Shown here piece after piece: positions 1 through 64,000 of a DNA stretch of 64,000 bases. The translations under genes and the position numbers were made by a program. The stretch comes from a bacterium (GTDB taxonomy: Bacteria > BMS3Abin14): NCBI GenBank assembly GCA_029210965.1, contig JARGFZ010000001.1, positions 1 to 64,000 of the forward strand. The letters run 5' to 3'. Numbering within the stretch: position 1 is the first letter of the stretch; the number at the start of each line of letters is the position of its first letter. Under the pieces are notes generated by a model. The model did not search any database, was not told the origin of the DNA, and was given only the letters and a program-made list of their open reading frames with translations.

Positions 1-1
1 G

Positions 2-130
2 GCCCGTGGATTCCGCCGGTTCAGCTTCCGCGGGTTGGATCATTGTCAGGCCGAGTGGGATCTGGTGTGCCTGACCCACAATCTGTTGAAGCTCTTCAGG
101 CATGGGGATTGGAAACCGCGATTAGCCTAA
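2..130 (+). pseudogene. IS transposase, C-terminal end (5' part outside window)
   Basis: Reading frame 2 from the window edge gives 42 residues ending in TAA, beginning ARGFRRFSFRGL and continuing through EWDLVCLTHNLLKLF. This matches, from memory, the C-terminal end of DDE transposases of the IS1182/IS5-like group (RGFRxFxxRGL...EWxLVCLxHNLLKL). Only the tail is in the window, so the state of the element is unknown. A different frame is open from 43 to 261 but carries no recognisable protein and is rejected in favour of this one. Confidence 0.7.
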
Positions 131-225
131 AGAAGCCCATCGGGTCGTTCACCGTGACGGTTCCCGGGATAATAACCCGGGTTGCAAATTACGAAACAGG
201 AAAAGCGCGTCTTCCGACAAACCAG

Positions 226-261
226 CTAGCAGCGTGCGCAGGTTTCCCGACACGCTGCTAG
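226..261. repeat. 11-bp perfect inverted repeat, possible IS end
   Basis: CTAGCAGCGTG at 226-236 is repeated in inverted orientation as CACGCTGCTAG at 251-261, with a 14-nt loop. It lies 95 bp after the transposase stop, where the right end of the IS would be expected. It could be a transposon terminus or a hairpin terminator for the transposase; the other IS end is outside the window. Confidence 0.45.
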
Positions 262-296
262 TAAAAAGAAAAAAGGGGCAGCCTCAAGGCTGCCCC
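261..296 (-). terminator. Rho-independent terminator of the TlpA-like gene
   Basis: On the minus strand a 9-bp stem GGGGCAGCC / GGCTGCCCC with loop TTGA (275-296) is followed by a T-rich tract (TTTTTTCTTTTT, to about 262). It lies 32 bp past the stop codon of the minus-strand gene ending at 328. Confidence 0.88.
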
Positions 297-327
297 GTAA
301 TATCCAGGCACGGTCAATTAGTCAATT

Positions 328-894
328 TCATTGATCCTTTCGCTCCTGCAGAAAGGAAACGGAAACGGCTCTATCCAGTGAAGCGCTCACCCCATCTGTA
401 TCGCCGTTGAAGAAGTTAGGCTGACGGTAAGTGATCGTTCCCGAATAATCGATCAACAGGCTTGTGGGTAGTGCGGTAACATTATATAGCTCCGTGACTT
501 CAAGGTCCCTGTCGATGAGAATCTTCGCATCAATATGCCACTCTTCAAGAGACCTTGCGATCCTTGTGAGGGACCTGATGCTTGGAGTTCCTGTTTCCGA
601 GTCCACTATGGCGATAACAACCTCCGGGTAGTGGTCGCTTACCCTCTTGAGGAAGGTCAGTTCCTGTCGTTCCGATGAACACCAGTCGGACCAGAAGCTC
701 AGGAGAACATTTTTGCCTTCGATCCCCGAAAGGTTAAAAAAGCGCCCTGATGTTGAAAGGGAAGAAAAATCAGGTGCCGTATCGCCAACCGAGGTTCCAC
801 CAGCGAAACAGGGTGCCGCGATCATAAAACATCCAAGGACAAAGCCTGTCAGTTTCAATGTTTTCCATAAATTGAGGGTTTTTGCGATAATCAT
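328..894 (-). CDS. TlpA/AhpC-like secreted thiol protein lacking the second Cys
   Basis: 188-residue protein with an N-terminal hydrophobic signal segment (about residues 12-31, ending CFA-GG) and a thioredoxin fold of the TlpA/AhpC-TSA type. The 'VGDTAPDF' opening, the 'LLSFWSDWC' active-site strand and a cis-Pro loop (ALPTSLLID, Pro143) are visible. The usual WCxxC motif reads W-C-S-S-E: Cys72 is present but the resolving Cys is Glu, so a normal disulfide exchange is not possible. It may act through a single Cys or bind a partner. Start chosen at 894 because GGAGGAAAG lies 7 bp upstream; a Met at 918 in the same frame has no such site. It is monocistronic, with its own terminator. Family assignment is firm; substrate is unknown. 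Confidence 0.85.
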   Translation of the reverse strand: MIIAKTLNLWKTLKLTGFVLGCFMIAAPCFAGGTSVGDTAPDFSSLSTSGRFFNLSGIEGKNVLLSFWSDWCSSERQELTFLKRVSDHYPEVVIAIVDSETGTPSIRSLTRIARSLEEWHIDAKILIDRDLEVTELYNVTALPTSLLIDYSGTITYRQPNFFNGDTDGVSASLDRAVSVSFLQERKDQ

Positions 895-1070
895 CAGGGG
901 CTTTCCTCCGGGCATCAATTTTCGTTAAGAGTCTTTGTCGATCAACTAAATATTTTGCGTCTCATTGACGGAATCTGTAACATTTGTAATTTACAATCTG
1001 CAACATCAATGCCACAAATAACATTCATGCAACCTTAAATTAATCATACATATCAGTATGTTGTGGGTTT

Positions 1071-1229
1071 ATGAATATTCAGGACGTTTCTGAAGTGCTT
1101 AGTTATTTCAAGAATTTGCGTCATAAGACTATTTTTGAGCTATTTGATGCAAATTGGAGCATAACAATTTGTGCATTTTTGTTTTGCGATGACCTTGTCA
1201 AGAAGTTCGCATACCTTCTGATAGGTTAA
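1071..1229 (+). pseudogene. Possible truncated gene start (DinB-like?)
   Basis: An ATG at 1071 opens a 52-codon frame. Its first ~29 residues (MNIQDVSEVLSYFKNLRHKT...) vaguely resemble the amphipathic N-terminal helix of DinB-fold proteins; the remainder is antisense to the neighbouring gene and meaningless. No clear ribosome binding site. It may be the stub of a gene cut off at a deletion junction near 1155. Very uncertain. Confidence 0.2.
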
Positions 1230-1445
1230 TTTCTTGTCCTCAGGGAAATCAGGGTCCGTCATCCCATACTTCAGGCCAAGGACAAGCATACCTACTGAAA
1301 TAGCACCACATATGTGCCCTGATCTTCCCATCCCCGATCCGAGTCCACACGCGACCTTCATAGCTGTGTCCCTGTCCATTCCGAACTGCGGGGCGAACTC
1401 GGAAAGGACACTCTGCGCACAATTAAACTCGGTACTGCTATACAT
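1140..1445 (-). pseudogene. C_GCAxxG_C_C family protein, fused to a gltB remnant
   Basis: From Met at 1445 this reads a ~101-residue protein with the hallmark pattern of the C_GCAxxG_C_C (putative redox-active) family: FNCAQSVL, then [19 protein letters not shown], then a Cys-rich tail ([10 protein letters not shown]). The frame continues upstream without a stop into glutamate synthase sequence ([17 protein letters not shown], 1446-1547), so the family's own N-terminal ~10 residues are absent and the gene appears joined to gltB by a deletion. No ribosome binding site precedes Met 1445 or Met 1460. The C-terminus is also shorter than usual. A functional short protein cannot be excluded, but a fusion pseudogene is the simplest reading. 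Confidence 0.65.
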
Positions 1446-2414
1446 TTCAACAGGAATCATCCTGGTCTGGGATATGTGCTCCGAAACCTTTTCCCCGGGA
1501 AGGTGCCCGCCAATGCCGGGCTTGGCGCCCTGTCCAATTTTGATAGAGTCGCAAAAAGTCCAATCCGGGACTTTTCGTTCCACGGAAAGGGAAAAGCGTC
1601 GTTTTCCCTTTCCTTACAAATCAATGACTTACGGAGTGAGTCATTGATTTGGGCGCCCCGCGCGGGGCGCATTGATGACTTTTTGCGAAGTCATCAATTT
1701 TTATTTCCACAACAGACGCATCGTTAAAGTAATCCAGATCGATCCCGAACCGTCCAGAGGCACACTGCACGATGGTGGCTTTGCCGTACTTCCTGAGCTC
1801 CTTGGGCCAGCCCCCTCCCCCGTATTGAAAAGGGTCCCGTATTCGTGGGCCGCCCGAGCAAGGGATGAAAAAGAGTTATAGGAAATAGCTCCGTAGGACA
1901 TGGCGCCGAACATGATAGGGGTGGTCAACTCTACGCCGGGATATTCTATTTTCTGAAGCTTGCCCTTCTCCATTTTCAGACGATCCGGCTTGCGGCCCAG
2001 AAAGGTCCTTAACTCCATGGGCTCACGGAGTGGATCAATGGAAGGGTTGGTCACCTGGGAAGCGTTGATCAGGATGTGGTCCCGGTAGTTTTTGTGGGGT
2101 TTGTCGCATCCCATGCCGGTAAGCAGGACACCACCCGTTTCAGCCTGTTTCTTCAGGTCCTGGATGTGTTCCCTGGCCCAGTTGGCGTTGGGTTTATAGG
2201 TATAGTCGTTGTTCCTGATGGTCAGGGCGTTGGTAGGGCAGAGTACGGCACAGCGCTGGCAGGCGACACAGTTTTTCTCTTTGTGCACCATGACGTCGTT
2301 GTCATCGTCGTGTGTGTACACATCGAAGGAACACTGCCGCTCGCATACCCGACACTGGATACACCTATCCTCGTCCCTGTCCACCGTGAATTCGGGAAGT
2401 AGTGATGTAAGCAT
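1446..2414 (-). pseudogene. gltB: Glutamate synthase (FMN domain) fragment, broken by frameshift, MITE and deletion
   Basis: The start at 2414 gives an N-terminal 2x[4Fe-4S] ferredoxin module (CIQCRVCERQC, CVACQRCAVLCP) followed by the FMN-binding glutamate synthase core (TTPIMFGAMSYGAISYNS..). Three lesions follow. First, after NTGEG the frame is lost in a G-run (1811-1815): with one extra G it would read on as KYGKATIVQCASGRFG..ASVVEIKI. Second, a MITE interrupts the codons for [11 protein letters not shown], flanked by direct AAAATT copies. Third, after RMIPV (1446) the sequence jumps into an unrelated gene, losing the C-terminal half. The start overlaps the upstream amidotransferase stop (TAATG). 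No functional enzyme can be made. Confidence 0.85.
1542..1695 (-). mobile_element. MITE copy A, inserted in gltB
   Basis: 154-bp element with 19-bp imperfect terminal inverted repeats (GATGACTTCGCAAAAAGTC and, inverted, GATAGAGTCGCAAAAAGTC). The flanks at 1536-1541 and 1696-1701 are identical (AAAATT on the minus strand). Removing the element plus one flank restores the gltB reading [13 protein letters not shown], which proves insertion with a 6-bp target duplication. Internally it has three hairpins: CGCCCCG/CGGGGCG, AAATCAATGACT/AGTCATTGATTT and GGAAAGGGAAAA/TTTTCCCTTTCC. It contains no protein, so it must be moved in trans. Confidence 0.93.
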
Positions 2415-3244
2415 TATTTTCCTGCCTCCAGAAGTTCGCTGCCGCCGATAGGCTTCCCGCCCTCTACAATATCGTGCCCGGGACTCCCTTTGAGGCGGGC
2501 GATGACCGGATACCCACCCACATAGATCCAGACACGGTCAAGGTCAGGTGATATCAGGCGAAGAGCCGATTCCTCCGAGGAGGTGTAAACGATATCGCCG
2601 CTTAGTCCGGCCACCATTGGCCTGAGCCGGATTCGGTCGGTATGGGCCACCATCTCCCCATGGTGAGCGACGATGATGGCAAAGGGCCCGTTGAGCAGGA
2701 GGGGCCCGTAGACTCTTCGGAGGGCCTCGAAATATTTTCTTTCCTCCTTGGGCATCCTGTCGATCTGTTCCCATACTGGTGGGGAAAAGATGTCCATCAC
2801 CGTTTCAATGGGAAGTTCGTGTTTTCTTGCCAGAAGGTCCACGGCGTAAGCCACGACCTCTGTATCGGTGTGCATGGTGCAGATATAGTCGTACATCTCC
2901 AGGAAGCGTCGGTTTGCTTCATAGGAGGATATTTCCCCGTTATGAACAACGGTCCAGTCCAGGAGACTGAAGGGGTGCGCTCCGCCCCACCATCCCTTCG
3001 TGTTGGTAGGGAAGCGTCCATGGGCCGTCCAGATATACCCGTAATAGTCCTCAAGTCCGAAAAACGCTGCGATCTCTTCAGGGAAACCGACCCCTTTGAA
3101 CACGCTCATGTCCTTGCCGGATGCAAAGACGTAGGCATCCTCTATGGAGATGTTGATCTTGAAAACTCACCTTGCAACAAGGTCATCGTCGCTGATGATC
3201 TCGTGAACCACCTCCCGTTTCGGTTGAACGAAGTAGCGAAAGAG
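2414..3244 (-). pseudogene. Glutamate synthase class-II amidotransferase subunit, 5'-truncated with in-frame TGA
   Basis: The downstream part (MSVFKGVGFPEEIAAFFG..AHGRFPTNTKGWWGGAHPF..) matches the amidotransferase subunit of archaeal-type glutamate synthase. The same frame extends upstream to 3244 as LFRYFVQPKREVVHEIISDDDLVAR, then TGA (3167-3169), then VFKINISIEDAYVFASGKD. Everything before LFRYF, including the N-terminal nucleophile Cys needed for glutamine hydrolysis, is missing. At 3236-3244 it is joined to a ferredoxin gene through the shared 9-mer CTCTTTCGC. Its stop overlaps the gltB start. The TGA is not at a known Cys position and is read here as a nonsense mutation. Confidence 0.82.
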
Positions 3245-3402
3245 ACAGGCCCGGCCTCTTCAACCGTGATCCTGAAAGGCGGCGGGACTTCATCCTTGAA
3301 GATCTTGATGATATTTCTGGACCTGGAATGCTCCACCTGACAATGGACCTCGCAAAGATGGCACCCTATACAGACCTCTTCAATTGAATAAATTCTTTTC
3401 AC
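3236..3402 (-). pseudogene. 4Fe-4S ferredoxin-type protein, 3'-truncated
   Basis: GTG start at 3402 with GGAG 6 bp upstream. The first ~55 residues (MKRIYSIEEVCIGCHLCEVHC..) match the 4Fe-4S dicluster proteins encoded with archaeal-type glutamate synthases. The match stops after EEAGPVSFA, where the amidotransferase sequence begins in another frame; the second cluster-binding region (CRHC..) is absent. A few frameshifted residues follow to a stop at 3142. This is one end of a deletion or misjoin with a 9-bp microhomology. Confidence 0.78.
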
Positions 3403-4098
3403 TTCGTTCTCCGATTCGCCTGTTTAATGAGCAGTTCCTTGTCCAACACAGGATGGACCTTCCACCAGACCGATTATAACGCGCCCGGCTCTGTCTAAAA
3501 AATTGGGCCCTTGATCCCCCGTTGCCGCTCCAGGTAGCACTTTCTGTGCTGAATAATGCAGAATAAATGGCAAGTAACATGCCAATAGGGTTACTTGTGA
3601 AGACACCTAATATCTAAGAAAAATGATTTCAGAGGATCCTGCTGCAGGAAAAAGTGTGTAACATATAGACACCCATATTTCAAAATTTGACACATGAGTG
3701 CGGTTTAGGCTGTCGGGGTTCGAGGATGCTCGTAGGTACTTAAAACCTGAAAGCGAAGAGTCCGACGACGCCACGCCTCGGATCTCGGGCGCAGGCTCGG
3801 GCTCGGGATTTTACCGATCACCGATTACTGATCACCGATCACTGCCCGCCCTTTGGGCTTTGGAGTACCCTTCCCCTTACTGCTTTTCTCCTGGCTCCAA
3901 GGTACTGAAATAATAGGTACTGCCCTTTTGCCAGGTCACTCAGTCGCCCAGTCGGAAGTTTCCCCGCGTCCCCGTGTCCTCGTGTCTATTTCAACCTCAC
4001 GGCTACTGGCTAATGAATTCCGGGTACTGATTCAAACCTACTGGCTTATTGACAGTCTCCTGTTTATGACAGAAGATGCCGATTTAAACCAAAAAGTT
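3403..4098. other. Intergenic region, no gene seen
   Basis: About 700 bp without a convincing gene. It holds degenerate word repeats: GCTCGGGCTCGGG near 3797, an ACCGATCACCGATTACTGATC-type stretch at 3813-3844 and CAGGTCACTCAGTCGCCCAG near 3931, whose near-inverse recurs at about 8383-8408. Short open frames at 3380-3606 and 3698-4173 have no family likeness and mostly follow the repeat words. Confidence 0.6.
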
Positions 4099-4251
4099 GA
4101 TGGCTTTGTAAAAAGTCATCAAGGCGCCCCGAGGGGGGCGCCCAAATCAATGACTGCGGATGTAAGTCATTGATTTGTAAGGAAAGTGAAAATGACACTT
4201 TTTCCTTTCCGAGGAGCAAAAAGCCGATTACGGACTTTTTGCGACCCTATC
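4099..4251 (+). mobile_element. MITE copy B
   Basis: 153-bp copy of the same element as at 1542-1695, in the opposite orientation. Ends GATGGCTTTGTAAAAAGTC and (inverted) GATAGGGTCGCAAAAAGTC. Flanked on both sides by AAAGTT (4093-4098 and 4252-4257), a 6-bp target duplication. It ends 50 bp before the nadE start, so it probably lies in or just upstream of the nadE promoter region. Confidence 0.93.
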
Positions 4252-4301
4252 AAAGTTAGGTATTTTCAGGTTTATCAAACCCAATAAACAACACGGACCC
4301 G

Positions 4302-5993
4302 GTGAACCCATTGATCGTCACTCTTCATCAGATCAACACAACCGTCGGAGACTTTGACGGTAATCTCGAAAAAATACTTCGTGGCGCACGTCAAGCGGAG
4401 GGAAAAGGCGCTTCCCTGGCTGTTTTCCCCGAGCTTTCCCTTACAGGTTATCCTCCTCTGGATCTTCTTGAAAATCGGACATTTATTCTTGAAGCCAGCC
4501 AGGCGCTTAGCCGCCTCATACTTGAGTCAAAAGGACTTGACCTCACAATCCTGGTGGGAAGCATTATGCCCAGGGATGAAAGCAACGTCGGCAAGTCTCT
4601 TAATAACGCGGCCATCCTCATCCGACGGGGGGACATCCTTGCGACTCATTTCAAGGTCCTCCTTCCTACTTACGATGTTTTTGACGAAAGTCGCTACTTC
4701 GAGCCCGGCGCAACCCTCACAGTGGCCCAGGTCGACGGTAGGCCCATCGCCATTTCGGTATGTGAGGATGTTTGGAACGACAAAACCTACTGGACCAGAC
4801 CCCAGTACCATTTCGACCCAGTGGAAGATGTGCTCACGTCAAACCCCAATACTCCTCTGATCAACATCGCTGCCTCACCTTATAGTCACGGCAAGGGACC
4901 CATGAGATATGAGATGCTGGCCAACACAGCCAGGCGTTTCGGGGCTACGGTACTCTACGTCAACCAGGTTGGCGGCAACGACTCACTGGTGTTGGACGGG
5001 CGAAGCCTTGCATTGGACCCCGCAGGCAGCATCATCGCCCTCGCTGATGATTTTCGTGAACAACTTCTGGTGATCGATCTTGACGATATATCGCGCGCCG
5101 ACTCAGCCTCCGACTCAAAACGCCCAGTCTCCAAATACAACCCTATCAAGGATACGATGGGAACAATGTTTAAGGCTCTTTCAACGGGACTTGCAGATTA
5201 CGCTGGCAAATGCGGATTCAGGACTTGTGTGCTGGGACTTTCTGGTGGGATCGATTCGGCGGTTACAGCCGTTATCGCATGTGAAACCTTAGGTTCAGCA
5301 AATGTTCATGGTATCCTCATGCCGTCACCCTATACCTCTGTCCAGAGCGTAAACGACGCCGAGCTTCTGGCTGCCAATCTCGGTATGAAAACCACCACTA
5401 TCCCCATTACGAGAATCTACGAACAGTACCTGAAAGACCTGACTGAAGGCCTTGATGGTCTTCCCGGCAACACAACCGAAGAGAACATTCAGGCGAGGAT
5501 AAGGGGCAACATCCTTATGGCCCTTTCTAACAGATTCGGTCATCTCGTTCTTTCCACCGGCAATAAATCGGAGTTGGCCACAGGATACTGCACCCTTTAC
5601 GGGGACATGTCCGGCGGGCTTGCGGTTATCAGTGATCTCTATAAAGGTGAAGTTTACGAGATGGCTCGCCACATCAACCGGACGGTTGAGGTCATCCCGG
5701 AGAGCATTATAACAAAGGCCCCCTCCGCTGAACTCAGGCATGATCAGAAAGATTCTGATACCCTTCCCTCCTACGATCTTCTTGACACAATACTGAAAGC
5801 TTATCTTGAGGAGAAAAAAACACTCCCTGAGATCGTCGAAATGGGATACTCCTCCGAGCTTGTTAAAAACATACTCAATATGGTAGAGAGCAATGAATAC
5901 AAACGTCAACAGGCGGCACCAGGTATCAAGGTCAGCTGGAAGGCCTTTGGACTTGGTCGACGATGTCCTATCGCCAAGGCCGACCTGTTCTAG
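4302..5993 (+). CDS. nadE: Glutamine-dependent NAD+ synthetase
   Basis: 563 residues, the usual length for the two-domain enzyme that amidates nicotinic acid adenine dinucleotide using glutamine, the last step of NAD+ synthesis. The N-terminal nitrilase-type glutaminase domain has its Glu-Lys-Cys triad at about Glu44 (FPELSLTGYPP), Lys118 (HFKVLLPTYDVFDE) and Cys154 (SVCEDVW). The C-terminal ATP-pyrophosphatase domain has the P-loop GLSGGIDSA at 312-320 and STGNKSE further on. It starts with GTG; no strong ribosome binding site is visible. The gene stands alone on the plus strand, 70 bp before the first isomerase gene. Confidence 0.96.
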   Translation: MNPLIVTLHQINTTVGDFDGNLEKILRGARQAEGKGASLAVFPELSLTGYPPLDLLENRTFILEASQALSRLILESKGLDLTILVGSIMPRDESNVGKSLNNAAILIRRGDILATHFKVLLPTYDVFDESRYFEPGATLTVAQVDGRPIAISVCEDVWNDKTYWTRPQYHFDPVEDVLTSNPNTPLINIAASPYSHGKGPMRYEMLANTARRFGATVLYVNQVGGNDSLVLDGRSLALDPAGSIIALADDFREQLLVIDLDDISRADSASDSKRPVSKYNPIKDTMGTMFKALSTGLADYAGKCGFRTCVLGLSGGIDSAVTAVIACETLGSANVHGILMPSPYTSVQSVNDAELLAANLGMKTTTIPITRIYEQYLKDLTEGLDGLPGNTTEENIQARIRGNILMALSNRFGHLVLSTGNKSELATGYCTLYGDMSGGLAVISDLYKGEVYEMARHINRTVEVIPESIITKAPSAELRHDQKDSDTLPSYDLLDTILKAYLEEKKTLPEIVEMGYSSELVKNILNMVESNEYKRQQAAPGIKVSWKAFGLGRRCPIAKADLF

Positions 5994-6062
5994 AACCCGT
6001 CTTATCCCGCACCGGAGCATCAAGATACCCGCGGTGATAACTAGCATCTGAAAGGATGGTTT

Positions 6063-7118
6063 ATGCGTACAGCCAGGATTACCACAGCACTAATAGCAAT
6101 GCTCCTGATACTGTTTACTTATTCCTGCAGCCAGGGACAGCAGTCCACAGAATCAGCTCCTCCTGAGGCTGCCGCCACCGGCGATGCAGCGGCCCTGGTG
6201 AACGGTCAACCGGTCCCCATGTCTGAACTTGAGACCGCCGTGCGCAACGTAGTCATGCAGAACGGCATGGATGGCGGCGCTCTGGATTCCTTCATGGTTC
6301 AGTTCGGGCCCAGGATCCTCGACCAGCTCATCGATGGGGAACTTCTCTTTCAGGCCGCAGAAAAGAGCGATTTTAAAGCAAGCAAGGAAGATATAGACAA
6401 AGCTTTCGGCGAGCTTTCCGGACGTTACGAGGCCGCAGAGGAGTTCCAGGCAGAAATGGAGTCCCGAGGGTTCACAGAGGCCTCTCTCAAAGCCAATATA
6501 GCCAAGCAGCTGACCATACAGAAATTTGTGGAGGGAACTATTGTCACGGAGGCAGTAGTCCCGGAGGAGACAGTACGTAAAGCATACGACCAGAATCCTC
6601 AGAATTTTTCCAGCCAGGAGGAGGTCAAGGCCAGCCATATCCTCATCAATTCAGCTGAAGCTGATCCACAGGAGAAAAAGGATGAGGCCCTTAAAAAGGC
6701 TAAAGAAATAACTGCCAAAGCCAAAGCGGCTGGTGCCGATTTTGCGGAACTTGCCCGCACATATTCGGAAGGTCCCAGTGCTTCTTCGGGAGGAGACCTG
6801 GGCTTCTTCGGCAAAGGCCGAATGGTTCCAGCCTTCGAGGCAGCGGCCTTCTCCATGAAGGTGAACGAAGTCAGCAACCCGGTCCTCACCCAGTTCGGAT
6901 ATCACATAATAAAGGTGACCGATCGAAAGGATGGTTCCACCACCCCCTTTGAGGAGGTAAAAGATAAGATCGCCCAGGACCTTAAGAACCGTATGATCAA
7001 TGAACTCATCGGCCAGAAACTTTCCCAGTTGCGGGAAAAGGCAAATATCGAACTTCTTTTCACACCGGAACCCCCGGCGGCACCGGCGACCTCGCCCCAT
7101 GGACAGCCGATGAAATAG
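6063..7118 (+). CDS. Parvulin-type peptidyl-prolyl isomerase (SurA/PrsA-like), probable lipoprotein
   Basis: 351 residues. An N-terminal signal ([22 protein letters not shown]) ends in a Cys fitting a somewhat loose lipobox, so anchoring by lipid is likely but not certain. Residues ~40-165 form a SurA-N-like helical chaperone domain. Residues ~185-280 form the parvulin rotamase domain ([54 protein letters not shown]). Predicted role: folding of exported and outer-membrane proteins in the periplasm. AAGGATGG lies 4 bp before the ATG. A strong terminator follows at 7189, so the next, related gene is probably transcribed separately. Confidence 0.92.
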
Positions 7119-7188
7119 ACCTACCGAAACAAGACCATGGCTTCATTGACATTTATTGGCAAGGATGTATATTTAGAAGGCTAAGGGG

Positions 7189-7219
7189 GGGGCGGCTTCA
7201 TGGGGCCGCCCCTTATTTT
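7189..7219 (+). terminator. Rho-independent terminator
   Basis: GGGGCGGC (7189-7196) pairs with GCCGCCCC (7205-7212), followed by TTATTTTG. It lies about 70 bp after the stop of the first isomerase gene. Confidence 0.8.
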
Positions 7220-7273
7220 GTCCACAGCATGAGAGTGTCCACAGTAATGATGTACATCCATTCCGAAGAACCT

Positions 7274-8320
7274 ATGCAAACTAAATCCAGATTATACCTG
7301 CGCTTCCTACCTGCCAGATACCTTGCAACAATCACAACTATCCTCCTGACTGTTCTCGTGACCGGTACCTGTTGGCCGGCTGATCCAGGGGAGCCGGTGG
7401 CCCACGTAAACGGAGTCACGATCTTTGAATTGGACCTTTCATGCGCTATTGAAGCCGCTTTGGTCAGGAACCTGATATCGCAGCGCGGGGATATTGAAAA
7501 CCCTGGTTTCGACAAGGATCAAGTTGACAATGAAATAGCTCTGCAGCGACTGGTCGACATCGAACTGCTATACCAGGAAAGTCTCAAACACCGGTTTCAC
7601 GGGCTTACGGAGGAGAGCGTTCAACGTTATCAGCAGGAGGTTAAACGTCTCGGCGGAGAAGACAAATTGATGTCCGTCCTCCAGTGTAACAATATGTCCC
7701 CCGAAGAGTTTCGCAAAACCATATTCAGACGACTATCCATAAAACGTCTTCTGGATAAAGAGGTTTACTCCAGGATCCATGTCACCGAGGACGCGATCAG
7801 GGAATATTACGAACTGAACAGGGACAAATTTCAAAAACCTGAATCGGTCAGAACCAGACAGATAGTTATCCGCGTTTCGTCTGGGGCAGGTATCGACGAA
7901 TGGCGGGAGGCGGAGGGCCGTGCTTATGCCATATACAGGGATGCTTCAACAGGCACCGATTTTATTCGTCTTGTAAGAAGGCATTCTGAGGATCCTGCAA
8001 GTGCCAGCGTCGGTGGAGACATGGGACCTATCCAGAAAGGGGATATTCAGGGCGTCCTGGATACCAGGATTTTCACCTTGAAGGAGGGAACAGTGACCGA
8101 ACCTGTTCGCTCACGCAATGGGTTTCATATAATCAAGATCGTATCCACTACCCCGTCCACCACGAAGTCAATTGAGGAGATGAAACCACATATCATCACG
8201 CGGATAAGACGGGAGCGAGCCCGTGAAATGATCTCACAACTGGTCAGTGATCTCCGACAACAAGCGGAAATAGAGATCATTAAGAGCAGTAGTCAGGAGC
8301 CGGGAGCCGGGAGTCAGTAG
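7274..8320 (+). CDS. Second parvulin-type peptidyl-prolyl isomerase, secreted
   Basis: About 348 residues from Met at 7274, with a hydrophobic signal segment (ARYLATITTILLTVLVTGTCW). A SurA-N-like domain (AHVNGVTIFELDL..) is followed by a parvulin domain (ESVRTRQIVIRV, FIRLVRRHSEDPASASVGGDMG, GFHIIKIV). The frame is open from 7229, only 10 bp after the terminator, but the internal Met gives a better signal peptide; no clear ribosome binding site decides it. It is a paralogue of the preceding gene with lower conservation of the rotamase active site, so catalysis is less sure than chaperone function. The last residues (SSSQEPGAGSQ) are encoded by a short GGAGCCGGGAGTC word repeat that leads into the intergenic region. 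Confidence 0.88.
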   Translation: MQTKSRLYLRFLPARYLATITTILLTVLVTGTCWPADPGEPVAHVNGVTIFELDLSCAIEAALVRNLISQRGDIENPGFDKDQVDNEIALQRLVDIELLYQESLKHRFHGLTEESVQRYQQEVKRLGGEDKLMSVLQCNNMSPEEFRKTIFRRLSIKRLLDKEVYSRIHVTEDAIREYYELNRDKFQKPESVRTRQIVIRVSSGAGIDEWREAEGRAYAIYRDASTGTDFIRLVRRHSEDPASASVGGDMGPIQKGDIQGVLDTRIFTLKEGTVTEPVRSRNGFHIIKIVSTTPSTTKSIEEMKPHIITRIRRERAREMISQLVSDLRQQAEIEIIKSSSQEPGAGSQ

Positions 8321-8714
8321 AAAAGCTAAATTTAAACCTTCCGAACTGGCTACCCTTCGACGCGCTTTGCTTGCTCAGGGCAGGCTGGGCGACTGAGCGA
8401 CCTGGCGAAAAAACGGGTGTGCCTTAATTCCACCTTCCATATTCACTATTCCTTCTCCCAGCCTTTCTGAGTATTTGGAATTAATCATTTCATTTTTTTC
8501 CCGAATCACGAGTCCCGAATCACGAATCACGGCCCTTCCCACTTTACATAGCGGAAAAATTGTATACAATATTCAGGTTACTGTGCAGCCAGCTTTAAGT
8601 TACAAATTCCAAGTTCCATTTTAAAACCTTTTATATCAATTATTTATACAGCTTCACCATCAAATTAAGCGGTTCATTTTCACAATTACACATTTTTAAT
8701 TTCCGGAGGACTTA
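8321..8714. other. Intergenic region with word repeats
   Basis: No gene seen. It contains GGCGACTGAGCGACCTGGCG near 8388 (near-inverse of a stretch at about 3931), repeated CCCGAATCACGA words at 8501-8532, the palindrome at 8559-8570 and AT-rich sequence leading to the acnB ribosome binding site. Confidence 0.6.
8559..8570. promoter_or_regulatory. Palindrome ATTGTATACAAT, possible operator upstream of acnB
   Basis: A perfect 12-bp palindrome 145 bp before the acnB start. It contains TGTATACA, which fits the general yGTMKACy core recognised by many GntR-family repressors. No such regulator is encoded nearby, so the link to acnB is inference. Confidence 0.35.
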
Positions 8715-11321
8715 ATGAGTAAATTAACCGATTTTGCCCACGACTATTTCAAGAGCGCATCCGAACGGAATGCACTCGGAATCCCGCCTGCGGCACTGGA
8801 TGACAGGCAGACCTCCGTACTTTGCGAGCTACTTCTGGAAAAAGACCTTGATCCGAAAGGGTTTGTCTTTGAAAACCAGGAGGATGCCGCAGACAAGCTG
8901 ATCCACTTTCTTACCTACCTTCTTACCGAAAGGGTGCCGCCCGGAGTTACGGACGCATCCTTTGTAAAGGCCCAATTCCTGGGGGACATCGTCAAGGGCA
9001 AGGTCCAAAGTCCTTATATCACTGCCCTGGACGCAGTTCGGATCCTCGGACAGATGGGCGGTGGGGCCAATATCCTGCACCTCGTTGATGCCATCGAGCT
9101 TGATGGAGATATGCCCGCGACGGCCGCAGCAGTCCTTTCCAACCTCATCCTGGTTTCACCCCTCGTCCTGACCCAGGTCGCAAATCTTGCCGGGTCGGGC
9201 AACACCCATGCTGCCGACCTGCTGCGTAGCTGGGCAGAGGCCGACTGGTTCGGCAATGCCGAGGCCCTTCCCGAAAAGACAACCTGTGTGGTTGCAAGGA
9301 CAACCGGGGAGATCAACACAGATTTTTTCTCTCCAGCCCAGGAGGCGGGGACGAGGGACGACATCCCCCTGCACGCCCTGTCAATGCTCTCCACAAGCCC
9401 TCACGACAGGGAGTTCCTGTCAAGGGTTGAAATGCTCAAGAAAGCGAATCCCGAGCTGCCCATACTCTTTGCGGGTGATGTCGTCGGGACGGGCAGCAGC
9501 AGGAAGTCGGCGTCCAACAGCCTGGTCTGGTGGATCGGAGTGGACATACCAAACACGCCCAACAAAAGACGCGGTGGCATCGTCATGGCCTCGAAGATCG
9601 CTCCCATCTTCTTTAACACCCTGCGCGGCTGCGGAGCTGTTCCTGTACGCTGCCAGGCAGGGGCACTGAAGGAGGGAACGGTGGTCGAGGTGGATTTCCA
9701 GTCAGGAAAGGTCCTTGAAAAGGGGTCGGGCAAGGTCCTGGTGGAGTTCGCTATCGAACCCGGGTCCATAAAGGACGAATACAGGGCCGGAGGCAGAAAC
9801 CTTCTCATCATCGGCAGAAAGCTCACGCAACGGGCCATAGAGCACTGCACTAAACTAGGTATCGATTTCGGCCCTTCAGCAGTCCACTTGCCAGAAAAAC
9901 CGGATATCCCTGAAGGTCAGCTTTTCTCTCTGGCCCAGAAGCTTGTGGGTAAAGCCAGTGGTGTCAAGGGAGCCCTTCCCGGCTCCTACGTGGAACCCCA
10001 GGCTAACCTGGTCTTTTCCCAGGACACAACAGGTAAAATGACCAGGCAGGAGCTCGAAGAACTTGCCTGTACGCACTTTGCCACAGTCTTCATCCAGTCC
10101 TTCTGTCACACGGCAGCCGGACCGCGCAGCAAAGACGCTCTCATGCAGCACACCCTGACTGACTTTACCAGCAGGCTTGGCGGTATTGCCCTCAAACCGG
10201 GAGATGGGATCATACACACCAACGGTAACCGTTTCTGTCTCCCCTACTTCGTGGGCACAGGCGGGGACAGCCACACCCGTTTTCCCATAGGGATCAGTTT
10301 CCCGGCAGGTTCAGACCTTGTGGCTTTTGCGGCCAGCCAGGGGTACCTGCCTCTTGACATGCCTGAGTCAGTGCTGGTGCGCTTCACAGGAAAGATCCAG
10401 CCAGGTATCACCACCAGAGATCTCGTCAACGCCATTCCCTACTCTGCCATGAGGCAAGGCAAACTGAACCTTGAAAAGGGGGACAACAAGGTTAATGTAT
10501 TTGCTGACCGGATCCTGGAGATTGAAGGTCTCGAGGGCATCAGCGTTGAGAGTTCCTACAAGTTCACCGATACCTCAGCCGAAAGATCAGCCGCTGCCAG
10601 CGTCTTTTCCCACGATCCCGATAAGGTCATAGAGTACGTCCGGAACAACATGACCTTCCTGCGGGAAAACTTCATTAAGAGAAACCCGTCCAAACAGATA
10701 CAGGTCATCATCAGCCTGATGGAAACCTGGCTGAAAAATCCTGGGATCCTCACGGGAGACAAAGGCGCTCCCTACGCTGATATTATCGAAGTGGATATGA
10801 CCTCTATCACCGAACCGCTGCTGGCCGCCCCCAACGATCCCGATAAGATCGTAACCCTTTCCGAGGCTGCCGGTACAACTATCGACGAGGTGTTTGTTGG
10901 TTCCTGTATGACGGATGTCACCGATTTCAGGGCGGTTTCCAGGATCATCGGGAATGAGCAGCTGTCCCCGACCATGCGGTTTTGGGCCGTGCCCCCCGAC
11001 AGGGAGAGCAACATTGCCCTGGCCAATGAAGGGGTCCACCAGACAATGATGTCGGCCGGAGCGAACGTACACGTCCCGGGCTGCAGCCTGTGCATGGGAA
11101 ACCAGGGGCAGGTGGCCTCGGACGCCACCGTGATTTCCACCAGCACGAGGAACTTTGACAACCGTATGGGCACCGGCGCCCAGGTGTACCTGGGATCTTC
11201 CCACGTTGCCGCCCTGTGTTCCCTCCTCGGGCGCATCCCCACTGTGGACGAATATATGAAGATCTACATGGAGAAGATCAAACCGGTGGAGGAGGAGATC
11301 AAGGTACCGATGAAGTTTTAA
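8715..11321 (+). CDS. acnB: Aconitate hydratase B
   Basis: 868 residues, close to AcnB of enterobacteria (about 865). AcnB interconverts citrate and isocitrate in the cytoplasm, and in several bacteria also acts on 2-methylisocitrate. The domain order is that of AcnB: N-terminal HEAT-like region (IPPAALDDRQTSVLCELLL..RVPPGV), then the swivel domain, then the catalytic core. The [4Fe-4S] ligands are Cys731 (GSCMTD) and Cys790/Cys793 (PGCSLCMGN). A strong ribosome binding site (GGAGGAC) precedes the ATG and a bidirectional terminator follows the gene. It is monocistronic. A GntR-type palindrome upstream may be its operator. Confidence 0.97.
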   Translation: MSKLTDFAHDYFKSASERNALGIPPAALDDRQTSVLCELLLEKDLDPKGFVFENQEDAADKLIHFLTYLLTERVPPGVTDASFVKAQFLGDIVKGKVQSPYITALDAVRILGQMGGGANILHLVDAIELDGDMPATAAAVLSNLILVSPLVLTQVANLAGSGNTHAADLLRSWAEADWFGNAEALPEKTTCVVARTTGEINTDFFSPAQEAGTRDDIPLHALSMLSTSPHDREFLSRVEMLKKANPELPILFAGDVVGTGSSRKSASNSLVWWIGVDIPNTPNKRRGGIVMASKIAPIFFNTLRGCGAVPVRCQAGALKEGTVVEVDFQSGKVLEKGSGKVLVEFAIEPGSIKDEYRAGGRNLLIIGRKLTQRAIEHCTKLGIDFGPSAVHLPEKPDIPEGQLFSLAQKLVGKASGVKGALPGSYVEPQANLVFSQDTTGKMTRQELEELACTHFATVFIQSFCHTAAGPRSKDALMQHTLTDFTSRLGGIALKPGDGIIHTNGNRFCLPYFVGTGGDSHTRFPIGISFPAGSDLVAFAASQGYLPLDMPESVLVRFTGKIQPGITTRDLVNAIPYSAMRQGKLNLEKGDNKVNVFADRILEIEGLEGISVESSYKFTDTSAERSAAASVFSHDPDKVIEYVRNNMTFLRENFIKRNPSKQIQVIISLMETWLKNPGILTGDKGAPYADIIEVDMTSITEPLLAAPNDPDKIVTLSEAAGTTIDEVFVGSCMTDVTDFRAVSRIIGNEQLSPTMRFWAVPPDRESNIALANEGVHQTMMSAGANVHVPGCSLCMGNQGQVASDATVISTSTRNFDNRMGTGAQVYLGSSHVAALCSLLGRIPTVDEYMKIYMEKIKPVEEEIKVPMKF

Positions 11322-11373
11322 AAGCGGTGAATCGTGAACCGTGAACCGTGAACGGTTACAATCATTAAACGTG

Positions 11374-11402
11374 AAAAAGGCTCCCCGATCGGGAGCCTTT
11401 TT
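11374..11402. terminator. Bidirectional Rho-independent terminator after acnB
   Basis: AAAAAGGCTCCC (11374-11385) pairs with GGGAGCCTTTTT (11391-11402) around a short CGATC loop, with a T-run on either strand. Between it and the acnB stop lies a GTGAACCGTGAACCGTGAAC word repeat (about 11327-11354). Confidence 0.88.
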
Positions 11403-11844
11403 ATATCGAAGAACAACCACTCTCATCATTCCGGGCTGAGCGAAAGCGAAGACCCGGAATCCAGTTTCTTTAAAAGCGTTGTTTTTACCACTGAGCTCAC
11501 TGAGAACATAGAGAAAGGCTAATTCTTGGGATGAATCGCGGTTCCTTCAAAAGCGTTTAAAGCTAATTTACCACAGTGCAGCCATTCCCAGGCTGCTCCA
11601 CAGGGTTACACTGGGGAAACTTCGGTATCCTCAGAGAAAACCTCCCCGAAGGGCAGGTACTCACCTCGCCAGACAACTGTGCCTGAAACATCCGTCAGGA
11701 ACAAGGGCGTGCCGAGGTGGTCGGAGTGATACCCTTCGGCAGGCTCAGGGCCTTCGGGAAATGCAGCCTGGTTTTCAAAGAACGAAGGGCGCTATATGCG
11801 CCCTTGTAAATCTGAGAAACTGAGGTTCGGTTCTATAATTTACC
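11403..11844. other. Intergenic repeats and hairpins
   Basis: No gene seen. An inverted pair ATTCCGGG / CCCGGAAT (about 11434-11460) belongs to the same CCGGAAT hairpin family as 13106-13144. ACCACTGAGCTCACTGAG words (near 11489) recur at 12609 and, inverted, in the 21.3-21.9 kb array. AAGGGCGC / GCGCCCTT (11785-11805) forms a hairpin 40 bp past the stop of the minus-strand gene that ends at 11845 and may terminate it. Confidence 0.55.
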
Positions 11845-12174
11845 TTAACCAATAAACCTGAAGGTTTTGATGAATTGGCCCCACCAGATATTTCCTGTTA
11901 CAGATAGGTAAATATAAATGGACAAGACAAATAATACTATTATGTTAAGAAACAATGGCTCATCCAAATTTTTCCGCCATAATCTTAGAAATAAGACAAA
12001 GATGAAAATAAAACTGAACAAAGGAAATAGCACAAAATGGAGACCTGTCCAGATAATACCTCCTAAATCCCCAGGTATGTTTAATGCGAGGATTTCTCCA
12101 ACCAAAATTGAAAAAATTAGAAAGATCCCGGCTTGTACATTGATCTTAGAAGTATTTTTTTCACTTTGAGACAT
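11845..12174 (-). CDS. Small membrane protein, unknown function
   Basis: 109 residues with about three hydrophobic segments (roughly residues 15-34, 40-65 and 76-95) and a basic connecting loop (LRLWRKNLDEP). I do not recognise the family. A very strong ribosome binding site (GGGAGG, 4 bp before ATG) argues that it is a real gene. Base composition is clearly more AT-rich than its neighbours and it sits alone inside a repeat-rich stretch, which suggests a recent arrival. Confidence 0.7.
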   Translation of the reverse strand: MSQSEKNTSKINVQAGIFLIFSILVGEILALNIPGDLGGIIWTGLHFVLFPLFSFIFIFVLFLRLWRKNLDEPLFLNIIVLFVLSIYIYLSVTGNIWWGQFIKTFRFIG

Positions 12175-12300
12175 TTTCCTCCCTTTCTAATAGGGGTTTT
12201 CACCTGTCACTTTCCCAGCAAAGCATTCTAGATAACACTTGGTATGGCAGTTGGTGTGTATTGGATCGAGGAAATCATCTACTTGCTCAACATCCTCGCA

Positions 12301-12414
12301 TTTAGAAAACCTTGGATGCTTCTGACCTGCCCCCACGCACCAAGGGTGTCAGGCAGGCAGTGAATTGTGGCATACCCATACTCCCAGCAAGTTAATCATA
12401 CCAGCTATTCATAC
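12301..12414. repeat. 114-bp direct repeat, copy 1 (REP-like hairpin)
   Basis: Identical base for base to 12974-13087. Near its left end CCTGCC..GCACC-aag-GGTG..GGCAGG (12326-12357) forms a bulged hairpin of the REP type. The two copies flank a decayed RAYT transposase fragment. Short open frames overlapping both copies exist only because the repeat is identical. Confidence 0.85.
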
Positions 12415-12473
12415 CATGGCAAAGGGCCTGCTAAAGGAGCTTTTCAACGGGGACGAGGAAGGGAATCTAAAAC

Positions 12474-12508
12474 CAGAACGCAGAACGCAGCACGCAGAAC
12501 GCAGGAGA
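12474..12508. repeat. CAGAACGCAGAACG word repeat
   Basis: About four tandem, slightly varied units of CAGAACG/CAGCACG. The same words occur at the end of mazG (62764-62798). Confidence 0.6.
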
Positions 12509-12660
12509 AGATCAAAAGTTGGCTAACCGCAGGGGACGCAGCGCGGCCAACTAAAGGCCGCATCGCAGGTAAAACCTTTAAGCTGAGTTTAGGCGCTGTA
12601 ATTATAAAAGCGATGTTTTTTTACCACTGAGTCAACTGAGGTCACAGAGAGGGGCTTTAA

Positions 12661-12852
12661 TCTTGGAAAAATCTCAATCCCAGGCCGGTTTTGGCTGAAC
12701 TTTTCGCTGGTTGTAAATATGGCGATCTTGATACGAGAAACAAGATCATCCAGGACGCCTTTAAGCTTTACGCATACACTCAGTCCGATGTAGCGGCGTT
12801 CCTTAATCTCAGCAGGTCAGCCATAAGCAAGATCATCTGCAAAACCAAGTGA
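12661..12852 (+). pseudogene. REP-associated tyrosine transposase (RAYT) remnant, C-terminal HTH
   Basis: An open stretch without a start codon encodes RPVLAELFAG followed by DTRNKIIQDAFKLYAYTQSD and VAAFLNLSRSAISKII, ending in TGA at 12852. This matches the C-terminal helix-turn-helix of RAYT/TnpA-REP transposases (xAIxxAxxxhGYTQxEIAxxLGLHYSTVSRI). The catalytic Y1 domain with HUH motif is not found upstream, where word repeats and stops occur. It is flanked by the two 114-bp repeats. Confidence 0.7.
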
Positions 12853-12973
12853 CAATGTCATAAATTGCTAAATTCCCGCCCTGACCCCCAGAATTCCCCG
12901 ACAAGGAACGAAAGCTGTCGCATTGTAAATTAATCTAATTTTTCCTTCTGTTATTTACTATCCCCTTTGAGCC

Positions 12974-13087
12974 TTTAGAAAACCTTGGATGCTTCTGACC
13001 TGCCCCCACGCACCAAGGGTGTCAGGCAGGCAGTGAATTGTGGCATACCCATACTCCCAGCAAGTTAATCATACCAGCTATTCATAC
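12974..13087. repeat. 114-bp direct repeat, copy 2 (REP-like hairpin)
   Basis: Identical to 12301-12414 in the same orientation, 673 bp downstream. The perfect identity contrasts with the decay of the transposase fragment between the copies. Confidence 0.85.
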
Positions 13088-13105
13088 TATGATAGAGTCG
13101 ACTGG

Positions 13106-13144
13106 ATTCCGGACAATTACGCCGAGGGGCGTAATTTCCGGAAT
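13106..13144. repeat. 17-bp stem hairpin with CCGGAAT ends
   Basis: ATTCCGGA-c-AATTACGCC pairs with GGCGTAATT-TCCGGAAT across a GAGG loop, with one bulged C at 13114. No T-run follows, so a terminator is unlikely. The 11.43-kb inverted pair has the same outer sequence. Confidence 0.7.
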
Positions 13145-13439
13145 GACGCAAGTAGAGGTTTCTCCAGATTTCATATTTCCTCAGCGGCTCTCTGCGATTC
13201 GGCCGCACAATGGCCGACCTGCGGCCCTCCGCGTTAAAGCTCTGATCGCTTTTTTTGAAACCGGGATCGCTTCCGTCTTCGCTTTGGGGCGTCGCCGATG
13301 GCTATGCCCTCACAAGCCAGCTTCACCGTGACTAGTCACATGGGTAAATTCCAATCACCCCCACCTCGGTCCTCCCCCCTCAAGCCGTCTTCGCATCAAG
13401 CTACGCCGTGCCAAGCAGGGGGAGGAAGAGTAAGGAACG

Positions 13440-13830
13440 GGACCTTTTTTATGCCGGAATGACGGCACATCGCACTTGGATGGAATGCGCTTATCGGCGC
13501 GCTAGAATGGGTGAGATGCAAGGCCGGAGTCCTGAGGAATACCGTGAGTCCCGCCCTCGGCGGGATGAGGATTTCCGAATAAGCCCTTATCGCACTGGAT
13601 GGAACGTGCTTACCGGCCGTCAAGAGTGCATTAGATGCAAGGCCAGAATCCTGAGGAAACCGGAGGCGTATATGCCGACATACGTCGAGGCTTTCCGAAG
13701 GGTGATAACGCAGCAGATGATGTGCTATTGAGGGCCGAACCCGAACTTTAGAATCACGACATCGTACGTTCGGATTGTCGAGGAGGGAGTTACGAAGTAG
13801 ATGGCGTGTTATTGACGGCCGAACCAAAGA
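13440..13830. repeat. Imperfect tandem repeats of ~80-150 bp downstream of tamA
   Basis: Two units begin ATCGCACTTGGATGGAATG (13470) and ATCGCACTGGATGGAACG (about 13589) and share GATGCAAGGCC and CCTGAGGAA. Two unit ends share AGATG[A/G][T/C]GTG[C/T]TATTGA followed by GGCCGAACC (about 13717-13739 and 13799-13825). Coding potential is not convincing in any frame. Its function is unknown. Confidence 0.6.
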
Positions 13831-13831
13831 A

Positions 13832-16573
13832 TTAAAATGCGTGCCCTATAGAAAAGTGAATTAGTGAGATGTCTTCGGTATCTGTGGCCGGATTAAGCTT
13901 ATACCCATAATCCAGGCTCAAAGGCCCGATAGGCGATGTCCACCTGATTCCCGCGCCAGCCGAACTCCGCAGTTTGAGCTCCTCATTCTCGGGATCAACT
14001 GCGTTCGCAAGCCAGACACTTCCGGAATCAAGAAAAATGACTCCGCGAATACTCCTGAAAAGCGGATACCTCATCTCAATATTTGCGTTCAACAAGTAAT
14101 TACCACCTACAGGATCACCGTTGGCATCCACAGGACCAAGGCTGTCCAGCAGGTAGCCTCGCACTGAGTTCTGTCCTCCAAGGAAAAACCTCTTACTGAT
14201 GATAACCTCTTCGCTTTCTCCGTAAGCCGTTACCGCACCCAACCTGAGCAGCCCCGCGAATACAATTGAATCTTTCACATTGATATACCGGCGAACCGCT
14301 AATTCAGTTTTAATATACTCGGCCTTGGACCCCAGGATCGTTGAAGCGTATTCCAATGTAATATCGGCAAGCACCCCCGACCAGGGATCCAGGAAATCAT
14401 CGCGGGCGTCGTGGAGGACCTCACCGATTACTGAAGCAACGTCTGTTTTCCCCCCATCATCAGGGGAAAGCTGGGCATTTTGGGAAACATTAAAAAGACG
14501 TAAACCTTCAAAAACATACCCGACCCGTGATTCCGTTCGTTCAGAAAGAGCTCTCACGAACTGTACACCCACAGAAAGGGAGTCCCGGGAATAGCTCTCT
14601 CTCTTTTCAACCAGATCGCTCAGGGAAAGGGCCATGTCGATGGGGAGAGACTGGAACCACGGATGGGAATAGAGCAGTGTGGTACTTCTCTCTATATCGC
14701 TGGCCTTCCCCCTCAGGGAAAGGGATCGTGCCATTCCCATAAAGTTCCGGTTGGTCACTGAAACTTCGCCCCTCAATTTGTCTTCGCTTCCATAACCTGC
14801 CCTGACCCCCACAACATATTTAGCTCGTTCCTTGACCCTTACCATTAGATCCTTGTTTACACCGGGGATCTGCGGGTCGGCCAGCTCTACATCCACAGAA
14901 CTCATCACCTTCAGGCCATAGATCCGTTCCTGAGCTTTCAGTATTTTGTCCTGGGTCAGAATTTCGCCCCGATCCAGATCCAGAGCCACACGGATGATCT
15001 TCTCTTCCACAGATTCATTTCCGGAGATGATCACGGTGCCCAGGCGCACCAACGGTCCTTCACTCACCGTTAAAACCAGATCAACGGTGTCGTCAGGGTG
15101 AATTTCAGGCTCTGCAACTGTAACGGAGGCGTAAAGATATCCCATGCCGCCCAGTTCCTGGAGAAGAGCATCTCTCCCTTTGTTGATAAACTCCGGTACA
15201 TAGGGATCTCCTGCCTTAATACCAAGGAGTTCCCCTGTCCGTTTTTCCGGAATTGGGCTTCCTGCCACACTCAGGCTTCTTATTATGTTACGGGATCCTT
15301 CCTTCACCGTTAGGTGGATCACGACCTCCTGGTGCCCTTCCTGGTCCACAAAATTAAGGGGTTCCCTGGTGAACGCAGCTGAAAGAAAACCTTCTCGCCG
15401 ATACTCTATCCCGAGATTTTCGATACCTTTTTCCATTCGGGTTTTGATGAAAGGCTCTCCCGGAACAAGACCCAATGCACTGTTTACCCTCTCCATCGGG
15501 AGGAACCAGGCACCCTCGACCCGCAGTTCTCCAATAATGGTTTTAGGACCCCTGTCTATCCTGAAAGTAATGGACCGGGTTCCGGGTTCTTCCACCAGAT
15601 CTTCCAGATCTGCGGCAATGAACGGATACCCCTCATTCAGGTATCGATCCACAACGATTTTATTCATGGAAAGTTTGGCTTTTTCCGGAGTCGCTGACTT
15701 ACGAAAAACAGATCTCATTTGTTTAGAAAGCTTCCCGGCCTCCTTTGTATCATCCATCAGGACCTGTAACCTGAATTCAGGGCCCTTTTCGATATTGAAT
15801 ATGATGACCACCCCATCGGGAAAATCCACAGCCGGCTCAACGCTATAGGTGAGAGATGGAGTCAGATACATTCTTTTGCGCAGGTGATCCCGAACCCTTT
15901 TAATATCGGATTCCAGGTCAATCCCGTCCAGCCCGGTACCTGGCATGGAACTTATAATGGAGAGCAGCTTTGTACGGGAAATACCGGCACTACCCGACAA
16001 CCGCACATCGGAGATGAACCCTCTTTTTCCTTCCACTATTTGAAAAACCACCTTTGTCCGGTTGTCCTTCCCCAACTCAACACGATAGGTGATCTTTGTA
16101 CCGTCAACCCCCCTGAACTTGTAATATTGGACCAGCCTTTCCACATTCTTAACCAGTTTGTCATCGGTGATCTCCTCGCTGTTCCTGAGATCCACCTTGC
16201 TGAGAAGTTCTCTGTCATCAAGTTGGAAGTTACCCTGGAACTGGATCTCCTCAAGCCAATTTTTAGCTCGAAGTGAATATTTTACAGTTACACCCCCGGG
16301 TGATTCCTTTAATAAAACCTCAACCATTTCATAAAGTCCGGTCTGATAAAAATTGACAACTCCTTCTCTGACAAGTTCCGGTCTCAATATGGAACCTTTT
16401 GAAAAGGGAATCAGTGCCTTCATTTCCCCTGAAGAGAGCTGAGCACCTTCAACTTCCAGCCCCAGAACAGTCCTGCCGGCAGATAGAACCAGAGAAGTCC
16501 CTTCGGGGAAGGCAATCCCTGGAAACAGTAAAAAGATGAAGATCGCATGCGCAACTATCAGCCGGAATCGCAT
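13832..16573 (-). CDS. tamA: TamA/BamA-family outer-membrane assembly protein
   Basis: 913 residues with a signal peptide (MRFRLIVAHAIFIFLLFPGIAFP). Repeated POTRA-type domains fill roughly residues 35-590 (for example FQLDDRELLSKVDLRNSEEI, VRLGTVIISGNESVEEKIIR). A C-terminal Omp85 beta-barrel follows (~600-913), with the barrel motif region SVRGYLLDSLGP and ending in IHFSIGHAF. It has more POTRA domains than enterobacterial TamA (three), as is common outside that group. Its ATG shares a base with the stop of the upstream tamB (TGATG). The coupling supports a TamA/TamB pair inserting or transporting envelope components between the membranes. It could equally be annotated as a BamA paralogue; the tamB linkage favours TamA. 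Confidence 0.9.
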   Translation of the reverse strand: MRFRLIVAHAIFIFLLFPGIAFPEGTSLVLSAGRTVLGLEVEGAQLSSGEMKALIPFSKGSILRPELVREGVVNFYQTGLYEMVEVLLKESPGGVTVKYSLRAKNWLEEIQFQGNFQLDDRELLSKVDLRNSEEITDDKLVKNVERLVQYYKFRGVDGTKITYRVELGKDNRTKVVFQIVEGKRGFISDVRLSGSAGISRTKLLSIISSMPGTGLDGIDLESDIKRVRDHLRKRMYLTPSLTYSVEPAVDFPDGVVIIFNIEKGPEFRLQVLMDDTKEAGKLSKQMRSVFRKSATPEKAKLSMNKIVVDRYLNEGYPFIAADLEDLVEEPGTRSITFRIDRGPKTIIGELRVEGAWFLPMERVNSALGLVPGEPFIKTRMEKGIENLGIEYRREGFLSAAFTREPLNFVDQEGHQEVVIHLTVKEGSRNIIRSLSVAGSPIPEKRTGELLGIKAGDPYVPEFINKGRDALLQELGGMGYLYASVTVAEPEIHPDDTVDLVLTVSEGPLVRLGTVIISGNESVEEKIIRVALDLDRGEILTQDKILKAQERIYGLKVMSSVDVELADPQIPGVNKDLMVRVKERAKYVVGVRAGYGSEDKLRGEVSVTNRNFMGMARSLSLRGKASDIERSTTLLYSHPWFQSLPIDMALSLSDLVEKRESYSRDSLSVGVQFVRALSERTESRVGYVFEGLRLFNVSQNAQLSPDDGGKTDVASVIGEVLHDARDDFLDPWSGVLADITLEYASTILGSKAEYIKTELAVRRYINVKDSIVFAGLLRLGAVTAYGESEEVIISKRFFLGGQNSVRGYLLDSLGPVDANGDPVGGNYLLNANIEMRYPLFRSIRGVIFLDSGSVWLANAVDPENEELKLRSSAGAGIRWTSPIGPLSLDYGYKLNPATDTEDISLIHFSIGHAF

Positions 16574-19500
16574 CAGTCTATTTCAAACTGGAAATCCAGG
16601 TCCAAACCGTAATCCCTTTCACCAAGCTGCTCCCCTATAAGGGAAAAGGATTTCGTTATCCTGTATTTAACCAGTACCTCCTGTTCCTCGCTGGCAAGAA
16701 TTGGAGTTGAATAGGTAAGGTAAATTTTTTCGCTCAATTTTTTGTCAACCTGGATCCGCGTAGTTCGCTCACCGCTCGATGAAACGGAGGAAGGGTTGAT
16801 CGTGAACCGGTCAAAACCGGTTACTTTCTCAACCTCTGTCTCCAGCTTTCCCTTCAGCTCCCTTGTGATCAAAAGGGTTGCCTCCGCCGCGGAAAGCCCT
16901 CCCCTGGAGGCAAAGGCCTGCTCACCCACCGCACCCCATGTCAGGAGAGCTGCAATATCGGCCTCGCTTAGAACAGGGGATGAAACGAGGTCCAGCTCGA
17001 ATTTTTCCGGGACACCGCTTGCCAGCAGTTCCACCGTATAGTCAGTAACCGTTCCCTCCCGGTCGAACCCGGTTACTTCAGTTCTGCCGGAAAAATTAAA
17101 ATCAGGTTCGATGCGCCTGGGGTTAACAAACCCTACTGACCCGCCGGTGATCTCAAAAACATGACCCCTGTACTCCAGGGAACCTTCCGTCATTTCAAAC
17201 CGGCCCGTCAGCACGGGAGCTGCAGCCGTACCTCTCAGGTGGAGGTTGCCGGCGGCCTCACCGCGAATAAGCTTGATATCAACCAGCAGGGGAGAAGCGG
17301 TAACCATTTCCACATCCAGGTTGAGCCATTTACCATTAGCGCCCTCACTTCCCTCAACTTGCGGCTCGTCTCTCGTAATAGTGCCTTCCCCAATGAGGGT
17401 GAGGAGGTTTTCGATATCAACTTCCCGGGTATAGGCACCCTGGTCCATATTGATCGTTCCCCTAAGGAATCCCCGCCCGTCGGAGAATTTGAGACCCAGA
17501 TCAGCCCGATTTACCGTATTCAGGCCTTCAGGATACTGGATCGGGATGTCCTCTGCTTTCCATAAAAGTGACCCTTGAACAGGCTTGAAACCGGACATGA
17601 ACAGTTCACCCGACATTAACAAACTGCCCCCCTCCGCATTTCCCAGGATCTCACCGATATGAAGCCGGTTTCCAACGATTTCAAGCTTTCCTTTCAAATC
17701 ACTTACAGGGAGATCAAAGGGCAGATGAGCCACGCATTGGTTGCCAAGCAGTTCGATGGAACCGTTCAAAACAGGTTCTGTAAGGCTCCCAGCGACCTTG
17801 AGCTGTGTAATCGCCTGACCGGAGAAGGAATCTACCGTCGGCTCGAGGAAGGTGAGGCCTGCCAGGTCTATACTTCCATCCACACTACCCTCGATACCTG
17901 CGTCCGGGGCGATGCGGAGGATGCCTCTGATCACCGATTCACCAGAACGCAAAAGCAATTTCATGAACCGGATGCCGGTTTCAGGAAAGTAGTCAAAGGG
18001 TATCTGTTCCTGGGATATAAAGTGTATCCCGTTGATCGTAAAATCGGCGTCAGTAATGATCCCATCCACGTATGTCTTGTTGACGTTGGCGAGTATGCCG
18101 CTGGCATTCGCCCGGACCGAAATATCACCTGAAACTATATTACCCGGAATGCCGACGCCAATAAAATCGTTGATCCCCATCTGGTCTATGGTGGCTGGAG
18201 TGAAGATCGAACCTGAAAAGGGAAACTCCCCGCGCAGATCAACGCTGGCCACAGCGGATAACTCCCCATCAAACAGGTCTGCTTTGGCCTCCAGTTTAGG
18301 TCCATTGAAAAGAAATGTTCCCTTTCCGGAACGCCATGTTCTGCCATCATAAGTTATCTGATCCCATGCAAGATCGGTCCTGGCACGCAAACGGCTGCCG
18401 TCCAGGTTGCCTGACGCTTCCCCTGAAAAGGAGATCTCACCTCCCAGGGGCACCCTTATGATCTTGACGTACTCAACGCCCGCCACCAGTATCGGATCCA
18501 GAGTACGAACCTTCACCCGATACTCACCCCCCTCTATGGATCCGGATCCTTCCAGGCGCCTCCCATCTTTTAAAATGGACAACCTGTCGGTGGTGAAAAC
18601 ATCTTCCGTAAAGTTTCCAGCCAGGTAAATTTCCTCAAAGGGCTCTGCCAGTATCCGACCGGACAATAAGGTCAACGCCCCTCCGCCTTCCCAACCTGAC
18701 CCGGTGAAGGAGGCGTGCAGATCCCCCCCCAGTTTCCCCCTTATCTCGAAATCAACTCCTGCAGCCGACAGCAGATCTTCGACCTGTCCATCGGTAACAC
18801 TGACCTTCACCCAGGGCTTTTCACCAGCGAGGTTCCAGGGCAGGGATGCCTGTCCCACCAGGACACAGGAGCCGGCCTTCAGGGTGAGCATCGGGAGGGT
18901 GAGCCCGGACCTGTCTATATCCACGTGGCCCTGCAGCAAATCACCCATGAACCGGTTCCAGGAAGGTTTCAGATACTCCAGATCAAGGTTGGCCTCCACA
19001 TTTTCCCAACCCCCCTTTACGATCCCGGAAAGGGCTAGCGAACCACTCAGTTCCTCCAGTCCCGGCACCGTATGCCAGTTCACAAGGTCCTCGTCCACGA
19101 GGGACAGTTTAAGAAGAGGGCCATCGCCGGACAGCGTACCTTCCAGATTCAGATCCATACCACCCGAACGGACATTCAGGAGCAGGTCCTGAAGTGAACC
19201 CTTCTGATATCGGCCTGAAAGATCAAAATCCATGGTGCGGAGAACACTTCCACTAACGGGAACCCCAAGAGCACCCTCCATGGTAATGGCGGATGCACCA
19301 CCGGATAGCTGACCTTTGACTATCAGGTCGGCACTCACATAACCGTTGGTAAAATCTGTTTTGCCCCCAACCTCTTTCAGAACCTTGTGAAAGGGATACT
19401 GTTTTGTCCGGAGGCGCATGGCGAAGGGGAGGAACCTCTTGAAAGACAGGTCAACCTCTGACAGCAGCTCCTCACCCCTGTAATAGACCTTTCCTTCCCT

Positions 19501-20475
19501 GAGTGTACAACCTTTGGGATCCATAAAAATATCCGCATTTAACCTGTCCGTTGCCCGCCCTGTAACACGAACATCAACCCCGTCCAGCTGTCCCCTGAAG
19601 GAGGGAGAGGACAGGTCACCGCCGACATTGCCATTCAGTGTGATTCGCCCCGCACTATCCGGGATCAGCCATGGAAGTTTACCGATATCCATGCTGACAG
19701 ACAGCTCGCCGTTTACCGAAGCCCCGCGTCTAAAAGGAAGGGTACCGGATAGCTCAAGATTGATCGGACCGGTGTCGATCCTGAATTTCGACACATGTAA
19801 CTCTTCAGGGGTCACTGAAAAGACACCGGAGAGGGAATTTATGGTTACCGTACGGTCCTGGGGAAAGACCCGCCAGGCAATGTCTCCCTCCTTTGCCCTG
19901 AGGTTGATGGTTCTCCTGTCAGGGGGATCAAAACGGTTATGCACAAGAAAAATGAGAACCTTACCCAGCTTCAGTTGAACACCAGCCTGGATATCTTCGT
20001 ATGACAGGTCCACATCCGTAAAAGCGATATTTTCTATCTCAAACCCCAACCTCGGTGATCTTGACCGGGTCCGGGGCTGTGCCTGCCAGAAAGGGAAAAG
20101 AGGATCCACTGCCACTGTACCGTCTGCATGACGGACGATATCCAGGGACATGTCCTCGAGCTTGAGATCTTTGATAACGACCTTTCCACGGAAAAAAGCA
20201 TAGGGGTCAATGACCACAACAAGTCGTGACATCGATATGGATTTGCCCGAACCTTTGAGATCTCTCAAGGTCACATCTGTGAGGGTAATGCGGGTCAGGA
20301 GGAAATTGCGATCGAGCTTTCCAAGTTCAACATTGACACCGAGGTGCTTTGCGGCCTGCTCAACGATACTTTCCCTTAGCCATTGGTCTAAAGCCGGACT
20401 TGACGTGACCTTCATCCCGACAGTGATCCCTGTGAGGATGAGAACTATGAAAAATGCCAGGATGCGTCTTTTCAA
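16573..20475 (-). CDS. tamB: TamB-like inter-membrane protein (DUF490)
   Basis: 1300 residues, similar to known TamB proteins. One N-terminal transmembrane anchor (MKRRILAFFIVLILTGITVGM) is followed by an AsmA-like start and a very long stretch of short beta-strands (repeated LxLxGxL-type patterns), as in the beta-taco proteins that bridge inner and outer membranes. The C-terminal DUF490 domain is clear (LTWGAVGEQAFASRGGLSAAE.., ITRELKGKLETEVEKVTGFDRFTI.., QVDKKLSEKIYLTYSTP). TamB-family proteins are thought to carry phospholipid and help TamA. It is translationally coupled to tamA and lies 63 bp after the uracil-DNA glycosylase gene. Confidence 0.94.
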   Translation of the reverse strand: MKRRILAFFIVLILTGITVGMKVTSSPALDQWLRESIVEQAAKHLGVNVELGKLDRNFLLTRITLTDVTLRDLKGSGKSISMSRLVVVIDPYAFFRGKVVIKDLKLEDMSLDIVRHADGTVAVDPLFPFWQAQPRTRSRSPRLGFEIENIAFTDVDLSYEDIQAGVQLKLGKVLIFLVHNRFDPPDRRTINLRAKEGDIAWRVFPQDRTVTINSLSGVFSVTPEELHVSKFRIDTGPINLELSGTLPFRRGASVNGELSVSMDIGKLPWLIPDSAGRITLNGNVGGDLSSPSFRGQLDGVDVRVTGRATDRLNADIFMDPKGCTLREGKVYYRGEELLSEVDLSFKRFLPFAMRLRTKQYPFHKVLKEVGGKTDFTNGYVSADLIVKGQLSGGASAITMEGALGVPVSGSVLRTMDFDLSGRYQKGSLQDLLLNVRSGGMDLNLEGTLSGDGPLLKLSLVDEDLVNWHTVPGLEELSGSLALSGIVKGGWENVEANLDLEYLKPSWNRFMGDLLQGHVDIDRSGLTLPMLTLKAGSCVLVGQASLPWNLAGEKPWVKVSVTDGQVEDLLSAAGVDFEIRGKLGGDLHASFTGSGWEGGGALTLLSGRILAEPFEEIYLAGNFTEDVFTTDRLSILKDGRRLEGSGSIEGGEYRVKVRTLDPILVAGVEYVKIIRVPLGGEISFSGEASGNLDGSRLRARTDLAWDQITYDGRTWRSGKGTFLFNGPKLEAKADLFDGELSAVASVDLRGEFPFSGSIFTPATIDQMGINDFIGVGIPGNIVSGDISVRANASGILANVNKTYVDGIITDADFTINGIHFISQEQIPFDYFPETGIRFMKLLLRSGESVIRGILRIAPDAGIEGSVDGSIDLAGLTFLEPTVDSFSGQAITQLKVAGSLTEPVLNGSIELLGNQCVAHLPFDLPVSDLKGKLEIVGNRLHIGEILGNAEGGSLLMSGELFMSGFKPVQGSLLWKAEDIPIQYPEGLNTVNRADLGLKFSDGRGFLRGTINMDQGAYTREVDIENLLTLIGEGTITRDEPQVEGSEGANGKWLNLDVEMVTASPLLVDIKLIRGEAAGNLHLRGTAAAPVLTGRFEMTEGSLEYRGHVFEITGGSVGFVNPRRIEPDFNFSGRTEVTGFDREGTVTDYTVELLASGVPEKFELDLVSSPVLSEADIAALLTWGAVGEQAFASRGGLSAAEATLLITRELKGKLETEVEKVTGFDRFTINPSSVSSSGERTTRIQVDKKLSEKIYLTYSTPILASEEQEVLVKYRITKSFSLIGEQLGERDYGLDLDFQFEID

Positions 20476-20538
20476 GGTTGTCTCTGATCCCGGGAGCCCG
20501 ATAGAACTCCCCTTCTGGCTCCTGGTGCCGGACCCCGG

Positions 20539-21213
20539 TCAGCTATTGTCACGCCTGGGTAGGGGAAGATCAAGTAGTTCCATCACTATCTTGATATCCT
20601 CCCAGACATCCCGTTTGGCTTGGGGATTTCTCAGGAGATAGGAAGGGTGGTAAGTAGGCATCAGGGGCACACCGTTATAGGCATGAAACTGTCCGCGCAA
20701 GCGCGAGATCTTCACCTCTCTCTTAAGCAGTGTCCGGGATGCGAAGCTTCCCAGGGCACATATGGCACGGGGGTTAATGATTCGGAGCTGTTCTTTAAGA
20801 AAGGGCTCACACATTTCGATCTCGGCAGGGAGGGGGTCCCTGTTGTCCGGTGGCCGGCATTTGATGACGTTGCAGATGTATACATCACCACGGCTAAGTC
20901 CCATTGCAGAAATGATCTTCGTGAGCAGCTGCCCCGCTTTGCCCACAAACGGCTCCCCCTGCTCATCCTCGTCCCGCTCCGGGGCTTCCCCTACAAAGAC
21001 CAGATCGGCATCGGGGTTTCCCACACCGAATACGATGTGATGTCTGTCCTGCGACAGGGGACATCTGCGGCAATCGCCGATCTCATCCCGGAGCCCCTGC
21101 AGAGTCGCAAACCCCGACCCTGCATCCGACCCTTGCTCAATGGAGGGCGGCATACCTCTGGGGAGATAATCGATGCCAATGCTTTCGAGGTACATTCTTT
21201 TCAAATATTCCAT
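20539..21213 (-). CDS. Family 4 uracil-DNA glycosylase (Fe-S)
   Basis: 224 residues. Removes uracil from DNA to start base-excision repair. Motif 1 is GEAPERDEDEQGEPFVGKAG (76-94) and motif 2 is TYHPSYLLRN near the C-terminus. The four [4Fe-4S] ligands are Cys48 and Cys51 (CRRC) with Cys119 and Cys135, as expected for family 4. The first ~40 residues form the usual variable leader. AAGG lies about 9 bp before the ATG. It is probably transcribed with tamB-tamA (63-bp gap), though functions are unrelated. Confidence 0.94.
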   Translation of the reverse strand: MEYLKRMYLESIGIDYLPRGMPPSIEQGSDAGSGFATLQGLRDEIGDCRRCPLSQDRHHIVFGVGNPDADLVFVGEAPERDEDEQGEPFVGKAGQLLTKIISAMGLSRGDVYICNVIKCRPPDNRDPLPAEIEMCEPFLKEQLRIINPRAICALGSFASRTLLKREVKISRLRGQFHAYNGVPLMPTYHPSYLLRNPQAKRDVWEDIKIVMELLDLPLPRRDNS

Positions 21214-21235
21214 TTTTAAACCTTAAAGGCTATCT

Positions 21236-21925
21236 AAACGCAGAGGACGCGAAGGGACGCAGAGAAAACCCAAAAACAAAAAAACTTTAAACTCAGAAAT
21301 AAGTTTAACTCCTGGAAGTCGAGGTGAATAAAGCATTCAAACGACTGGTTTTCCCCCGACTTTCAGGATCACCTCGGCGTTCTGCCGTCTTCACCTTCAG
21401 CTTCGCCGTGACCGCTGCGTTCAGAAAAAATCGCATTTAATAGTAACCGGGATCGCTTCGCATGGTATCGGCTCGCGATGACAACAGGGAAAAGCGAATA
21501 GATTCCGGGTCATCGCTTACGCTCTGCCAAAAATGACGGTGTTGGAAGTATTCCCATAATCAAATTTGCTCTGCCTGTCTCAATGTTTCAACGTCTCCGT
21601 GGTGAAAAAACATCGCCTTTATTTAAACCGTCCTTAACCCGGTTCACCGGTTTTCTCCGCGTTCTTCGCGTCCTCTGCGTTCAGAAAAAATCGCTCTTCT
21701 GGAAACTGCGCCTTAACCCTCATTGAAGCTTTCCTCAGCGTCCTTTGCGCACTCTGCGTTAAAACATATCGCCTTCATAGCAACCGCTCTTTCCCCAGTC
21801 TTAAGGTTTTCTCAGTGTCCTCAGTAACTCTGTGGTAAAAACATCGCCCTTTATAGTAACCGTTTCTTAACCATATTTAAGATTTTACTCTGCGTACTTC
21901 GCACACTCTGCGTTTCAAAGGTTTT
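21236..21925. repeat. Tandem array of ~80-95-bp degenerate units
   Basis: About 690 bp between two minus-strand genes. The words GCGTTCAGAAAAAATCGC (21417, 21678), TCTGTGGTAAAAACATCGCC (and variants at about 21597, 21762, 21830), TAGTAACCG and CTCAGTGTCCTCAGTAACTC recur at intervals of roughly 80-95 bp. The same words occur inverted at 11.49 and 12.61 kb. No gene is seen. The array ends inside the coaBC stop region. Confidence 0.7.
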
Positions 21926-23150
21926 ATTTTGTCTTGTCCTTCCAGACGCGGAGTGTAGTATCCAGGATCCTATCGGCCATCTGGATCTTGGACATCCTCG
22001 GTATCTCCTCAGCAAGATCCCCCTGATCCAGGATCACTCCGCTGTTCTCATCCGACTCGAACCCCGTTTCCTCTCCGGAGACATCGTTGGCTACGATGAG
22101 GTCCAGGTTCTTTTCCTTTACCTTTTTTCTGGCGTTTTCCACCAGGTTCCTGGTCTCGGCTGCAAAACCGACGAATAGCCTGTCACCCTTCATGGGTCGG
22201 ACAGCCTCAAGTATATCCGGATTCCGTGAAAGCTCGAGAGTGAGCTCCTGTTTTGTACCTTTCTTAATTTTGTCTTTCCGGGCACTTGCGGGAGCGAAAT
22301 CTGCCACAGCGGCAGCCATTATCAGCCAATCCGTTTCCGGCAAAGCCTCTTCAATGCCAGCCAGCATCTCCCTGGCAGTAGTGACTTTTTTAATTTCGGC
22401 AGCAGCCGGAACAGGGATTTCTACAGGTCCGGAAACAATCAACACCTGAGCCCCTCGCCTGGCTGCGGCAGCAGCCAGAGCGTACCCCATCCGACCCGAA
22501 GACCTGTTACTGATGAAGCGTACGGGGTCCACCGCCTCCCTCGTCGGGCCAGCTGTAATGAGCACCCGAATGCCGGACAGATCCCTGGCCCGGAAACTTG
22601 CGACAACCGCCTCTACAATGCGCTCAGGTTCTGCAAGGCGACCCGGGCCCTCTTCTCCGCAGGCCAGTTTGCCCTCACCGGGCGAAACCACAATAGCGCC
22701 CCTTTTCAGCAGGGATTCAAGGTTCTCCTTTACCGCCGGATGGGCCCACATCCGTGAGTTCATGGCCGGTGCTACGATAACCGGGCATGTCACTGCCAGG
22801 GCAATGGTGGTAAGAAGATCGTCCGCTATACCACCGGCCGCCTTACCAAGATAGTTGGCAGTGGCAGGTGCCACAACGAACACATCCGCCCAACTGGCCC
22901 GATCAATATGGCCTATGGTCCTTTCTTCTGTAAGGGAGAACATGTCCAGCCCCACCGGATACCCGCTGAGGGTCTCCATCGTGAGGGGAGATATGAACCT
23001 GGTGGCGCTTTCAGTCATTACAACCGAGACCTGTGCTCCCTCACGCTGGAGGTCACGCAGCAGCTGGGCAGCCTTGTAGGCACCAATCCCTCCTGTTACC
23101 CCCAGAAGAACATTTTTTCCGGTCAAAAGTCCGGCCTTACCGTTCTTCAT
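21924..23150 (-). CDS. coaBC: Phosphopantothenoylcysteine decarboxylase / phosphopantothenate-cysteine ligase
   Basis: 408 residues. A bifunctional coenzyme A biosynthesis enzyme. The N-terminal flavodoxin-like CoaC domain has GVTGGIGAYKA, His in TIGHIDRASWADVFVVAPATAN, the PAMN motif (APAMNSRMW) and the Cys in GKLACGEEGPGRL. The C-terminal CoaB domain has LITAGPTREAVDPVRFISN and NRSSGRMGYALA. Start at 23150 because GAGGAGG lies 9 bp upstream; a Met nine codons earlier (23177) has no such site. 39 bp separate it from the upstream hydrolase gene; they may be co-transcribed. Confidence 0.95.
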   Translation of the reverse strand: MKNGKAGLLTGKNVLLGVTGGIGAYKAAQLLRDLQREGAQVSVVMTESATRFISPLTMETLSGYPVGLDMFSLTEERTIGHIDRASWADVFVVAPATANYLGKAAGGIADDLLTTIALAVTCPVIVAPAMNSRMWAHPAVKENLESLLKRGAIVVSPGEGKLACGEEGPGRLAEPERIVEAVVASFRARDLSGIRVLITAGPTREAVDPVRFISNRSSGRMGYALAAAAARRGAQVLIVSGPVEIPVPAAAEIKKVTTAREMLAGIEEALPETDWLIMAAAVADFAPASARKDKIKKGTKQELTLELSRNPDILEAVRPMKGDRLFVGFAAETRNLVENARKKVKEKNLDLIVANDVSGEETGFESDENSGVILDQGDLAEEIPRMSKIQMADRILDTTLRVWKDKTK

Positions 23151-23189
23151 GTGCGTGCCTCCTCGTGTCTGCCCCATCCACAGCCTGTA

Positions 23190-23822
23190 TTACCCCACCA
23201 GGAATTGGTTATAGGTCCTTTCCCGGCCGACGGTTGTAGCAGGACCATGTCCAGGATAAACAGGGGTGTCATCGTCCAGTACCAGGATTCGGGTCTTGAT
23301 GGAATTGATGAGGGTTTCATAATCGCCGCCAGGCAGATCGGTGCGGCCAATAGAACCGGCAAACAGGGAATCGCCGGGGAAAATACCGATAGATGTCACA
23401 AAGGTAGCCCCCCCAGGTGTGTGACCGGGAGTCGAGATCATTTTTATTTTCTCATCACCAAGGTCAATGGTGGCACCATCATCCAGGAGCTTGTCAGGTT
23501 CCGGTGAAGCTTCCACTTCAAGGCCGTATATTCTTGCAGCGATATGTGCCCCCGTCATATAGGGAGAATCACCCTTTGGAGCCAGAAGAGGTGCACCGGT
23601 ACCTTTTACTACAGCTGCGTTGGCGGCAATGTGATCAAAATGGGCATGGGTGTTCAGAATCGCTGTCACTTTCCAATGTTTTCGACTGACCGTGTTGAGG
23701 ATCATATCCCCATCACCCCCTGGATCAATAATGACCGCCTCGCCGGAGACTTCATCTCCGACGATAAAGCAGTTGGACTGAAGGGGACCGACCATCAAGT
23801 GTTCAAGAACGAGCTTCGCCAT
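23190..23822 (-). CDS. MBL-fold metallohydrolase (glyoxalase II-like)
   Basis: 210 residues with the metallo-beta-lactamase zinc motifs: THAHFDH (His-x-His-x-Asp-His), STPGHTPGG, GDSLFAGSIGRTD and the final GHGPATT. This subgroup (YcbL/GloB-like) hydrolyses thioesters such as hydroxyacylglutathione; the actual substrate cannot be told here. AGGAG lies about 9 bp before the ATG. Confidence 0.92.
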   Translation of the reverse strand: MAKLVLEHLMVGPLQSNCFIVGDEVSGEAVIIDPGGDGDMILNTVSRKHWKVTAILNTHAHFDHIAANAAVVKGTGAPLLAPKGDSPYMTGAHIAARIYGLEVEASPEPDKLLDDGATIDLGDEKIKMISTPGHTPGGATFVTSIGIFPGDSLFAGSIGRTDLPGGDYETLINSIKTRILVLDDDTPVYPGHGPATTVGRERTYNQFLVG

Positions 23823-23928
23823 GTTGTTGTTCTCCTGTGTAAATCCGTATGTGCGTGTTTGCGTAGAGCGTTCTTGCGTAAAATCCAGTGCACATACTCA
23901 CGTACGCTCAACTCACAAACGCTTATTA

Positions 23929-24369
23929 TCACTTCGACTCCAAAAGGATGGTGACGGGCCCATCATTACAAAGCGACACAGCCATATCAGCTCCGAAAAC
24001 ACCCGTCTTTACTTTTACTCCAAGTTTCCCCAACTCCCTGACAAAACGTTCGTAGAGGCGCTCTGCCCGGTCTGGAGGTGCCCCGCTGCCAAAACCAGGT
24101 CTGTTCCCTTTCTTCATATCAGCTACAAGGGTAAACTGGGATATAACCAGAACCTCACCGCCAGTCTCCCCGATGGAGAGGTTCATCTTTCCTTCTGAAT
24201 CCTTGAAGATCCTGAGGGAGGCTGTTTTTGCGGCCACATATTCAGCGTCCTTTTCCTCATCCAGGTCAGCCACACCCAGCAGTACCAGCAAGCCAGGGCC
24301 GATGGAGTTTACTTCACGACCATCCACCTCAACCCTTGACCAACCAACCCTCTGGATAAGAGCCCTCAA
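23929..24369 (-). CDS. dtd: D-aminoacyl-tRNA deacylase
   Basis: 146 residues, full length for DTD, which removes D-amino acids (and Gly from tRNA-Ala) from mischarged tRNA. Visible are MRALIQRV at the N-terminus, [10 protein letters not shown] (catalytic SQFTL motif), GNRPGF and the final [11 protein letters not shown] (family NxGPVT). Its start overlaps the stop of the upstream methyltransferase gene by 4 bp (ATGA), so the two are translated together. Confidence 0.95.
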
Positions 24370-24836
24370 AGATCAATACCTTCCAACCTTAAAAGATACC
24401 GTTTCAGGTCGATTCCGGAGGAAAAACCGCCTATGGCCCTTTCCCTTGATATTACCCTGTGGCACGGCACAACCAGGGGAAATCTGTTGCCAGCCATAGC
24501 CTGCCCAACGGCCCTCCCACCACCACTACATCCCATATCCCTGGCGATCTCTCCGTAGGTTGACATTTGTCCGTAGGGGATCCTGGCAACTATGTCATAC
24601 ACCCTGCGCTTAAAGTCCGTTACCCCCGTAAGATCCGGTTCAAGTTCCCAGGTAACTTCATTGCCTTCAAAATACCTTCTTATATCGTCCCCGAGTTTTA
24701 AGGTTGTTCGTTTCTCCTCATAGATATCTTCAAGGTCGAAATCGATAGCTGTCACACTTCCATCCGCGCTGGTGTGGACAACGACCTTACCCATTTTAAA
24801 CGGCACGGTGAAATAGGATTCCGATAACATTATCAT
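24366..24836 (-). CDS. ogt: Methylated-DNA-protein cysteine methyltransferase
   Basis: 156 residues. Repairs O6-alkylguanine by transferring the alkyl group to its own Cys. The active-site motif is PCHRV with Cys125, followed by the conserved [18 protein letters not shown]. The helix-turn-helix region is [16 protein letters not shown]. There is no N-terminal Ada regulatory domain, so it is of the Ogt type. Overlaps dtd by 4 bp. Confidence 0.94.
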
Positions 24837-24841
24837 TTTAC

Positions 24842-24935
24842 CTAAGTGTCTGAGTGTCTAGGTGTCCAGGTGTGGTACGAAAACACCTCGACACTTACCT
24901 ACGTAGTTACGTAGACACCCGGATACCTGCTTACA
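24842..24935. repeat. Word repeat GTGTCTGAGTGTCTAGGTGT and its inverse
   Basis: Tandem GTGTCT[A/G]GGTGTCC-like units (24847-24873), then ACACCTCGACAC..TAGTTACGTAGACACCC in inverse orientation. Lies between ogt and murJ. No gene. Confidence 0.6.
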
Positions 24936-24936
24936 G

Positions 24937-26508
24937 TCATTTAAACACTCGGTTTATCAACGTTTTCATGCCTTTACAGCCGAACATCCACGCCGTGACC
25001 GAGTATACACCAATCCCCAAACCCATACAACCAACCAGGTACTTGACCCTGTCCAGGGTGGTCCGTTCCATCCAGTTGATTGTTCCGGCAAGGAAACCGG
25101 TTGCAAGGAGCATGAGTGTGGCCGCGGCAAAGGAAAACAGGATCTCCTTTCTCAGTTCCAGGTTAAGCCAACCGGACCCCGTATCCCGCGTAAAATATCC
25201 GGCAAGGATGATAAGGTTCACCCCTGATGCGAGGGAGGTGGCCAAGGCAAGTCCGGCATACCCCATGGGACCCATGAGCAGAAGGTTTAAAATGATATTG
25301 ACGACAAGAGCGACACCTGCCGCAAAAAATGGGATCCGGGTGTTTTCAAGAGCGAAAAAGCCTCGCCCGAGGATCTTGATGCTGATGAATAGCGGAAGAC
25401 CGATAGAATAATACAAAAGGGCCTGGGAGGCTCCCGCCACATCACCGGCACTAAATGCACCCCGGCCGAACAGGGTGGCAATGATCGGTTCTCTCAGGGC
25501 TATGAGTCCAAAGGCTGCCGGGACACCAATAAAGGCCGTCAACCCCAGTGAAAAGGATACGGTCCCTCTAAAGTCTTCCATACGGCCTTCGGCCACCTGG
25601 GTCGACAGGGTGGGAAGTGCGGCAGTAGCCAGGGCTATCCCGAAAACCCCCAGAGGGAACTGCATCATTCGGTTGCCGTACCAGAGGTAGGTGATACTTC
25701 CGGTAGCAAGAAAAGAGGCAAGCAAAGTATCCACGAGAACGTTGACCTGGTAAACGGCTACACCCAGAACGGCGGGGCCCATGATGAGGGCCATTCTCCT
25801 TACTTCGGGAGACAGTTCTGGGATCCTCAGCACCGGCATCACTCCCCTGCTTTTCAGTGGGGGCAGCATTACCATAAACTGCAGCACACCACCGACAACA
25901 ACCCCCCAGGCAAGAGCTGTGATCGGTACAGTCAGGTTCGGGGCGACTAAAAGGGCCGCTGAAATGATCGCCACGTTCAGAAGCGCGGGAGCAGCGGCTG
26001 GTGCGAGGAAATGCCGGTGACTGTTGAGTATCCCCATCCCCAAAGCCGCCGCGCAGATAAATACCATGTACGGAAGCATCCATCGGGTAAGAAGGACTGT
26101 CAGGTTGAAAACCTCCGAACCCGGGGAAAAACCAAGGGCAACAACCCTTACCAGATAGGGGGCGAATACTACACCCAGACCGGTAAGGATCGTCAGAAAA
26201 ATGACAAGCAGGGAAAAAAGGTTGCTGGCAAACTGCCCTGCTCTTAATTTTCCTTCCTTTTCCAGGATATCCGTGTAAACAGGAACGAAGGAAGAGGCGA
26301 GGGCTCCTTCGCCAAACAGCTGTCTCATCAGATTGGGGATTCTGAAAGCTACAAAAAAGGCATCAGCAGCGGGGGTTGCCCCGAAAATGGCGGCCATGAC
26401 AGCATCCCTGGCCAGGCCGAGAACCCTGCTCACCACAGTGGCCCCGCCAACAACGCCGGCATCCTTGATCATCCTACCTCTGTCAGTTGTCCCGTTGCCT
26501 TGACGCAT
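24937..26508 (-). CDS. murJ: Lipid II flippase
   Basis: 523 residues, about 14 hydrophobic segments. MurJ/MviN moves the lipid-linked peptidoglycan precursor across the inner membrane. Family features include VSRVLGLARDAVMAAIFG, ADAFFVAFRIPNLMRQLFGEGA with FVPVY, and LWYGNRMMQFPLGVFGIALATAALP. AAAGG lies 5 bp before the ATG at 26508; a second possible start at 26472 (GAGGTAGG-ATG) gives the more usual N-terminus. Divergent from rpsT. Confidence 0.95.
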   Translation of the reverse strand: MRQGNGTTDRGRMIKDAGVVGGATVVSRVLGLARDAVMAAIFGATPAADAFFVAFRIPNLMRQLFGEGALASSFVPVYTDILEKEGKLRAGQFASNLFSLLVIFLTILTGLGVVFAPYLVRVVALGFSPGSEVFNLTVLLTRWMLPYMVFICAAALGMGILNSHRHFLAPAAAPALLNVAIISAALLVAPNLTVPITALAWGVVVGGVLQFMVMLPPLKSRGVMPVLRIPELSPEVRRMALIMGPAVLGVAVYQVNVLVDTLLASFLATGSITYLWYGNRMMQFPLGVFGIALATAALPTLSTQVAEGRMEDFRGTVSFSLGLTAFIGVPAAFGLIALREPIIATLFGRGAFSAGDVAGASQALLYYSIGLPLFISIKILGRGFFALENTRIPFFAAGVALVVNIILNLLLMGPMGYAGLALATSLASGVNLIILAGYFTRDTGSGWLNLELRKEILFSFAAATLMLLATGFLAGTINWMERTTLDRVKYLVGCMGLGIGVYSVTAWMFGCKGMKTLINRVFK

Positions 26509-26553
26509 TCAGACCTTTCGGTTATCGTGGTGATTAATTGAGAATATATTTAT

Positions 26554-26582
26554 TTGACAAAAATACCCTTTTCTGGGTAATA
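26554..26582 (+). promoter_or_regulatory. Probable sigma-70 promoter of rpsT
   Basis: TTGACA at 26554-26559, 17-bp spacer, GTAATA at 26577-26582 preceded by TGG (extended -10 type). It lies 48 bp before the rpsT start codon. Confidence 0.6.
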
Positions 26583-26629
26583 GCAGGGTTCTGCGGTATC
26601 AAGCATGATATTGAACCAGGAGGTTATAA

Positions 26630-26911
26630 TTGGCAACACACAAATCCGCTATAAAAAGAAATCGACAGAACGAAAAAAAACAGCTCATCAATCAGATGAG
26701 GCGGACCAGGGTTAAATCCCTGACCAAGGATGTCCTTGCTGCAGTAGAAGCCGGAGACAGGGAAACAGCCCAGGAAGCTCTTGGAAAAGCCGTTCCGGTC
26801 ATACACAGAGCAGCCTCGCGAGGTACATTACACAGGAATACTGCTTCCCGGAAGGTTTCAAGGCTGACCAAAAGGGTTAATACTATCCCTTCCGCCCCTT
26901 CAGAAGAGTAG
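26630..26911 (+). CDS. rpsT: 30S ribosomal protein S20
   Basis: 93 residues, strongly basic and all-helical: MATHKSAIKRNRQNEKKQ.., then TRVKSLTKDV and the conserved C-terminal GTLHRNTASRKVSRLTKRVN. Binds 16S rRNA early in assembly. TTG start at 26630 preceded by a perfect AGGAGG (26618-26623). It is the only plus-strand gene between 11.3 and 61.9 kb with firm support (transposase remnants aside). Its last 12 bases overlap the 3' end of convergent holA. Confidence 0.97.
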   Translation: MATHKSAIKRNRQNEKKQLINQMRRTRVKSLTKDVLAAVEAGDRETAQEALGKAVPVIHRAASRGTLHRNTASRKVSRLTKRVNTIPSAPSEE

Positions 26912-27874
26912 TTCCAGAACCAGCCGATCCAGCAGGACTCCAGAGGGTATCTGTCCGCTTTTGAGATTTCGATCGCAATGAGCCAGAGCCTCCAGAGCCC
27001 GGACAAGATTTTTTTCAGTAGCCCGCCCTATCTGGCGGGCGAACTTTTCCTGCATACCAGAGTACTTCTTTCCCATTTTGGCAGCGGCCTGGGTTGGTGA
27101 GAGTCCGGACTGTTCCAGCTCCTTCCCCCTCAACAGCTGCCTGTAGTGCCAGGCCATCATGTGAACCAGGTATTCAGGCGGGCTATCGTTCATCAGCAAT
27201 GTTTTCAGGGATGACATTGCCTTGGAGCCGTTATGGTCTCCCAAGGCATCCAGGAGGCTGAAAACGATCTCCACTCCCCCCGGAACGCTTACGGAAAGAT
27301 CATCCTTTGTAATCTCATCCCCGTCCCCCGAACTCAGCACCACCTTGTCGATCTCCGTGGCGATGATCCCCAGATCTTCCCCTACGATCTGTATCAGTAT
27401 TTCGCTGAGTCGAGGATCGATAAATTTCCCTGACTTCCTGAACCGGTCACTCACCCATTTTATCAGTGCTTTGCCGTAGGGCCGCCTGAGCTCAGAAACC
27501 TCAGAGTAAGAGGAAAGTGTCTTGAACGGCGCGCTGGATCTTTTCAGCTCAGAGGAGGTCATGAGGAGCAACGAAGCGGGGTTGGGATCCTTGAGATAAT
27601 CCACCAGGTGTTTCCATCCCTCAAGCTTCTGGATCTCCCGGATCACAAGAAGGCGACGTTTCCCCAGGAAAGGCAGTGTCTGGAGAAATTCCAGGACATC
27701 GGCAAGTTTTGCATCCCAACCGTAATACATCATGAAGTTGAGATCCTGTTCCCCTTTTGGGATCAGACGATCTTTCAGATCTCTCTCAGCCTCCACCAGA
27801 AGAAAGGGCTCCGGCGATATCATCAGAATAGCGGTTGAATCCGCTTTCTTGTCTGTACTTCCAGTGTGGCTCAG
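26900..27874 (-). CDS. holA: DNA polymerase III delta subunit
   Basis: HolA loads the sliding clamp as part of the clamp-loader complex. Motifs are PFLLVEAERDLKDRLI, FGKRRLLVIRE-like strand (FLGKRRLLVIREIQKLEG), GEDLGIIATEIDKVVL and a C-terminal all-helical domain with AWHYRQLLRGKEL and DRNLKSG. The first ATG (27823) would remove the first beta-strand of the domain. The frame is open further upstream, and STAILMISPEPFLLVEAE fits the family's normal N-terminus. A CTG at 27874 has GGAG 7 bp upstream and overlaps the lptE stop (CTGA), so I propose it as the start, giving about 324 residues. Identity is firm, start is not. Confidence 0.88.
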   Translation of the reverse strand: MSHTGSTDKKADSTAILMISPEPFLLVEAERDLKDRLIPKGEQDLNFMMYYGWDAKLADVLEFLQTLPFLGKRRLLVIREIQKLEGWKHLVDYLKDPNPASLLLMTSSELKRSSAPFKTLSSYSEVSELRRPYGKALIKWVSDRFRKSGKFIDPRLSEILIQIVGEDLGIIATEIDKVVLSSGDGDEITKDDLSVSVPGGVEIVFSLLDALGDHNGSKAMSSLKTLLMNDSPPEYLVHMMAWHYRQLLRGKELEQSGLSPTQAAAKMGKKYSGMQEKFARQIGRATEKNLVRALEALAHCDRNLKSGQIPSGVLLDRLVLELLF

Positions 27875-28344
27875 GGTTGTTCTCCAAGATCTGCGAGAAT
27901 GCGGCTGGCAGCTGTTTCTGTAAGGAGACGAACAGCAGCACTGCGGTTCCAGTCAAGGGTGGAAAGGTTTGTGGACCAGGGGTAGATCAAAGAAGCAGTC
28001 TCACTGCCAAATACGGCCTGAGCGGACTGTTTTCCTTCAACTTTCCAGGCAACGTCAATTGTCAGCTTCTGTCGTACCGGGAAGCCACTGGAACTGATGG
28101 AATCCACCGATTCGGTGAAACCTGTGACCGTTACGCTGAGACGGCTGGCTGAATGTTCCTTAAACCCTCCGAGTTTCCTCATCTCCTCTTCGAGCAAAAC
28201 CGCCAGTCCGGCTTCAGCGGTAAAGTTGCGCACCGATACAAGAGCGTATTCGTAAGCCGGGAACGGATCCACAAACCTGTAACTGCATCCGGCCGGGAAA
28301 AGGACCAGGATAATTGTAAAAATGATGAGGTAACGATAGGTCAT
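27871..28344 (-). CDS. lptE: LPS-assembly lipoprotein LptE-like
   Basis: 157 residues. The signal peptide MTYRYLIIFTIILVLFPAGC ends in a good lipobox (PAGC). The mature part has the LptE-type alpha/beta pattern (VSVRNFTAEAGLAVLLEEEMRKL.., LSVTVTGFTESVDSISSSG). LptE plugs the LptD barrel that delivers LPS to the outer surface. It is placed between leuS and holA, a common order in proteobacteria (leuS-lptE-holA), which supports the call despite weak sequence conservation. The frame is open further upstream, but Met 28344 gives the signal peptide. Confidence 0.88.
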   Translation of the reverse strand: MTYRYLIIFTIILVLFPAGCSYRFVDPFPAYEYALVSVRNFTAEAGLAVLLEEEMRKLGGFKEHSASRLSVTVTGFTESVDSISSSGFPVRQKLTIDVAWKVEGKQSAQAVFGSETASLIYPWSTNLSTLDWNRSAAVRLLTETAASRILADLGEQP

Positions 28345-28408
28345 TTGACATTCTCTTAAAAAATATCTGGAGCCTGAGTGGGTTTTCCAACAGACTCCTG
28401 GTCCATCA

Positions 28409-30892
28409 TCATTTAACCACGATGGAAACAAGCCGCCCAGGAATGACCACGATCTTGACAAGCTCTTTTCCCTCGGTCAACTCCTGAACCCGCGGCATAC
28501 CAAGGGCTGTTTTTTCAAGAGATTCTTTCGTCGTCTCGGGAGAGGCCTCAAACCGCGCCCTGACCTTTCCGTTGACCTGTACCACCATCTGTACCATTTC
28601 GCTTACAACCAGTTCCTGGTCGTAGGAGGGCCATTGGCACTTGAAAACACTTTCCCCCTGGCCAACAGCTTCCCAAAGTTCTTCGGCGAGATGGGGCGCG
28701 AAAGGAGCCAGCAGGAGGATGGTCGTCCTGAGGGCGTCAGAGACCGCTGATGCCGCTCCCTCCCCTTTTGTACCGTTCCCGGCAATGAACCGCTGGATCT
28801 CATTCACCAGCTCCATAATCGCTGAGATAGCCGTATTAAACTGGAACCGTCTCTCTATATCCTCACGGACCTTCTGTACGGCCCTGTGCCGAACACGGAT
28901 AAGGGAACGGACATTTTCATCCCCTTGCCCGGTGACCCCAGACTCATCAGCAAACAGGGACAAATTTTCCATAACAAGCCGGTGGACACGGTTGAGAAAC
29001 CGGAAAGACCCGTCCACACCCTGGTCGCTCCACTCCAGCTCTCTCTCGGGCGGGGACGCGAAAAGGATAAATACCCTGGCGGTATCAGCCCCATATCGCT
29101 CCATCATCTCATCAGCCGGCACCACGTTCCCCATGGATTTAGACATCTTGGCGCCATCCTTGATGACCATCCCCTGGGTGAGGAGTCGTTTAAACGGCTC
29201 ATTCGCGTCGGTGAGTCCAAGGTCCCTGAGTCCCTTGGTGAAAAATCGTGCATAAAGCAGGTGCAGGATCGCGTGTTCAATCCCGCCGATGTACTGGTCA
29301 ACAGGCATCCAATAAGCTGCCTTGGCCGGATCAAAAGGAGCCTTGTCGTATGCGGGATCCGTGTAACGGAAAGGGTACCAGGACGAATCGATGAATGTGT
29401 CCATGGTATCGGTTTCCCGCCGAGCCGGACCTGAACAGTTCGGACACGGTACGTTCAGGAATGTCTCCGAGGTTTCGAGGGGGTTTCCCTCCCCGGTAAA
29501 TTCAACGTCTGAGGGAAGGATCACCGGCAGGTCTCCCTCAGGCACCGGCACTTCTCCGCATTGGCTGCAGTAAATGATGGGTATGGGGGTACCCCAGTAG
29601 CGCTGCCTGCTGATCAACCAGTCCCTGAGCCGGTAGCTCAACGCTTCCCGCCCCCATCCCTTCTCTTCCATATAGCTGATAAAATCGGGCATGGCCTCAC
29701 GGTTTGGCCGGCCATCAAAGGGTCCCGAGTTGACCATCAAACCATTCTCAACGTAGGCTTCGGTCATGGTGTTGCCGTTAAGCAGCCCCGTGTCGTCCTG
29801 GATCACCACACGGACAGGCAGACCGTATTTTCTCGCGAACTCAAAATCACGCTGATCGTGGGCCGGGACACCCATGACAGCTCCAGTGCCGTATTCCATC
29901 ACCACATAATCGGCTACGTATATGGGGAACTCCTCCCCGGTAGCCGGATTAACAAAGGTCCGGCCGGTATCGACCCCTTCCTTCTCCCGGGTTTCATCAG
30001 TCCTTTCGATAAGGGTCTTTTCCTGCGCTTTCTTAACGAACTTCCTCACCTCATCGGCACTTTTGCCACCCTTCACCAGTTCTTCCACGAGGGGATGTTC
30101 AGCAGCAAGAACCATGTAGGTTATTCCGAATACGGTATCGGGCCTGGTCGTGAAGGTGGAGATCACCTGGTCGGAATCCACCACTTTAAAATCGATCTCA
30201 GCACCTTCGCTTCGACCGATCCAGTTTTTCTGCATGGTCTTGACCCTCTCGGGCCAGTCCTCAAGGTGCTCGAGGTCTTCAAGCAGTTCATCGGCATAGG
30301 CTGTTATCTTGAAAAACCACTGATTGAGATCCTTCTTCTGGACGGTAGAGTGACAGCGCCAGCAGCCGCCTCCCTCAACCTGCTCGTTGGCCAGGACCGT
30401 CTGGCACGATGGGCACCAGTTTACGGGAGCCGATTTGCGGTAGGCTAACCCCTTTTCCATGAATTTCAGAAATATCCACTGATTCCACCTGTAATACCCG
30501 GGCTCACAGGTGGCAAGAGTCCTGCTCCAGTCGTAGGAAAGCCCCATCCTTTTCTGGACATCCACCATCCGTTTGATGGAAGATCTTGTCCACTTACCTG
30601 GATCCACCTTCCGGGTAATGGCTGCGTTTTCAGCGGGAAGACCGAAGGCGTCATATCCCATGGGATAAAGGACGTTGAGACCTTTCATCCTGAGGAACCT
30701 GGCGTAGGCATCCCCTATGGCATAGTTCCTCATGTGACCCATGTGGAGATCACCCGAAGGATAGGGGAACATCTCCAGGCAGTAGAACTTCTCACGGGAA
30801 GGATCTTCAACAGACCTGTAAAGGCCGGTTTTTTCCCACCGGTCCTGCCATTTCGGCTCAATATCGCGTGGCGAGTACCTGGACGCGGACAA
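28409..30892 (-). CDS. leuS: Leucyl-tRNA synthetase
   Basis: 827 residues from TTG at 30892, the normal bacterial length. Class I synthetase signatures are [15 protein letters not shown] and [11 protein letters not shown]1 editing domain is present ([26 protein letters not shown]). A zinc-binding Cys cluster CPSC..CWRC follows the catalytic start. A GTG at 30925 is in frame, but the TTG has GGGAGG 7 bp upstream. First gene of the leuS-lptE-holA run. Immediately upstream lie a 7-bp inverted repeat (CACGTGA/TCACGTG) and MITE copy C. Confidence 0.96.
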
Positions 30893-30922
30893 TGAGACAC
30901 CTCCCGCCTGCTTACCAAGAAA

Positions 30923-30944
30923 CACGTGACCTGGCGATCACGTG
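30923..30944. promoter_or_regulatory. Inverted repeat CACGTGA-N8-TCACGTG upstream of leuS
   Basis: 7-bp perfect arms separated by 8 bp, centred about 40 bp before the proposed leuS start, between it and MITE C. It could be an operator or a hairpin in the leader; no T-box features were seen. Confidence 0.3.
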
Positions 30945-30958
30945 CCGGGTTTAAAGTT

Positions 30959-31111
30959 GATGGCTTCGCGAAAAGTCATTAACGCGCCCCGGCCGGGGCG
31001 CCCAAATCAATGACCGTCAACATTATTCATTGATTTGTGAGAAAAGCGAAAATGACACTTTTCGGTTTCCGTGGAGCAAAAAGTTCCGCCTGGACTTTTT
31101 GCGACCCTGTC
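30959..31111 (+). mobile_element. MITE copy C
   Basis: 153 bp, ends GATGGCTTCGCGAAAAGTC and (inverted) GACAGGGTCGCAAAAAGTC. Flanked by AAAGTT on both sides (30953-30958, 31112-31117). The right-hand end provides the last two bases of the TGA stop of the cheY-type gene ending at 31110. Confidence 0.93.
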
Positions 31112-31484
31112 AAAGTTTAAGGAGTTCCTTGACCGTTGAGAGGAGTGCCGTGGACTGTATGGGCTTGGTGATATATGCGTTAGCGCCCAGGGCCATAGCC
31201 CTTTCCTTATCTTCCTTGGCACCTTCGGTCGTGATCATGACGATGGGGACATCTTTGTATGCCTCGTTGGATCGAACCAGGCTTACCAGTTTGAGTCCGT
31301 CCATGATAGGCATATTGATGTCTGAGAGGATAAGGTCTACCTGATTGGAAGACAGCTTTTTCAGACCATCTACCCCATCAGAAGCCTCAACAACCTCAGC
31401 ACCCGGGATCCTGTTGAGAGCAAAACGGATCAACTGTCTCATGGTAGGAGAATCTTCAATTATCAGGAAAGTTAGAGACGCCAT
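31110..31484 (-). CDS. CheY-like single-domain response regulator
   Basis: 124 residues, a stand-alone receiver domain. The acidic pocket is Glu10-Asp11 (IIEDS), the phosphoacceptor is Asp55 (LILSDINMPIMDG), the switch residue is Thr in VMITTEG and the conserved Lys is in YITKPI. All catalytic residues are present, so it should be phosphorylated, probably by the CheA of this cluster. Last gene of the chemosensory cluster. Its stop codon is formed at the junction with MITE C (CTT-TGA), so the original C-terminus may have been slightly different. Confidence 0.93.
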   Translation of the reverse strand: MASLTFLIIEDSPTMRQLIRFALNRIPGAEVVEASDGVDGLKKLSSNQVDLILSDINMPIMDGLKLVSLVRSNEAYKDVPIVMITTEGAKEDKERAMALGANAYITKPIQSTALLSTVKELLKL

Positions 31485-31519
31485 GTAACGATACCTTTCT
31501 TTCTATCGGTCCTTTATCT

Positions 31520-32374
31520 CTATTGGCTTAAAAGGTCCAGGAACCCCTGATATGTGCTCAGCTTTCTCTTCGATTCTGTGAAAAGCCGCGAACTGAATAT
31601 GGCTGTCGCAGCATGCCCGGCAAGAAGGGTGAAGAGTTCAAAATCCACCGGCGCAAAGGTAACCTTCTGCTGGAGCAGGCGAAAAAGGACTATGGTTCCG
31701 ATAACATCGTCCTGGATAGTGAGGGGAATACAGACCAGAGGATCCTCATACAACTCCTTGAGTTCCTCTGAGGGGCTTTCGTTGAAATAGCTCTCATTGG
31801 CCATAACCGCTTTCCCGATAACCCCTTCCCCAAGCAGAACATGGGGGATCTCGGAGAACAATACACCTTCAGAAGCTTCCGGATTGAGTGTCTTGGTCTT
31901 TTCATCCAGAAGGTAGATAGCGAAGGCTTCCCCCCCGATGAGGTTGATAATGATCTCAAGTATGATCTGGAGCACTTCCTTGTATTCAAGTGTGGAATGG
32001 AGCTGGAAACTGGCTACGTAGAGGTTAGCAAGGTTGTTGTTCTGTTCCTCTACATCGATGTAGCGTTGGGCAAAATCAATATTTTCAGCTTCGACCTCGG
32101 TGAGTTTGGATTTCAGGTCCTCAAGCCTCATCTCGTATTGTGCCAGTTTTTCAACCATATCCTGGGACAATGAGTTTGCCTGAGCGCTGTCCGGGGTTTC
32201 CAGCCTCTTCTTCATCTCTTCCTCAAGATGGACGACCTGAAATCGCAGCCGCTCGTTCTCCTTGAGGAGGTCCTGAGTAAACTCCTGCCCCTTCCGGAAC
32301 ATTTCGAGAAACTCCTCCCCCTTTTCCAAATGTTCCGATCTTTTACCTTTGTCCCCAGTTTCCTTAATACTCAT
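31520..32374 (-). CDS. Coiled-coil plus GAF domain protein
   Basis: 284 residues. Residues ~15-115 are strongly heptad-like (FLEMFRKGQEFTQDLLKENERL.., MEKLAQYEMRLEDLK-type). Residues ~120-270 are a GAF domain (LHSTLEYKEVLQIILEIIINLIGGEAFAIYLLD.., GEGVIGKAV, CIPLTIQDDVIGTIVLF). GAF domains bind small ligands or mediate dimers; no output domain follows. It sits between cheB and cheY with short gaps (55 and 35 bp), so it is probably a soluble sensory or scaffold part of this pathway. Ligand unknown. Confidence 0.85.
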   Translation of the reverse strand: MSIKETGDKGKRSEHLEKGEEFLEMFRKGQEFTQDLLKENERLRFQVVHLEEEMKKRLETPDSAQANSLSQDMVEKLAQYEMRLEDLKSKLTEVEAENIDFAQRYIDVEEQNNNLANLYVASFQLHSTLEYKEVLQIILEIIINLIGGEAFAIYLLDEKTKTLNPEASEGVLFSEIPHVLLGEGVIGKAVMANESYFNESPSEELKELYEDPLVCIPLTIQDDVIGTIVLFRLLQQKVTFAPVDFELFTLLAGHAATAIFSSRLFTESKRKLSTYQGFLDLLSQ

Positions 32375-32429
32375 TATTTACTCCACTGATATGTTAGCTC
32401 GCGTATTTAATAAGGGATTAATTATAGGG

Positions 32430-33557
32430 TTATGGCTTCTTAGTACCACCGCCACCTGTATTTTTCAACCCGGTGACTCCCCTGGTCAGTTCAACTATCC
32501 GGGAACCTATCTTGTCCAGGTGAAGCACCTCCTGGGCAGCACCCTTTAGAACCGCCGCTCTGGGCATGCCGTATACCACTGAAGACTCCTCCGATTCAGC
32601 GATCGTATACCCTCCCGCTTCCTTGATCCGGTTAAGGCCATCGGCTCCATCGTTGCCCATCCCTGTAAGAAGCACACCTATCGTCCTGTCGCCATACACC
32701 CCGGCCGCTGAAGACATTGTCATGTTCACTGAGGGCACAAACCTGTCTGCTTGCTTCCTTTCCACAACCTCCACACCCCTACCCATATTCCCACTGATAA
32801 CTATATGGTGACCACCGGGAGCTACAAGAACGGTTCCGGCCTCAAGCTTGTCGCCATCGGCGGCTTCCATACCCCTGAGAGCCGTGTTCCTGTCCAGTCT
32901 CAAGGCAAATTGACGTGTGAACACCGGGGGCATGTGCTGGACCACGATCACCGGCAGAGGATAATTCTCGGGAAGTTCAGACAGGACCCTCTGCACTGCC
33001 GAAGGCCCCCCTGTTGATGCCCCGATAACAAGTATGCCAGTTTTTGGAGACAGGATATTGGAAACTTTTACATTTTTTGAATGAACCGGTTTAGCCGCAG
33101 GTTTTTTCAATTTCAGTCTGTTCAGGTAGAACCCCATGTCCTTCCCGGCGATGGCCCTGATCTTTTCCTGAAGTTCGCCCCGGATCCCCATAATACGTTC
33201 AGAAGCGTAACGCACCGGTTTAACGACGAAATCCAGTGCCCCGAGATCCAGAGCCTTGAACACGTTCTTTTCCCCTCCTTCAGCGCTCACAACGATCACC
33301 GGGATGGGATTATTGCGCATCAACCATCTCAGAAAGGTAAATCCATCCATCCTGGGCATATTTAAATCGAGGGTAATGACATCCGGAGGATTGGTCATGA
33401 CGGTTCGTATGGCCTCTTCCCCGTCAGAGACAGCCTCTACCGTATCCACCTCATCCATATCCGTAAGCATTCCCCGGATCATCTTCCTGTTGTAAGCCGA
33501 GTCATCTACCACAAGGACAGTGAGGTGCCCCTTTTTTCCGTTACCGCGAGTCGTCAA
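32430..33557 (-). CDS. cheB: Chemotaxis methylesterase/deamidase CheB
   Basis: 375 residues from TTG at 33557, which overlaps the cheR stop (TTGA) and has GGAGG 7 bp upstream. The longer open frame to 33749 runs into cheR and is not used. N-terminal receiver domain with VVDDS and phosphoacceptor Asp in TLDLNMPRMDG. Linker, then CheB catalytic domain with Ser in IGASTGGPSAV, His in VQHMPPVFT and Asp in LLTGMGNDGADG. It removes methyl groups from chemoreceptors; none is encoded in the window. Confidence 0.96.
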   Translation of the reverse strand: MTTRGNGKKGHLTVLVVDDSAYNRKMIRGMLTDMDEVDTVEAVSDGEEAIRTVMTNPPDVITLDLNMPRMDGFTFLRWLMRNNPIPVIVVSAEGGEKNVFKALDLGALDFVVKPVRYASERIMGIRGELQEKIRAIAGKDMGFYLNRLKLKKPAAKPVHSKNVKVSNILSPKTGILVIGASTGGPSAVQRVLSELPENYPLPVIVVQHMPPVFTRQFALRLDRNTALRGMEAADGDKLEAGTVLVAPGGHHIVISGNMGRGVEVVERKQADRFVPSVNMTMSSAAGVYGDRTIGVLLTGMGNDGADGLNRIKEAGGYTIAESEESSVVYGMPRAAVLKGAAQEVLHLDKIGSRIVELTRGVTGLKNTGGGGTKKP

Positions 33558-34420
33558 ATTTTTTCCTCCCCCGGCTTTTGGTAGACCATGACCTTGGTGA
33601 GATGTTTGAGTTTGAAAACAGTAGTTAAGTTCATAAGTGATTCCGAATGACCCAACAGCAGGTATCCTCCGGGGCCAAGTTTTCTGAAAAATGAGTCCAC
33701 AACTTTTGCTTTGGCGTTCTTGTCGAAGTAGATGATAACGTTCCGGCATATAATGATATCACACTCGCGGATCAGGCCCATCATCTTATCATCCATCAGG
33801 TTCAAATGGCCGAAATGAACCATTTTCCGGATAGATTCATCAAGGGCATATTTGCCATCTTCAGTCCTCTTAAAATATTTTTTTAGCGAGCATTCTTCGG
33901 TGGCCCTGAAGGATGACTGGGAAAAAACAGCCTTCCTTGCGGTCTGAAGGACCCTTTGACTGATATCAGTCCCGATTATATCCACCTCCCATGTGCCGTC
34001 GAACAGGCCCGATTCACTGCAGAGGATCGCGAGAGTGTAAGGTTCCTCGCCGGTAGAACATCCTGCGCTCCATATCCGGAGACGCTTTTTCTTCCCGTTG
34101 CGCCGGGCCAGTTCCGGCAGGATCTCTTCCGCGAAAGCGTCCAGTTGTTTTTTTTCCCGGTAGAAATAGGTTTCATTGGTGGTTACGATATCTATCATCG
34201 CATTGAGTTCAATAATACGATCCTGGTGATAAAGAAGATAATGGTAGTATTTGAGAAAAGTTTCGAAATGGTGCTCTTTCAGGCGGTTCTGGAGGCGGCT
34301 TTCCAGGAGGAATCTACTGGGCTCGTCGAAGTAAAGACCAGCATGTTCATAAATGAAGGAAGCAAGTAGCCTGAACTCCTCGTCGGTAAGCTCTATGCGC
34401 CCGGAGGTCTCAAACAACAT
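33554..34420 (-). CDS. cheR: Chemotaxis methyltransferase CheR
   Basis: 288 residues. N-terminal helical domain (DEEFRLLASFIYEHAGLYF..) and SAM-binding domain with NETYFYRE, RIWSAGCSTGEEPYTLAI, GTDIS and DIIICRNVIIYFD. Uses SAM to methylate receptor glutamates. Its ATG follows directly on the HEAT gene's stop (TAGATG) and its stop overlaps cheB, so the three are tightly coupled. Confidence 0.96.
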   Translation of the reverse strand: MLFETSGRIELTDEEFRLLASFIYEHAGLYFDEPSRFLLESRLQNRLKEHHFETFLKYYHYLLYHQDRIIELNAMIDIVTTNETYFYREKKQLDAFAEEILPELARRNGKKKRLRIWSAGCSTGEEPYTLAILCSESGLFDGTWEVDIIGTDISQRVLQTARKAVFSQSSFRATEECSLKKYFKRTEDGKYALDESIRKMVHFGHLNLMDDKMMGLIRECDIIICRNVIIYFDKNAKAKVVDSFFRKLGPGGYLLLGHSESLMNLTTVFKLKHLTKVMVYQKPGEEKI

Positions 34421-36457
34421 CTAGTTACGGCCCTCCAGGGCCGATCGGATCGCTTCGCGGACCTGTTTGTCTGGATCTTTTTCCCCTGCCTCATGAAGAA
34501 TGTCCGGAACCTGGGCTTCCTGGCGCTGGGAAAGGGCGTGGACCGCAAAAACCCGGATGCTTGGATCAGCATCATCCATAGCTTTCCTGAGCAAATGGAA
34601 CGCTCTGTCATCATCAACCTTGCCCAGGAGCCGGCAGATACTCCGCTTCATCTCCAGAGACCCTGTCTCGAACTTTTCAATAAGCATTCCCAGAGCCTCT
34701 TCTATACCTGAAGCAGCCATCCGGCCCAGTGCGTCCAAAGCGGAGGTCTGCATCATCAGATCTTCGCCTTTGAGCAGTTCCTCAAAATCAGCAGGGGTGG
34801 CCGCCGGTTGAGCGCTCAAGGCAGAAACCGCTGCTGATCTGACCCACGGGTCCTGATCATACATGGCCGCCTTCAGGGGTTCGATGCTCTCGGGGTGCTT
34901 TAACTCTTCCAGGGTCACAACGGCCTGAACACGGACCTGAGAATTTTCATCCGTGAGTGAGTTGATGATTGTTGCCATAGCCATGGAGCTATCGGAACGT
35001 TTCAGACAGCTGACAGCTGCCGCTCTCACCTCAGGGTCCGTATTCCGGGCAGCCCTTAAACACAGTTCCTCCCAATCCGGAGCCTGTACCTCTGTGAGGA
35101 TCATGATAAGGAGCGTATAAAGGGATGAAGCGGCGTTTGAAAGCATGGGGATGATCCTGTCGGCAAGATCGCCGGGTGACCTTTGGCCGAGAATCACAAG
35201 AGCGTGAGCCGCCGATTGGGCGACATCGCTGTACTCGTCCTCAAGCACCGGGAGCAGTCTTTCAACGGACCTGTTGTCGCCAAGAACGGATACAGCCATG
35301 GCTGCATCTTTCCTGACATGACCGCTCTCATCTTCGAGCAGTCCGTATAGCACATCCAGGGACTCCACACTCCCCAGGGTTTTCAAGGTTCTGATGGCTC
35401 TTTGCCTGACGAGAGAATCATGATGCTTCAAAAGCCCTGATATAATACTGATATCCTTTTTTCCCAGAGTTAGTAGTGCCAGATCCACATCCCAGGCAAG
35501 GGCATCATCCTCAACAAGGTCCAGGATGAAATCTGTTGACTCCTTCGAACCGATCATCCCCAGGGCGGCGAGGATATCCTTGCGGTCATCAAGAGCATCC
35601 GACACATCCAGCTGGGCTATCAGAGATTTTAAAATAACTTCATCTGACGCCTCGGAAACAGCCCCTCTAAGATCTTGGGCAGTATCGATGTCCTCATTAA
35701 AAACACTTCTGCGATAGATGGAACCGATTGCCAGGAATGCTGATTTGGTGGGTCCTTTTGCAAGGGTAGGCACCGCTTCCATCAATCTGATGCCGTCCTG
35801 GATGCTTCCCATGGCTCCAATCCCGCTCAAGGCCGGTTTGGAAAGAAGCTGGTTTCCCAGGTACCTGAAAAACACAGGCAATGCTTCTCGGCATCTTAAC
35901 TTGGCAAGAGAGCCAAGGATGCTGTAGGTGACCCAGTCGTCCGCTCCCTCCATCGCCATCAAAAGCTCCTCGCAAACAGATGGATCACCAATGGCAGCCA
36001 GAGCTTCAGAGGCGGCGGATTTGATGTTGTCCTCAGGGTCTTTCAGCAGGACCACCAGCGAGGGAAGAGTCTCTGGGTTGGCGATATTCCCGAGAATATC
36101 AACGAGAAACTTTCTGACATCAGTCTGCTTTACATTAAGGTGTTCAACAAGTAAGGTCGCCGCTTCGTGGCCGATCCTTTCCAACACCTCCACCACCGAA
36201 TTTCGAAGTGTCAGTTCCATCTCCGGGTGCATCAACGGTACCAGGGTGGCAACGAGCTGAGCGGTTGGTGGAAGCTGGGATAGTCCCTCTATGCTCTCCT
36301 TGCGAACCCGCCAACTCTCGTCAGACAGGGGACGAGTCAACCAGTCAAGGTCGGATTCCGAGAGATCACCCTTTAACGCCTCCATAGCGAGACGCCTCTC
36401 CTCCTCTTCAGGTGAGGAAAGTTGGACGATGAGAGCCTTTCTTTTATCGGACTCCAT
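34421..36457 (-). CDS. HEAT-repeat protein of the chemosensory cluster
   Basis: 678 residues made almost wholly of HEAT repeats (about 18-20), for example SDESWRVRKESIEGLSQL, EDESGHVRKDAAMAVSVLG and DQDPWVRSAAVSALSAQ. No enzyme motif was found. Start at 36457, where GGAGG lies 5 bp upstream; a longer open frame to 36583 lacks such a site. HEAT proteins are found in Frz- and alternative-type Che clusters of delta-proteobacteria and may scaffold the signalling complex. Directly coupled to cheR. Confidence 0.85.
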   Translation of the reverse strand: MESDKRKALIVQLSSPEEEERRLAMEALKGDLSESDLDWLTRPLSDESWRVRKESIEGLSQLPPTAQLVATLVPLMHPEMELTLRNSVVEVLERIGHEAATLLVEHLNVKQTDVRKFLVDILGNIANPETLPSLVVLLKDPEDNIKSAASEALAAIGDPSVCEELLMAMEGADDWVTYSILGSLAKLRCREALPVFFRYLGNQLLSKPALSGIGAMGSIQDGIRLMEAVPTLAKGPTKSAFLAIGSIYRRSVFNEDIDTAQDLRGAVSEASDEVILKSLIAQLDVSDALDDRKDILAALGMIGSKESTDFILDLVEDDALAWDVDLALLTLGKKDISIISGLLKHHDSLVRQRAIRTLKTLGSVESLDVLYGLLEDESGHVRKDAAMAVSVLGDNRSVERLLPVLEDEYSDVAQSAAHALVILGQRSPGDLADRIIPMLSNAASSLYTLLIMILTEVQAPDWEELCLRAARNTDPEVRAAAVSCLKRSDSSMAMATIINSLTDENSQVRVQAVVTLEELKHPESIEPLKAAMYDQDPWVRSAAVSALSAQPAATPADFEELLKGEDLMMQTSALDALGRMAASGIEEALGMLIEKFETGSLEMKRSICRLLGKVDDDRAFHLLRKAMDDADPSIRVFAVHALSQRQEAQVPDILHEAGEKDPDKQVREAIRSALEGRN

Positions 36458-36649
36458 TTCGACCTCCAAGCTTCCTTTCACACAAATTGCGAAACGAAGC
36501 TGAAGTTGGTGGGGAAAGCGCTCTCTCGTTCGGTTATGAACACTCAAGCGATGAACCTGGAAATTCCCACGGGTTAAATTCAATTTCCTATAACAACAGC
36601 CAAATGCAATCCATATTTTAAAATTCGGGCGGGTATTCCAGAACGAATT

Positions 36650-37555
36650 TCAAGATACTTGGATACCCCTCGAATTGAGCAGCCGAAGCATCTCTCCCCT
36701 TAAAAGAGGGGAAAGCTGATCTTCCATCTCAGGGAACTTATTCATAAGTAATGATTCCCCTTCTCTGAGATCGGAAGCTATGGCATCGAGCAGACTCTCA
36801 GGTGATGTTGAGGAGATGACATCTTCGTTGTAAAGAGCTATATCCCCCACGATCACCCTGCACATCCGCTGGATGGCTCCCATCTGGTGGACTTCAGGGG
36901 GCTGGATCGCATTTTCCATAGTTTCCAGGTCACGTCTATCCTGAACCTGATCGTCTGTGGGCGGAGGCACATCTGCCGGGGTGATCTTCCCGGGAGTGTC
37001 GTCATTCGGCGAGAGAAGCCGACGAATCTTGGGAATGAGCAGGTCCGAAAGATGATGTCTCTCAAGGTAGTCGTCAGCTCCGTAAAGTGTGGTTGGTGCT
37101 CTCTTGTAACGTGCCACATGATGGACTGCGGAAAGCAGAATAGAAGGAATCCCCGGACCAAACTCTCCACTGGAAACCTTGTCAAACAGTTCATAGCCCA
37201 TCATGTCAGGGAGATAAACGTTTGTGAGAAGCAGATCCATCTCCCCCTCTTTGAGAACATTGAGGGCCTCTTTTCCTGAAAAGGCCAGATGCCCCCGGTA
37301 ACCGTTGCCGTCAAGGATCCTTTGGATAAGCTTTCCCAACTCCTCCTCTTCAACAACAACCAGAACCCTTTCGGCCCCTTGTTCTGGAACATTTTCCACC
37401 TGGGCCTGGGGTATGGGAATATGTGTACCGCATGCGCGGCAGGGGAATGAACTGATCCCGGACGGAAGCTTTTCGCGGTGGATCTTGTAGGCTTTTTCGC
37501 AACCTTCGCACTTGATGACAATGCTGGAAGGTCCTGTGTGTGAAGCAGAACTCAT
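36650..37555 (-). CDS. Zinc-ribbon plus degenerate receiver domain protein
   Basis: 301 residues. Residues 16-42 are a zinc ribbon of the MJ0042 type (CEGC..CRAC). Residues ~62-185 have a receiver fold, but the phosphoacceptor position is Asn112 (LLLTNVYLPDMMG), the acidic pair is Glu-Glu (VVVEEEE) and the conserved Lys is missing (GADDYLERHH). It is therefore a pseudo-receiver unlikely to be phosphorylated. Residues ~200-301 form an acidic helical tail of unknown role. It lies between cheW and the HEAT gene (5-bp gap to cheW, 192 bp to the HEAT gene). The same zinc-ribbon head occurs on many delta-proteobacterial signalling proteins. Confidence 0.82.
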   Translation of the reverse strand: MSSASHTGPSSIVIKCEGCEKAYKIHREKLPSGISSFPCRACGTHIPIPQAQVENVPEQGAERVLVVVEEEELGKLIQRILDGNGYRGHLAFSGKEALNVLKEGEMDLLLTNVYLPDMMGYELFDKVSSGEFGPGIPSILLSAVHHVARYKRAPTTLYGADDYLERHHLSDLLIPKIRRLLSPNDDTPGKITPADVPPPTDDQVQDRRDLETMENAIQPPEVHQMGAIQRMCRVIVGDIALYNEDVISSTSPESLLDAIASDLREGESLLMNKFPEMEDQLSPLLRGEMLRLLNSRGIQVS

Positions 37556-37560
37556 AGATC

Positions 37561-38334
37561 TTATTCTCCTGACGGGAGTTTCAGGTTCCCGGAACCCTCC
37601 CCATCGTCCAGTCTCAAGACTATTTCAAGGTTTAACAGGATGATCAGCCTGTCATCGATCCGTCCGATACCTCGAAGGAACTCTCCTTCCACTCCACCGA
37701 GGATCTCGGGCGGTGGCTCGATCTTGCTGAGTGGGATATCAAGGACCTGTACAACGCTGTCCACATAAAGGCCGAAAAAATTTTCCCTGGATTTAACGAC
37801 GACAATCCTGTTCTGCGACCCTCTCTCACCCCGAGGCAAACCCAGTCTCAAACTCACATCAAACACAGGAATGATCGTACCCCTCAAAGAAAAGATACCC
37901 AGGATAAAATCAGGTGTTCTGGGCACCTCCGTCGCTTCCTTGGGTCTGATTATTTCCTTTATGTCCATAATATTGAGGGCATACTCCTCCCCGCCCAGTT
38001 TGAAAGTCAGAAGTTGAAGCTGCTCTTCCTCTTCCTCCTTTACCTCCTTACGCTGACTCATGAAGACATCGTCCAGGCTGGTAAGAGTTTCGGGGATCTC
38101 TTCCACCTCCACAACAGAGGTTGCTTTTTCACTATCCATGGGAACAGCCTCCTCGCTGGTTACGATCTCCTCCGGCAGGTCACCTGGATCGGGAGAGTCC
38201 ACATCCTCCAAAGGAACAGGGGGTTGTTCCTCTATCAATGCTGTCTCCTCGACAGTATTATCAGGTTTTTCCCTTACTTTTCTTCCCTTTGGCTTCCTGC
38301 TCTTGGCCTTTTTTCTGATCTCAACAAGATCCAT
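37561..38334 (-). CDS. cheW: CheW-domain adaptor with long acidic N-terminus
   Basis: 257 residues. The first ~115 are low-complexity, Pro/Glu-rich after a basic start (RKKAKSRKPKGRKVREK). The CheW domain follows (LLTFKLGGEEYALNIMDIKEIIRP.., GIFSLRGTIIPVFDVSLRLGL.., FLRGIGRIDDRLIILLNLE). It couples receptors to CheA. Start at 38334 because GGGGAG lies 6 bp upstream. The long tail is unusual for CheW and may bind another cluster protein. Confidence 0.9.
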   Translation of the reverse strand: MDLVEIRKKAKSRKPKGRKVREKPDNTVEETALIEEQPPVPLEDVDSPDPGDLPEEIVTSEEAVPMDSEKATSVVEVEEIPETLTSLDDVFMSQRKEVKEEEEEQLQLLTFKLGGEEYALNIMDIKEIIRPKEATEVPRTPDFILGIFSLRGTIIPVFDVSLRLGLPRGERGSQNRIVVVKSRENFFGLYVDSVVQVLDIPLSKIEPPPEILGGVEGEFLRGIGRIDDRLIILLNLEIVLRLDDGEGSGNLKLPSGE

Positions 38335-38435
38335 CGCGATCTCCCCGCAGACTTTATTCGCTGTTAACCACACAAAAAATCTCTTCAAGCCACTTTACGA
38401 ATGGCCCCCACCCCAGTCCCGCCGCTAGCGAGATG

Positions 38436-38537
38436 GATGGAATCGTAAAAAGTCATTGATTCGTGAGGAAAGTTAAAACCGCGCTTTTCACTTTCCGTGG
38501 AGCAAAAAGCCAATAATGGACTTTTTGCGACCCTGTC
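38436..38537 (+). mobile_element. MITE copy D, internally deleted
   Basis: 102 bp with both family ends: GATGGAATCGTAAAAAGTC and (inverted) GACAGGGTCGCAAAAAGTC. It lacks ~51 bp of the centre: the CGCCCC hairpin and one arm of the AAATCAATGACT hairpin are gone, consistent with recombination between the related AGTCATTGATT words. No target duplication is visible at its edges. Its right end forms the stop codon of the ExeA-like gene. Confidence 0.87.
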
Positions 38538-39348
38538 AATAGCCCGGTTCTAAATCGAGGTCCTCGACGACATCCAGAATAATGTCAGGGCCGATTTTTG
38601 AAAGATCCTTCGAAAATCCCATCAGGAGGGCGTTGGCCATAATGTTGTTAATGACCCTCGGAAGACCGCCTGAGTAACGGAAAACCACGTCCACCGCTTC
38701 CTCGCTAATGATCTCCCGATCCCCCTCAGCAGTCAGCAGTCTGTGAGTGATATACCTTCCCGTATCTTCACGCCCTATAGGCCCGAGATGATAACGGATG
38801 CCGATCCGCTGCCTGATCGCCTCATAGGATCCATGTTTAAGCCTTTTCCGCAATTCCGGCTGCCCAATAAGGACAAGGGAAAGAAGGTTCGCATCATCAA
38901 GTTGAAAGTTCGTCAGGAGCCTGATTTCATCAAAAGTTGACTTGGATGGTATCAATTGCGCCTCATCAATGATAATCACCGGGAAAATATCATTCTCGTA
39001 ATAGCTGTAAAGAGCAGCGTTGATCTGGTCAAGAAGATCCGTCCTGAAATAGGAAGGAGATTCGACGCCGAGGCGCCCGGCAACGGTCTTCAGGAACTGG
39101 TTTGGAGACAAGCGAGGATTGATGATCAGAATCGGGAGATAGTTTTCCGGAAGGGTATCTATAAGGGCCCTGCTCAGAAGCGTCTTACCTGTACCGATCT
39201 CTCCCGTCAACAGAGTGAGTTCTCTCTCCTCCGTCCCGTACTGAAGTCGCGCGAGAGCCTCCTCATGAATGGGACTTTTATAAAAAAACACCGGATTTGG
39301 CGTTTTATCAAACGGTTTCACGCTGAAACCGTAATGTTCAAGATACAT
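38536..39348 (-). CDS. ExeA/GspA-like AAA ATPase
   Basis: 270 residues. Walker A GEIGTGKT (49-56), Walker B VIIIDEAQ (~124-131), then the sensor region LSLVLIGQPELRKRL and IRQRIGIRYHLGPI. This is the ExeA/general secretion AAA family (also TniB-like). Its ATG overlaps the cheA stop (TAATG), which ties it to the chemosensory cluster. Many deltaproteobacteria carry such stand-alone ATPases near type II secretion, pilus or signalling genes; its role here is not known. The natural 3' end may have been altered by MITE D. Confidence 0.88.
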   Translation of the reverse strand: MYLEHYGFSVKPFDKTPNPVFFYKSPIHEEALARLQYGTEERELTLLTGEIGTGKTLLSRALIDTLPENYLPILIINPRLSPNQFLKTVAGRLGVESPSYFRTDLLDQINAALYSYYENDIFPVIIIDEAQLIPSKSTFDEIRLLTNFQLDDANLLSLVLIGQPELRKRLKHGSYEAIRQRIGIRYHLGPIGREDTGRYITHRLLTAEGDREIISEEAVDVVFRYSGGLPRVINNIMANALLMGFSKDLSKIGPDIILDVVEDLDLEPGY

Positions 39349-41387
39349 TAATGAGCCCTCTTGCCCATGGCACCAAGTCGGATAGCTTCCGTCATAAGAC
39401 CGGCTACATCCAGAACGAGGATCGTCGATTGATCACCCAGCTCTGCTGCGCCGGCAAGACCTACGCTCTTGGAAAAAGAATCACCCAGAGGTTTTATGAC
39501 CACATCCTGCTTGCCGATGAGGTCTCCCGTCACAAGCCCCATGCTTCTGTTGGCCATAGCTACAATAACCACATAGATGGATTTTCCCTCGGTAACAGGG
39601 GGGAGGCTGAAAACCTTCTCCAGTCGGATCAGAGGCAGCGTTCGGTCACGGAGGGTTATCACCTCCTGCCCCTGCATCGTTTTGATCACTTCCCTGGTAA
39701 GTTCGATGGTTTCCTGAACAGATCCCATGGGGACAGCGAAGATTCTGTCTCCGTTCCTGATGAGAAGCGCCTGAAGGATGGCCAGGGTGATCGGCAGGGT
39801 CAGGATCACGCGGGTACCCTTATCAACGGTTGTGCGGATTTCCACCGCTCCGCCAACCTTTTCCAGCTCTTTCCTGACGACGTCCATCCCTACTCCGCGG
39901 CCGGAGATTTCGGTTACACCCTCCTTGGTGGAAAAGCCGGGTTTAAAAAGAAAACCGAGAACTTCGTCTTCAGTATAAATCTCATCTTTTTTAACATCAC
40001 CCCTCCTGACTGCTTCCTTTTTGATCCTGACGAGGTCAATTCCCTTACCGTCATCCTCCACTTCGAGGATGACATGATTCCCCTGCTGATACGCCGAAAC
40101 CTTGATATTTCCTGTATCCGGCTTCCCTTTGGACCTTCTAACCTCGACATCCTCGATCCCATGATCCAGAGAATTCCGCACTATATGAAGCAGAGGGGAG
40201 ACCATTTCTTCCATGATCATTTTGTCCAGTTCGGTTTCATGACCCACAAACTGAAGGTTCACCTTTTTCCCAAGATCCTTCGCAATTTTTTTTGATACCC
40301 TCTGGAGACGGTTATAAAGTTGTCCCATGGGTACCATCCTGATATCCATAACTCCGTCACGGAGATCTACGAGCTTCTTCTCCATGTTGGTGGTACTCTT
40401 CCCAAAATCCATCATGAGGTCGGAGGGAATAGCGTCCCCCAAGTTCCTGAGACGTTGGGCGATATTGACGAAACCGGATTTCATGATGACCAGTTCCCCC
40501 ACGAGGTTCATAAGGTAATCAAGTTTTCCTATATCCACTCTAACGGTCTGACTGACACCCCTAATTTCGTCCTCGAAGGAACCTTCTTCAAACCTTGCCG
40601 GGGTGTCAGTATCAATCACCTGATTTCCGGGTCCCGATGGAGTTCCTCCCAGGTAAGGGACCGATTCCAAAGTTCTCTCGTCGCTCCCCACGGTTTTCAT
40701 GACCTCACCTTCGGGCTCCCGAGAGGTGAAATACAGGGTGAACCCGATGTTACCGTCCCCACCCAGGTTCGTTTGCGGCAGTGTTGTGAGCAGCTCGCCC
40801 ATTTCTCTGATGGCGGACCCCAGTGCCTCCAACTGGACATCGAAAGTATCCAGAGGAAAACTGCAGCTCACGCGGAAAAAAGGCATACCCCTTTTTATAT
40901 TGTCCCTGAAACGGTGTTCCTCATATTCGGACAGTATGTCAGTGATACCGGAAGGGATGCCGATGAAGGTGGAAAGGTCATTGTCCTGCGTATTCTCTTC
41001 ACCCTTCTCCAGTTGTTCCAGTTCCTTGAGATAATCACCCAGCTCAACAGATATGTCCCCACGCCCCTCACTTATGGCCCTCACCATCCGCACCAGGTTC
41101 TGAAAACCCTGTCCCAGGAGCTCCACCACATGGTCCGAGAGAGGGATCTTATCCAGTCTGAGAGAGTCCAGAAGGTTTTCCATCTTGTGTGAAAGTGAGG
41201 AGACCCCTTCCAGATTGAACATACCCGAAAGACCTTTGATGGAGTGAGCGTGTCTGAAAACAGCGTTAATGATATCAGGCTTGCGATGATCGTCCGGATC
41301 AATATCCATTAGCAGGCTGATGGACTCATCCAGGTTGTCCAGAATGTCCTCCGCCTCGGCGACGAAATCTTTCAATGACTGGTCCAC
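39348..41387 (-). CDS. cheA: Chemotaxis histidine kinase CheA
   Basis: 679 residues. N-terminal Hpt domain with the phosphorylated His48 (FRHAHSIKG). Residues ~150-240 form a P2-like region (PFFRVSCSFPLDTFDVQLEALG..). Then the dimerisation helices, the ATP-binding domain (N box HIVRNSLDHGIED, G1 EVEDDGKGID, G2 TEISGRGVGMDVV) and a C-terminal CheW-like regulatory domain. There is no fused receiver. It should phosphorylate the two CheY proteins and CheB of the cluster. It lies 13 bp after cheY (41401-41769) and overlaps the ATPase gene. Confidence 0.96.
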   Translation of the reverse strand: MDQSLKDFVAEAEDILDNLDESISLLMDIDPDDHRKPDIINAVFRHAHSIKGLSGMFNLEGVSSLSHKMENLLDSLRLDKIPLSDHVVELLGQGFQNLVRMVRAISEGRGDISVELGDYLKELEQLEKGEENTQDNDLSTFIGIPSGITDILSEYEEHRFRDNIKRGMPFFRVSCSFPLDTFDVQLEALGSAIREMGELLTTLPQTNLGGDGNIGFTLYFTSREPEGEVMKTVGSDERTLESVPYLGGTPSGPGNQVIDTDTPARFEEGSFEDEIRGVSQTVRVDIGKLDYLMNLVGELVIMKSGFVNIAQRLRNLGDAIPSDLMMDFGKSTTNMEKKLVDLRDGVMDIRMVPMGQLYNRLQRVSKKIAKDLGKKVNLQFVGHETELDKMIMEEMVSPLLHIVRNSLDHGIEDVEVRRSKGKPDTGNIKVSAYQQGNHVILEVEDDGKGIDLVRIKKEAVRRGDVKKDEIYTEDEVLGFLFKPGFSTKEGVTEISGRGVGMDVVRKELEKVGGAVEIRTTVDKGTRVILTLPITLAILQALLIRNGDRIFAVPMGSVQETIELTREVIKTMQGQEVITLRDRTLPLIRLEKVFSLPPVTEGKSIYVVIVAMANRSMGLVTGDLIGKQDVVIKPLGDSFSKSVGLAGAAELGDQSTILVLDVAGLMTEAIRLGAMGKRAH

Positions 41388-41400
41388 TTAACCTCCGCTG

Positions 41401-41769
41401 CTAACCCAGGAGTTCCTGAACAAATTGCTGAAGCTGGACAGGTTGGAACGGTTTAACGAGGTACTTATCCGCGCCCAGACGCAAACCACGCTCTTTATCC
41501 ACATCCCGGCCCTCTGTGGTGACAATGATCACCGGTATATGTTTGAAGTTCTCACTTTGTTTGACGAACCTGACCACCTCTAACCCGTTGATATCAGGCA
41601 TATTGATGTCGGTGATAACGAGATCGGGGGACACTTCGGGCAGCTTTCTCAGCGCCTGAAACCCATTGGCAGCCTCGATGATGATAAAATCCCCCACCTC
41701 CTCAAGAGAGGAGATGATCAGGGATCGCGTCATCGGGGAATCTTCAACTACAAGGATCTTTTTAGCCAT
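41401..41769 (-). CDS. CheY-like response regulator
   Basis: 122 residues with a complete receiver active site: Glu9-Asp10 (VVEDS), Asp54 (LVITDINMPDING), Thr in VIIVTTEG and Lys in YLVKPFQ. It is a paralogue of the CheY at 31110-31484, at the other end of the same cluster. Having two CheYs suggests a phosphate sink or two separate outputs. Confidence 0.94.
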   Translation of the reverse strand: MAKKILVVEDSPMTRSLIISSLEEVGDFIIIEAANGFQALRKLPEVSPDLVITDINMPDINGLEVVRFVKQSENFKHIPVIIVTTEGRDVDKERGLRLGADKYLVKPFQPVQLQQFVQELLG

Positions 41770-41784
41770 TATCCCATTCCTCCA

Positions 41785-43782
41785 TTAGGATCTCTGGGAT
41801 TTGAGCTTCATCTCCAGAAAAGCCCGGTCCAGGGCAAGGCCCACATGGCTCAAGAAAATGTCCAGAGTGTGAGTAGGTTCCAGCCCGTCACGCTGTGGAT
41901 AGTTATCACCGTACAGCAGGACAGCCACCTTCCCCATGCTCACAATGGGTCCCAAAAAAATCTCGCCCGGCACACTACCGCCCAGTGCTTCAAAAAGCGC
42001 GAACTCTGTACTGGAACCTGTGGGTGGTCCTTTATAGCTCTGCCGGTTTTCCGTTACCCATTGGAATATGGAGTTTTCTTCCAACGGAAGGTTCAGGGAA
42101 CGTACAACGCTATCGGCATTAATATCCTGACCCAGGTCGACCCCGAACTGACCCAGCCCCTTAATATCGTTCTTTCTTATGAGAAACAGTATGGCTCTGT
42201 TGGCAAAAGCCGAGGCAAAACGAAGGGCAAGTAGTGTTATTTCCCCGCTGATATCCTGTCTGTTCAGCTCATTAACGTATGAGCTGAGCCTGGCCATGTA
42301 GGGATCTGAAGAAGCTTTCTGAGGGGGCGCCTGGGTTTGCTGGGTACCGTCCAGGGGGAGATCAATATCGCTCAACTCATCGCTGAACTCCTGTTCGATG
42401 TCGTAATATTCCTCCCCATTATCCACCGGCTCTACAGCCATTTGTACATCCTGCTCAACATCCTGCAGGACACCCGGCGTATCATCGGCGGGGGACTCCA
42501 CAGGAACAGCAGGCGGATGTTGGTGCCCTTGCGGTGTCTGTAAAGATAACACCTGAACAGTTGAGATCTCTGGAGTTGAGGCCTCCTCTATCTCTTCCTG
42601 GAACTCTGGAACATTGCTCATGGCTCCGGTTATCGTTTCAACAATTCGCTGAACACCGCTTTTGTCAATCTTTTCGGAAGCAGGGAAAATCGTCAGGCCG
42701 GTGACAGTTTGGAGCTTGGCTCCCAGCTCCTCCTGGATCTCCCGTCTGCAGACAAGACCCACGGGCAGGTGAAACCCGAAATCCCACATTGTGGAAACGA
42801 TCTCCAGACCTCCAAAGGCTCTACCGTCTGTGATACCAGAGGCTTCCAGATCAGTCAGCAGATAGGGGTTAATACCCTGCTGCCGAAGCTCCTGTATTTT
42901 CACCAGGGCATCAGCACCGTTTTCGTAGAGCAGCAGCTCGATCCCTGCACGGACAAAGCTGCCGGTGATTTCAACCACAAAGGGGACTTGAAGACCAACG
43001 GCCACAACTTTGCCGGATATCACGCCAGGGAGCTGCGGCAGAGTTTCAGGAACAACGAACTCACCCAGCTCTTCCGCCAGACCCTCTTCCGGCGTCGCCT
43101 CCTCAAAACTACCGGCTGATCCGGTCAAATGCTGTTCGAATTCATTTTCCCAATTGTCTCCCAACACACTTCCGGGATCCACCATTGAGCTCCTGTCCCG
43201 GACCTCTTCTGAGACGGCATCTCTCAGCATTTCATCTTTTCTTCTCGCCCCTTCCATAACCAGGAACTGGGCCCCGATACCTTCATCCAGAAAAAAGGGC
43301 GCAACTTTGAAAAGGAGGGGATGGGTATTCTCATCCTCAATAAGCTGAAAACTGAAGGTACCCTCCTCCCACATGAATAAAGAGTAGGTCAGCTCTTCAA
43401 CCCTTGTTTTTAAAACCTCCTGAAAACTATCATGGCCGATCCCAAGCAGATCACGGAATTCCTGCGGCGAGGATGCTGAGTCCAGCTTCTCCCTTATGGA
43501 TTCCAGCTGGTTCGCTTCGATAAGGCCATTTTCAGCTAACAGGGTTAATACACTCTCTTTTTCGTCAGAACTTGCCGCATAGATCACCTTGCCAGCCCTG
43601 ATGTAGAGGCTTGCTTTCCCATCCGGGGCTTCGAGACGCAGAAGACCGGACCTCTTACTGAGGCTCACTATCTGGAGGATCTCTCCAAGGGAAAGATCTT
43701 CCAACCTTCCTACCAGGCTCATTGTGGGGTCTAAAACCGCACTGGATGAACCTTGGGTTCCACTGTTCTGTTCTCTGTTCAC
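41785..43782 (-). CDS. DUF4388 (PATAN-like) signalling protein
   Basis: 665 residues. Residues ~20-175 form a DUF4388/PATAN module (MSLVGRLEDLSLGEILQIVSLSKRSGLLRL.., GKVIYAASSDEKESVL). Residues ~245-400 look like a degenerate receiver-like fold (VVAVGLQVPFVVEITGSF..). After a Gln/Pro-rich linker the last ~150 residues may be GAF-like (ALRFASAFANRAILFLIR.., GRIVSMGKVAVLLYG-type strands). The GTG start overlaps the phosphoesterase stop (GTGA). PATAN proteins in other bacteria connect to Che systems and motility; a role upstream of CheA here is inferred from position. Confidence 0.75.
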   Translation of the reverse strand: MNREQNSGTQGSSSAVLDPTMSLVGRLEDLSLGEILQIVSLSKRSGLLRLEAPDGKASLYIRAGKVIYAASSDEKESVLTLLAENGLIEANQLESIREKLDSASSPQEFRDLLGIGHDSFQEVLKTRVEELTYSLFMWEEGTFSFQLIEDENTHPLLFKVAPFFLDEGIGAQFLVMEGARRKDEMLRDAVSEEVRDRSSMVDPGSVLGDNWENEFEQHLTGSAGSFEEATPEEGLAEELGEFVVPETLPQLPGVISGKVVAVGLQVPFVVEITGSFVRAGIELLLYENGADALVKIQELRQQGINPYLLTDLEASGITDGRAFGGLEIVSTMWDFGFHLPVGLVCRREIQEELGAKLQTVTGLTIFPASEKIDKSGVQRIVETITGAMSNVPEFQEEIEEASTPEISTVQVLSLQTPQGHQHPPAVPVESPADDTPGVLQDVEQDVQMAVEPVDNGEEYYDIEQEFSDELSDIDLPLDGTQQTQAPPQKASSDPYMARLSSYVNELNRQDISGEITLLALRFASAFANRAILFLIRKNDIKGLGQFGVDLGQDINADSVVRSLNLPLEENSIFQWVTENRQSYKGPPTGSSTEFALFEALGGSVPGEIFLGPIVSMGKVAVLLYGDNYPQRDGLEPTHTLDIFLSHVGLALDRAFLEMKLKSQRS

Positions 43783-44507
43783 CTGCCCTCCGCCAAACGG
43801 TCCGCAAGGGGTTTGGGTAGCCCTGCACTAAGCATTTTTTCCTGGGTTATCTTGAATTCATAGGGGGATCGAAGTATTGAAAATTCCCCCTTGTCGGTGT
43901 CCAGTAGCCCAAAACATGCATCGGGATTTCCGTCTCTGGGCTGCCCAACGCTCCCCACGTTAACAAGATATCTGGCTCCATCAGCTACGGTGAATGAGTC
44001 ACCAGGAAGGACCGATACCTGTCCGGACTTTCCCTTTTCTACTGTCACAGGTTGGTGGGAATGACCAACGAAGCAGAATGTGCTCTCAAAATGGGAAAAG
44101 TTTCTCTCGGCATCCCACAGGGAAAAAATATAGTTCCAGCTCTCCGGTTCCTGGGGATTGGCATGAACAATGGTCACACCATCATGTGACATCACCATAG
44201 GAAGAGTCGTGATAAAATCAATCGCCCAATTTTCCATCTGGGCGGAATTCCAGGCAATGGCTTTTTTCGCATTTGGGTTAAAGCTTTCAATATCTATTTT
44301 TCCCAGCGCCGCGATATCGTGGTTCCCCATGACAGCGATGTCGGCATTTTCCATAACCCACCTTGTACATGCGTTTGGGTCCGGGCCATATCCCACAACA
44401 TCCCCTACAAAGTAGATCTCGTCCACTCCGATCCCGTCAATAGTCCCTTGAACAGCTTCCACTGCCTCGAGATTGGAATGTATATCTGAAACAATTGCTA
44501 TTTTCAT
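43779..44507 (-). CDS. Metallophosphoesterase (YfcE/calcineurin-like)
   Basis: 242 residues with the calcineurin-type metal motifs: SDIHSN, GDVVGYGPDP, GNHD, HANP and GHSH. The family covers phosphodiesterases of small substrates; the actual substrate is unknown. Coupled to the DUF4388 gene by a 4-bp overlap and 3 bp from the next upstream gene. It may be part of the signalling operon or of the upstream housekeeping run. Confidence 0.9.
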   Translation of the reverse strand: MKIAIVSDIHSNLEAVEAVQGTIDGIGVDEIYFVGDVVGYGPDPNACTRWVMENADIAVMGNHDIAALGKIDIESFNPNAKKAIAWNSAQMENWAIDFITTLPMVMSHDGVTIVHANPQEPESWNYIFSLWDAERNFSHFESTFCFVGHSHQPVTVEKGKSGQVSVLPGDSFTVADGARYLVNVGSVGQPRDGNPDACFGLLDTDKGEFSILRSPYEFKITQEKMLSAGLPKPLADRLAEGR

Positions 44508-44510
44508 TCT

Positions 44511-45014
44511 CTATTCCGGCGATGCCACCGAACCGTCTCCGGTTCTAAGAGAAAGGGTGAAATCCTTATCGGTTGAAAAAAACGATACGTTAAACTGCCC
44601 ATTTTTTTCAAAAGGTTGGGCAACTGCAACAAGGTCGTCCAGAACTCCCTTTTCGTGAACCCCGGCCAGTGGGATACCCTCAACGGCGAACTTCCCTCCC
44701 TCAATTCTTACAGCGGCATCGAGGGCAAGACGATAGGCCTCTTTTCGCAAATCCCGGCCGAACTCCTCCCCGGAACCAAGACCCGTCAGTATCACTTTTG
44801 GGGTCGGAACCTTGCCCTGAGTTGCCAAAACGGTGAGCTGTCCGAACTTGAACAGATCAGGTTTCCTCTTCCACAGAATGCTGACCGCCGCGTTGCAGCG
44901 CCAATCAAGCAGAGCCAGGGTCCCTGCCAGGGGTTTGACATCCGAAGGGTGAAAGAGCAGGAGGACATCCCCTCGGTAATTTAAGGCGCTGCCGCCGCGG
45001 ATCTGGATTGGCAT
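44511..45014 (-). CDS. Stand-alone leucyl-aminopeptidase N-terminal-like domain
   Basis: 167 residues resembling the macro-like N-terminal domain of M17 leucyl aminopeptidase (NYRGDVLLLFHPSDVKPLAG.., KVPTPKVILTGLGSGEEFGRDLRKEAYRLALDAAVR). The zinc peptidase domain is not present. The ATG at 45014 overlaps the nusB stop (TGATG) with GGAG 6 bp upstream. Without the catalytic domain it may bind a ligand or RNA/DNA; function unknown. Confidence 0.72.
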   Translation of the reverse strand: MPIQIRGGSALNYRGDVLLLFHPSDVKPLAGTLALLDWRCNAAVSILWKRKPDLFKFGQLTVLATQGKVPTPKVILTGLGSGEEFGRDLRKEAYRLALDAAVRIEGGKFAVEGIPLAGVHEKGVLDDLVAVAQPFEKNGQFNVSFFSTDKDFTLSLRTGDGSVASPE

Positions 45015-45427
45015 CAAGACTCCATTCCAAGGTCGATTCGTACCCTGTCCAGTACACCGTTAACAAAAGTCCCCGACTCCTCACCACCGAATTTTTTAGC
45101 AAGCTCAATGGCCTCGTTCAGCACTACCCTGACCGGTTTAGGTGTCTTGCCGGTCAACTCCGATACGGCCAATCTCAGTACGTTGCGGTCTACGGCCGCC
45201 ATCCTGCTGAGCTCCCATTTCAAGGACGCTTTCCGGATGTGGCTGTCGATCTCATCCAGACGTTCCAATGTCTCCTCCACCAACTCCCTTGTGAACGCCC
45301 TGGTATTTTCAGGAATTTCACCGAAAGTGAGGACATGCATACAGGCCTCTTTCCGGGAGACCGGATTCAGGTCCATGCTGTAGAGGATCTTGAGAGCGTT
45401 TTCTCTTCCCTTTCTGCGGACACCCAT
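45014..45427 (-). CDS. nusB: Transcription antitermination protein NusB
   Basis: 137 residues, all-helical: RRKGRENALKILYSMDLNP, then RNVLRLAVSELTGK and VVLNEAIELAKKFGGEESGTFVNGVLDRV. NusB with S10 binds boxA in rRNA leaders. It follows ribH by 10 bp, the classic ribH-nusB order. Confidence 0.96.
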   Translation of the reverse strand: MGVRRKGRENALKILYSMDLNPVSRKEACMHVLTFGEIPENTRAFTRELVEETLERLDEIDSHIRKASLKWELSRMAAVDRNVLRLAVSELTGKTPKPVRVVLNEAIELAKKFGGEESGTFVNGVLDRVRIDLGMES

Positions 45428-45437
45428 AAGCAGCTAT

Positions 45438-45908
45438 TCAGATCTGCCTGAGCAGATTTGCCATTTCCACTGCACCCAGGGCAGCCTCGAAACCCTTGTT
45501 GCCAGCCTTTGCACCGGCCCTGTCGATGGCCTGTTCCAGGGTGTCGGCAGTGATTACGCCGAAGGTGACCGGCAGCCCCGTGTCCAGCGAAACCTGGGCG
45601 ATACCCTTGGTGACCTCGGCTGCGATATAGTCAAAATGCGGGGTCTGGCCGCGAATCAGCGCTCCAAGGCATATAACAGCATCATATTTGCCCGAAGAGG
45701 CCGTTTTTTTGGCCGCAAGTGGAAGCTCGAAGGATCCAGGGACCCTGATAACGGTAATATCTGTCTCCCCGGATCCGTGCCGCAGCAGACAGTCAACAGC
45801 ACCCTCGATGAGCCTGGCAGTCACGAAATCGTTGAACCTGGAGGCTATGATGGCGGTTTTCAGTCCTGAAGCATCCAGTTTGCCTGCTATGGTATTGTAT
45901 CCGGACAT
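45438..45908 (-). CDS. ribH: 6,7-dimethyl-8-ribityllumazine synthase
   Basis: 156 residues. Joins the pyrimidine and 3,4-dihydroxybutanone phosphate precursors, the penultimate riboflavin step, in an icosahedral or pentameric shell. Motifs: [44 protein letters not shown] (catalytic His), [13 protein letters not shown]. Start at 45908 with AAAGGAG 5 bp upstream; the frame is open farther upstream into word repeats but without a site. Confidence 0.96.
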
Positions 45909-46047
45909 AATGTCTCCTTTCGCACTCTGATAACCCCGGAAATCCCTGCCGTTCTTTTTCCAGGCATCGAGGTTTTGGAATATCCAGGTGTCGTTTTTAG
46001 ACTTTACACACCGATACCCCGGCACTCCAATACCAAGGTGCTTGCTT

Positions 46048-47250
46048 TTACAGCTTTTTCAAAAGGTGCCCCAGCTTTTCCTTCTTGGTTCTGAGATAAC
46101 TGATATTCTCCCGGCGGGCTTCCATCTCAATAGACACCCTATCAGTGATTTGAAGCCCATACCCTTCCAGACCTACTATTTTTTTCGGGTTGTTGGTAAG
46201 CAGCTTGATCTTTTTGACTCCAAGATCCACAAGGATCTGTGCCCCGATGCCGTAATCTCTCAAGTCAGGTCCGAAACCCAGTTCAAGGTTAGCTTCCACA
46301 GTATCCCGACCTTCATCCTGCAATTGGTAGGCTCGAAGCTTGTTCGCAAGGCCTATTCCTCTGCCCTCCTGGCTCATATAGAGGAAAACACCACTGCCCG
46401 CCTTCTGGATCATGGCCAGGGCGCTCTCCATCTGCTCACCGCAATCGCATCGCAGGGAGTGGAAGACATCACCTGTCAGGCATTCAGAATGGACTCTGAC
46501 CAAAGTGGGTTCGTCCGGGTCTATGGACCCGGTGGTAATGGCCACATGTTCCTGACCGTCGATCTCGTTGCAATAGGCGTGGGCCGTGAACTCGCCAAAC
46601 CGTGTGGGAAGTTTGGTCTGGGCCACATTGGTGACCAGGCTCTCATGGTTCATCCTGTATTTCACCAGGTCCTCAATGGTCACGATCTTCAGACCAAACT
46701 TCCTGGCCACAGCCCTTAAATCAGGCATTCGTGCCATAGTACCGTCATCGTTCATGATCTCGCATATCACACCTGAGGGGTTCATTCCTGCCACCCTGGC
46801 CAGATCAATCGATCCTTCTGTCTGGCCGGCTCTTACCAGTACACCCCCTTTACGGCCGCGAATGGGGAAAATGTGGCCTGGCCTGTCTATATCATCCGGC
46901 CCGTTATTCTCATCAATGGCCGTGAGGATCGTATGGGCACGATCTGCTGCGGAAATACCTGTCGTCACACCCTTTTTAGCCTCGATGGATACCGTGAAAG
47001 CGGTGCCGTATTTTGCTGTGTTCCTGTTAACCATTTGTGAAAGGTTCAACTCTTCACAGCGCTGCTCCGTCAAGGAAAGACAGATCAGTCCCCGACCGTG
47101 AAGGGCCATAAAATTGATGATCTCGGGGGTAATCTTCTCAGCAGCGACCATGAAGTCACCTTCGTTTTCCCGATCTTCATCATCAACCAGGATAATGATC
47201 TTACCTTCCCTTATATCTGCAAGCGCATCTTCAATAGTTGAAATAGGCAT
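46048..47250 (-). CDS. ribBA: Bifunctional DHBP synthase / GTP cyclohydrolase II
   Basis: 400 residues. RibB domain ~1-200 ([36 protein letters not shown]) makes 3,4-dihydroxy-2-butanone 4-phosphate from ribulose 5-phosphate. RibA domain ~205-400 ([18 protein letters not shown] with zinc Cys, [27 protein letters not shown]) opens GTP. Both catalytic motifs look complete. 10 bp after ribE and 139 bp before ribH. Confidence 0.96.
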
Positions 47251-47260
47251 ACCAACCCCT

Positions 47261-47917
47261 TCAGTCAGCGATAAAACCGGCTTCTATCAGCTTGTCGATG
47301 GTTATCGTCTCGCTGCTGGCCTCTGCCGTTAGATTCCGGACAACGGACATCACGTATTTTAAAATCAGATCGGGTTCCAAATTAACAAAATTACCCGGTG
47401 TTTTCAATCTAAAGGTCGTTTTTTCAAAGGTTTCCGGAATCATCGCCACGGAAAACACCTCCCCCATACCTTCTACTATGGTCAGGCTCACACCATCCAC
47501 AGAAACGGAACCTTTCGGCACAACATAGGGAGCAAATTCGGAGGGGCAGGAGATCACCAGATGATAAGCCTCGCCGTCCTTTCTCAGCTCCCGGATCTGC
47601 CCTTTTGTCTCCACATGACCGGAAACCAGGTGCCCCCCCAGCCTGCCACCTAAAACCAGTGCTCGTTCCAGGTTGACCCGAAAACCAATAACGGCATCTC
47701 CAAGTGTTGTTTTCTCCATCGTCTCTGAGGAAAGAAATGCCGTGAACACACTGCCCGTAACCTTCTCAACTGTCAGGCAAACCCCGTTGACCGATATGCT
47801 GTCTCCCGGCCTGGTCCCTTCAAGAACAGCAGATCCCTCCACATCAATCCTCAACCCGCCGGACCTGAGTTCCGTACGCCGGACCGAGCCGATCTCTTCC
47901 ACTATCCCTGTAAACAT
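47261..47917 (-). CDS. ribE: Riboflavin synthase alpha chain
   Basis: 218 residues with two tandem lumazine-binding repeats: [25 protein letters not shown] and, second, [30 protein letters not shown]. Dismutates two lumazines to riboflavin. Third gene in the order ribD-ribE-ribBA. Confidence 0.96.
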
Positions 47918-47924
47918 AGATCCC

Positions 47925-49022
47925 TCACTTTACATCCGCAGTGATCTGAACGTCTTCGCCGATCCGGCGTATCCGGTGAAAGGACAGACGAGCCGCTTCT
48001 TTCATACAGTTTATTCCCATGTCTCCCACCGCGGGGATTCCGGACGCTCCGAGCACTCTTGCGGCCATGAAAAGTTCAAGCCGGTTCACTGCTCCTGTTT
48101 TCAGCATCCAGGCAGCCGTTTTCCCACCCCCCTCGGCCATGACATGCAAAATCCCCATGTCCGCCAGGGACCCGGCCAGTGCGCTCCAGGCAAAGAGCCC
48201 TTCTTCCACAGGGAGCCTGAGCAGCCGCACCCCCTTGTCCTGGAAGGCTTGATATCGAACTTCAGGAACCTCTTCGCCGATGACGAGTAAGGTGGTACCT
48301 GCCTGATTCTCCCTTACTATTGTCGAACCCGGGGGAGTCCGAAGGGCCGGGTCCAGGACAACCCTCACAGGCTGGATCTTTCTCCCCACATCCCTTGCGG
48401 TAAGCTTTGGGTCATCGGCAATGACTGTCCCCACACCTACCATAACAGCATCAACCTGTGCCCTGAGCCTGTGGACAGCTCTTCTGGCCTTTTCGCCGGT
48501 TATCCATTTGGAATCACCGTCAGGGGCCGCGATACGGCCATCCATAGTGGAGGCAAGCTTGAGTGTCGTGTAGGGAGTCCCCTCCCTGGAAAAATGGAAA
48601 AAAGCCCTGTTGAGTTCCTCCGCCTCCCGGCCCAGGGTTCCGGTAGTTACCCCGACACCAGCCTTGCCGAGAGCCTTAAACCCCTTACCGTCAACCAGGA
48701 AGTGCGGGTCACCGCAAGCAGCGAAGACATGGGTGATACCGGCATCGATTATGGCTTTGGTACACGGTGCCGTACGTCCAACATGGTCACAAGGTTCCAG
48801 GTTGACGAAGAGGACTCCTCCGCGAGCGGCCGATCCGGCCCTTTCAAGGGCCAGAGCCTCCGCGTGAGGTTCCCCCGGCCTTCGATGCCACCCTTCCCCG
48901 ACGATCCTGCCGTCAGCAACAACAACGGCACCGACCATGGGGTTAGGATGTGTAGTGCCCGCCCCCCGGGATGCCAGGACCAGTGCCCGTTTCATAAATT
49001 TCAGTGCCCTAGCCGGATTCAC
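47925..49022 (-). CDS. ribD: Riboflavin deaminase/reductase
   Basis: 365 residues. N-terminal zinc deaminase (GEPHAEALALERAG, NLEPCDHVGRTAPCTKAI) and C-terminal NADPH reductase (LKLASTMDGRIAAPDGDSKWITGEKAR, VMVGVGTVIADDPKLTAR). Catalyses two steps after GTP cyclohydrolase II. Its start overlaps the prfB stop by 4 bp. No FMN riboswitch is visible before the rib genes, so flavin control, if any, is not by an RFN element here. Confidence 0.96.
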   Translation of the reverse strand: MNPARALKFMKRALVLASRGAGTTHPNPMVGAVVVADGRIVGEGWHRRPGEPHAEALALERAGSAARGGVLFVNLEPCDHVGRTAPCTKAIIDAGITHVFAACGDPHFLVDGKGFKALGKAGVGVTTGTLGREAEELNRAFFHFSREGTPYTTLKLASTMDGRIAAPDGDSKWITGEKARRAVHRLRAQVDAVMVGVGTVIADDPKLTARDVGRKIQPVRVVLDPALRTPPGSTIVRENQAGTTLLVIGEEVPEVRYQAFQDKGVRLLRLPVEEGLFAWSALAGSLADMGILHVMAEGGGKTAAWMLKTGAVNRLELFMAARVLGASGIPAVGDMGINCMKEAARLSFHRIRRIGEDVQITADVK

Positions 49023-50132
49023 TCATCCCTCCGACCCATAAGGTAGGCCTGGATAAAATCGTCCAGATCTCCATCCAGCACAGCATCAACGTTACCTGCC
49101 TCGTACCCGGTCCTGTGGTCCTTAACCATCCTGTAGGGCTGAAGAACATAGCTGCGGATCTGGCTCCCCCAGGCGATCTCCTTCTTCTGCCCCTGCACCT
49201 TCTTCATCTCTTCCTGTTTTTCCCTCATTATCCGATCGTACAGTCTGGCCCTCAGGATCCTCATGGCATTTGCCTTGTTCTTGTGCTGTGACCTTTCGTT
49301 TTGACAGCTGGCAACGACACCGGTGGGGATGTGAGTGATCCGCACAGCAGAATCGGTGACATTGACATGCTGGCCGCCAGCGCCGCTTGAACGGTAGGTG
49401 TCTATCCGCAGATCGTTGTCATCAATATCAACCTCGATATCATCTTCCACTTCCGGATAGGCAAAAACGGAGGCGAAGGAGGTATGACGCCTGCTGCTGG
49501 CATCGTAGGGAGAGATGCGAACCAGACGATGGACGCCGCTCTCTGCCTTCAGGTAACCGTAAGCATAAGGGCCCTCTACCGCAACGGTGGCTCCCTTGAT
49601 CCCGGCCTCTTCACCGTACTGGTGGTCCAGGATCTCTGCCGTGAAACCGCGTCGTTCGGCCCAGCGCAGGTACATGCGGAGGAGCATCTGGGCCCAATCC
49701 TGGGACTCCGTTCCACCTGCACCGGGGTTTATGCTTATTATGGCGTTCCTTAAATCCGCCTCGTCACCCAGGAGAGATTCCAGCTCAATGGAATCCAGTG
49801 ATCTCTCAACTTCACGAAGTTGTGGAATGGATTCCTTTAGCAGCTCCTCCCCCAGTTCAGCATCCTCCTGGATCAGTTCAACTGCGGCCTGAAGATCCCT
49901 CAACGCAGACTCGATCCTGGTGAACCGATGGATCTCGTCCTTCAGGGAACTGATCCTCCTGGTGACTATCTTTGCCTTTTCGGGGTTGTTCCAGAAATCT
50001 GGCGAGGAAGCTTTCTTCTCCAGTTTCTCTATCTCGGTGGTTTTACCTGCGGGGTCAAAGATGCCTCCCCAGGGCATCTAATCTTGCGGCTGCCCCGTCC
50101 AGAGCGCTCTTGAATGCGTCCAAATGGTCCAT
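49019..50132 (-). CDS. prfB: Peptide chain release factor 2, programmed +1 frameshift
   Basis: The gene starts at ATG 50132 (GGAGG 8 bp upstream). A 25-codon leader frame (MDHLDAFKSALDG.., ending GRHL) stops at TGA (50055-50057) inside CTT-TGA-C, preceded by a GGGGAGG Shine-Dalgarno-like stretch. This is the autoregulatory frameshift signal known from E. coli prfB. After the +1 shift the frame reads DPAGKTTEIEKLEKK to the end, giving ~370 residues. The GGQ motif (SGAGGQHVNVTDSAVR) is intact. The codon-recognition tripeptide reads Ser-Pro-Tyr (RISPYDASSRRHTSF) where RF2 normally has Ser-Pro-Phe. RF2 ends translation at UAA and UGA. Confidence 0.95.
50055..50073 (-). promoter_or_regulatory. prfB programmed frameshift site
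   Basis: On the minus strand GGGGAGG, then CAT, then CTT TGA C: an internal Shine-Dalgarno-like element 3 bases before the slippery CUU with UGA in the A site. When RF2 is scarce, slow UGA termination allows the +1 slip. Confidence 0.9.
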
Positions 50133-50262
50133 CTTCGTAACCTCCATGAATTTGATGGATTCACAAAGAATCCACCAAACAGTCCCGCCATCGGCGGGAC
50201 CGGGGTAGGAGCCACGCCGGCGGCGTGGGACGGATTCACTCCGTCTGGCGGTGGATCACGCC
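50133..50262. other. Hairpin-rich gap between lnt and prfB
   Basis: GTCCCGCCATCGGCGGGAC (50183-50201) and CCACGCC/GGCGTGG (about 50213-50229) form GC-rich stems after the lnt stop. No T-run follows on the minus strand, so a classic terminator is not evident. Confidence 0.4.
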
Positions 50263-51918
50263 CTAGACGTGACCGCCCTTCAAACGCCTCGAAGAGACAT
50301 TCTGCGAGGTTGTCAAAGCAAGTAATAAAACAAAATATACTGATACCACAGCCATACAGAGAATGACAATCCAGTCCCCATATCGAGTATAAAAGGTCTG
50401 TCCTCCTCCGGTTTCTATATCGGCCACAACAACACCTCTTTCTTCCAGGGGTATGCTTTTGACAATTCGGCCCCTGCGATCGATAATGGCTGATATCCCG
50501 GTATTGGCTGCCCGGAGAACCGGAACTCTATTCTCCTTGGCCCTGACAGCAGAAACGGCAAGGTGCTGGAAGGGGCCCCAGGAACGTCCGAACCAGGCAT
50601 CGTTTGTCACGTTTATGAGCATCAATGAACCATCACGCACTTCCTGCCGACTGAGGGAGGGGATGGATATCTCATAACAGATCAAAACTCCCGAAGGCAC
50701 GGGGGTCTTAAAGGGGCCATGCCAGGCACCCCTGGAGAACTCTCCTTCTCCAGGCACCAATTTGTCCACAAAAGACAGCAAGCCGGCCAGGGGAACATAC
50801 TCCCCGAAAGGTACAAGCATGATCTTGTCGTAAAACTCATCCTTCCCACCGGGAGATAAGTGGTAGACACGGTTATAGAGGAGGATCTCCCGCCCTGCTA
50901 TCTCGTAACCTGGACTTCCGAAAATGAGATGGATGTCCAGCTCTGATGTTAACCGGGCCAGCCTTTTTATCAGCTCAGGCTCTGCCTGGTAGAATGAAGG
51001 CACGGCGGTCTCCGGCCAGACAACCAGTTGCGCACCCTCCTGAACCGCTTTTTCTGTAAGGGACAAATATGTGTTCAGCGTTTCTTCCCGCAGGTCTTCC
51101 TCCCATTTGAGTTCCTGCTGGAAGTTTCCCTGGACAACCGCCACTCGCACCCTTTGCCCGGTATTTTGTGTCTGGAGGGGGTACAGGATCAAAGGCAGGA
51201 GGAGCAACACCGCCAGCATCAATCCGACACGAAATTTTTTTTCCTTCTGAACTCTGAACACTGTCCAGATCAGTACATTGACCAGGATGACCCAGAAGGA
51301 CACACCGTGGACACCAGCCAGCCCATAAAAAGCTGTTAATAAAGGTATTTTCCATGTTGCTGATCCCATCAGCAACCACGGGAAAGGTGCCGGGAACCAG
51401 GACCTGGCAACCTCGAGCAGGACCCAGGCGGAGGGAAGGACCAGTATTGGCGTAAATGTGTGTGTGAGTAAGTGGGTAAGGGAGTGAGGGAGTAAGGGAG
51501 TGAAACCCTCCGGTCTTTCCTCAACGCCTTGACTTTGGACTTTGGACATTGGACTTTGGACTGCTCCTGCACCCACGCTGCCCTCCCCCGCTCCCGTCAC
51601 CACCGGTATCAGCATGGCGAACAACCCCACATAAAAGCCATGTATGCCTGCCAGGAAGAGGATCACTCCTTCGGCAAGGGGAAAAGGGATATTTCCGAAA
51701 CTGGTTAGTGAATGGGAAACCCAATTATAGGAGATAAAGAACCAGGCGGTGCCGGCCCCCCATCCGGCAAAAAAGGCTTGACCTTTGCCGGTATCGGAAA
51801 GACCCATAAAAAGGGGAACGAGAGCAACAAGGGACAGGATTCCCACATCCGGACGAGGGAAGGAAAGTATAAGGAGGATCGAGGATGCAAGGACCCGCAG
51901 GAATATACCCGGCTGCAT
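50263..51918 (-). CDS. lnt: Apolipoprotein N-acyltransferase
   Basis: 551 residues. Several N-terminal transmembrane segments, then a periplasmic nitrilase-type domain with the Glu-Lys-Cys triad: Glu in WPETAVPSFYQ, Lys in YDKIMLVPFGEYVP, Cys in GVLICYEISIPS. Adds the third acyl chain to lipoproteins. Start at 51918, 12 bp after the end of a GGAGGGAG stretch in the end of the upstream gene. Between two membrane segments there is an extra stretch of about 40 residues (GAVQSPMSKVQSQG..LTHLLTHTFTP) encoded by word repeats (TTTGGACTTTGGACATTGG, GAGTGAGGGAGTAAGGGAG). It keeps the frame. Confidence 0.94.
   Translation of the reverse strand: MQPGIFLRVLASSILLILSFPRPDVGILSLVALVPLFMGLSDTGKGQAFFAGWGAGTAWFFISYNWVSHSLTSFGNIPFPLAEGVILFLAGIHGFYVGLFAMLIPVVTGAGEGSVGAGAVQSPMSKVQSQGVEERPEGFTPLLPHSLTHLLTHTFTPILVLPSAWVLLEVARSWFPAPFPWLLMGSATWKIPLLTAFYGLAGVHGVSFWVILVNVLIWTVFRVQKEKKFRVGLMLAVLLLLPLILYPLQTQNTGQRVRVAVVQGNFQQELKWEEDLREETLNTYLSLTEKAVQEGAQLVVWPETAVPSFYQAEPELIKRLARLTSELDIHLIFGSPGYEIAGREILLYNRVYHLSPGGKDEFYDKIMLVPFGEYVPLAGLLSFVDKLVPGEGEFSRGAWHGPFKTPVPSGVLICYEISIPSLSRQEVRDGSLMLINVTNDAWFGRSWGPFQHLAVSAVRAKENRVPVLRAANTGISAIIDRRGRIVKSIPLEERGVVVADIETGGGQTFYTRYGDWIVILCMAVVSVYFVLLLALTTSQNVSSRRLKGGHV
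51469..51563. repeat. Word repeats inside lnt
   Basis: Forward strand: GTGAGTAAGTGGGTAAGGG, GAGTGAGGGAGTAAGGGAG and TTTGGACTTTGGACATTGG, all of 7-9-bp periodicity. They resemble the intergenic word repeats and sit in frame in lnt, encoding the variable loop. Confidence 0.7.
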
Positions 51919-51925
51919 GTGTGGG

Positions 51926-52753
51926 CTAAGCTCCCTCCTCCTCAACACTGACCCTGATGGTGGACACCTTCCTGGAGTCAGCTTCCTCCACAGTGAACAG
52001 CAGGGTTCCATACCGGCCCTGCTCCCCCTGAACGGGAACATGACCCATGAGATGGCTCAGGAAACCACCGAGTGTGTCATATTCACCGCGGGGCAATTGA
52101 ACATCCAACTCATCCTCAACATCCTCAATATGGGACCGGGCATCGAGAATATAACTTCCGTCGTCCAACCGTGATATACCAGACTGCTCAACAGGATCAT
52201 GCTCATCCTGGATCTCCCCCACGATCTCCTCCAGAATATCCTCAATAGTGATTATCCCGGAAGTACCACCGTACTCGTCAACAGCCACCGCCATGTGGAC
52301 CCTTCTCACCTTGAACTCCTTCAGCAGGTCGGCGGTAGTTTTCGTCTCGGGGATAAAATATGCCTTGCGGCATACGGATTTGATGCTGATCTCTTCCGGG
52401 AGCTTACCCCAGAGCTTGAGCAGGTCCTTCGCATAGAGAATACCAGTGATATGATCGATGTCTCCCTCGTAAACAGGTATCCGGCTGTGGCCGGCTGCGA
52501 TGATGGTTTCCAGAACTTCGATGATCGGTGTTGTTATCTCCACCGCCACCATCTCAGTCCTTGGAACCAGGATCTCCCTTACCAGGGTATCTCCCAGATC
52601 CAGAACAGCGTCGATCATGGCATGTTCATCCCGGTTGATCACCCCTTCCTGTTCGCCTACATCGATGAGGCTGTGGATCTCTTCCTCAGTGACGCTGGTT
52701 CTCGCTATTTTCCTGAACAGATTCTTGATGCTGTTAAAAATGCCTTCTGCCAT
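51926..52753 (-). CDS. CorC/HlyC-family CBS-domain protein
   Basis: 275 residues. A short N-terminal helix (SVTEEEIHSLIDVGEQEGVI), two CBS domains (REILVPRTEMVAVE.., VRRVHMAVAVDEYGGTSGIITIEDILEEIVGEI) and the CorC_HlyC transporter-associated domain (SRLDDGSYILDARSHIEDVEDEL..). There is no membrane DUF21 domain. In many proteobacteria the order ybeY-corC-lnt is kept, as here. Suggested role in magnesium/cobalt homeostasis. Confidence 0.92.
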   Translation of the reverse strand: MAEGIFNSIKNLFRKIARTSVTEEEIHSLIDVGEQEGVINRDEHAMIDAVLDLGDTLVREILVPRTEMVAVEITTPIIEVLETIIAAGHSRIPVYEGDIDHITGILYAKDLLKLWGKLPEEISIKSVCRKAYFIPETKTTADLLKEFKVRRVHMAVAVDEYGGTSGIITIEDILEEIVGEIQDEHDPVEQSGISRLDDGSYILDARSHIEDVEDELDVQLPRGEYDTLGGFLSHLMGHVPVQGEQGRYGTLLFTVEEADSRKVSTIRVSVEEEGA

Positions 52754-52903
52754 TGTTATTGGGTTACTCCCTGTTTAAGTTCTCATCTCAAATCTCAGAT
52801 CTCAAATCTCAAAATAGATCCAGGACCCAAAAGAGAATCAATAAACTATTTGAATTTTATTCTGTGTTCTGTGTTCTGTGTTCTACATTCCACATTCCAC
52901 ATT
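52754..52903. repeat. Word repeats between ybeY and corC
   Basis: TCTCAAATCTCAGATCTCAAA (52784-52812) followed by TGTGTTCTGTGTTCTGTG and CATTCCACATTCCACATTC (to about 52905, into the ybeY stop region). GAGATCTGAGATTTGAGATG, the inverse theme, is at 61907-61927. No gene. Confidence 0.7.
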
Positions 52904-53332
52904 CTACTCCGATGATACATACCTTTCTTCCTCTTCCCTCATAGCCCTGGCAGCTTCCTCGCCCCTTTCATGGTCGAACCCCAGAAGGTGCAAAACTCCG
53001 TGGACAAGCAGCCGTTTCATCTCCACAGGGACTCCATGTCCCAGTTCAGAGGCCTGTTTTTGTGCAGTTTCCCAGGAAATGACCACATCCCCAAGCAGCT
53101 GGTGAGTACCTGCCGGCCCTTCACCCTCCAGTTGAGAGAAGGAGAGAACATCTGTTGGTCGGTTCATATCCCGGTAAAGATGGTTTAATGAACGGATTTC
53201 CTCATCATCAGTGATGAGGATGCTGAGTTCCGCTTCACTCCTGCCCGAGTCGTCTAATATTCTGGCTGCCAGGTCCATCAAGGTCTTCCGATAAAAGTCC
53301 ATTTCCGGATTCCGGCTCAGCAATTGTATCAT
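52904..53332 (-). CDS. ybeY: Endoribonuclease YbeY
   Basis: About 142 residues. The zinc motif HGVLHLLGFDH and LSILITDDEEIRSLNHLYRDMNRPTDVLSF are diagnostic. Takes part in 16S rRNA 3' maturation and ribosome quality control. The start is unsure: GTG at 53365 and ATG at 53332 are in frame, both inside the 3' end of the upstream gene; 53332 fits the usual N-terminus better. The overlap of ~100 bp with the upstream gene is longer than usual. Confidence 0.93.
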   Translation of the reverse strand: MIQLLSRNPEMDFYRKTLMDLAARILDDSGRSEAELSILITDDEEIRSLNHLYRDMNRPTDVLSFSQLEGEGPAGTHQLLGDVVISWETAQKQASELGHGVPVEMKRLLVHGVLHLLGFDHERGEEAARAMREEEERYVSSE

Positions 53333-55727
53333 CCTTTTTTTTCTTATCCTTCCTTCGATCTTCACCAGAGATCTGAACCTGGGGATAATCGATGCGGTGA
53401 TGGAGAATACCTGTCACGGTCCGTGTAAAGCTGCGCGCGATCTGATGGAGATCTCTCAGGGTGAGGTTTGATTCGTCCAGCTGTCCGTCAATGAAAATAT
53501 CATTGATTATCTTCTGTACAAGCCCTCTTATCCTCGCCGGGGTAGGCTCGGTGAGGACTTTGGAGGCTGCTTCAACAGCATCGGCCAGCATGATCAGTGC
53601 TGCTTCACGGCTTTGGGGTTTTGGGCCCGGATATCTGAAGTCTCTCTCATCCACCGTCTGAACCGATGGATCCTCCATTTCCTTGGCCTTGCTGTAAAAG
53701 AAAGTTATAAGCCTCGTACCATGGTGCTGCCTGATTATATCCACAACCCTCCCAGGCAACCTGTGATCTTTCGCCACCTCCGCCCCATCCTTGACGTGAG
53801 AAGCGAGGATAAGAGCGCTCATGCTGGGGCTCAGCTTTTCATGACGGTTATCCCTGGTTTCCTGATTTTCCACGAAATATTCGGGTTTGGTCATCTTACC
53901 GATATCGTGGTAGGTGGCCGCCACTCTGGCAAGTAGAGGATTGGCGCCGATATCCTCGGCCGCTGCTTCGGCCAGGGACCCCACAAGCACACTGTGATGA
54001 TAGCTGCCCGGAGCCTTGAGGATCATGTCCTTCAGTGCCGGCTGGTTGAGGTTAGCCAGTTCCATAAGCTTCATATCAGAAGCCACATTAAAGGCAGATT
54101 CAAGTGCAGGGATCGCCACGGAAGCGAAAAGAGCCACAAGGATACCGCTTCCAGCTGCCGAAAGCAGCTGATGTGTTGTCTCACCGGAAAACAGGTCTCC
54201 ACCAATCAGGAGGAGAACCGCAACCATAATCATGCTGGCTCCGCTTACCGCAAGTCCTGCACGGAGAATGGAGGATCGCTGACGGCAGTGCACCACACTG
54301 AAGGCAGCCACAACACTCCCGATAAAGGAGTAAAGGAAAAGGGTATGGCTCCAATCGAAATAAAACGCTGCCAGAACGGAAAGGAGAGCAGCCATCACAA
54401 CAGCCACCGTCACCGGAAAGAGCGTACCCGCAATCATGGTCCCGAGAGCAAAGGGAAGCACCATTCTTAAGGTTATCTCGGACAGGCCTGTATAGGTCGT
54501 CGTCATGGCTGCTGAAAGAATGAGGACACCCCGTATGGCCACAACCTGAAAAACTGTGATGACCGCCAGAATGAACAGCTCTCTCAGGTCGGTTGCCACC
54601 GGAGGAAAAACGACCTTCAGGATCATGAAAAATAAGAAGATAGTAATGGTTACCAGGAGAAACATCCCGAGAACGAGGGAGGTACGACTCACCTCTGGAG
54701 AGAGTCTTTTGAGTTCGCTGATCTTGAGGATCTGATCCCCTGTCAGCCGATCCCCCGCCCGCACAATAACTTCCCCTTTACCCACCTGATGATAAACAGC
54801 ACTGGTCTCTTCGACAGCCTTCATTTTTCGCTGCTCGGTTTCAGAACGGTTGAATGTCATGTTAGGCCGGATAAGATCCTGAACCAGTGTTTCAATCAGC
54901 CTTCTGAGAGACACCTGCTGTCTTGTCCATCCCTGACTTGCGACTCTCTTCCTGGCAAGATCACGGGCTGTCTGCAGGGAAAGGATCTCTGAGAAATCGT
55001 CAAGGACCATCTCCTCGGAGAGGGCGTTAAGGGTCCTGAGAGTGACGCCCTTCCCCCTTTCCCTCAAAAGGGTCTCCCGGTTCTGGACAACACCTCGGCC
55101 GAGAATAGGCTGGAAAGAATCCACAATAACAGCTTCGATCTTTTCACTAAAACCATCGGGGAACAACGGTAGCATTTTTTCAACATTAATATTTATTGCC
55201 AGTTGATCAATGAAAGCCTTAAGGGATTTCTGCCTCAGAGAACTCGTCTCTTCACGAAAAAGATCCAGTTCCCGCTGGAGAGAGGCCCTTGCAGCGTTCT
55301 GGCTGGACTTTACTTCCTGTATGAGGATTTTTTCATCCTCAAGCTGGGACGCCAGCATCTCCCTCATCTGGAGAAAGAAGGTGCGGACCTTCTGCAGGAT
55401 CTCATATTCCTGATTTCTTTCGAAATCGTACACGGCAAGAACAGAGGCCTCAGCTTCCATTTTTCTGGCTCTTGTGGAAGAGGGATCCTCCACAAGAAAT
55501 GATTGGGTGGCCTTGATGGCCCTGATTGCAATGTCGCCGGGTTGATAATCTTCTGCTGTGAAAGGCTTTGTAGGAACGAGCAGGTAGGTCAGCAGGATCA
55601 CTGTAACCCAGAACAGAAGTGATTTCTGCGTGTCCCTGTTCCAACGGAGCATTTTCCCGTTGGCAGGACGTTCTCCCCTTGTGGCCTTTGATTTTTCCCC
55701 CGGTTTGGCAGCGGGTTTCTTTGCCAC
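53235..55727 (-). CDS. 7TM-HD phosphodiesterase (PgpH/YqfF-like)
   Basis: 830 residues. One transmembrane helix near residues 35-52, a long extracytoplasmic domain (~55-340), seven membrane segments (~350-560) and a cytoplasmic HD domain (SYHHSVLVGSLAEAAA, ATYHDIGKMTKP, ASHVKDGAEVAK, IRQHHG). In Firmicutes PgpH degrades cyclic di-AMP; in delta-proteobacteria the substrate is usually taken to be similar. The C-terminal tail is charged and of low complexity. phoH-HD-ybeY is a widely conserved gene order. Confidence 0.92.
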   Translation of the reverse strand: MAKKPAAKPGEKSKATRGERPANGKMLRWNRDTQKSLLFWVTVILLTYLLVPTKPFTAEDYQPGDIAIRAIKATQSFLVEDPSSTRARKMEAEASVLAVYDFERNQEYEILQKVRTFFLQMREMLASQLEDEKILIQEVKSSQNAARASLQRELDLFREETSSLRQKSLKAFIDQLAININVEKMLPLFPDGFSEKIEAVIVDSFQPILGRGVVQNRETLLRERGKGVTLRTLNALSEEMVLDDFSEILSLQTARDLARKRVASQGWTRQQVSLRRLIETLVQDLIRPNMTFNRSETEQRKMKAVEETSAVYHQVGKGEVIVRAGDRLTGDQILKISELKRLSPEVSRTSLVLGMFLLVTITIFLFFMILKVVFPPVATDLRELFILAVITVFQVVAIRGVLILSAAMTTTYTGLSEITLRMVLPFALGTMIAGTLFPVTVAVVMAALLSVLAAFYFDWSHTLFLYSFIGSVVAAFSVVHCRQRSSILRAGLAVSGASMIMVAVLLLIGGDLFSGETTHQLLSAAGSGILVALFASVAIPALESAFNVASDMKLMELANLNQPALKDMILKAPGSYHHSVLVGSLAEAAAEDIGANPLLARVAATYHDIGKMTKPEYFVENQETRDNRHEKLSPSMSALILASHVKDGAEVAKDHRLPGRVVDIIRQHHGTRLITFFYSKAKEMEDPSVQTVDERDFRYPGPKPQSREAALIMLADAVEAASKVLTEPTPARIRGLVQKIINDIFIDGQLDESNLTLRDLHQIARSFTRTVTGILHHRIDYPQVQISGEDRRKDKKKKDDTIAEPESGNGLLSEDLDGPGSQNIRRLGQE

Positions 55728-56672
55728 TCAGATACCTCTATTCTCGTAGGCCTTGATGATGGCCTGTACAAGAGGGTGCCGAACGACATCCTTCTCGTTG
55801 AAGATGACGAAACTGATCCCCTCAATCTCGTCAAGGATATCCATTACTTCAACCAGGCCGGAGGTGCTGTGGTGGGGAAGATCTATCTGGGTGATATCTC
55901 CAGTAATGACGGCTCTCGAATCAAAACCAAGCCGGGTCAGGAACATTTTCATCTGCTCCGTGGTTGTATTCTGGGCTTCATCAAGGATAACAAAAGAATC
56001 GTTCAGCGTGCGACCGCGCATAAAGGCAAGAGGAGCTATCTCGATCACCCCTTTTTCCACCAGTTTCATGGCCTTCTCGGTGGTTAACATTTCAAAAAGA
56101 GCGTCATAAAGGGGTCTGAGGTAGGGGTTGACCTTTTCATACATATCCCCAGGCAGGAACCCCAGCTTCTCACCCGCTTCCACAGCGGGACGCGTAAGTA
56201 TGATCCTGCTGACCTCTTTGGAAACAAGTGCCCTGATTGCAGCCGCCATGGCAAGGTAGGTCTTGCCGGTACCTGCAGGCCCAACCCCGAACACAATATC
56301 GTCAATCCCGATACGCTCCAGGTACAGTTTCTGATTCAGGCTTTTGGGCACCACCCTCTTTCGGGGAGTGAGCACCACTGTTTCACCGGCGAGTTCCGAG
56401 TAGTCAGTGGTTGTCCCGTTGATTAACTGCCGGAATATGTTCTCGATCTCATCATTTGTTATGGACCTTCCCTTCCCAAGGTTGGCAATGATGTCAACAA
56501 CCAGGCGCCAGACATCCTCAACCTTCTGGGCCGGTCCATCGAAGAAAACCTTTTCCCCTCGAACGCCGACTGTTACACCGGTCAACTGTTCGATCATTTT
56601 CAGGTTCCTGTCCATGTCACCGGAAAGAACTCTGAGATGTCCCTCATCCTGTATTTTGAGAGTCTTTTTCAC
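55728..56672 (-). CDS. PhoH-like ATPase
   Basis: 314 residues. Walker A GPAGTGKT (131-138) and Walker B FVILDEAQN; N-terminal KH-like part (MIEQLTGVTVGVRGEKVFF). PhoH/YbeZ proteins act with YbeY in RNA metabolism. GTG start with AGGGG 8 bp upstream; the start nearly touches the DUF4388 gene's stop (2-bp gap). Placed directly before the HD gene and ybeY. Confidence 0.94.
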   Translation of the reverse strand: MKKTLKIQDEGHLRVLSGDMDRNLKMIEQLTGVTVGVRGEKVFFDGPAQKVEDVWRLVVDIIANLGKGRSITNDEIENIFRQLINGTTTDYSELAGETVVLTPRKRVVPKSLNQKLYLERIGIDDIVFGVGPAGTGKTYLAMAAAIRALVSKEVSRIILTRPAVEAGEKLGFLPGDMYEKVNPYLRPLYDALFEMLTTEKAMKLVEKGVIEIAPLAFMRGRTLNDSFVILDEAQNTTTEQMKMFLTRLGFDSRAVITGDITQIDLPHHSTSGLVEVMDILDEIEGISFVIFNEKDVVRHPLVQAIIKAYENRGI

Positions 56673-56674
56673 GC

Positions 56675-57883
56675 CTAATCCCCTGGAATGGAGATCGTAG
56701 GGCCCTTATCACTCCACACGATCTGATAGGGGTCTTCAAAAGGGTAGGAGGTGTCAGACTCAAGGATGAAACCGGTCTGGGCCAGATCATCAAGGGAGAG
56801 AGGATAAGACCCCTTCTCCAGCCGGTATGTTTCAAGAGCGAGCATCAGGCGCTGTATCTGGGAATTAACAATAGTCTGCCTGACTGTGATCGCTTTTTCT
56901 GACGTCATCTGGGCAAGGAGGTTGAGTTTGCCGCCGGAGCGGGCAATGGTACTGAAAAGAACGAATATCAGTATGCCCGCGAACAGGAGACCGGACAACA
57001 GGGTAAACACCCCCTTGCGCCTTCGGGTTTCCTGGGCAGTATCCGCAGTTTTGGGAGTTGAAACAGGGATTCTCGTCGGTTTTATCAGGCCGAACCCGAT
57101 CAGGTCCACCAGGGTTTTGGACGCTTCGAAATCTCCAGTAAGAGACCTGTAGGCAATATCCGAAACAGTGAACTGTCCGTTAACCAGATCAAAAACCCGA
57201 TCCTGAACAGCTGACAATACCGTCCTGTCGCTGTCAAAAGGTTTTTGTGGGGTTTCATCCCCCATCATGTCAAAATTAATATTATCCTCATCCGCTGTTT
57301 TCCCGGCGAGCTCAGAATTTCTGACAATCTTCTCTTCCGCTCCCGGGACCTTGCCAAACACGATCTCCATGGAAGGTATCTTGGCTAGTACTCCTGGCCA
57401 TTCGTCAATGATCCTGGCTGCTTCCATGAGGATGTACTCGGCCGGAAGGGGAGAAATGAAATGTCTGTCAAAGGATATCTTTGTCGTGTCGAATTTATAG
57501 GTCCCGCTGCTCCATTGAAAAATCTTGTATAGGGTTTCCTTGATCTGGAAAGCAAGGGCTGCCCTGAACAGATCCTCGGTAAGAAAGTTTTTCTCAGTGA
57601 GGACTACACCAAGCTTCTTTGCGGTCCTCTTTTGCTCCTGCAGACACTCTTCGAGCATTACCATGTCTACAAGACCTGATTTTACAAGGATGTCCCCGAC
57701 ACGCTCTTTCTCGTGGGTTTTGGCAGAACCACTTTCTGCACCAACTACCTTCCCCTCATCGAAAGTGACCGCTACACTCTTCCCCTTGTCCTCGAGGTAA
57801 AGGATCCCTGTCTTTCTCTGGTGAGAGATGAGTTGGAATATGTCGGAAAGACCGAAGTCCCTTAGTGTGCCCTTTAGTGCCAT
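56675..57883 (-). CDS. DUF4388 protein with pseudopilin-like C-terminus
   Basis: 402 residues. DUF4388/PATAN module at the N-terminus (MALKGTLRDFGLSDIFQLISHQRKTGILYLE.., GKVVGAESGSAKTHEKERVGDIL). A hydrophobic segment occupies ~290-312 (GVFTLLSGLLFAGILIFVLF). The last ~60 residues (IQRLMLALETYRLEKGSYPLSLDDLAQTGFI) resemble the globular start of type II secretion pseudopilins such as GspG (..LExYRLDxGxYPxTxxGL). I do not know a characterised protein with this order. It lies between the TPR gene and phoH with 2-4 bp gaps, so it belongs to that operon. Confidence 0.78.
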   Translation of the reverse strand: MALKGTLRDFGLSDIFQLISHQRKTGILYLEDKGKSVAVTFDEGKVVGAESGSAKTHEKERVGDILVKSGLVDMVMLEECLQEQKRTAKKLGVVLTEKNFLTEDLFRAALAFQIKETLYKIFQWSSGTYKFDTTKISFDRHFISPLPAEYILMEAARIIDEWPGVLAKIPSMEIVFGKVPGAEEKIVRNSELAGKTADEDNINFDMMGDETPQKPFDSDRTVLSAVQDRVFDLVNGQFTVSDIAYRSLTGDFEASKTLVDLIGFGLIKPTRIPVSTPKTADTAQETRRRKGVFTLLSGLLFAGILIFVLFSTIARSGGKLNLLAQMTSEKAITVRQTIVNSQIQRLMLALETYRLEKGSYPLSLDDLAQTGFILESDTSYPFEDPYQIVWSDKGPTISIPGD

Positions 57884-57887
57884 GGGA

Positions 57888-59849
57888 TTAATTCTCCTCC
57901 AGCCTGTCGCTCACGTTTTTCAGCGCAAGCAGGTAAAAAGCACCCAGGAGTATCCCGAAGAGAACCTTTGAAAACAGCCCTGCCTGGATATCCAGCAAGG
58001 TCGTGTTCCTGAAAACCCCGTACCACAGGATCCACTTGGTCCAGAACATCACAGATAGTGTAATAAGCACCAGAGACTGCCAACCCACACCCAGGTAGAT
58101 GTGCCCCATCCCCGGGAGTAGAACAGTGGCGACCCTTGAAACAAGTGCCCTTGTCTTTGTGAACCTCAGGATATGCATCATTTTCTTCACACGGCTGGCT
58201 GGATCAACGCCGCTTCTGACGATGAAGATCTGTTTGCACTGGGCACACAGGGCATCGGAACTTGACTGGTTGCACTTGTGGCAATGCATTCTGTTGCATC
58301 GCCGGCACCTTCTCGACAGGTTCATTCTCCCACTGAGGGGCAGCCCAAGGAACAGGATCGCTGCCGACGCCGGAAAAAGTATCCAGGAAAAGGTAAAGGG
58401 GATCATGGGAACGATCCCTGACCACAGGGCTTCCCGCCATTGCCTGCCCTGTTGATCAAGGGAAAGAGCATCCAGCAAATAGCGACTTGCCTCGCCATAG
58501 ATATCCAAAGTAACACGTTGCCCATATTCCTGTTGCAGGGCCATCAGGGAACTTGCCAATTCAGGCGCCCTTTCCTGGGCAATGCGGAATTCTTTCTCAC
58601 CCTCTTCCAGTTGAAGGTTCTCCCTGAGCGCCTGGCTGAGGTTGTAATGGATACGCGGATCGTCTTCATATCTCAGGGCCTGTCTATAATAGTCTATGGC
58701 AGCGTCAACGCGCCCGGTCTGTACCAGTACGTTGCCCAGGTTGTTGATGATGGCGGGTGAATCCGGGGATAGCGCTATGGCTTTAAGAAGATACGATTCC
58801 GCCTCGCGTATGCGACTGGATCTCTTGAGAACAACTCCAAGCACAGAAAGGACCTGACTGTTTTCCGGCTCCTTTACACGCAGCTGGTGCAGATCCTCCA
58901 GAGTTTTTGTCCCTTCACCACCCCTTTCCGCCATGTATATCTGGGAAGGGCGGGAATCAGAATAATAGGCTTCGCTCAGAGCCAGGACATGGATGAGAAG
59001 CGGCAAAGCAGACAAGAAGAGGAGTGCAAGACCGACTGCGATCCTCTCCTGATTCGCGAGGTGCAGCATCATGATCAAAGCGACGAGCAGAACCCAGACG
59101 ACAACCGGTAAGCCGAGAATAACCGCGGCAGCCAGTACGATAGGGATAGCAATAAACCACAGCCACTGAGGGACCTTAATGATATGGGAGAGATCGTGGG
59201 CTATTCGGGGTATTACCCTGGGAGTAAAAAGTAAAATCGTCAGAAGAGAAGATATCGTCATAGCTACCAGGAGCCAGAGAACCACGCCCATACCCCAGGG
59301 GAAGAAAGACCGAAAATCTTTGAAAAAAGTCCCCCACCCTTCCAGGAGAGCATCCAGGGAAGAAAGAGCCCTTAGCTGATTTTGACTCCAGATAGTGCGG
59401 GCTCTTTGAAAATGTGGCCCCGGGTCATCCGGGGCCAGCTCCTTTGCATAGGCGATGATCTTTAAAGCGTCTTCGTAACGCCCCTGTTTCCTTGCCGACG
59501 AAGCTTCCACGAGGAGGGCAGCGGCCGGGTGGAAGAGGTTCGGGATTCCTTTCCTCTTCTTGTGTGCAAGGACCTTTTCAAGACTCTTTTCTGCCTCACT
59601 GAAATTACCGCGCAGAACATTCTGGCGATAGGAGTACCAGTCATCTTCCCAGGGTGCTCGCCATAACTTGGTAGAGGTGCCACCCTGGCTGAGCTGGGCC
59701 GTTGTATCCGACTCAGGCGCCTTAATATCCAGCACCTCTGAAAGGGGGAAATCAACGGTAATTTCACTGACCTCTATGGCCAGTGCGGGGTTTGCCAGAA
59801 AGACCGCGCATAAAAGCAGAGGAAGGACGAGGATTTTGAATTTGGTCAT
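57888..59849 (-). CDS. Secreted/membrane TPR protein with zinc ribbon
   Basis: 653 residues from Met 59849 (frame open to 59885, overlapping the upstream stop). A signal peptide (MTKFKILVLPLLLCAVFLANPALA) is followed by a helical region and several membrane segments (~190-300). TPR repeats fill ~325-430 (SSRIREAESYLLKAIALSPDSPAIINNLGNVL, GRVDAAIDYYRQALRYEDDPRIHYNLSQAL). Then a membrane segment, a Cys-rich ribbon (CRRCNRMHCHKCNQ..CAQC) and a TM2/DUF5683-like C-terminus (LPGMGHIYLGVGWQSLVLI). The architecture is complex; no function is assigned. It is probably co-transcribed with the DUF4388 gene. Confidence 0.8.
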   Translation of the reverse strand: MTKFKILVLPLLLCAVFLANPALAIEVSEITVDFPLSEVLDIKAPESDTTAQLSQGGTSTKLWRAPWEDDWYSYRQNVLRGNFSEAEKSLEKVLAHKKRKGIPNLFHPAAALLVEASSARKQGRYEDALKIIAYAKELAPDDPGPHFQRARTIWSQNQLRALSSLDALLEGWGTFFKDFRSFFPWGMGVVLWLLVAMTISSLLTILLFTPRVIPRIAHDLSHIIKVPQWLWFIAIPIVLAAAVILGLPVVVWVLLVALIMMLHLANQERIAVGLALLFLSALPLLIHVLALSEAYYSDSRPSQIYMAERGGEGTKTLEDLHQLRVKEPENSQVLSVLGVVLKRSSRIREAESYLLKAIALSPDSPAIINNLGNVLVQTGRVDAAIDYYRQALRYEDDPRIHYNLSQALRENLQLEEGEKEFRIAQERAPELASSLMALQQEYGQRVTLDIYGEASRYLLDALSLDQQGRQWREALWSGIVPMIPFTFSWILFPASAAILFLGLPLSGRMNLSRRCRRCNRMHCHKCNQSSSDALCAQCKQIFIVRSGVDPASRVKKMMHILRFTKTRALVSRVATVLLPGMGHIYLGVGWQSLVLITLSVMFWTKWILWYGVFRNTTLLDIQAGLFSKVLFGILLGAFYLLALKNVSDRLEEN

Positions 59850-59862
59850 CAGGATCCGAACC

Positions 59863-60279
59863 CTAGTCTTTCTTTTTGACGGCATCGAGATATTTCCATT
59901 TCAGCTCGGCCGAGACGTTCTCCAGCAGCTTACTCTCCTCCTCTGAAAGGTTCCCCTCGGTTTTCACCCGGAGGACATCGATAATATCGATGGTCTGCTG
60001 AGCGGATACAAGGTTAGGGTCCATGGCCCCCGTTATGGGGTCCGCCATTTCACCTAACTGAATAAGGGCAGAGCTGAAAAGGGAAAAGATAAATGTTGGG
60101 AAATCGACTTTGAGAGTTTCTCCGGGACGATCGGCTTTGGCAGGCTGCCCTTCTTCCCCCTCATCGTCAATGGGACCATCTCGGGATTCCGGCGGGTTAT
60201 TCTCGTCACCTTCGGTAACGGATGAAGTGCGGCGGTCCTCTACTTTGAATTCCTTTTCCTTCTTCTCATCGTCTGTCAT
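59863..60279 (-). CDS. DUF1844 protein
   Basis: 138 residues. The first ~60 are acidic and of low complexity (..EEGQPAKADRPGETLK). The DUF1844 domain follows (VDFPTFIFSLFSSALIQLGEMADP..AQQTIDIIDVLRVKTEGNLSEEE). Conserved and uncharacterised, often near housekeeping genes in deltaproteobacteria and related phyla. AAGGAG lies 7 bp before the ATG. Confidence 0.85.
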   Translation of the reverse strand: MTDDEKKEKEFKVEDRRTSSVTEGDENNPPESRDGPIDDEGEEGQPAKADRPGETLKVDFPTFIFSLFSSALIQLGEMADPITGAMDPNLVSAQQTIDIIDVLRVKTEGNLSEEESKLLENVSAELKWKYLDAVKKKD

Positions 60280-60522
60280 GAATTACTCCTTTAACCTCCG
60301 GCAAACGATCCAGCCAGAGCGGAAACAGACTCTCTATATCCGGAAGGGTTCCCGTTCCCCTGAAGACAGGCATAGAATCCTGCTCCTCATCCGGTTGAAT
60401 ATACCAATTTCGTCCGGTAAGTGGCAAGGCAGGAAAAACAGTATGGGGGTGCGGAGGTATGGGTGTGGTGGAATAAACCCCATGACGATCTTGCACCCTT
60501 ACACCCAAACTCCCAAACTCCC
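60280..60522. other. Gap with word repeats, possible small ORF
   Basis: An 80-codon minus-strand frame covers 60266-60508. Its first third comes from word repeats (CACCCTTACACCCAAACTCCC at 60497-60517 and its inverse theme near 60440). The last 35 residues (from Met 60373, MPVFRGTGTLPDIESLFPLW..) look more protein-like, but I recognise no family and see no ribosome binding site. Not called as a gene. Confidence 0.35.
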
Positions 60523-61725
60523 TTACTGTCCTTTCCCTTCTATCTCTTCCAGGGTCCTGATGATTGCGTTCATGCCCGGGTCATCGTTGATGTTGTGAAC
60601 GTCGATGTACCGGATAATCCCCTTTTTGTCGATGACGAATATAGCCCTTTCCGCAACACCTTCAGACCTGAGCACATCGTATTTGAGCGAGGTATGACCA
60701 TGGGGCCAGAAATCACTCAGGACAGGAAAGGAAACGTTGATCCCCTTGGCCCAGGCTTTGAGGCTCGGGAGGTTGTCTGTAAGCACACCCAGAACCTGGG
60801 TATCAAGCTGAACGAAGAGATCCTTGAGCTCTTCGTAAGCAGCAAGCTGACCCGTTCAGACAGGTGTGAACGCTGCCGGCAGAAAACTGAGCAGTACATT
60901 CTTTTTTCCCCTGTAATCGCTAAGGGTTACCCTGCTATCCTCAACGCTTGTAAGGGTAAAATCAGGCGCCTGTTCACCAACTTTCGGTTCGTTGGTAGGC
61001 TTCCCATCCGGGACGCTTACGTACAGAGGAACTTTCCCCTGCCCGAAAACCTTGCTCTCGGCATAAGCACCGGATGGTGCCAAAGCCTTCGAAAGAATTT
61101 CTAATATTGATGAGCGAACCTTGCGCTGACTGCTTTGGCTCAGGGCTTCCTCGATGATCTTCCGGTAATTCTCGTAGGGCTGTGCACCTTTTATGATGCG
61201 ACCATTAATAATAATGGTGGGAGTGCTCCAGACATCCAGTTCATGGACCTTGTCGAGGTTCTTCTGAAGTTCCGGCAAGTGTGTCTGGTCATCCATGCTC
61301 TTTTTAAATCTGGCCATGTCAAGACCCAGTTCACGTGCCAGTTCATCCAGAGATGGTCTGTCCAGTTCAGGAGCTTTTTCAAAAAGCAGGTCGTGCATTT
61401 CCCAGAACTTCCCCTGGTCCCAGGCCGCCCAGGCGGCAAGGGCAGCGTTACTTGAATCGTGAGAGTATTTTCTCATATAGGGAACCAGCACAAACCGGAC
61501 TTTTCCCTCAAACTCCTCTTGCAGTTTTTTGAAGGTCGGACCGACCTCCTTGCAGAAAGGTCACATGAAATCCGCGATCTCGATAATTGTCACCGGTGCA
61601 TTATCGGGCCCCTTGCTTGGAGCCCGCACCGGTTCGAATTTCACAGTTTCCGCCGATATGGCCGCGGGAACTGAAAACATGGACGCCACAGCTAACAGCA
61701 GCGTCAGAACAATAAACCTTTTCAT
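60523..61725 (-). CDS. Secreted DsbA-like/peroxiredoxin fusion selenoprotein with two Sec (UGA) codons
   Basis: From ATG at 61725 (AAAGGGG 8 bp upstream) one frame of 401 codons runs to TAA at 60523, interrupted only by two TGAs. Residues 1-25 are a signal peptide (..VPAAISA). Residues ~26-225 are a DsbA/thioredoxin-like domain: IIEIADFM-TGA-PFCKEVGP, so TGA55 is the first Cys of CxxC and Cys58 the second; the cis-Pro loop is WSTPTIIING. Residues ~255-400 are a peroxiredoxin: GEQAPDFTLTSVED.., FLPAAFTPV-TGA-TGQLAAYEELKDL.., so TGA290 is the peroxidatic Cys. No other Cys occurs. Both TGAs fall on catalytic positions, which strongly supports selenocysteine. Likely a periplasmic peroxidase with its own electron-transfer domain. 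Routine annotation would split it into two or three truncated ORFs. Confidence 0.9.
61531..61563 (-). promoter_or_regulatory. SECIS-like hairpin after Sec55
   Basis: After the TGA (61563-61561) come 18 nt, then a 5-nt apical loop GGUCC (61542-61538) closed by a 7-bp stem (GGAGGUC with GACCUUC, one G-U pair). Bacterial SECIS elements lie just 3' of UGA with GG/GU in the apical loop; the E. coli fdhF loop is GGUCU at a similar distance (from memory). Confidence 0.65.
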
Positions 61726-62000
61726 GTCGGCAACCCCTTTCCGTCTGGTTATACAGTTGAAAGGACTTTCATACAGTCTGTATTATTATACATCAGTACT
61801 AATTTTGATATCAAAAGGTAAAAAATCCCGATATCGGAATTTTTTCAGGTTTCAGCTTTCAGGTGTCGGATACAAGTGATCACGGGCCACTGATTACTTC
61901 ACTTTGAGATCTGAGATTTGAGATGTGAGATCGAAATTTGGAATTTCCTCCCTTCTCTGGCATACTGATTTCAATAATTTTACCTGGAGGTTATGAGACA
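61726..62000. other. Divergent gap between selenoprotein gene and mazG
   Basis: Holds both upstream regions. AT-rich sequence lies at 61745-61850. The word repeat GAGATCTGAGATTTGAGATG is at about 61907-61927. No clear paired -35/-10 boxes were found by eye. Confidence 0.4.
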
Positions 62001-62798
62001 GTGACTGTCACAAAACGACCCATTGATGAACTTCTCGAGATCATGACGATACTCAGAGGGCCTGAAGGCTGCCCGTGGGACAAAGGGCAGACCCACGAAT
62101 CACTGAAGCCCTACGTCGTGGAGGAAGCTTATGAACTGGTGGAAGCGGTGGAAGGAGGTCAGAACGGCGAGATCAAGGAAGAGCTTGGTGACCTTCTGCT
62201 CCAGATTATTTTCCACAGCCAGATAGCCGCGGAAGCCGGCAGATTTGACTTCGATGACGTAGTCCAGGGGATCATCGAAAAGCTCCTGCGGCGCCATCCC
62301 CATGTTTTTGGCGGGGAAAGGGCCGCCAATGAAGCGGAGGCTCTTCACAACTGGGAGCGTATTAAAGCTGAAACGGAAGGGAAAAAGAAAACAAAAAGGC
62401 ACCCGGGCACCCCTATCCTCCACCGCGCGCTGCGAATGCAGGAAAAGGCAGTGAGTTTCGGCTTCGACTGGGAGGAGACATCCCAACTGTTCGAGAAGTT
62501 GGAAGAGGAGATCACAGAAGTACAAGAGGCCGTCGCCAGTGGCAACCGTGAGGAGATCACCGAGGAGATAGGCGACCTGCTGTTTATGGCGGTCAACTTG
62601 TCCCGCTACCTCGATATCCATCCCGAGGACGCACTGGAAAGGTCCATGAACAAGTTCACCAAACGGTTTCGATCTATGGAAGAAATGGCCGCATTGGATA
62701 ACCGGCCCCTTGAGGATATGGAGCTTGGCGAGATGGAGAAGTATTGGGAAAGAGCAAAAATTCAGAATGCAGGACGCAGAACGCAGAACACAGAATGA
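62001..62798 (+). CDS. mazG: Nucleoside triphosphate pyrophosphohydrolase
   Basis: 265 residues from GTG 62001, with GGAGG 10 bp upstream; the frame is open to 61938 but without support. Two MazG domains: LLEIMTILRGPEGCPWDKGQTHESLKPYVVEEAYEL (EExxE metal motif) and FEKLEEEITEVQEAVASGNREEITEEIGDLLFMAVNL. Hydrolyses (d)NTPs, in E. coli also affecting ppGpp. The last residues (KIQNAGRRTQNTE) are encoded by an intergenic-type CAGAACGCAGAACACAG word repeat, so the natural C-terminus has been replaced or extended. Confidence 0.95.
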   Translation: MTVTKRPIDELLEIMTILRGPEGCPWDKGQTHESLKPYVVEEAYELVEAVEGGQNGEIKEELGDLLLQIIFHSQIAAEAGRFDFDDVVQGIIEKLLRRHPHVFGGERAANEAEALHNWERIKAETEGKKKTKRHPGTPILHRALRMQEKAVSFGFDWEETSQLFEKLEEEITEVQEAVASGNREEITEEIGDLLFMAVNLSRYLDIHPEDALERSMNKFTKRFRSMEEMAALDNRPLEDMELGEMEKYWERAKIQNAGRRTQNTE

Positions 62799-62891
62799 GA
62801 ACAAAAGCGGATAGCCGATCATTTTGAATCTCGAATCCATTTTGAGAACTGAAATTTGAGGTTTGAGATTCGTTTTAACCGGGAGAAAAAA

Positions 62892-63482
62892 ATGAAAAAA
62901 ACAGATCTTCTGACGCTTGTACTGATCTTTGCTTTCACCATCGCACCTACTACACTACTGGCAGGTGAACTTGCCGGGGTTACCCTGGACAACACCCTCC
63001 GGATCGGAGGGGATACCGTTACTCTGGCAGGGATGGGGATCAGGACCAAAACTTTTCTCAAGGTCAAAGTCTATGTTGCAGGCCTGTACATGAAAAACCG
63101 GTCCAACGACCCAGCTGCTGTTATAGGATCGGAGCAGGCCAAGGCCATTGTAATGAGCTTCCTGTACAAAGAGGTTGAAGGAGAAAAGCTGCAGGAAAGC
63201 TGGCGCGAGGGATTTGAAGCCAATACTCCATCAGCCGGGCCGGAGCTGAAAAAACAAATGGACCAATTCGTATCCCTTTTTTCAGCATCGGCCATGGAAG
63301 GTGATAAATATATCTTCGCCTATGAACCCGGTATCGGTACAACAGTCAACCTCAAGGGCGACATTAAGGCAACAATTCCGGGAGCGGATTTTGCCAGCGC
63401 TCTCATGGCCATTTGGTTTGGTGACAAGCTGGGGGACGGAGGGTTGAAGACCCTGAAAAAAGACCTACTCAAGGGCATTTAA
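62892..63482 (+). CDS. Secreted chalcone-isomerase-like protein
   Basis: 196 residues. Signal peptide (MKKTDLLTLVLIFAFTIAPTTLLA), then a chalcone isomerase-like fold: GVTLDNTLRIGGDTVTLAGMGIRTKTFLKVKVYVAGLYM, ..KAIVMSFLYKEVEGEKLQESWREGFEAN and FASALMAIWFGDKLGD. Bacterial members are periplasmic, probably fatty-acid or ligand binding rather than flavonoid enzymes. GGGAG lies 6 bp before the ATG; the open frame upstream lacks a site. Confidence 0.88.
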   Translation: MKKTDLLTLVLIFAFTIAPTTLLAGELAGVTLDNTLRIGGDTVTLAGMGIRTKTFLKVKVYVAGLYMKNRSNDPAAVIGSEQAKAIVMSFLYKEVEGEKLQESWREGFEANTPSAGPELKKQMDQFVSLFSASAMEGDKYIFAYEPGIGTTVNLKGDIKATIPGADFASALMAIWFGDKLGDGGLKTLKKDLLKGI

Positions 63483-63686
63483 CGAACCGTAACGGGGTAT
63501 CGAAGACCGCCTGACGCGGTGACACGGCGACGCGGCGGAAAAAAATACGCACAACTGGCCATAACTATAAACGGCAACACCGTGTATTTGAGGATTGCTC
63601 CCCGACACACCGATACCCCGACATTTCGATACATGTGTCTCGCGCTGGTTTTTTAGACAAAGCGAGACCAGACCAAGGAGGTAAAA
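63483..63686. other. Gap with short repeated words
   Basis: GACGCGGTGACACGGCGACGCGGCGG (63513-63538) and CACACCGATACCCCGACATTTCG (63606-63628) are word repeats; a related ACACCGATACCCCGGCACTCC lies at 46008. No gene. A good AAGGAGG precedes the next start. Confidence 0.45.
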
Positions 63687-64000
63687 ATGAGACGAATGAG
63701 CCTGATATCCTTTACCGTTGTCATCATCCTTATTCTAACGATCTCACCTGCCCTGTCAGCAGACAAGGTCGTCGTGGCCTCCAAGATCGACACGGAGGGT
63801 GCTCTGCTTGGGAACATGATTATCCTCATGCTGGAGAATGGCGGCATCGCCACTGAAAACAAGACAGAGTTCGGCCCCACGCCCATGGTCCGGAAGGCCA
63901 TCGCAGCTGGACAGATAGACATCTATCCGGAATACACTGGTAACGGTGCCTTCTTCTTTGGTCTTGCCGACGATCCTCTTTGGAAAGATGCGGCTAAAGG
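63687..64000 (+). CDS. Osmoprotectant (glycine betaine/choline) ABC transporter substrate-binding protein, 5' part
   Basis: ATG at 63687 with AAGGAGG 4 bp upstream; open to the window edge (about 104 residues). Signal peptide MRRMSLISFTVVIILILTISPALSA, then KVVVASKIDTEGALLGNMIILMLENGGI and the OsmF/OpuC-type DIYPEYTGNGAFFF. It binds quaternary amines in the periplasm for an importer expected downstream. Incomplete at the 3' end. Confidence 0.92.
   Translation, partial: MRRMSLISFTVVIILILTISPALSADKVVVASKIDTEGALLGNMIILMLENGGIATENKTEFGPTPMVRKAIAAGQIDIYPEYTGNGAFFFGLADDPLWKDAAK

Follow-up and report, generated by a model that had tools for sequence, protein, structure and literature searches.

Tandem arrays of short words, typically four heptads or octads made up of a fixed core and a free base, are real, specific and widespread in the genus studied here, and represent a variant of a known, unexplained kind of repeat. 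The arrays have a characteristic size of four boxes, they point away from the adjacent gene and favour its 3′ end, and two arrays of the same word commonly face each other across a gap. Between sister genomes the same gaps tend to stay occupied while the word itself is exchanged. Contig C1, of which the window is the initial 64 kb, belongs to a 3.19-Mb draft genome in 157 contigs (G000). Comparisons were made primarily with a sister genome whose genes are approximately 93–95% identical (G001) and with a second species of the genus (G002). Genes were called with a custom script, and arrays were included at a score of at least 11 for the genome-wide counts and the border-direction test, and of at least 9 for the same-gap word-pair test.

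Abundance and anatomy of the arrays

The gap at 52,784-52,905 is flanked by a YbeY gene and a CorC gene (domain search: YbeY; CorC_HlyC) and holds two arrays, each reading away from its gene. The word of the array at ybeY is also present in the sister genome, where it has nine units and a different interior. Arrays of the window include the following:

52785..52813, + strand: four ATCTCA-N units (N = A, G, A, A) that lie 31 nt ahead of the corC-like start and point away from this gene
52860..52907, − strand: TAGAATG/CAGAACA word, about seven units, starting inside the stop codon of ybeY and pointing away from this gene
3813..3842, strand not given: four ACCGATC-type heptads, mid-gap
3961..3986, strand not given: three TCCCCGTG octads
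8287..8313, + strand: CAGNAGC-type heptads overlapping the 3′ end of a rotamase (PPIase) gene, reading away
8499..8531, strand not given: AATCACG / CCCGAAT heptads, sharing a gap with the preceding array
11327..11356, + strand: four GTGAA-type heptads, 5 nt past the aconitase B stop codon, reading away
12474..12504, + strand: four ACGCAG-N (CAGNACG) units, mid-gap
21653..21680, strand not given: three TTCTCCGCG-like nonamers; the gap at 21.3-21.9 kb has several such degenerate copies
24842..24873, + strand: four GTGTCYNG-type octads
51531..51562, − strand: four CCAAAG-N units within an apolipoprotein N-acyltransferase-like ORF, kept in the sister genome
61905..61931, − strand: four ATCTCA-N units upstream of mazG, reading away from mazG
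62759..62795, + strand: five CAGNAYG heptads that make up the final mazG codons, with the stop codon directly after, reading away from mazG
62846..62873, − strand: degenerate array (ATCTCAA ACCTCAA ATTTCAG TTCTCAA) upstream of a chalcone-isomerase-like gene, reading away; seen by eye, under the array score threshold
63512..63537, + strand: three GACGCGG/GACACGG-N octads, 3′ of the chalcone-isomerase-like gene, reading away
63601..63633, − strand: GTRTCGG-N-type octads before the next gene, the facing partner of 63512..63537; seen by eye (TRF row 63600-63623)

The initial annotation had named ten places with tandem words between 3.8 and 63.5 kb, and we found words at every one. Word frequencies no higher than in shuffled intergenic DNA, which it had named as the refuting outcome, were not observed, the arrays lying far above simulation. 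At period 7, the window contains 10 places with at least 12/14 matches, compared with a mean of 0.1 and a maximum of 1 in 20 order-3 Markov simulations; at period 8 there are four places (0.1 simulated). Across 774,805 unmasked bases of G000 there are 222 period-7 arrays in non-coding and 28 in coding sequence, where 10 simulations averaged 0.1; these figures correspond to 147 non-coding and 4.5 coding arrays per 100 kb. Period-8 arrays number 58 and nine, respectively (simulated means of 0.1). The second species is similarly provided, with 134 non-coding and 20 coding period-7 arrays in 392,600 bases. Scaled up by extrapolation, a G000 genome would hold about a thousand period-7 arrays. The unit lengths of 7–12 bp that had been proposed span too broad a range; period 7 is dominant, followed by period 8 and a few of 6 and 9, whereas periods 4, 5, 10 and 11 are at chance level (two arrays at period 10 and none at period 11) and period 12 is weak (six non-coding, seven coding). 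The suggestion that nearly every larger gap carries such words proved too strong, as arrays were found in 22/70 gaps of 40-100 nt, 45/97 of 100-200 nt, 44/90 of 200-400 nt, 44/80 of 400-800 nt and 33/44 of those longer still. The vocabulary is large, with 98 consensus words among 281 arrays, most of them not G-rich.

A typical unit consists of a fixed hexamer followed by one free base, as in ATCTCA-N, ACGCAG-N and CCAAAG-N. In 38 ATCTCA-N arrays of G000 (132 units), each core position is 95–100% fixed while the seventh base is G in 64 units, A in 49, T in 14 and C in five. The same pattern of fixed core and free base is seen to varying degree for CCAAAG-N, where N is near uniform, and ACGCAG-N in both G000 and G002, and likewise for AGCCAG-N, ACCCAG-N and GTGATT-N; ATGTAG-A is an exception, with N fixed and a core that varies mainly by transitions. 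Octads, judged by eye, look like seven bases plus one (GACGCGG-N, GTRTCGG-N) or take the form GTGCAC-NN, and four units are common among them. Point changes between units, which had been described before, are present without being evenly spread, and are concentrated at one unit position: the fraction falling in a single column is 0.52 against 0.37 expected in G000, and 0.59 against 0.39 in G002. The number of units peaks at four. ATCTCA chains in G000 comprise two units in seven cases, three in nine, four in 30 and five in three, so that 30 of the 49 chains of at least two units have exactly four; in G002, four-unit chains make up 9/9 for CCAAAG and 11/14 for ACGCAG. Overall, 105 of 250 arrays in G000 and 75 of 154 in G002 round to four units. 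Since the units abut with one free base between cores, instead of being identical and set apart by unique spacers of similar length, they do not have the form of CRISPR, and the absence of a palindromic unit agrees with the earlier view that they are not REP elements either.

The window holds other repetitive sequence as well. Within the apolipoprotein N-acyltransferase-like gene (50263-52041, minus strand), positions 51464-51562 combine an octad array with the four CCAAAG-N units, apparently in frame. At 21220-21922, degenerate nonamers of the CTCYGCGTT type recur in several blocks of about 80 nt with common flanking phrases, a composite repeat unlike the heptads. About 100 nt are nearly identical at 12300-12410 and 12970-13090, twice within one gap. 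A dispersed, MITE-like repeat of about 165 bp, with inverted ends (GACTTTTTGCGA..) and internal hairpins, lies at 1533-1707 and 4090-4260 of the window and at C1:269006-269168; related copies number at least two dozen in the 775-kb sample, and the sister genome has dozens of matches. Rfam and tRNA searches of the window gave no matches.

Polarity and position at gene borders

Arrays that share a gap and a word tend to face each other. Among same-gap array pairs, those with a word similarity of at least 0.7 were inverted in 34 cases and direct in six of 166 pairs in G000 (5.5–5.8% at random), and inverted in 21 and direct in five of 54 pairs in G002 (3.8% at random); this excess of inversion does not reach beyond about 200 nt. 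For eleven word cores, neighbours less than 300 nt apart were facing in 40 cases, back-to-back in none and in the same direction in nine, a count from which 12 of 61 pairs with negative spacing (AGATCT self-overlap) were dropped and in which three of the 40 were entered under two similar cores, leaving 37 distinct.

The direction of an array is also tied to the gene next to it. At 3′ ends, every array lying within 30 nt (79 of 79) points away from the gene, including 31/31 single arrays, and so do 33 of the 35 near 5′ ends; at distances above 30 nt the arrays are divided almost evenly (41 away, 37 the other way, n = 78). Because word direction in this gene-relative count was set from the data, the test was repeated without preset words: for border arrays of the same word in different gaps, outward direction agreed in 570 comparisons and disagreed in 19 in G000, and in 177 and 4 in G002, these being pairwise counts of non-independent events. 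Octad polarity in G002 is weak (5 versus 3). What the initial annotation had described as recurrence in inverse form thus goes beyond recurrence and amounts to a rule of facing pairs and outward polarity.

Arrays are placed close to gene ends, with a preference for the 3′ side. In G000, 57 arrays start 0-10 nt past a stop codon, where placing them at random within their gaps would give 15.3. The end of the gene is overlapped by 22 arrays, whereas three sit 0-5 nt ahead of a start codon, against an expectation of 6.8. In gaps of at least 60 nt, an array is found at 110/350 3′ borders and 52/358 5′ borders in G000, and at 47/164 and 26/168, respectively, in G002. With both genomes combined, 3′ borders carry an array in 43/114 convergent and 114/400 tandem cases, and 5′ borders in 65/400 tandem and 13/126 divergent cases. 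A link to intrinsic terminators was considered and is weakened by an equal frequency of terminator-like hairpins, which in G000 occur behind 9/110 3′ ends with an array and 21/240 without.

Turnover and distribution among genomes

Several orthologous gaps of the two sister genomes contain wholly different words, often as a matched pair. At C1:122,705-122,795, an ATCTCA facing pair in G000 corresponds to a CCAAAG facing pair in G001, and at C1:124,135-124,207, GGAAGG corresponds to CCTGGTC. Occupancy is nevertheless associated between the sisters: of 39 orthologous gaps, 10 have an array in both genomes, three in G000 only, two in G001 only and 24 in neither (Fisher p = 2.4e-5), and the association persists among gaps of 80-600 nt (10, 3, 2 and 16 in the same order; p = 4.5e-4). 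Occupancy of a gap thus persists between the sisters even when its word does not.

Whole gap contents have also been replaced. Seven of 15 array gaps were replaced (less than 10% shared 11-mers), as were seven of 24 array-free orthologous gaps by the same measure, so replacement is not confined to gaps with arrays. The flanks of replaced gaps are more diverged (0.098 near and 0.081 far) than those elsewhere (0.054-0.056 near and 0.056-0.069 far), which fits either recombination with a less closely related strain or simply a longer period of divergence. At C1:126,285 and C1:215,310 the gap interior is kept and the arrays are changed, and at C10:27697-27978 the gap content is replaced exactly between the array edges. 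In arrays that have been kept, the most variable column has diverged at 6/32 positions and the core at 13/223 (p = 0.02), with 168/2029 in the flanks, a contrast that draws on nine arrays of 278 queried, kept with their flanks, against G001 sequence covering part of the genome and with the N column picked post hoc. This hints at selection on the cores.

Two further observations concern the comparison of the sisters. Insertions in G000 at window positions 50152-50320, at C1:88215-88403 and at C1:134333-134546 have a near-clean empty site in G001 and are useful for delimiting other dispersed elements. A bidirectional intrinsic terminator at C1:136341-136513 has kept its place in G001 with a partly changed stem sequence.

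Of 386 genomes, 15 contain ATCTCANATCTCANATCTCA: 168, 41 and 153 times in three genomes of the genus, 19 and 55 times in two of nine other family genomes, 10 and 3 times in two genomes of the f151 family, and at most three times in each of the eight remaining positive genomes. Period-7 arrays are less dense than in the genus in short stretches of a genome from another family (G027), which has 46 non-coding ones per 100 kb, 19 of 38 arrays having four units. The density is likewise lower in short stretches of the second genome of the family with arrays (G006), where none of 15 neighbours was an inverted pair of the same word, and G003 and G004 have few. Scans of viral contigs returned 18 and seven stretches, mostly of homogeneous arrays.

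Searches for a trans-acting factor covered PF01797, RVT_1, RHH_1 and the protein clusters of the G000 sample, and among these none was found. REP transposases are not expanded, each of 12 genomes having 0-3 PF01797 matches, which also bears out the earlier distinction from REP elements. RVT_1 reverse transcriptases gave no match in the array-rich genomes G001, G002 and G027 (91, 81 and 94% complete), and RHH_1 (PF01402) gave 0-3 matches per genome, with none in the array-rich G001 and G027. When 578 proteins from the G000 sample were clustered, no more than four clusters reached four members (23, 10, four and four), and, judged by how their sequences begin, these appear to be signalling, ABC-transporter, GTPase and ATP-synthase proteins, not DNA-binding ones.

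Candidate explanations and related systems

The architecture is the same as that of heptad arrays in Xanthomonas campestris/axonopodis (GGGANTN) and Nostoc/Anabaena (GGGGA(C/T)T), reached independently. The Xanthomonas and Nostoc arrays are likewise intergenic heptads with free positions and a four-unit mode, which has been linked to G-quadruplexes; they lie at most 50 bp from an ORF, on its coding strand when downstream of it and on its non-coding strand when upstream; some overlap stop codons, and convergent pairs number 70 and 75 in two Xanthomonas genomes (PMC4692102). The differences are that each of those organisms has one G-rich word, whereas many words, mostly not G-rich, and octads occur here, and that 83% of Xanthomonas arrays have been kept at the same gene context while here words swap between sisters (PMC4692102). 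In Geobacter metallireducens, four tandem heptads at 49 sites and paired octad/heptad sites (classes 1-3) have been described as putative regulator sites; GGACCGG (H4) and class 1 share the four tandem units, and further shared features are units of 7-8 nt with degenerate positions, opposite-strand pairs at variable distance and dozens of copies (PMC2700814). Consensus words of their own and recognition by IHF/HU are further traits by which the Geobacter sites are defined. That system comprises a handful of classes, and, compared by description only, the sections consulted report neither polarity nor free-base rules (PMC2700814). Marine Beggiatoaceae have intergenic direct TAACTGA heptads of two to six units that are patchy across phyla, as here; they differ in having a single word with few variants, which lies mostly right before start codons, whereas 3′ ends are favoured here (PMC4679880). 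Our literature search, whose coverage leaves most subscription journals outside, turned up no account of arrays that obey these rules with many words.

The most economical explanation appears to be that the arrays are border recognition sites read as sequence by a protein, with four boxes on a 7- or 8-bp pitch oriented away from the gene. This reading rests on the preserved core, the disregarded seventh base and the unit number of about four on that pitch, taken together with known binders of contiguous 7-bp boxes. Ribbon-helix-helix dimers of omega2/ParB-pSM19035 bind 7-bp WATCACW heptads in contiguous, non-palindromic boxes, both direct and facing as here, and at least four contiguous boxes are required for full ParA stimulation (PMC9499535). 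Omega2 sites have 7-10 boxes at plasmid promoters and a cognate protein (PMC9499535), whereas the families searched here yielded none. We give the reading as a whole a substantial chance, somewhat short of even. The border sites are probably protein-bound: a DNA-binding factor would read the cores and skip the free base, four protomers would form one complex, and two complexes would face each other across the gap. Factors with different words would do the same job, which would make words interchangeable. Their effect, and here we are guessing, might be an exit-facing polar block or insulator for machinery leaving the gene, in sense at 3′ borders and antisense at 5′ borders. Whole gap alleles would be replaced, in at least some cases through recombination with more diverged strains, so that words spread and swap, while slippage would be secondary and give rise to the long homogeneous arrays. 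Against border sites of this kind, the searches above gave no candidate protein family, dozens of words would require many factors, which makes the number of words awkward, and words swap faster than the sites of ordinary regulators. A terminator or insulator role has the further difficulty that arrays also occur within likely operons, e.g. ybeY-corC-lnt.

The initial annotation had left the origin open between slippage, a copying process and an unknown element. Simple sequence repeats born by slippage and later point-mutated (long SSRs of 5-11 nt, with heptads favoured by the polymerase footprint) are an unlikely source of the arrays in general. Cyanobacterial STRR heptads and long SSRs are intergenic heptanucleotide tandem repeats, as are the arrays here, from which they differ in being of slippage type with variable length, and we know of no polarity rule for them. 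Tandem copies in excess of chance with period 7 favoured are what slippage would produce, and a dominance of period 7 has been noted for other genomes (cited in PMC4679880). Some long arrays are homogeneous (CAGAACG x12 at C2:66041; CTTGCAC x11 at C2:98611), as are most of those found in viral contigs, and in G000 arrays of more than five units have more identical neighbouring units (123/255 versus 169/608). Long arrays of G002 are not clearly more homogeneous (36/140 versus 96/398), however, and slippage accounts neither for a unit number that peaks at four, nor for the same position being free across dozens of arrays of one word, nor for an orientation tied to the gene border. Neighbouring free bases are alike less often than expected for ATCTCA in G000 and G002 and as often as expected for ACGCAG in G002. 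In G000 they exceed expectation for ACGCAG (21 versus 14.0) and CCAAAG (10 versus 6.1), and some slippage is therefore possible there. Slippage thus suits a minority, the long homogeneous arrays, and plain slippage is disfavoured for arrays of four units. Copying from array to array or arm to arm is not supported, since free-base strings show no excess identity in either comparison; among four-unit arrays, identical strings are not in excess (lowest p 0.077, from six arrays). Taken together, free bases that are independent between arms and between arrays argue against slippage, copying and selection for hairpin pairing, and the unknown element is the reading left standing.

Equally doubtful is the proposal that the arrays are terminal inverted repeats of mobile or exchangeable intergenic cassettes, similar to MITEs or REPINs. 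Facing polarity at both gap edges and the replacement of whole gap contents between sisters, sometimes exactly between array edges, speak for it. However, all-against-all BLAST of 381 gaps revealed no shared interiors, only array words, the ~165-bp dispersed repeat and shorter repeats, free-base strings are not copied between arrays, and REP transposases are as scarce as noted above. The end of the same-word inverted excess at about 200 nt also leaves no autonomous element of kilobase size in the sample.

Hairpins in RNA or DNA, in which the facing arms pair as terminators, mRNA stabilisers or cruciforms, have a slightly poorer prospect. The arms do have complementary cores, 3′ ends are preferred, most of all in convergent gaps, and stems built from heptad repeats are reportedly known from P6b of the Nostoc tRNA-Leu intron. 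A stem would select the seventh base like the other six, yet the free bases of pair arms match 64 times against 69.4 expected, with 881 of 1000 permutations at least as high; these unmatched bases indicate that pairing is not what keeps the cores. Moreover, single arrays follow the same polarity, and pairing does not require the same words at dozens of loci.

Templated writing would be more exotic, and we rate its chances as low. A hypothetical polymerase would add about four units of hexamer plus random base to both 3′ ends at a break in the gap, after which the ends are joined. In a genome-wide form, which we find just as hard to credit, a hypothetical non-RVT_1 enzyme would write some four such units outward, with interchangeable words and later overwriting. 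Writing would account for the polarity of an outward 3′ extension, the presence of one word on either side with free bases that vary independently, the four units, the unrelated interiors and the swapped words. It is opposed by the lack of RVT_1 matches in the three array-rich genomes, by the hint of core selection in kept arrays, and by the diverged flanks of replaced gaps, which fit recombination or age instead; we know of no enzyme of this kind. Further candidates are hexamers with a penultimate A (BREX, type IIG sites), tRNA anticodon-loop templates and uptake sequences.

G-quadruplexes, proposed for the Xanthomonas arrays with the same four-unit mode, polarity and pairing (PMC4692102), are most improbable here; they could apply to G-rich words but cannot be the general reason for four units, given that 72/250 arrays in G000 and 62/154 in G002 have at least four GG runs but only 4/250 and 5/154 have four GGG runs, and that the commonest word, ATCTCA-N, contains no GGG run at all.

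Accounts of four-unit heptad arrays have so far been scattered, treating them as G-quadruplexes in Xanthomonas, as regulator sites in Geobacter, as translation signals in Beggiatoa and as SSRs in cyanobacteria. That a single genus uses the same architecture with dozens of words shows that the rules are independent of the word. Such word-independent rules remove G-quadruplexes as a general account and make slippage insufficient, and they provide a testable system for what reads or writes the words. If the arrays are indeed protein-read border sites, about 30% of 3′ borders in these genomes would carry an unrecognised border signal.

Follow-up and report, generated by a model that had tools for sequence, protein, structure and literature searches.

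How can a gene whose reading frame is broken by two TGA codons encode one redox protein, and what would such a protein do? The gene in question lies within the 64,000-nucleotide stretch of DNA analysed here (the window), at 60523..61725 on the minus strand (as do all features of the gene given below), with an ATG at 61725 and a TAA at 60525-60523; the gene was absent from translations of the plus strand over the same interval. The earlier note, which gave no strand, described a single frame with two selenocysteines, and on the minus strand that frame was recovered: it spans 400 amino acids, interrupted between ATG and TAA solely by TGA at codon 55 (61561..61563; FMUPFC), the first position of a UxxC motif, and at codon 290 (60856..60858; FTPVUTGQ), the peroxidatic position of a PxxxTxxU motif (PAAFTPVU). 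Cys58 (61552..61554) is the only cysteine of the chain, and U55, C58, and U290 are the only chalcogens of its mature form. An annotation made with the standard code would end the protein at codon 55. Residues 1-25 (61651..61725; MKRFIVLTLLLAVASMFSVPAAISA), as read from the translated sequence, resemble a signal peptide, with a positive start, a hydrophobic stretch, and an AxA-like end that were alike in all 8 orthologues. The protein is apparently exported; the periplasmic location proposed earlier agrees with this N-terminus, export itself being predicted from sequence.

The note's description of a DsbA-like domain fused to a peroxiredoxin was borne out by Pfam matches to both domains, each well over its cut-off. 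Residues 39-193 (61147..61611) form a DsbA/BdbD-like thioredoxin-fold domain (PF13462/PF01323, Thioredoxin_4/DSBA; BdbD by sequence and fold), residues 200-246 (60988..61128) form an interdomain linker, and residues 248-388 (60562..60984) form an AhpE-type peroxiredoxin domain (PF00578/PF08534, AhpC-TSA/Redoxin; AhpE the best match by sequence and fold). A first structure model, based on 8 closely related sequences, was of low quality (pLDDT 62); AlphaFold2 with a 47-sequence alignment gave a mean pLDDT of 86.5 and a pTM of 0.79, and only residues 213-241, within the linker, fell below a pLDDT of 50. In the AlphaFold2 model, Sec55 immediately precedes a helix (residues 56–71) and Sec290 sits near the start of another (288–299).

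A profile comparison of residues 243-378 with the PDB gave AhpE as the top match (E 5e-34), and by fold the C-terminal domain again matched AhpE (5c04/4x0x; TM 0.89, 38% identity), as did all of its best 12 matches. The active-site motif PxxxT/SxxC is present as PAAFTPVU or PAAFTPTU, with selenocysteine replacing cysteine. The domain carries a single chalcogen in all 11 fusions described below, i.e., it has no resolving cysteine, as the note had stated. In these respects (a PxxxTxxC-type motif, a domain without a resolving cysteine, the fold itself) it resembles AhpE of Mycobacterium tuberculosis (Rv2238c); it differs in its selenocysteine, apparent export, and attached DsbA-like domain. AhpE stands alone as a 1-Cys peroxiredoxin, and its sulfenic acid is reduced by a second protein, mycoredoxin-1, either directly or once it has been mycothiolated (PMC4360819).

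The N-terminal domain matched BdbD by fold (TM 0.79 on the target, with the earlier 8-sequence model). It is a thioredoxin fold with a helical insertion, has an invariant loop (T168, P169, T170), and carries its CxxC motif as UxxC. The fold, the insertion, and a two-chalcogen xPxC-type site are common to BdbD of Bacillus subtilis and the ScsC-type DsbA-like proteins, from which the fusion differs by selenocysteine in its UPFC site, by the peroxiredoxin that follows, and by a source genome in which neither DsbB nor VKOR was found. Its best NCBIfam match was the Rcas_1661 thioredoxin-like (seleno)lipoprotein model (NF041057; E 1.5e-27), limited to the DsbA-like domain and below the cut-off (96.8 bits versus 190). 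Near the same model, also below its cut-off, is a second family of Sec-containing DsbA-like proteins (FQUPYC) found in many genomes of the family (G000:C29:1459-1950, L082; L073-L077, L083, L024). Four single open frames (L100, L101, L102, L111) had three successive DsbA-like domain matches each.

A six-frame search of 98 genomes located the full-length fusion in 7 further genomes, all in the same family and all with exactly two TGAs. In the codon alignment both TGA columns were TGA in 8 of 8 sequences, at the same positions throughout, and Cys58 was TGC in all 8; pairwise protein identity ranged from 58–95%. The phylum, uncultured and little known, is represented in the genome set by this one family of 12 genomes, 8 of which carry the fusion. 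Purifying selection was strong in every segment: between the source genome and one relative (G000 and G002), dN/dS was 0.22/1.34 before, 0.19/3.4 between, and 0.045/1.8 after the TGAs. Homologues do not stop at these codons, since coding conservation continues past both in all 8. Nor is TGA generally recoded, because it ends 12 of the 29 long, non-overlapping open reading frames in the window, where it is the commonest stop of long frames; we rejected general recoding on this ground. Two of the orthologues (G003 and G007) themselves end in TGA.

The machinery for selenocysteine insertion was present, as the note had asked to be checked: selA, selB, selC, and selD were all found in the source genome (99% complete), with selB on the fusion's own contig and a tRNA-Sec gene (selC) with anticodon TCA (UCA in RNA). 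The selD gene has one in-frame TGA of its own, and tRNA-Sec scored over the cut-off in 11 of the 12 family genomes. From conservation and machinery together, we infer that both UGAs are read as selenocysteine.

RNA structure supports this reading at the first site. A SECIS-like hairpin, GGAGGUCG-GUC-CGACCUUC (61531..61549), begins 11 nt past the first TGA; its 8 bp stem is conserved in the orthologues (63 of 64 pair cells form) and the first base of its loop is G. In one orthologue (G008) both sides of one pair had changed, G-C to A-U, with residues GP replaced by SL. Under a rule for bacterial SECIS elements (loop at a distance of 13–37 nt, G among the first two loop bases), the hairpin ranked 8 among 344 columns, and a SECIS after Sec55 is thus supported by sequence. 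The hairpin after Sec290 (60807..60840) is a weaker candidate SECIS put forward by its energy rank, which was 8 among 344 columns without the loop-G rule and 126 among 344 with it. When RNAalifold was applied to the whole gene, the site-55 hairpin was among the more stable conserved ones and site 290 was not singled out. Searches of Rfam at gathering and at permissive thresholds gave zero SECIS family matches. A control search in the family's other Sec genes was not taken as proof, since its motif filter missed selD and returned mainly DsbA-like proteins.

Homologues with cysteine at both sites, which the note had proposed to look for, do exist. When 386 genomes were searched with a profile, one additional full-length fusion came up, free of internal stops, in a different phylum (G325); two relatives of that genome (G389 and G388) encode it as well. 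In all three, cysteine stands at both Sec positions, at the partner position of the CxxC motif, and nowhere else (positions 53/56/284, 60/63/291, and 59/62/293). The pattern of U/C-x-x-C plus one further U/C is thereby present in the mature chains of all 11 fusions; no mixed Sec/Cys fusion occurred among them. Trees of both domains placed the Sec and Cys fusions near one another. The two groups were joined weakly in the DsbA tree (80/22), and in the peroxiredoxin tree the standalone Cys peroxiredoxins of G034 and G237 stood beside the Cys fusions (99/96), so a single shared fusion event is possible. A peroxiredoxin in another genome (G040) was considered as a partial fusion and rejected, as it lies behind an unrelated open reading frame.

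Both domains also occur alone in selenocysteine form in other families. Standalone Sec peroxiredoxins were found in four genomes (G109, G375, G186, and G364; L092, L093, L097, and L103), with motifs PAAFTKVU, PASFTPVU, and LDWTPVU; a fifth genome encodes a Sec DsbA-like protein on its own (L094, in G134). Such proteins are likely the building blocks of the fusion. Elsewhere the two functions adjoin as separate genes, with a DsbA-family gene coming immediately after a redoxin gene. Such pairs lie on plasmids of Halocatena (a haloarchaeon), Bosea (an alphaproteobacterium), and Granulicella (an acidobacterium) (L112 2932-4028, L113 2965-3995, L114 2983-3991), and the same order is seen in G072 (L069). 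These pairs are Cys forms with more distant domains, in reversed order relative to the fusion, but they link the two activities independently of it, and the two-gene unit is possibly a general redox pair.

Starting from a fusion and a selenoprotein that are evident from the sequence, we infer the export and the electron route. The fusion is probably an exported double selenoprotein in which peroxide oxidises Sec290 and the fused Sec55-x-x-Cys58 site reduces it. SelB and tRNA-Sec would decode both UGAs as selenocysteine. Sec290 in the AhpE-type domain would then attack peroxide, yielding a selenenic acid. The Sec55-x-x-Cys58 site would bond to Sec290 through Se-Se or Se-S; once Sec290 was released, Sec55 and Cys58 would be left joined to each other as a selenenylsulfide. 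Reduction of this pair would fall to an external reductant, perhaps a membrane protein of the DsbD/CcdA kind in genomes that have one. The fusion would on this account be a periplasmic peroxidase with its own reductase domain, the DsbA-like domain standing in for the outside redoxin of AhpE. Because the peroxiredoxin domain lacks a resolving cysteine, Sec55-x-x-Cys58 is the nearest partner of Sec290 in the same chain. The account is favoured by the three-chalcogen mature chain kept in all 11 fusions, by the reduction of the nearest peroxiredoxin relative, AhpE, by an outside thioredoxin-fold protein, by the adjoining redoxin and DsbA-family genes seen elsewhere, and by a DsbD_2 protein in four genomes (G000, G001, G002, and G009). 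We are less sure of it because the model has low confidence in the linker, because no DsbD_TM, DsbD_2, VKOR, or DsbB match was found in G003, a complete genome that has the fusion, and because the site-290 SECIS is weak under the loop-G rule. The note's term "self-contained" went too far, since electrons would still be required from outside.

Electrons might instead run the other way, with Sec290, oxidised by peroxide, oxidising the fused DsbA-like site, which would make disulfides in exported proteins. We regard this as unlikely, though a serious contender. BdbD, the nearest match of the N-terminal domain, is itself a disulfide-forming protein, and DsbB was absent from all 12 family genomes. 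VKOR gave a weak hint in the same direction: of the 8 fusion carriers only one has it (G009), against 3 of the 4 genomes that lack the fusion, a contrast with a one-sided Fisher probability of ~0.07, calculated by hand, that ignores relatedness and genome gaps in a set where some genomes are incomplete. That pattern is itself weakened by the few and partly incomplete genomes, and by G009, which has both the fusion and VKOR. Selenocysteine in a UxxC motif usually yields a more reducing pair than cysteine, which suits reduction better than disulfide formation, and the source genome has a DsbD_2 protein. In the endoplasmic reticulum of eukaryotes, it is established that peroxide reduction can be coupled to the making of disulfides (PMC3824332); peroxiredoxin 4 or GPx7 with PDI offers the likeness there. 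The fuller version, a one-chain, peroxide-powered disulfide generator that replaces DsbB/VKOR where these are absent, as a bacterial counterpart of peroxiredoxin 4 and PDI, we consider slightly more doubtful still.

It is improbable that the two domains are independent selenoenzymes, each with its own outside partner (the DsbA-like domain as a reductase or isomerase), that the fusion merely co-localises. The occurrence of Sec forms of both domains on their own and the low-confidence linker are in keeping with such independence; the peroxiredoxin domain without a resolving cysteine, the three-chalcogen pattern that Sec and Cys fusions share without exception, and the adjoining of both functions as separate genes elsewhere stand against it.

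The locus itself bears on the last alternative, a decayed or mis-sequenced gene. In the family, the order mazG, fusion, DUF1844, TPR protein, DUF4388 is conserved (56675-63482 in the window), with the last three following the fusion and mazG on its opposite side; DUF1844, TPR, and DUF4388 were seen in this order in relatives with available flanks, and mazG where the flank reached far enough. One family genome (L070 1560-1810; G010:C27) has, between mazG and DUF1844, a fusion remnant with an early TAA and neither the DsbA part nor the Sec290 region, while mazG, DUF1844, and the TPR gene are kept around it; fusion loss therefore does occur in the family. Even with that plainly decayed copy at the corresponding locus, the idea that the TGAs are true stops or assembly errors is close to refuted and deserves almost no weight, given both TGAs in 8 of 8 separate assemblies, their exact placement on redox positions, strong purifying selection downstream, cysteine at both sites in homologues, and a complete sel gene set.

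The DsbA-like (UxxC) and peroxiredoxin (TxxU) proteins are separate selenoprotein families in published accounts of the prokaryotic selenoproteome (table in PMC13188914; PMC1794560; PMC2398784). Each domain of the fusion has its selenocysteine at the same position as the corresponding family; unlike those families, both domains are in one protein with selenocysteine at both sites. No DsbA–peroxiredoxin double selenoprotein appears in the available part of the 2026 review table of prokaryotic selenoproteins (PMC13188914), and neither the fusion nor selenocysteine at both sites appears in PMC1794560 or PMC2398784; a marine survey of fusion selenoproteins lists other fusions. The other multi-Sec fusions named in the review, HUGP/GUXX-star, arsenite methyltransferase/AhpD, and the rhodanese/DsbD-like TsoB (PMC13188914), likewise have more than one part and more than one selenocysteine, and their domain combinations are unrelated to this one. 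NCBIfam has no model that matches the double-Sec fusion. The protein thus appears to be undescribed in the openly searchable literature, in line with the note.

Two separately known selenoprotein domains are here joined in one apparently exported enzyme with a redox inventory of three chalcogens. The natural Cys/Cys series in another phylum would allow a test of what selenocysteine contributes at the peroxidatic and resolving sites of one protein, and the Sec and Cys fusions together would allow a test of which way a peroxiredoxin and a DsbA-like domain pass electrons to each other when they work outside the cytoplasm.
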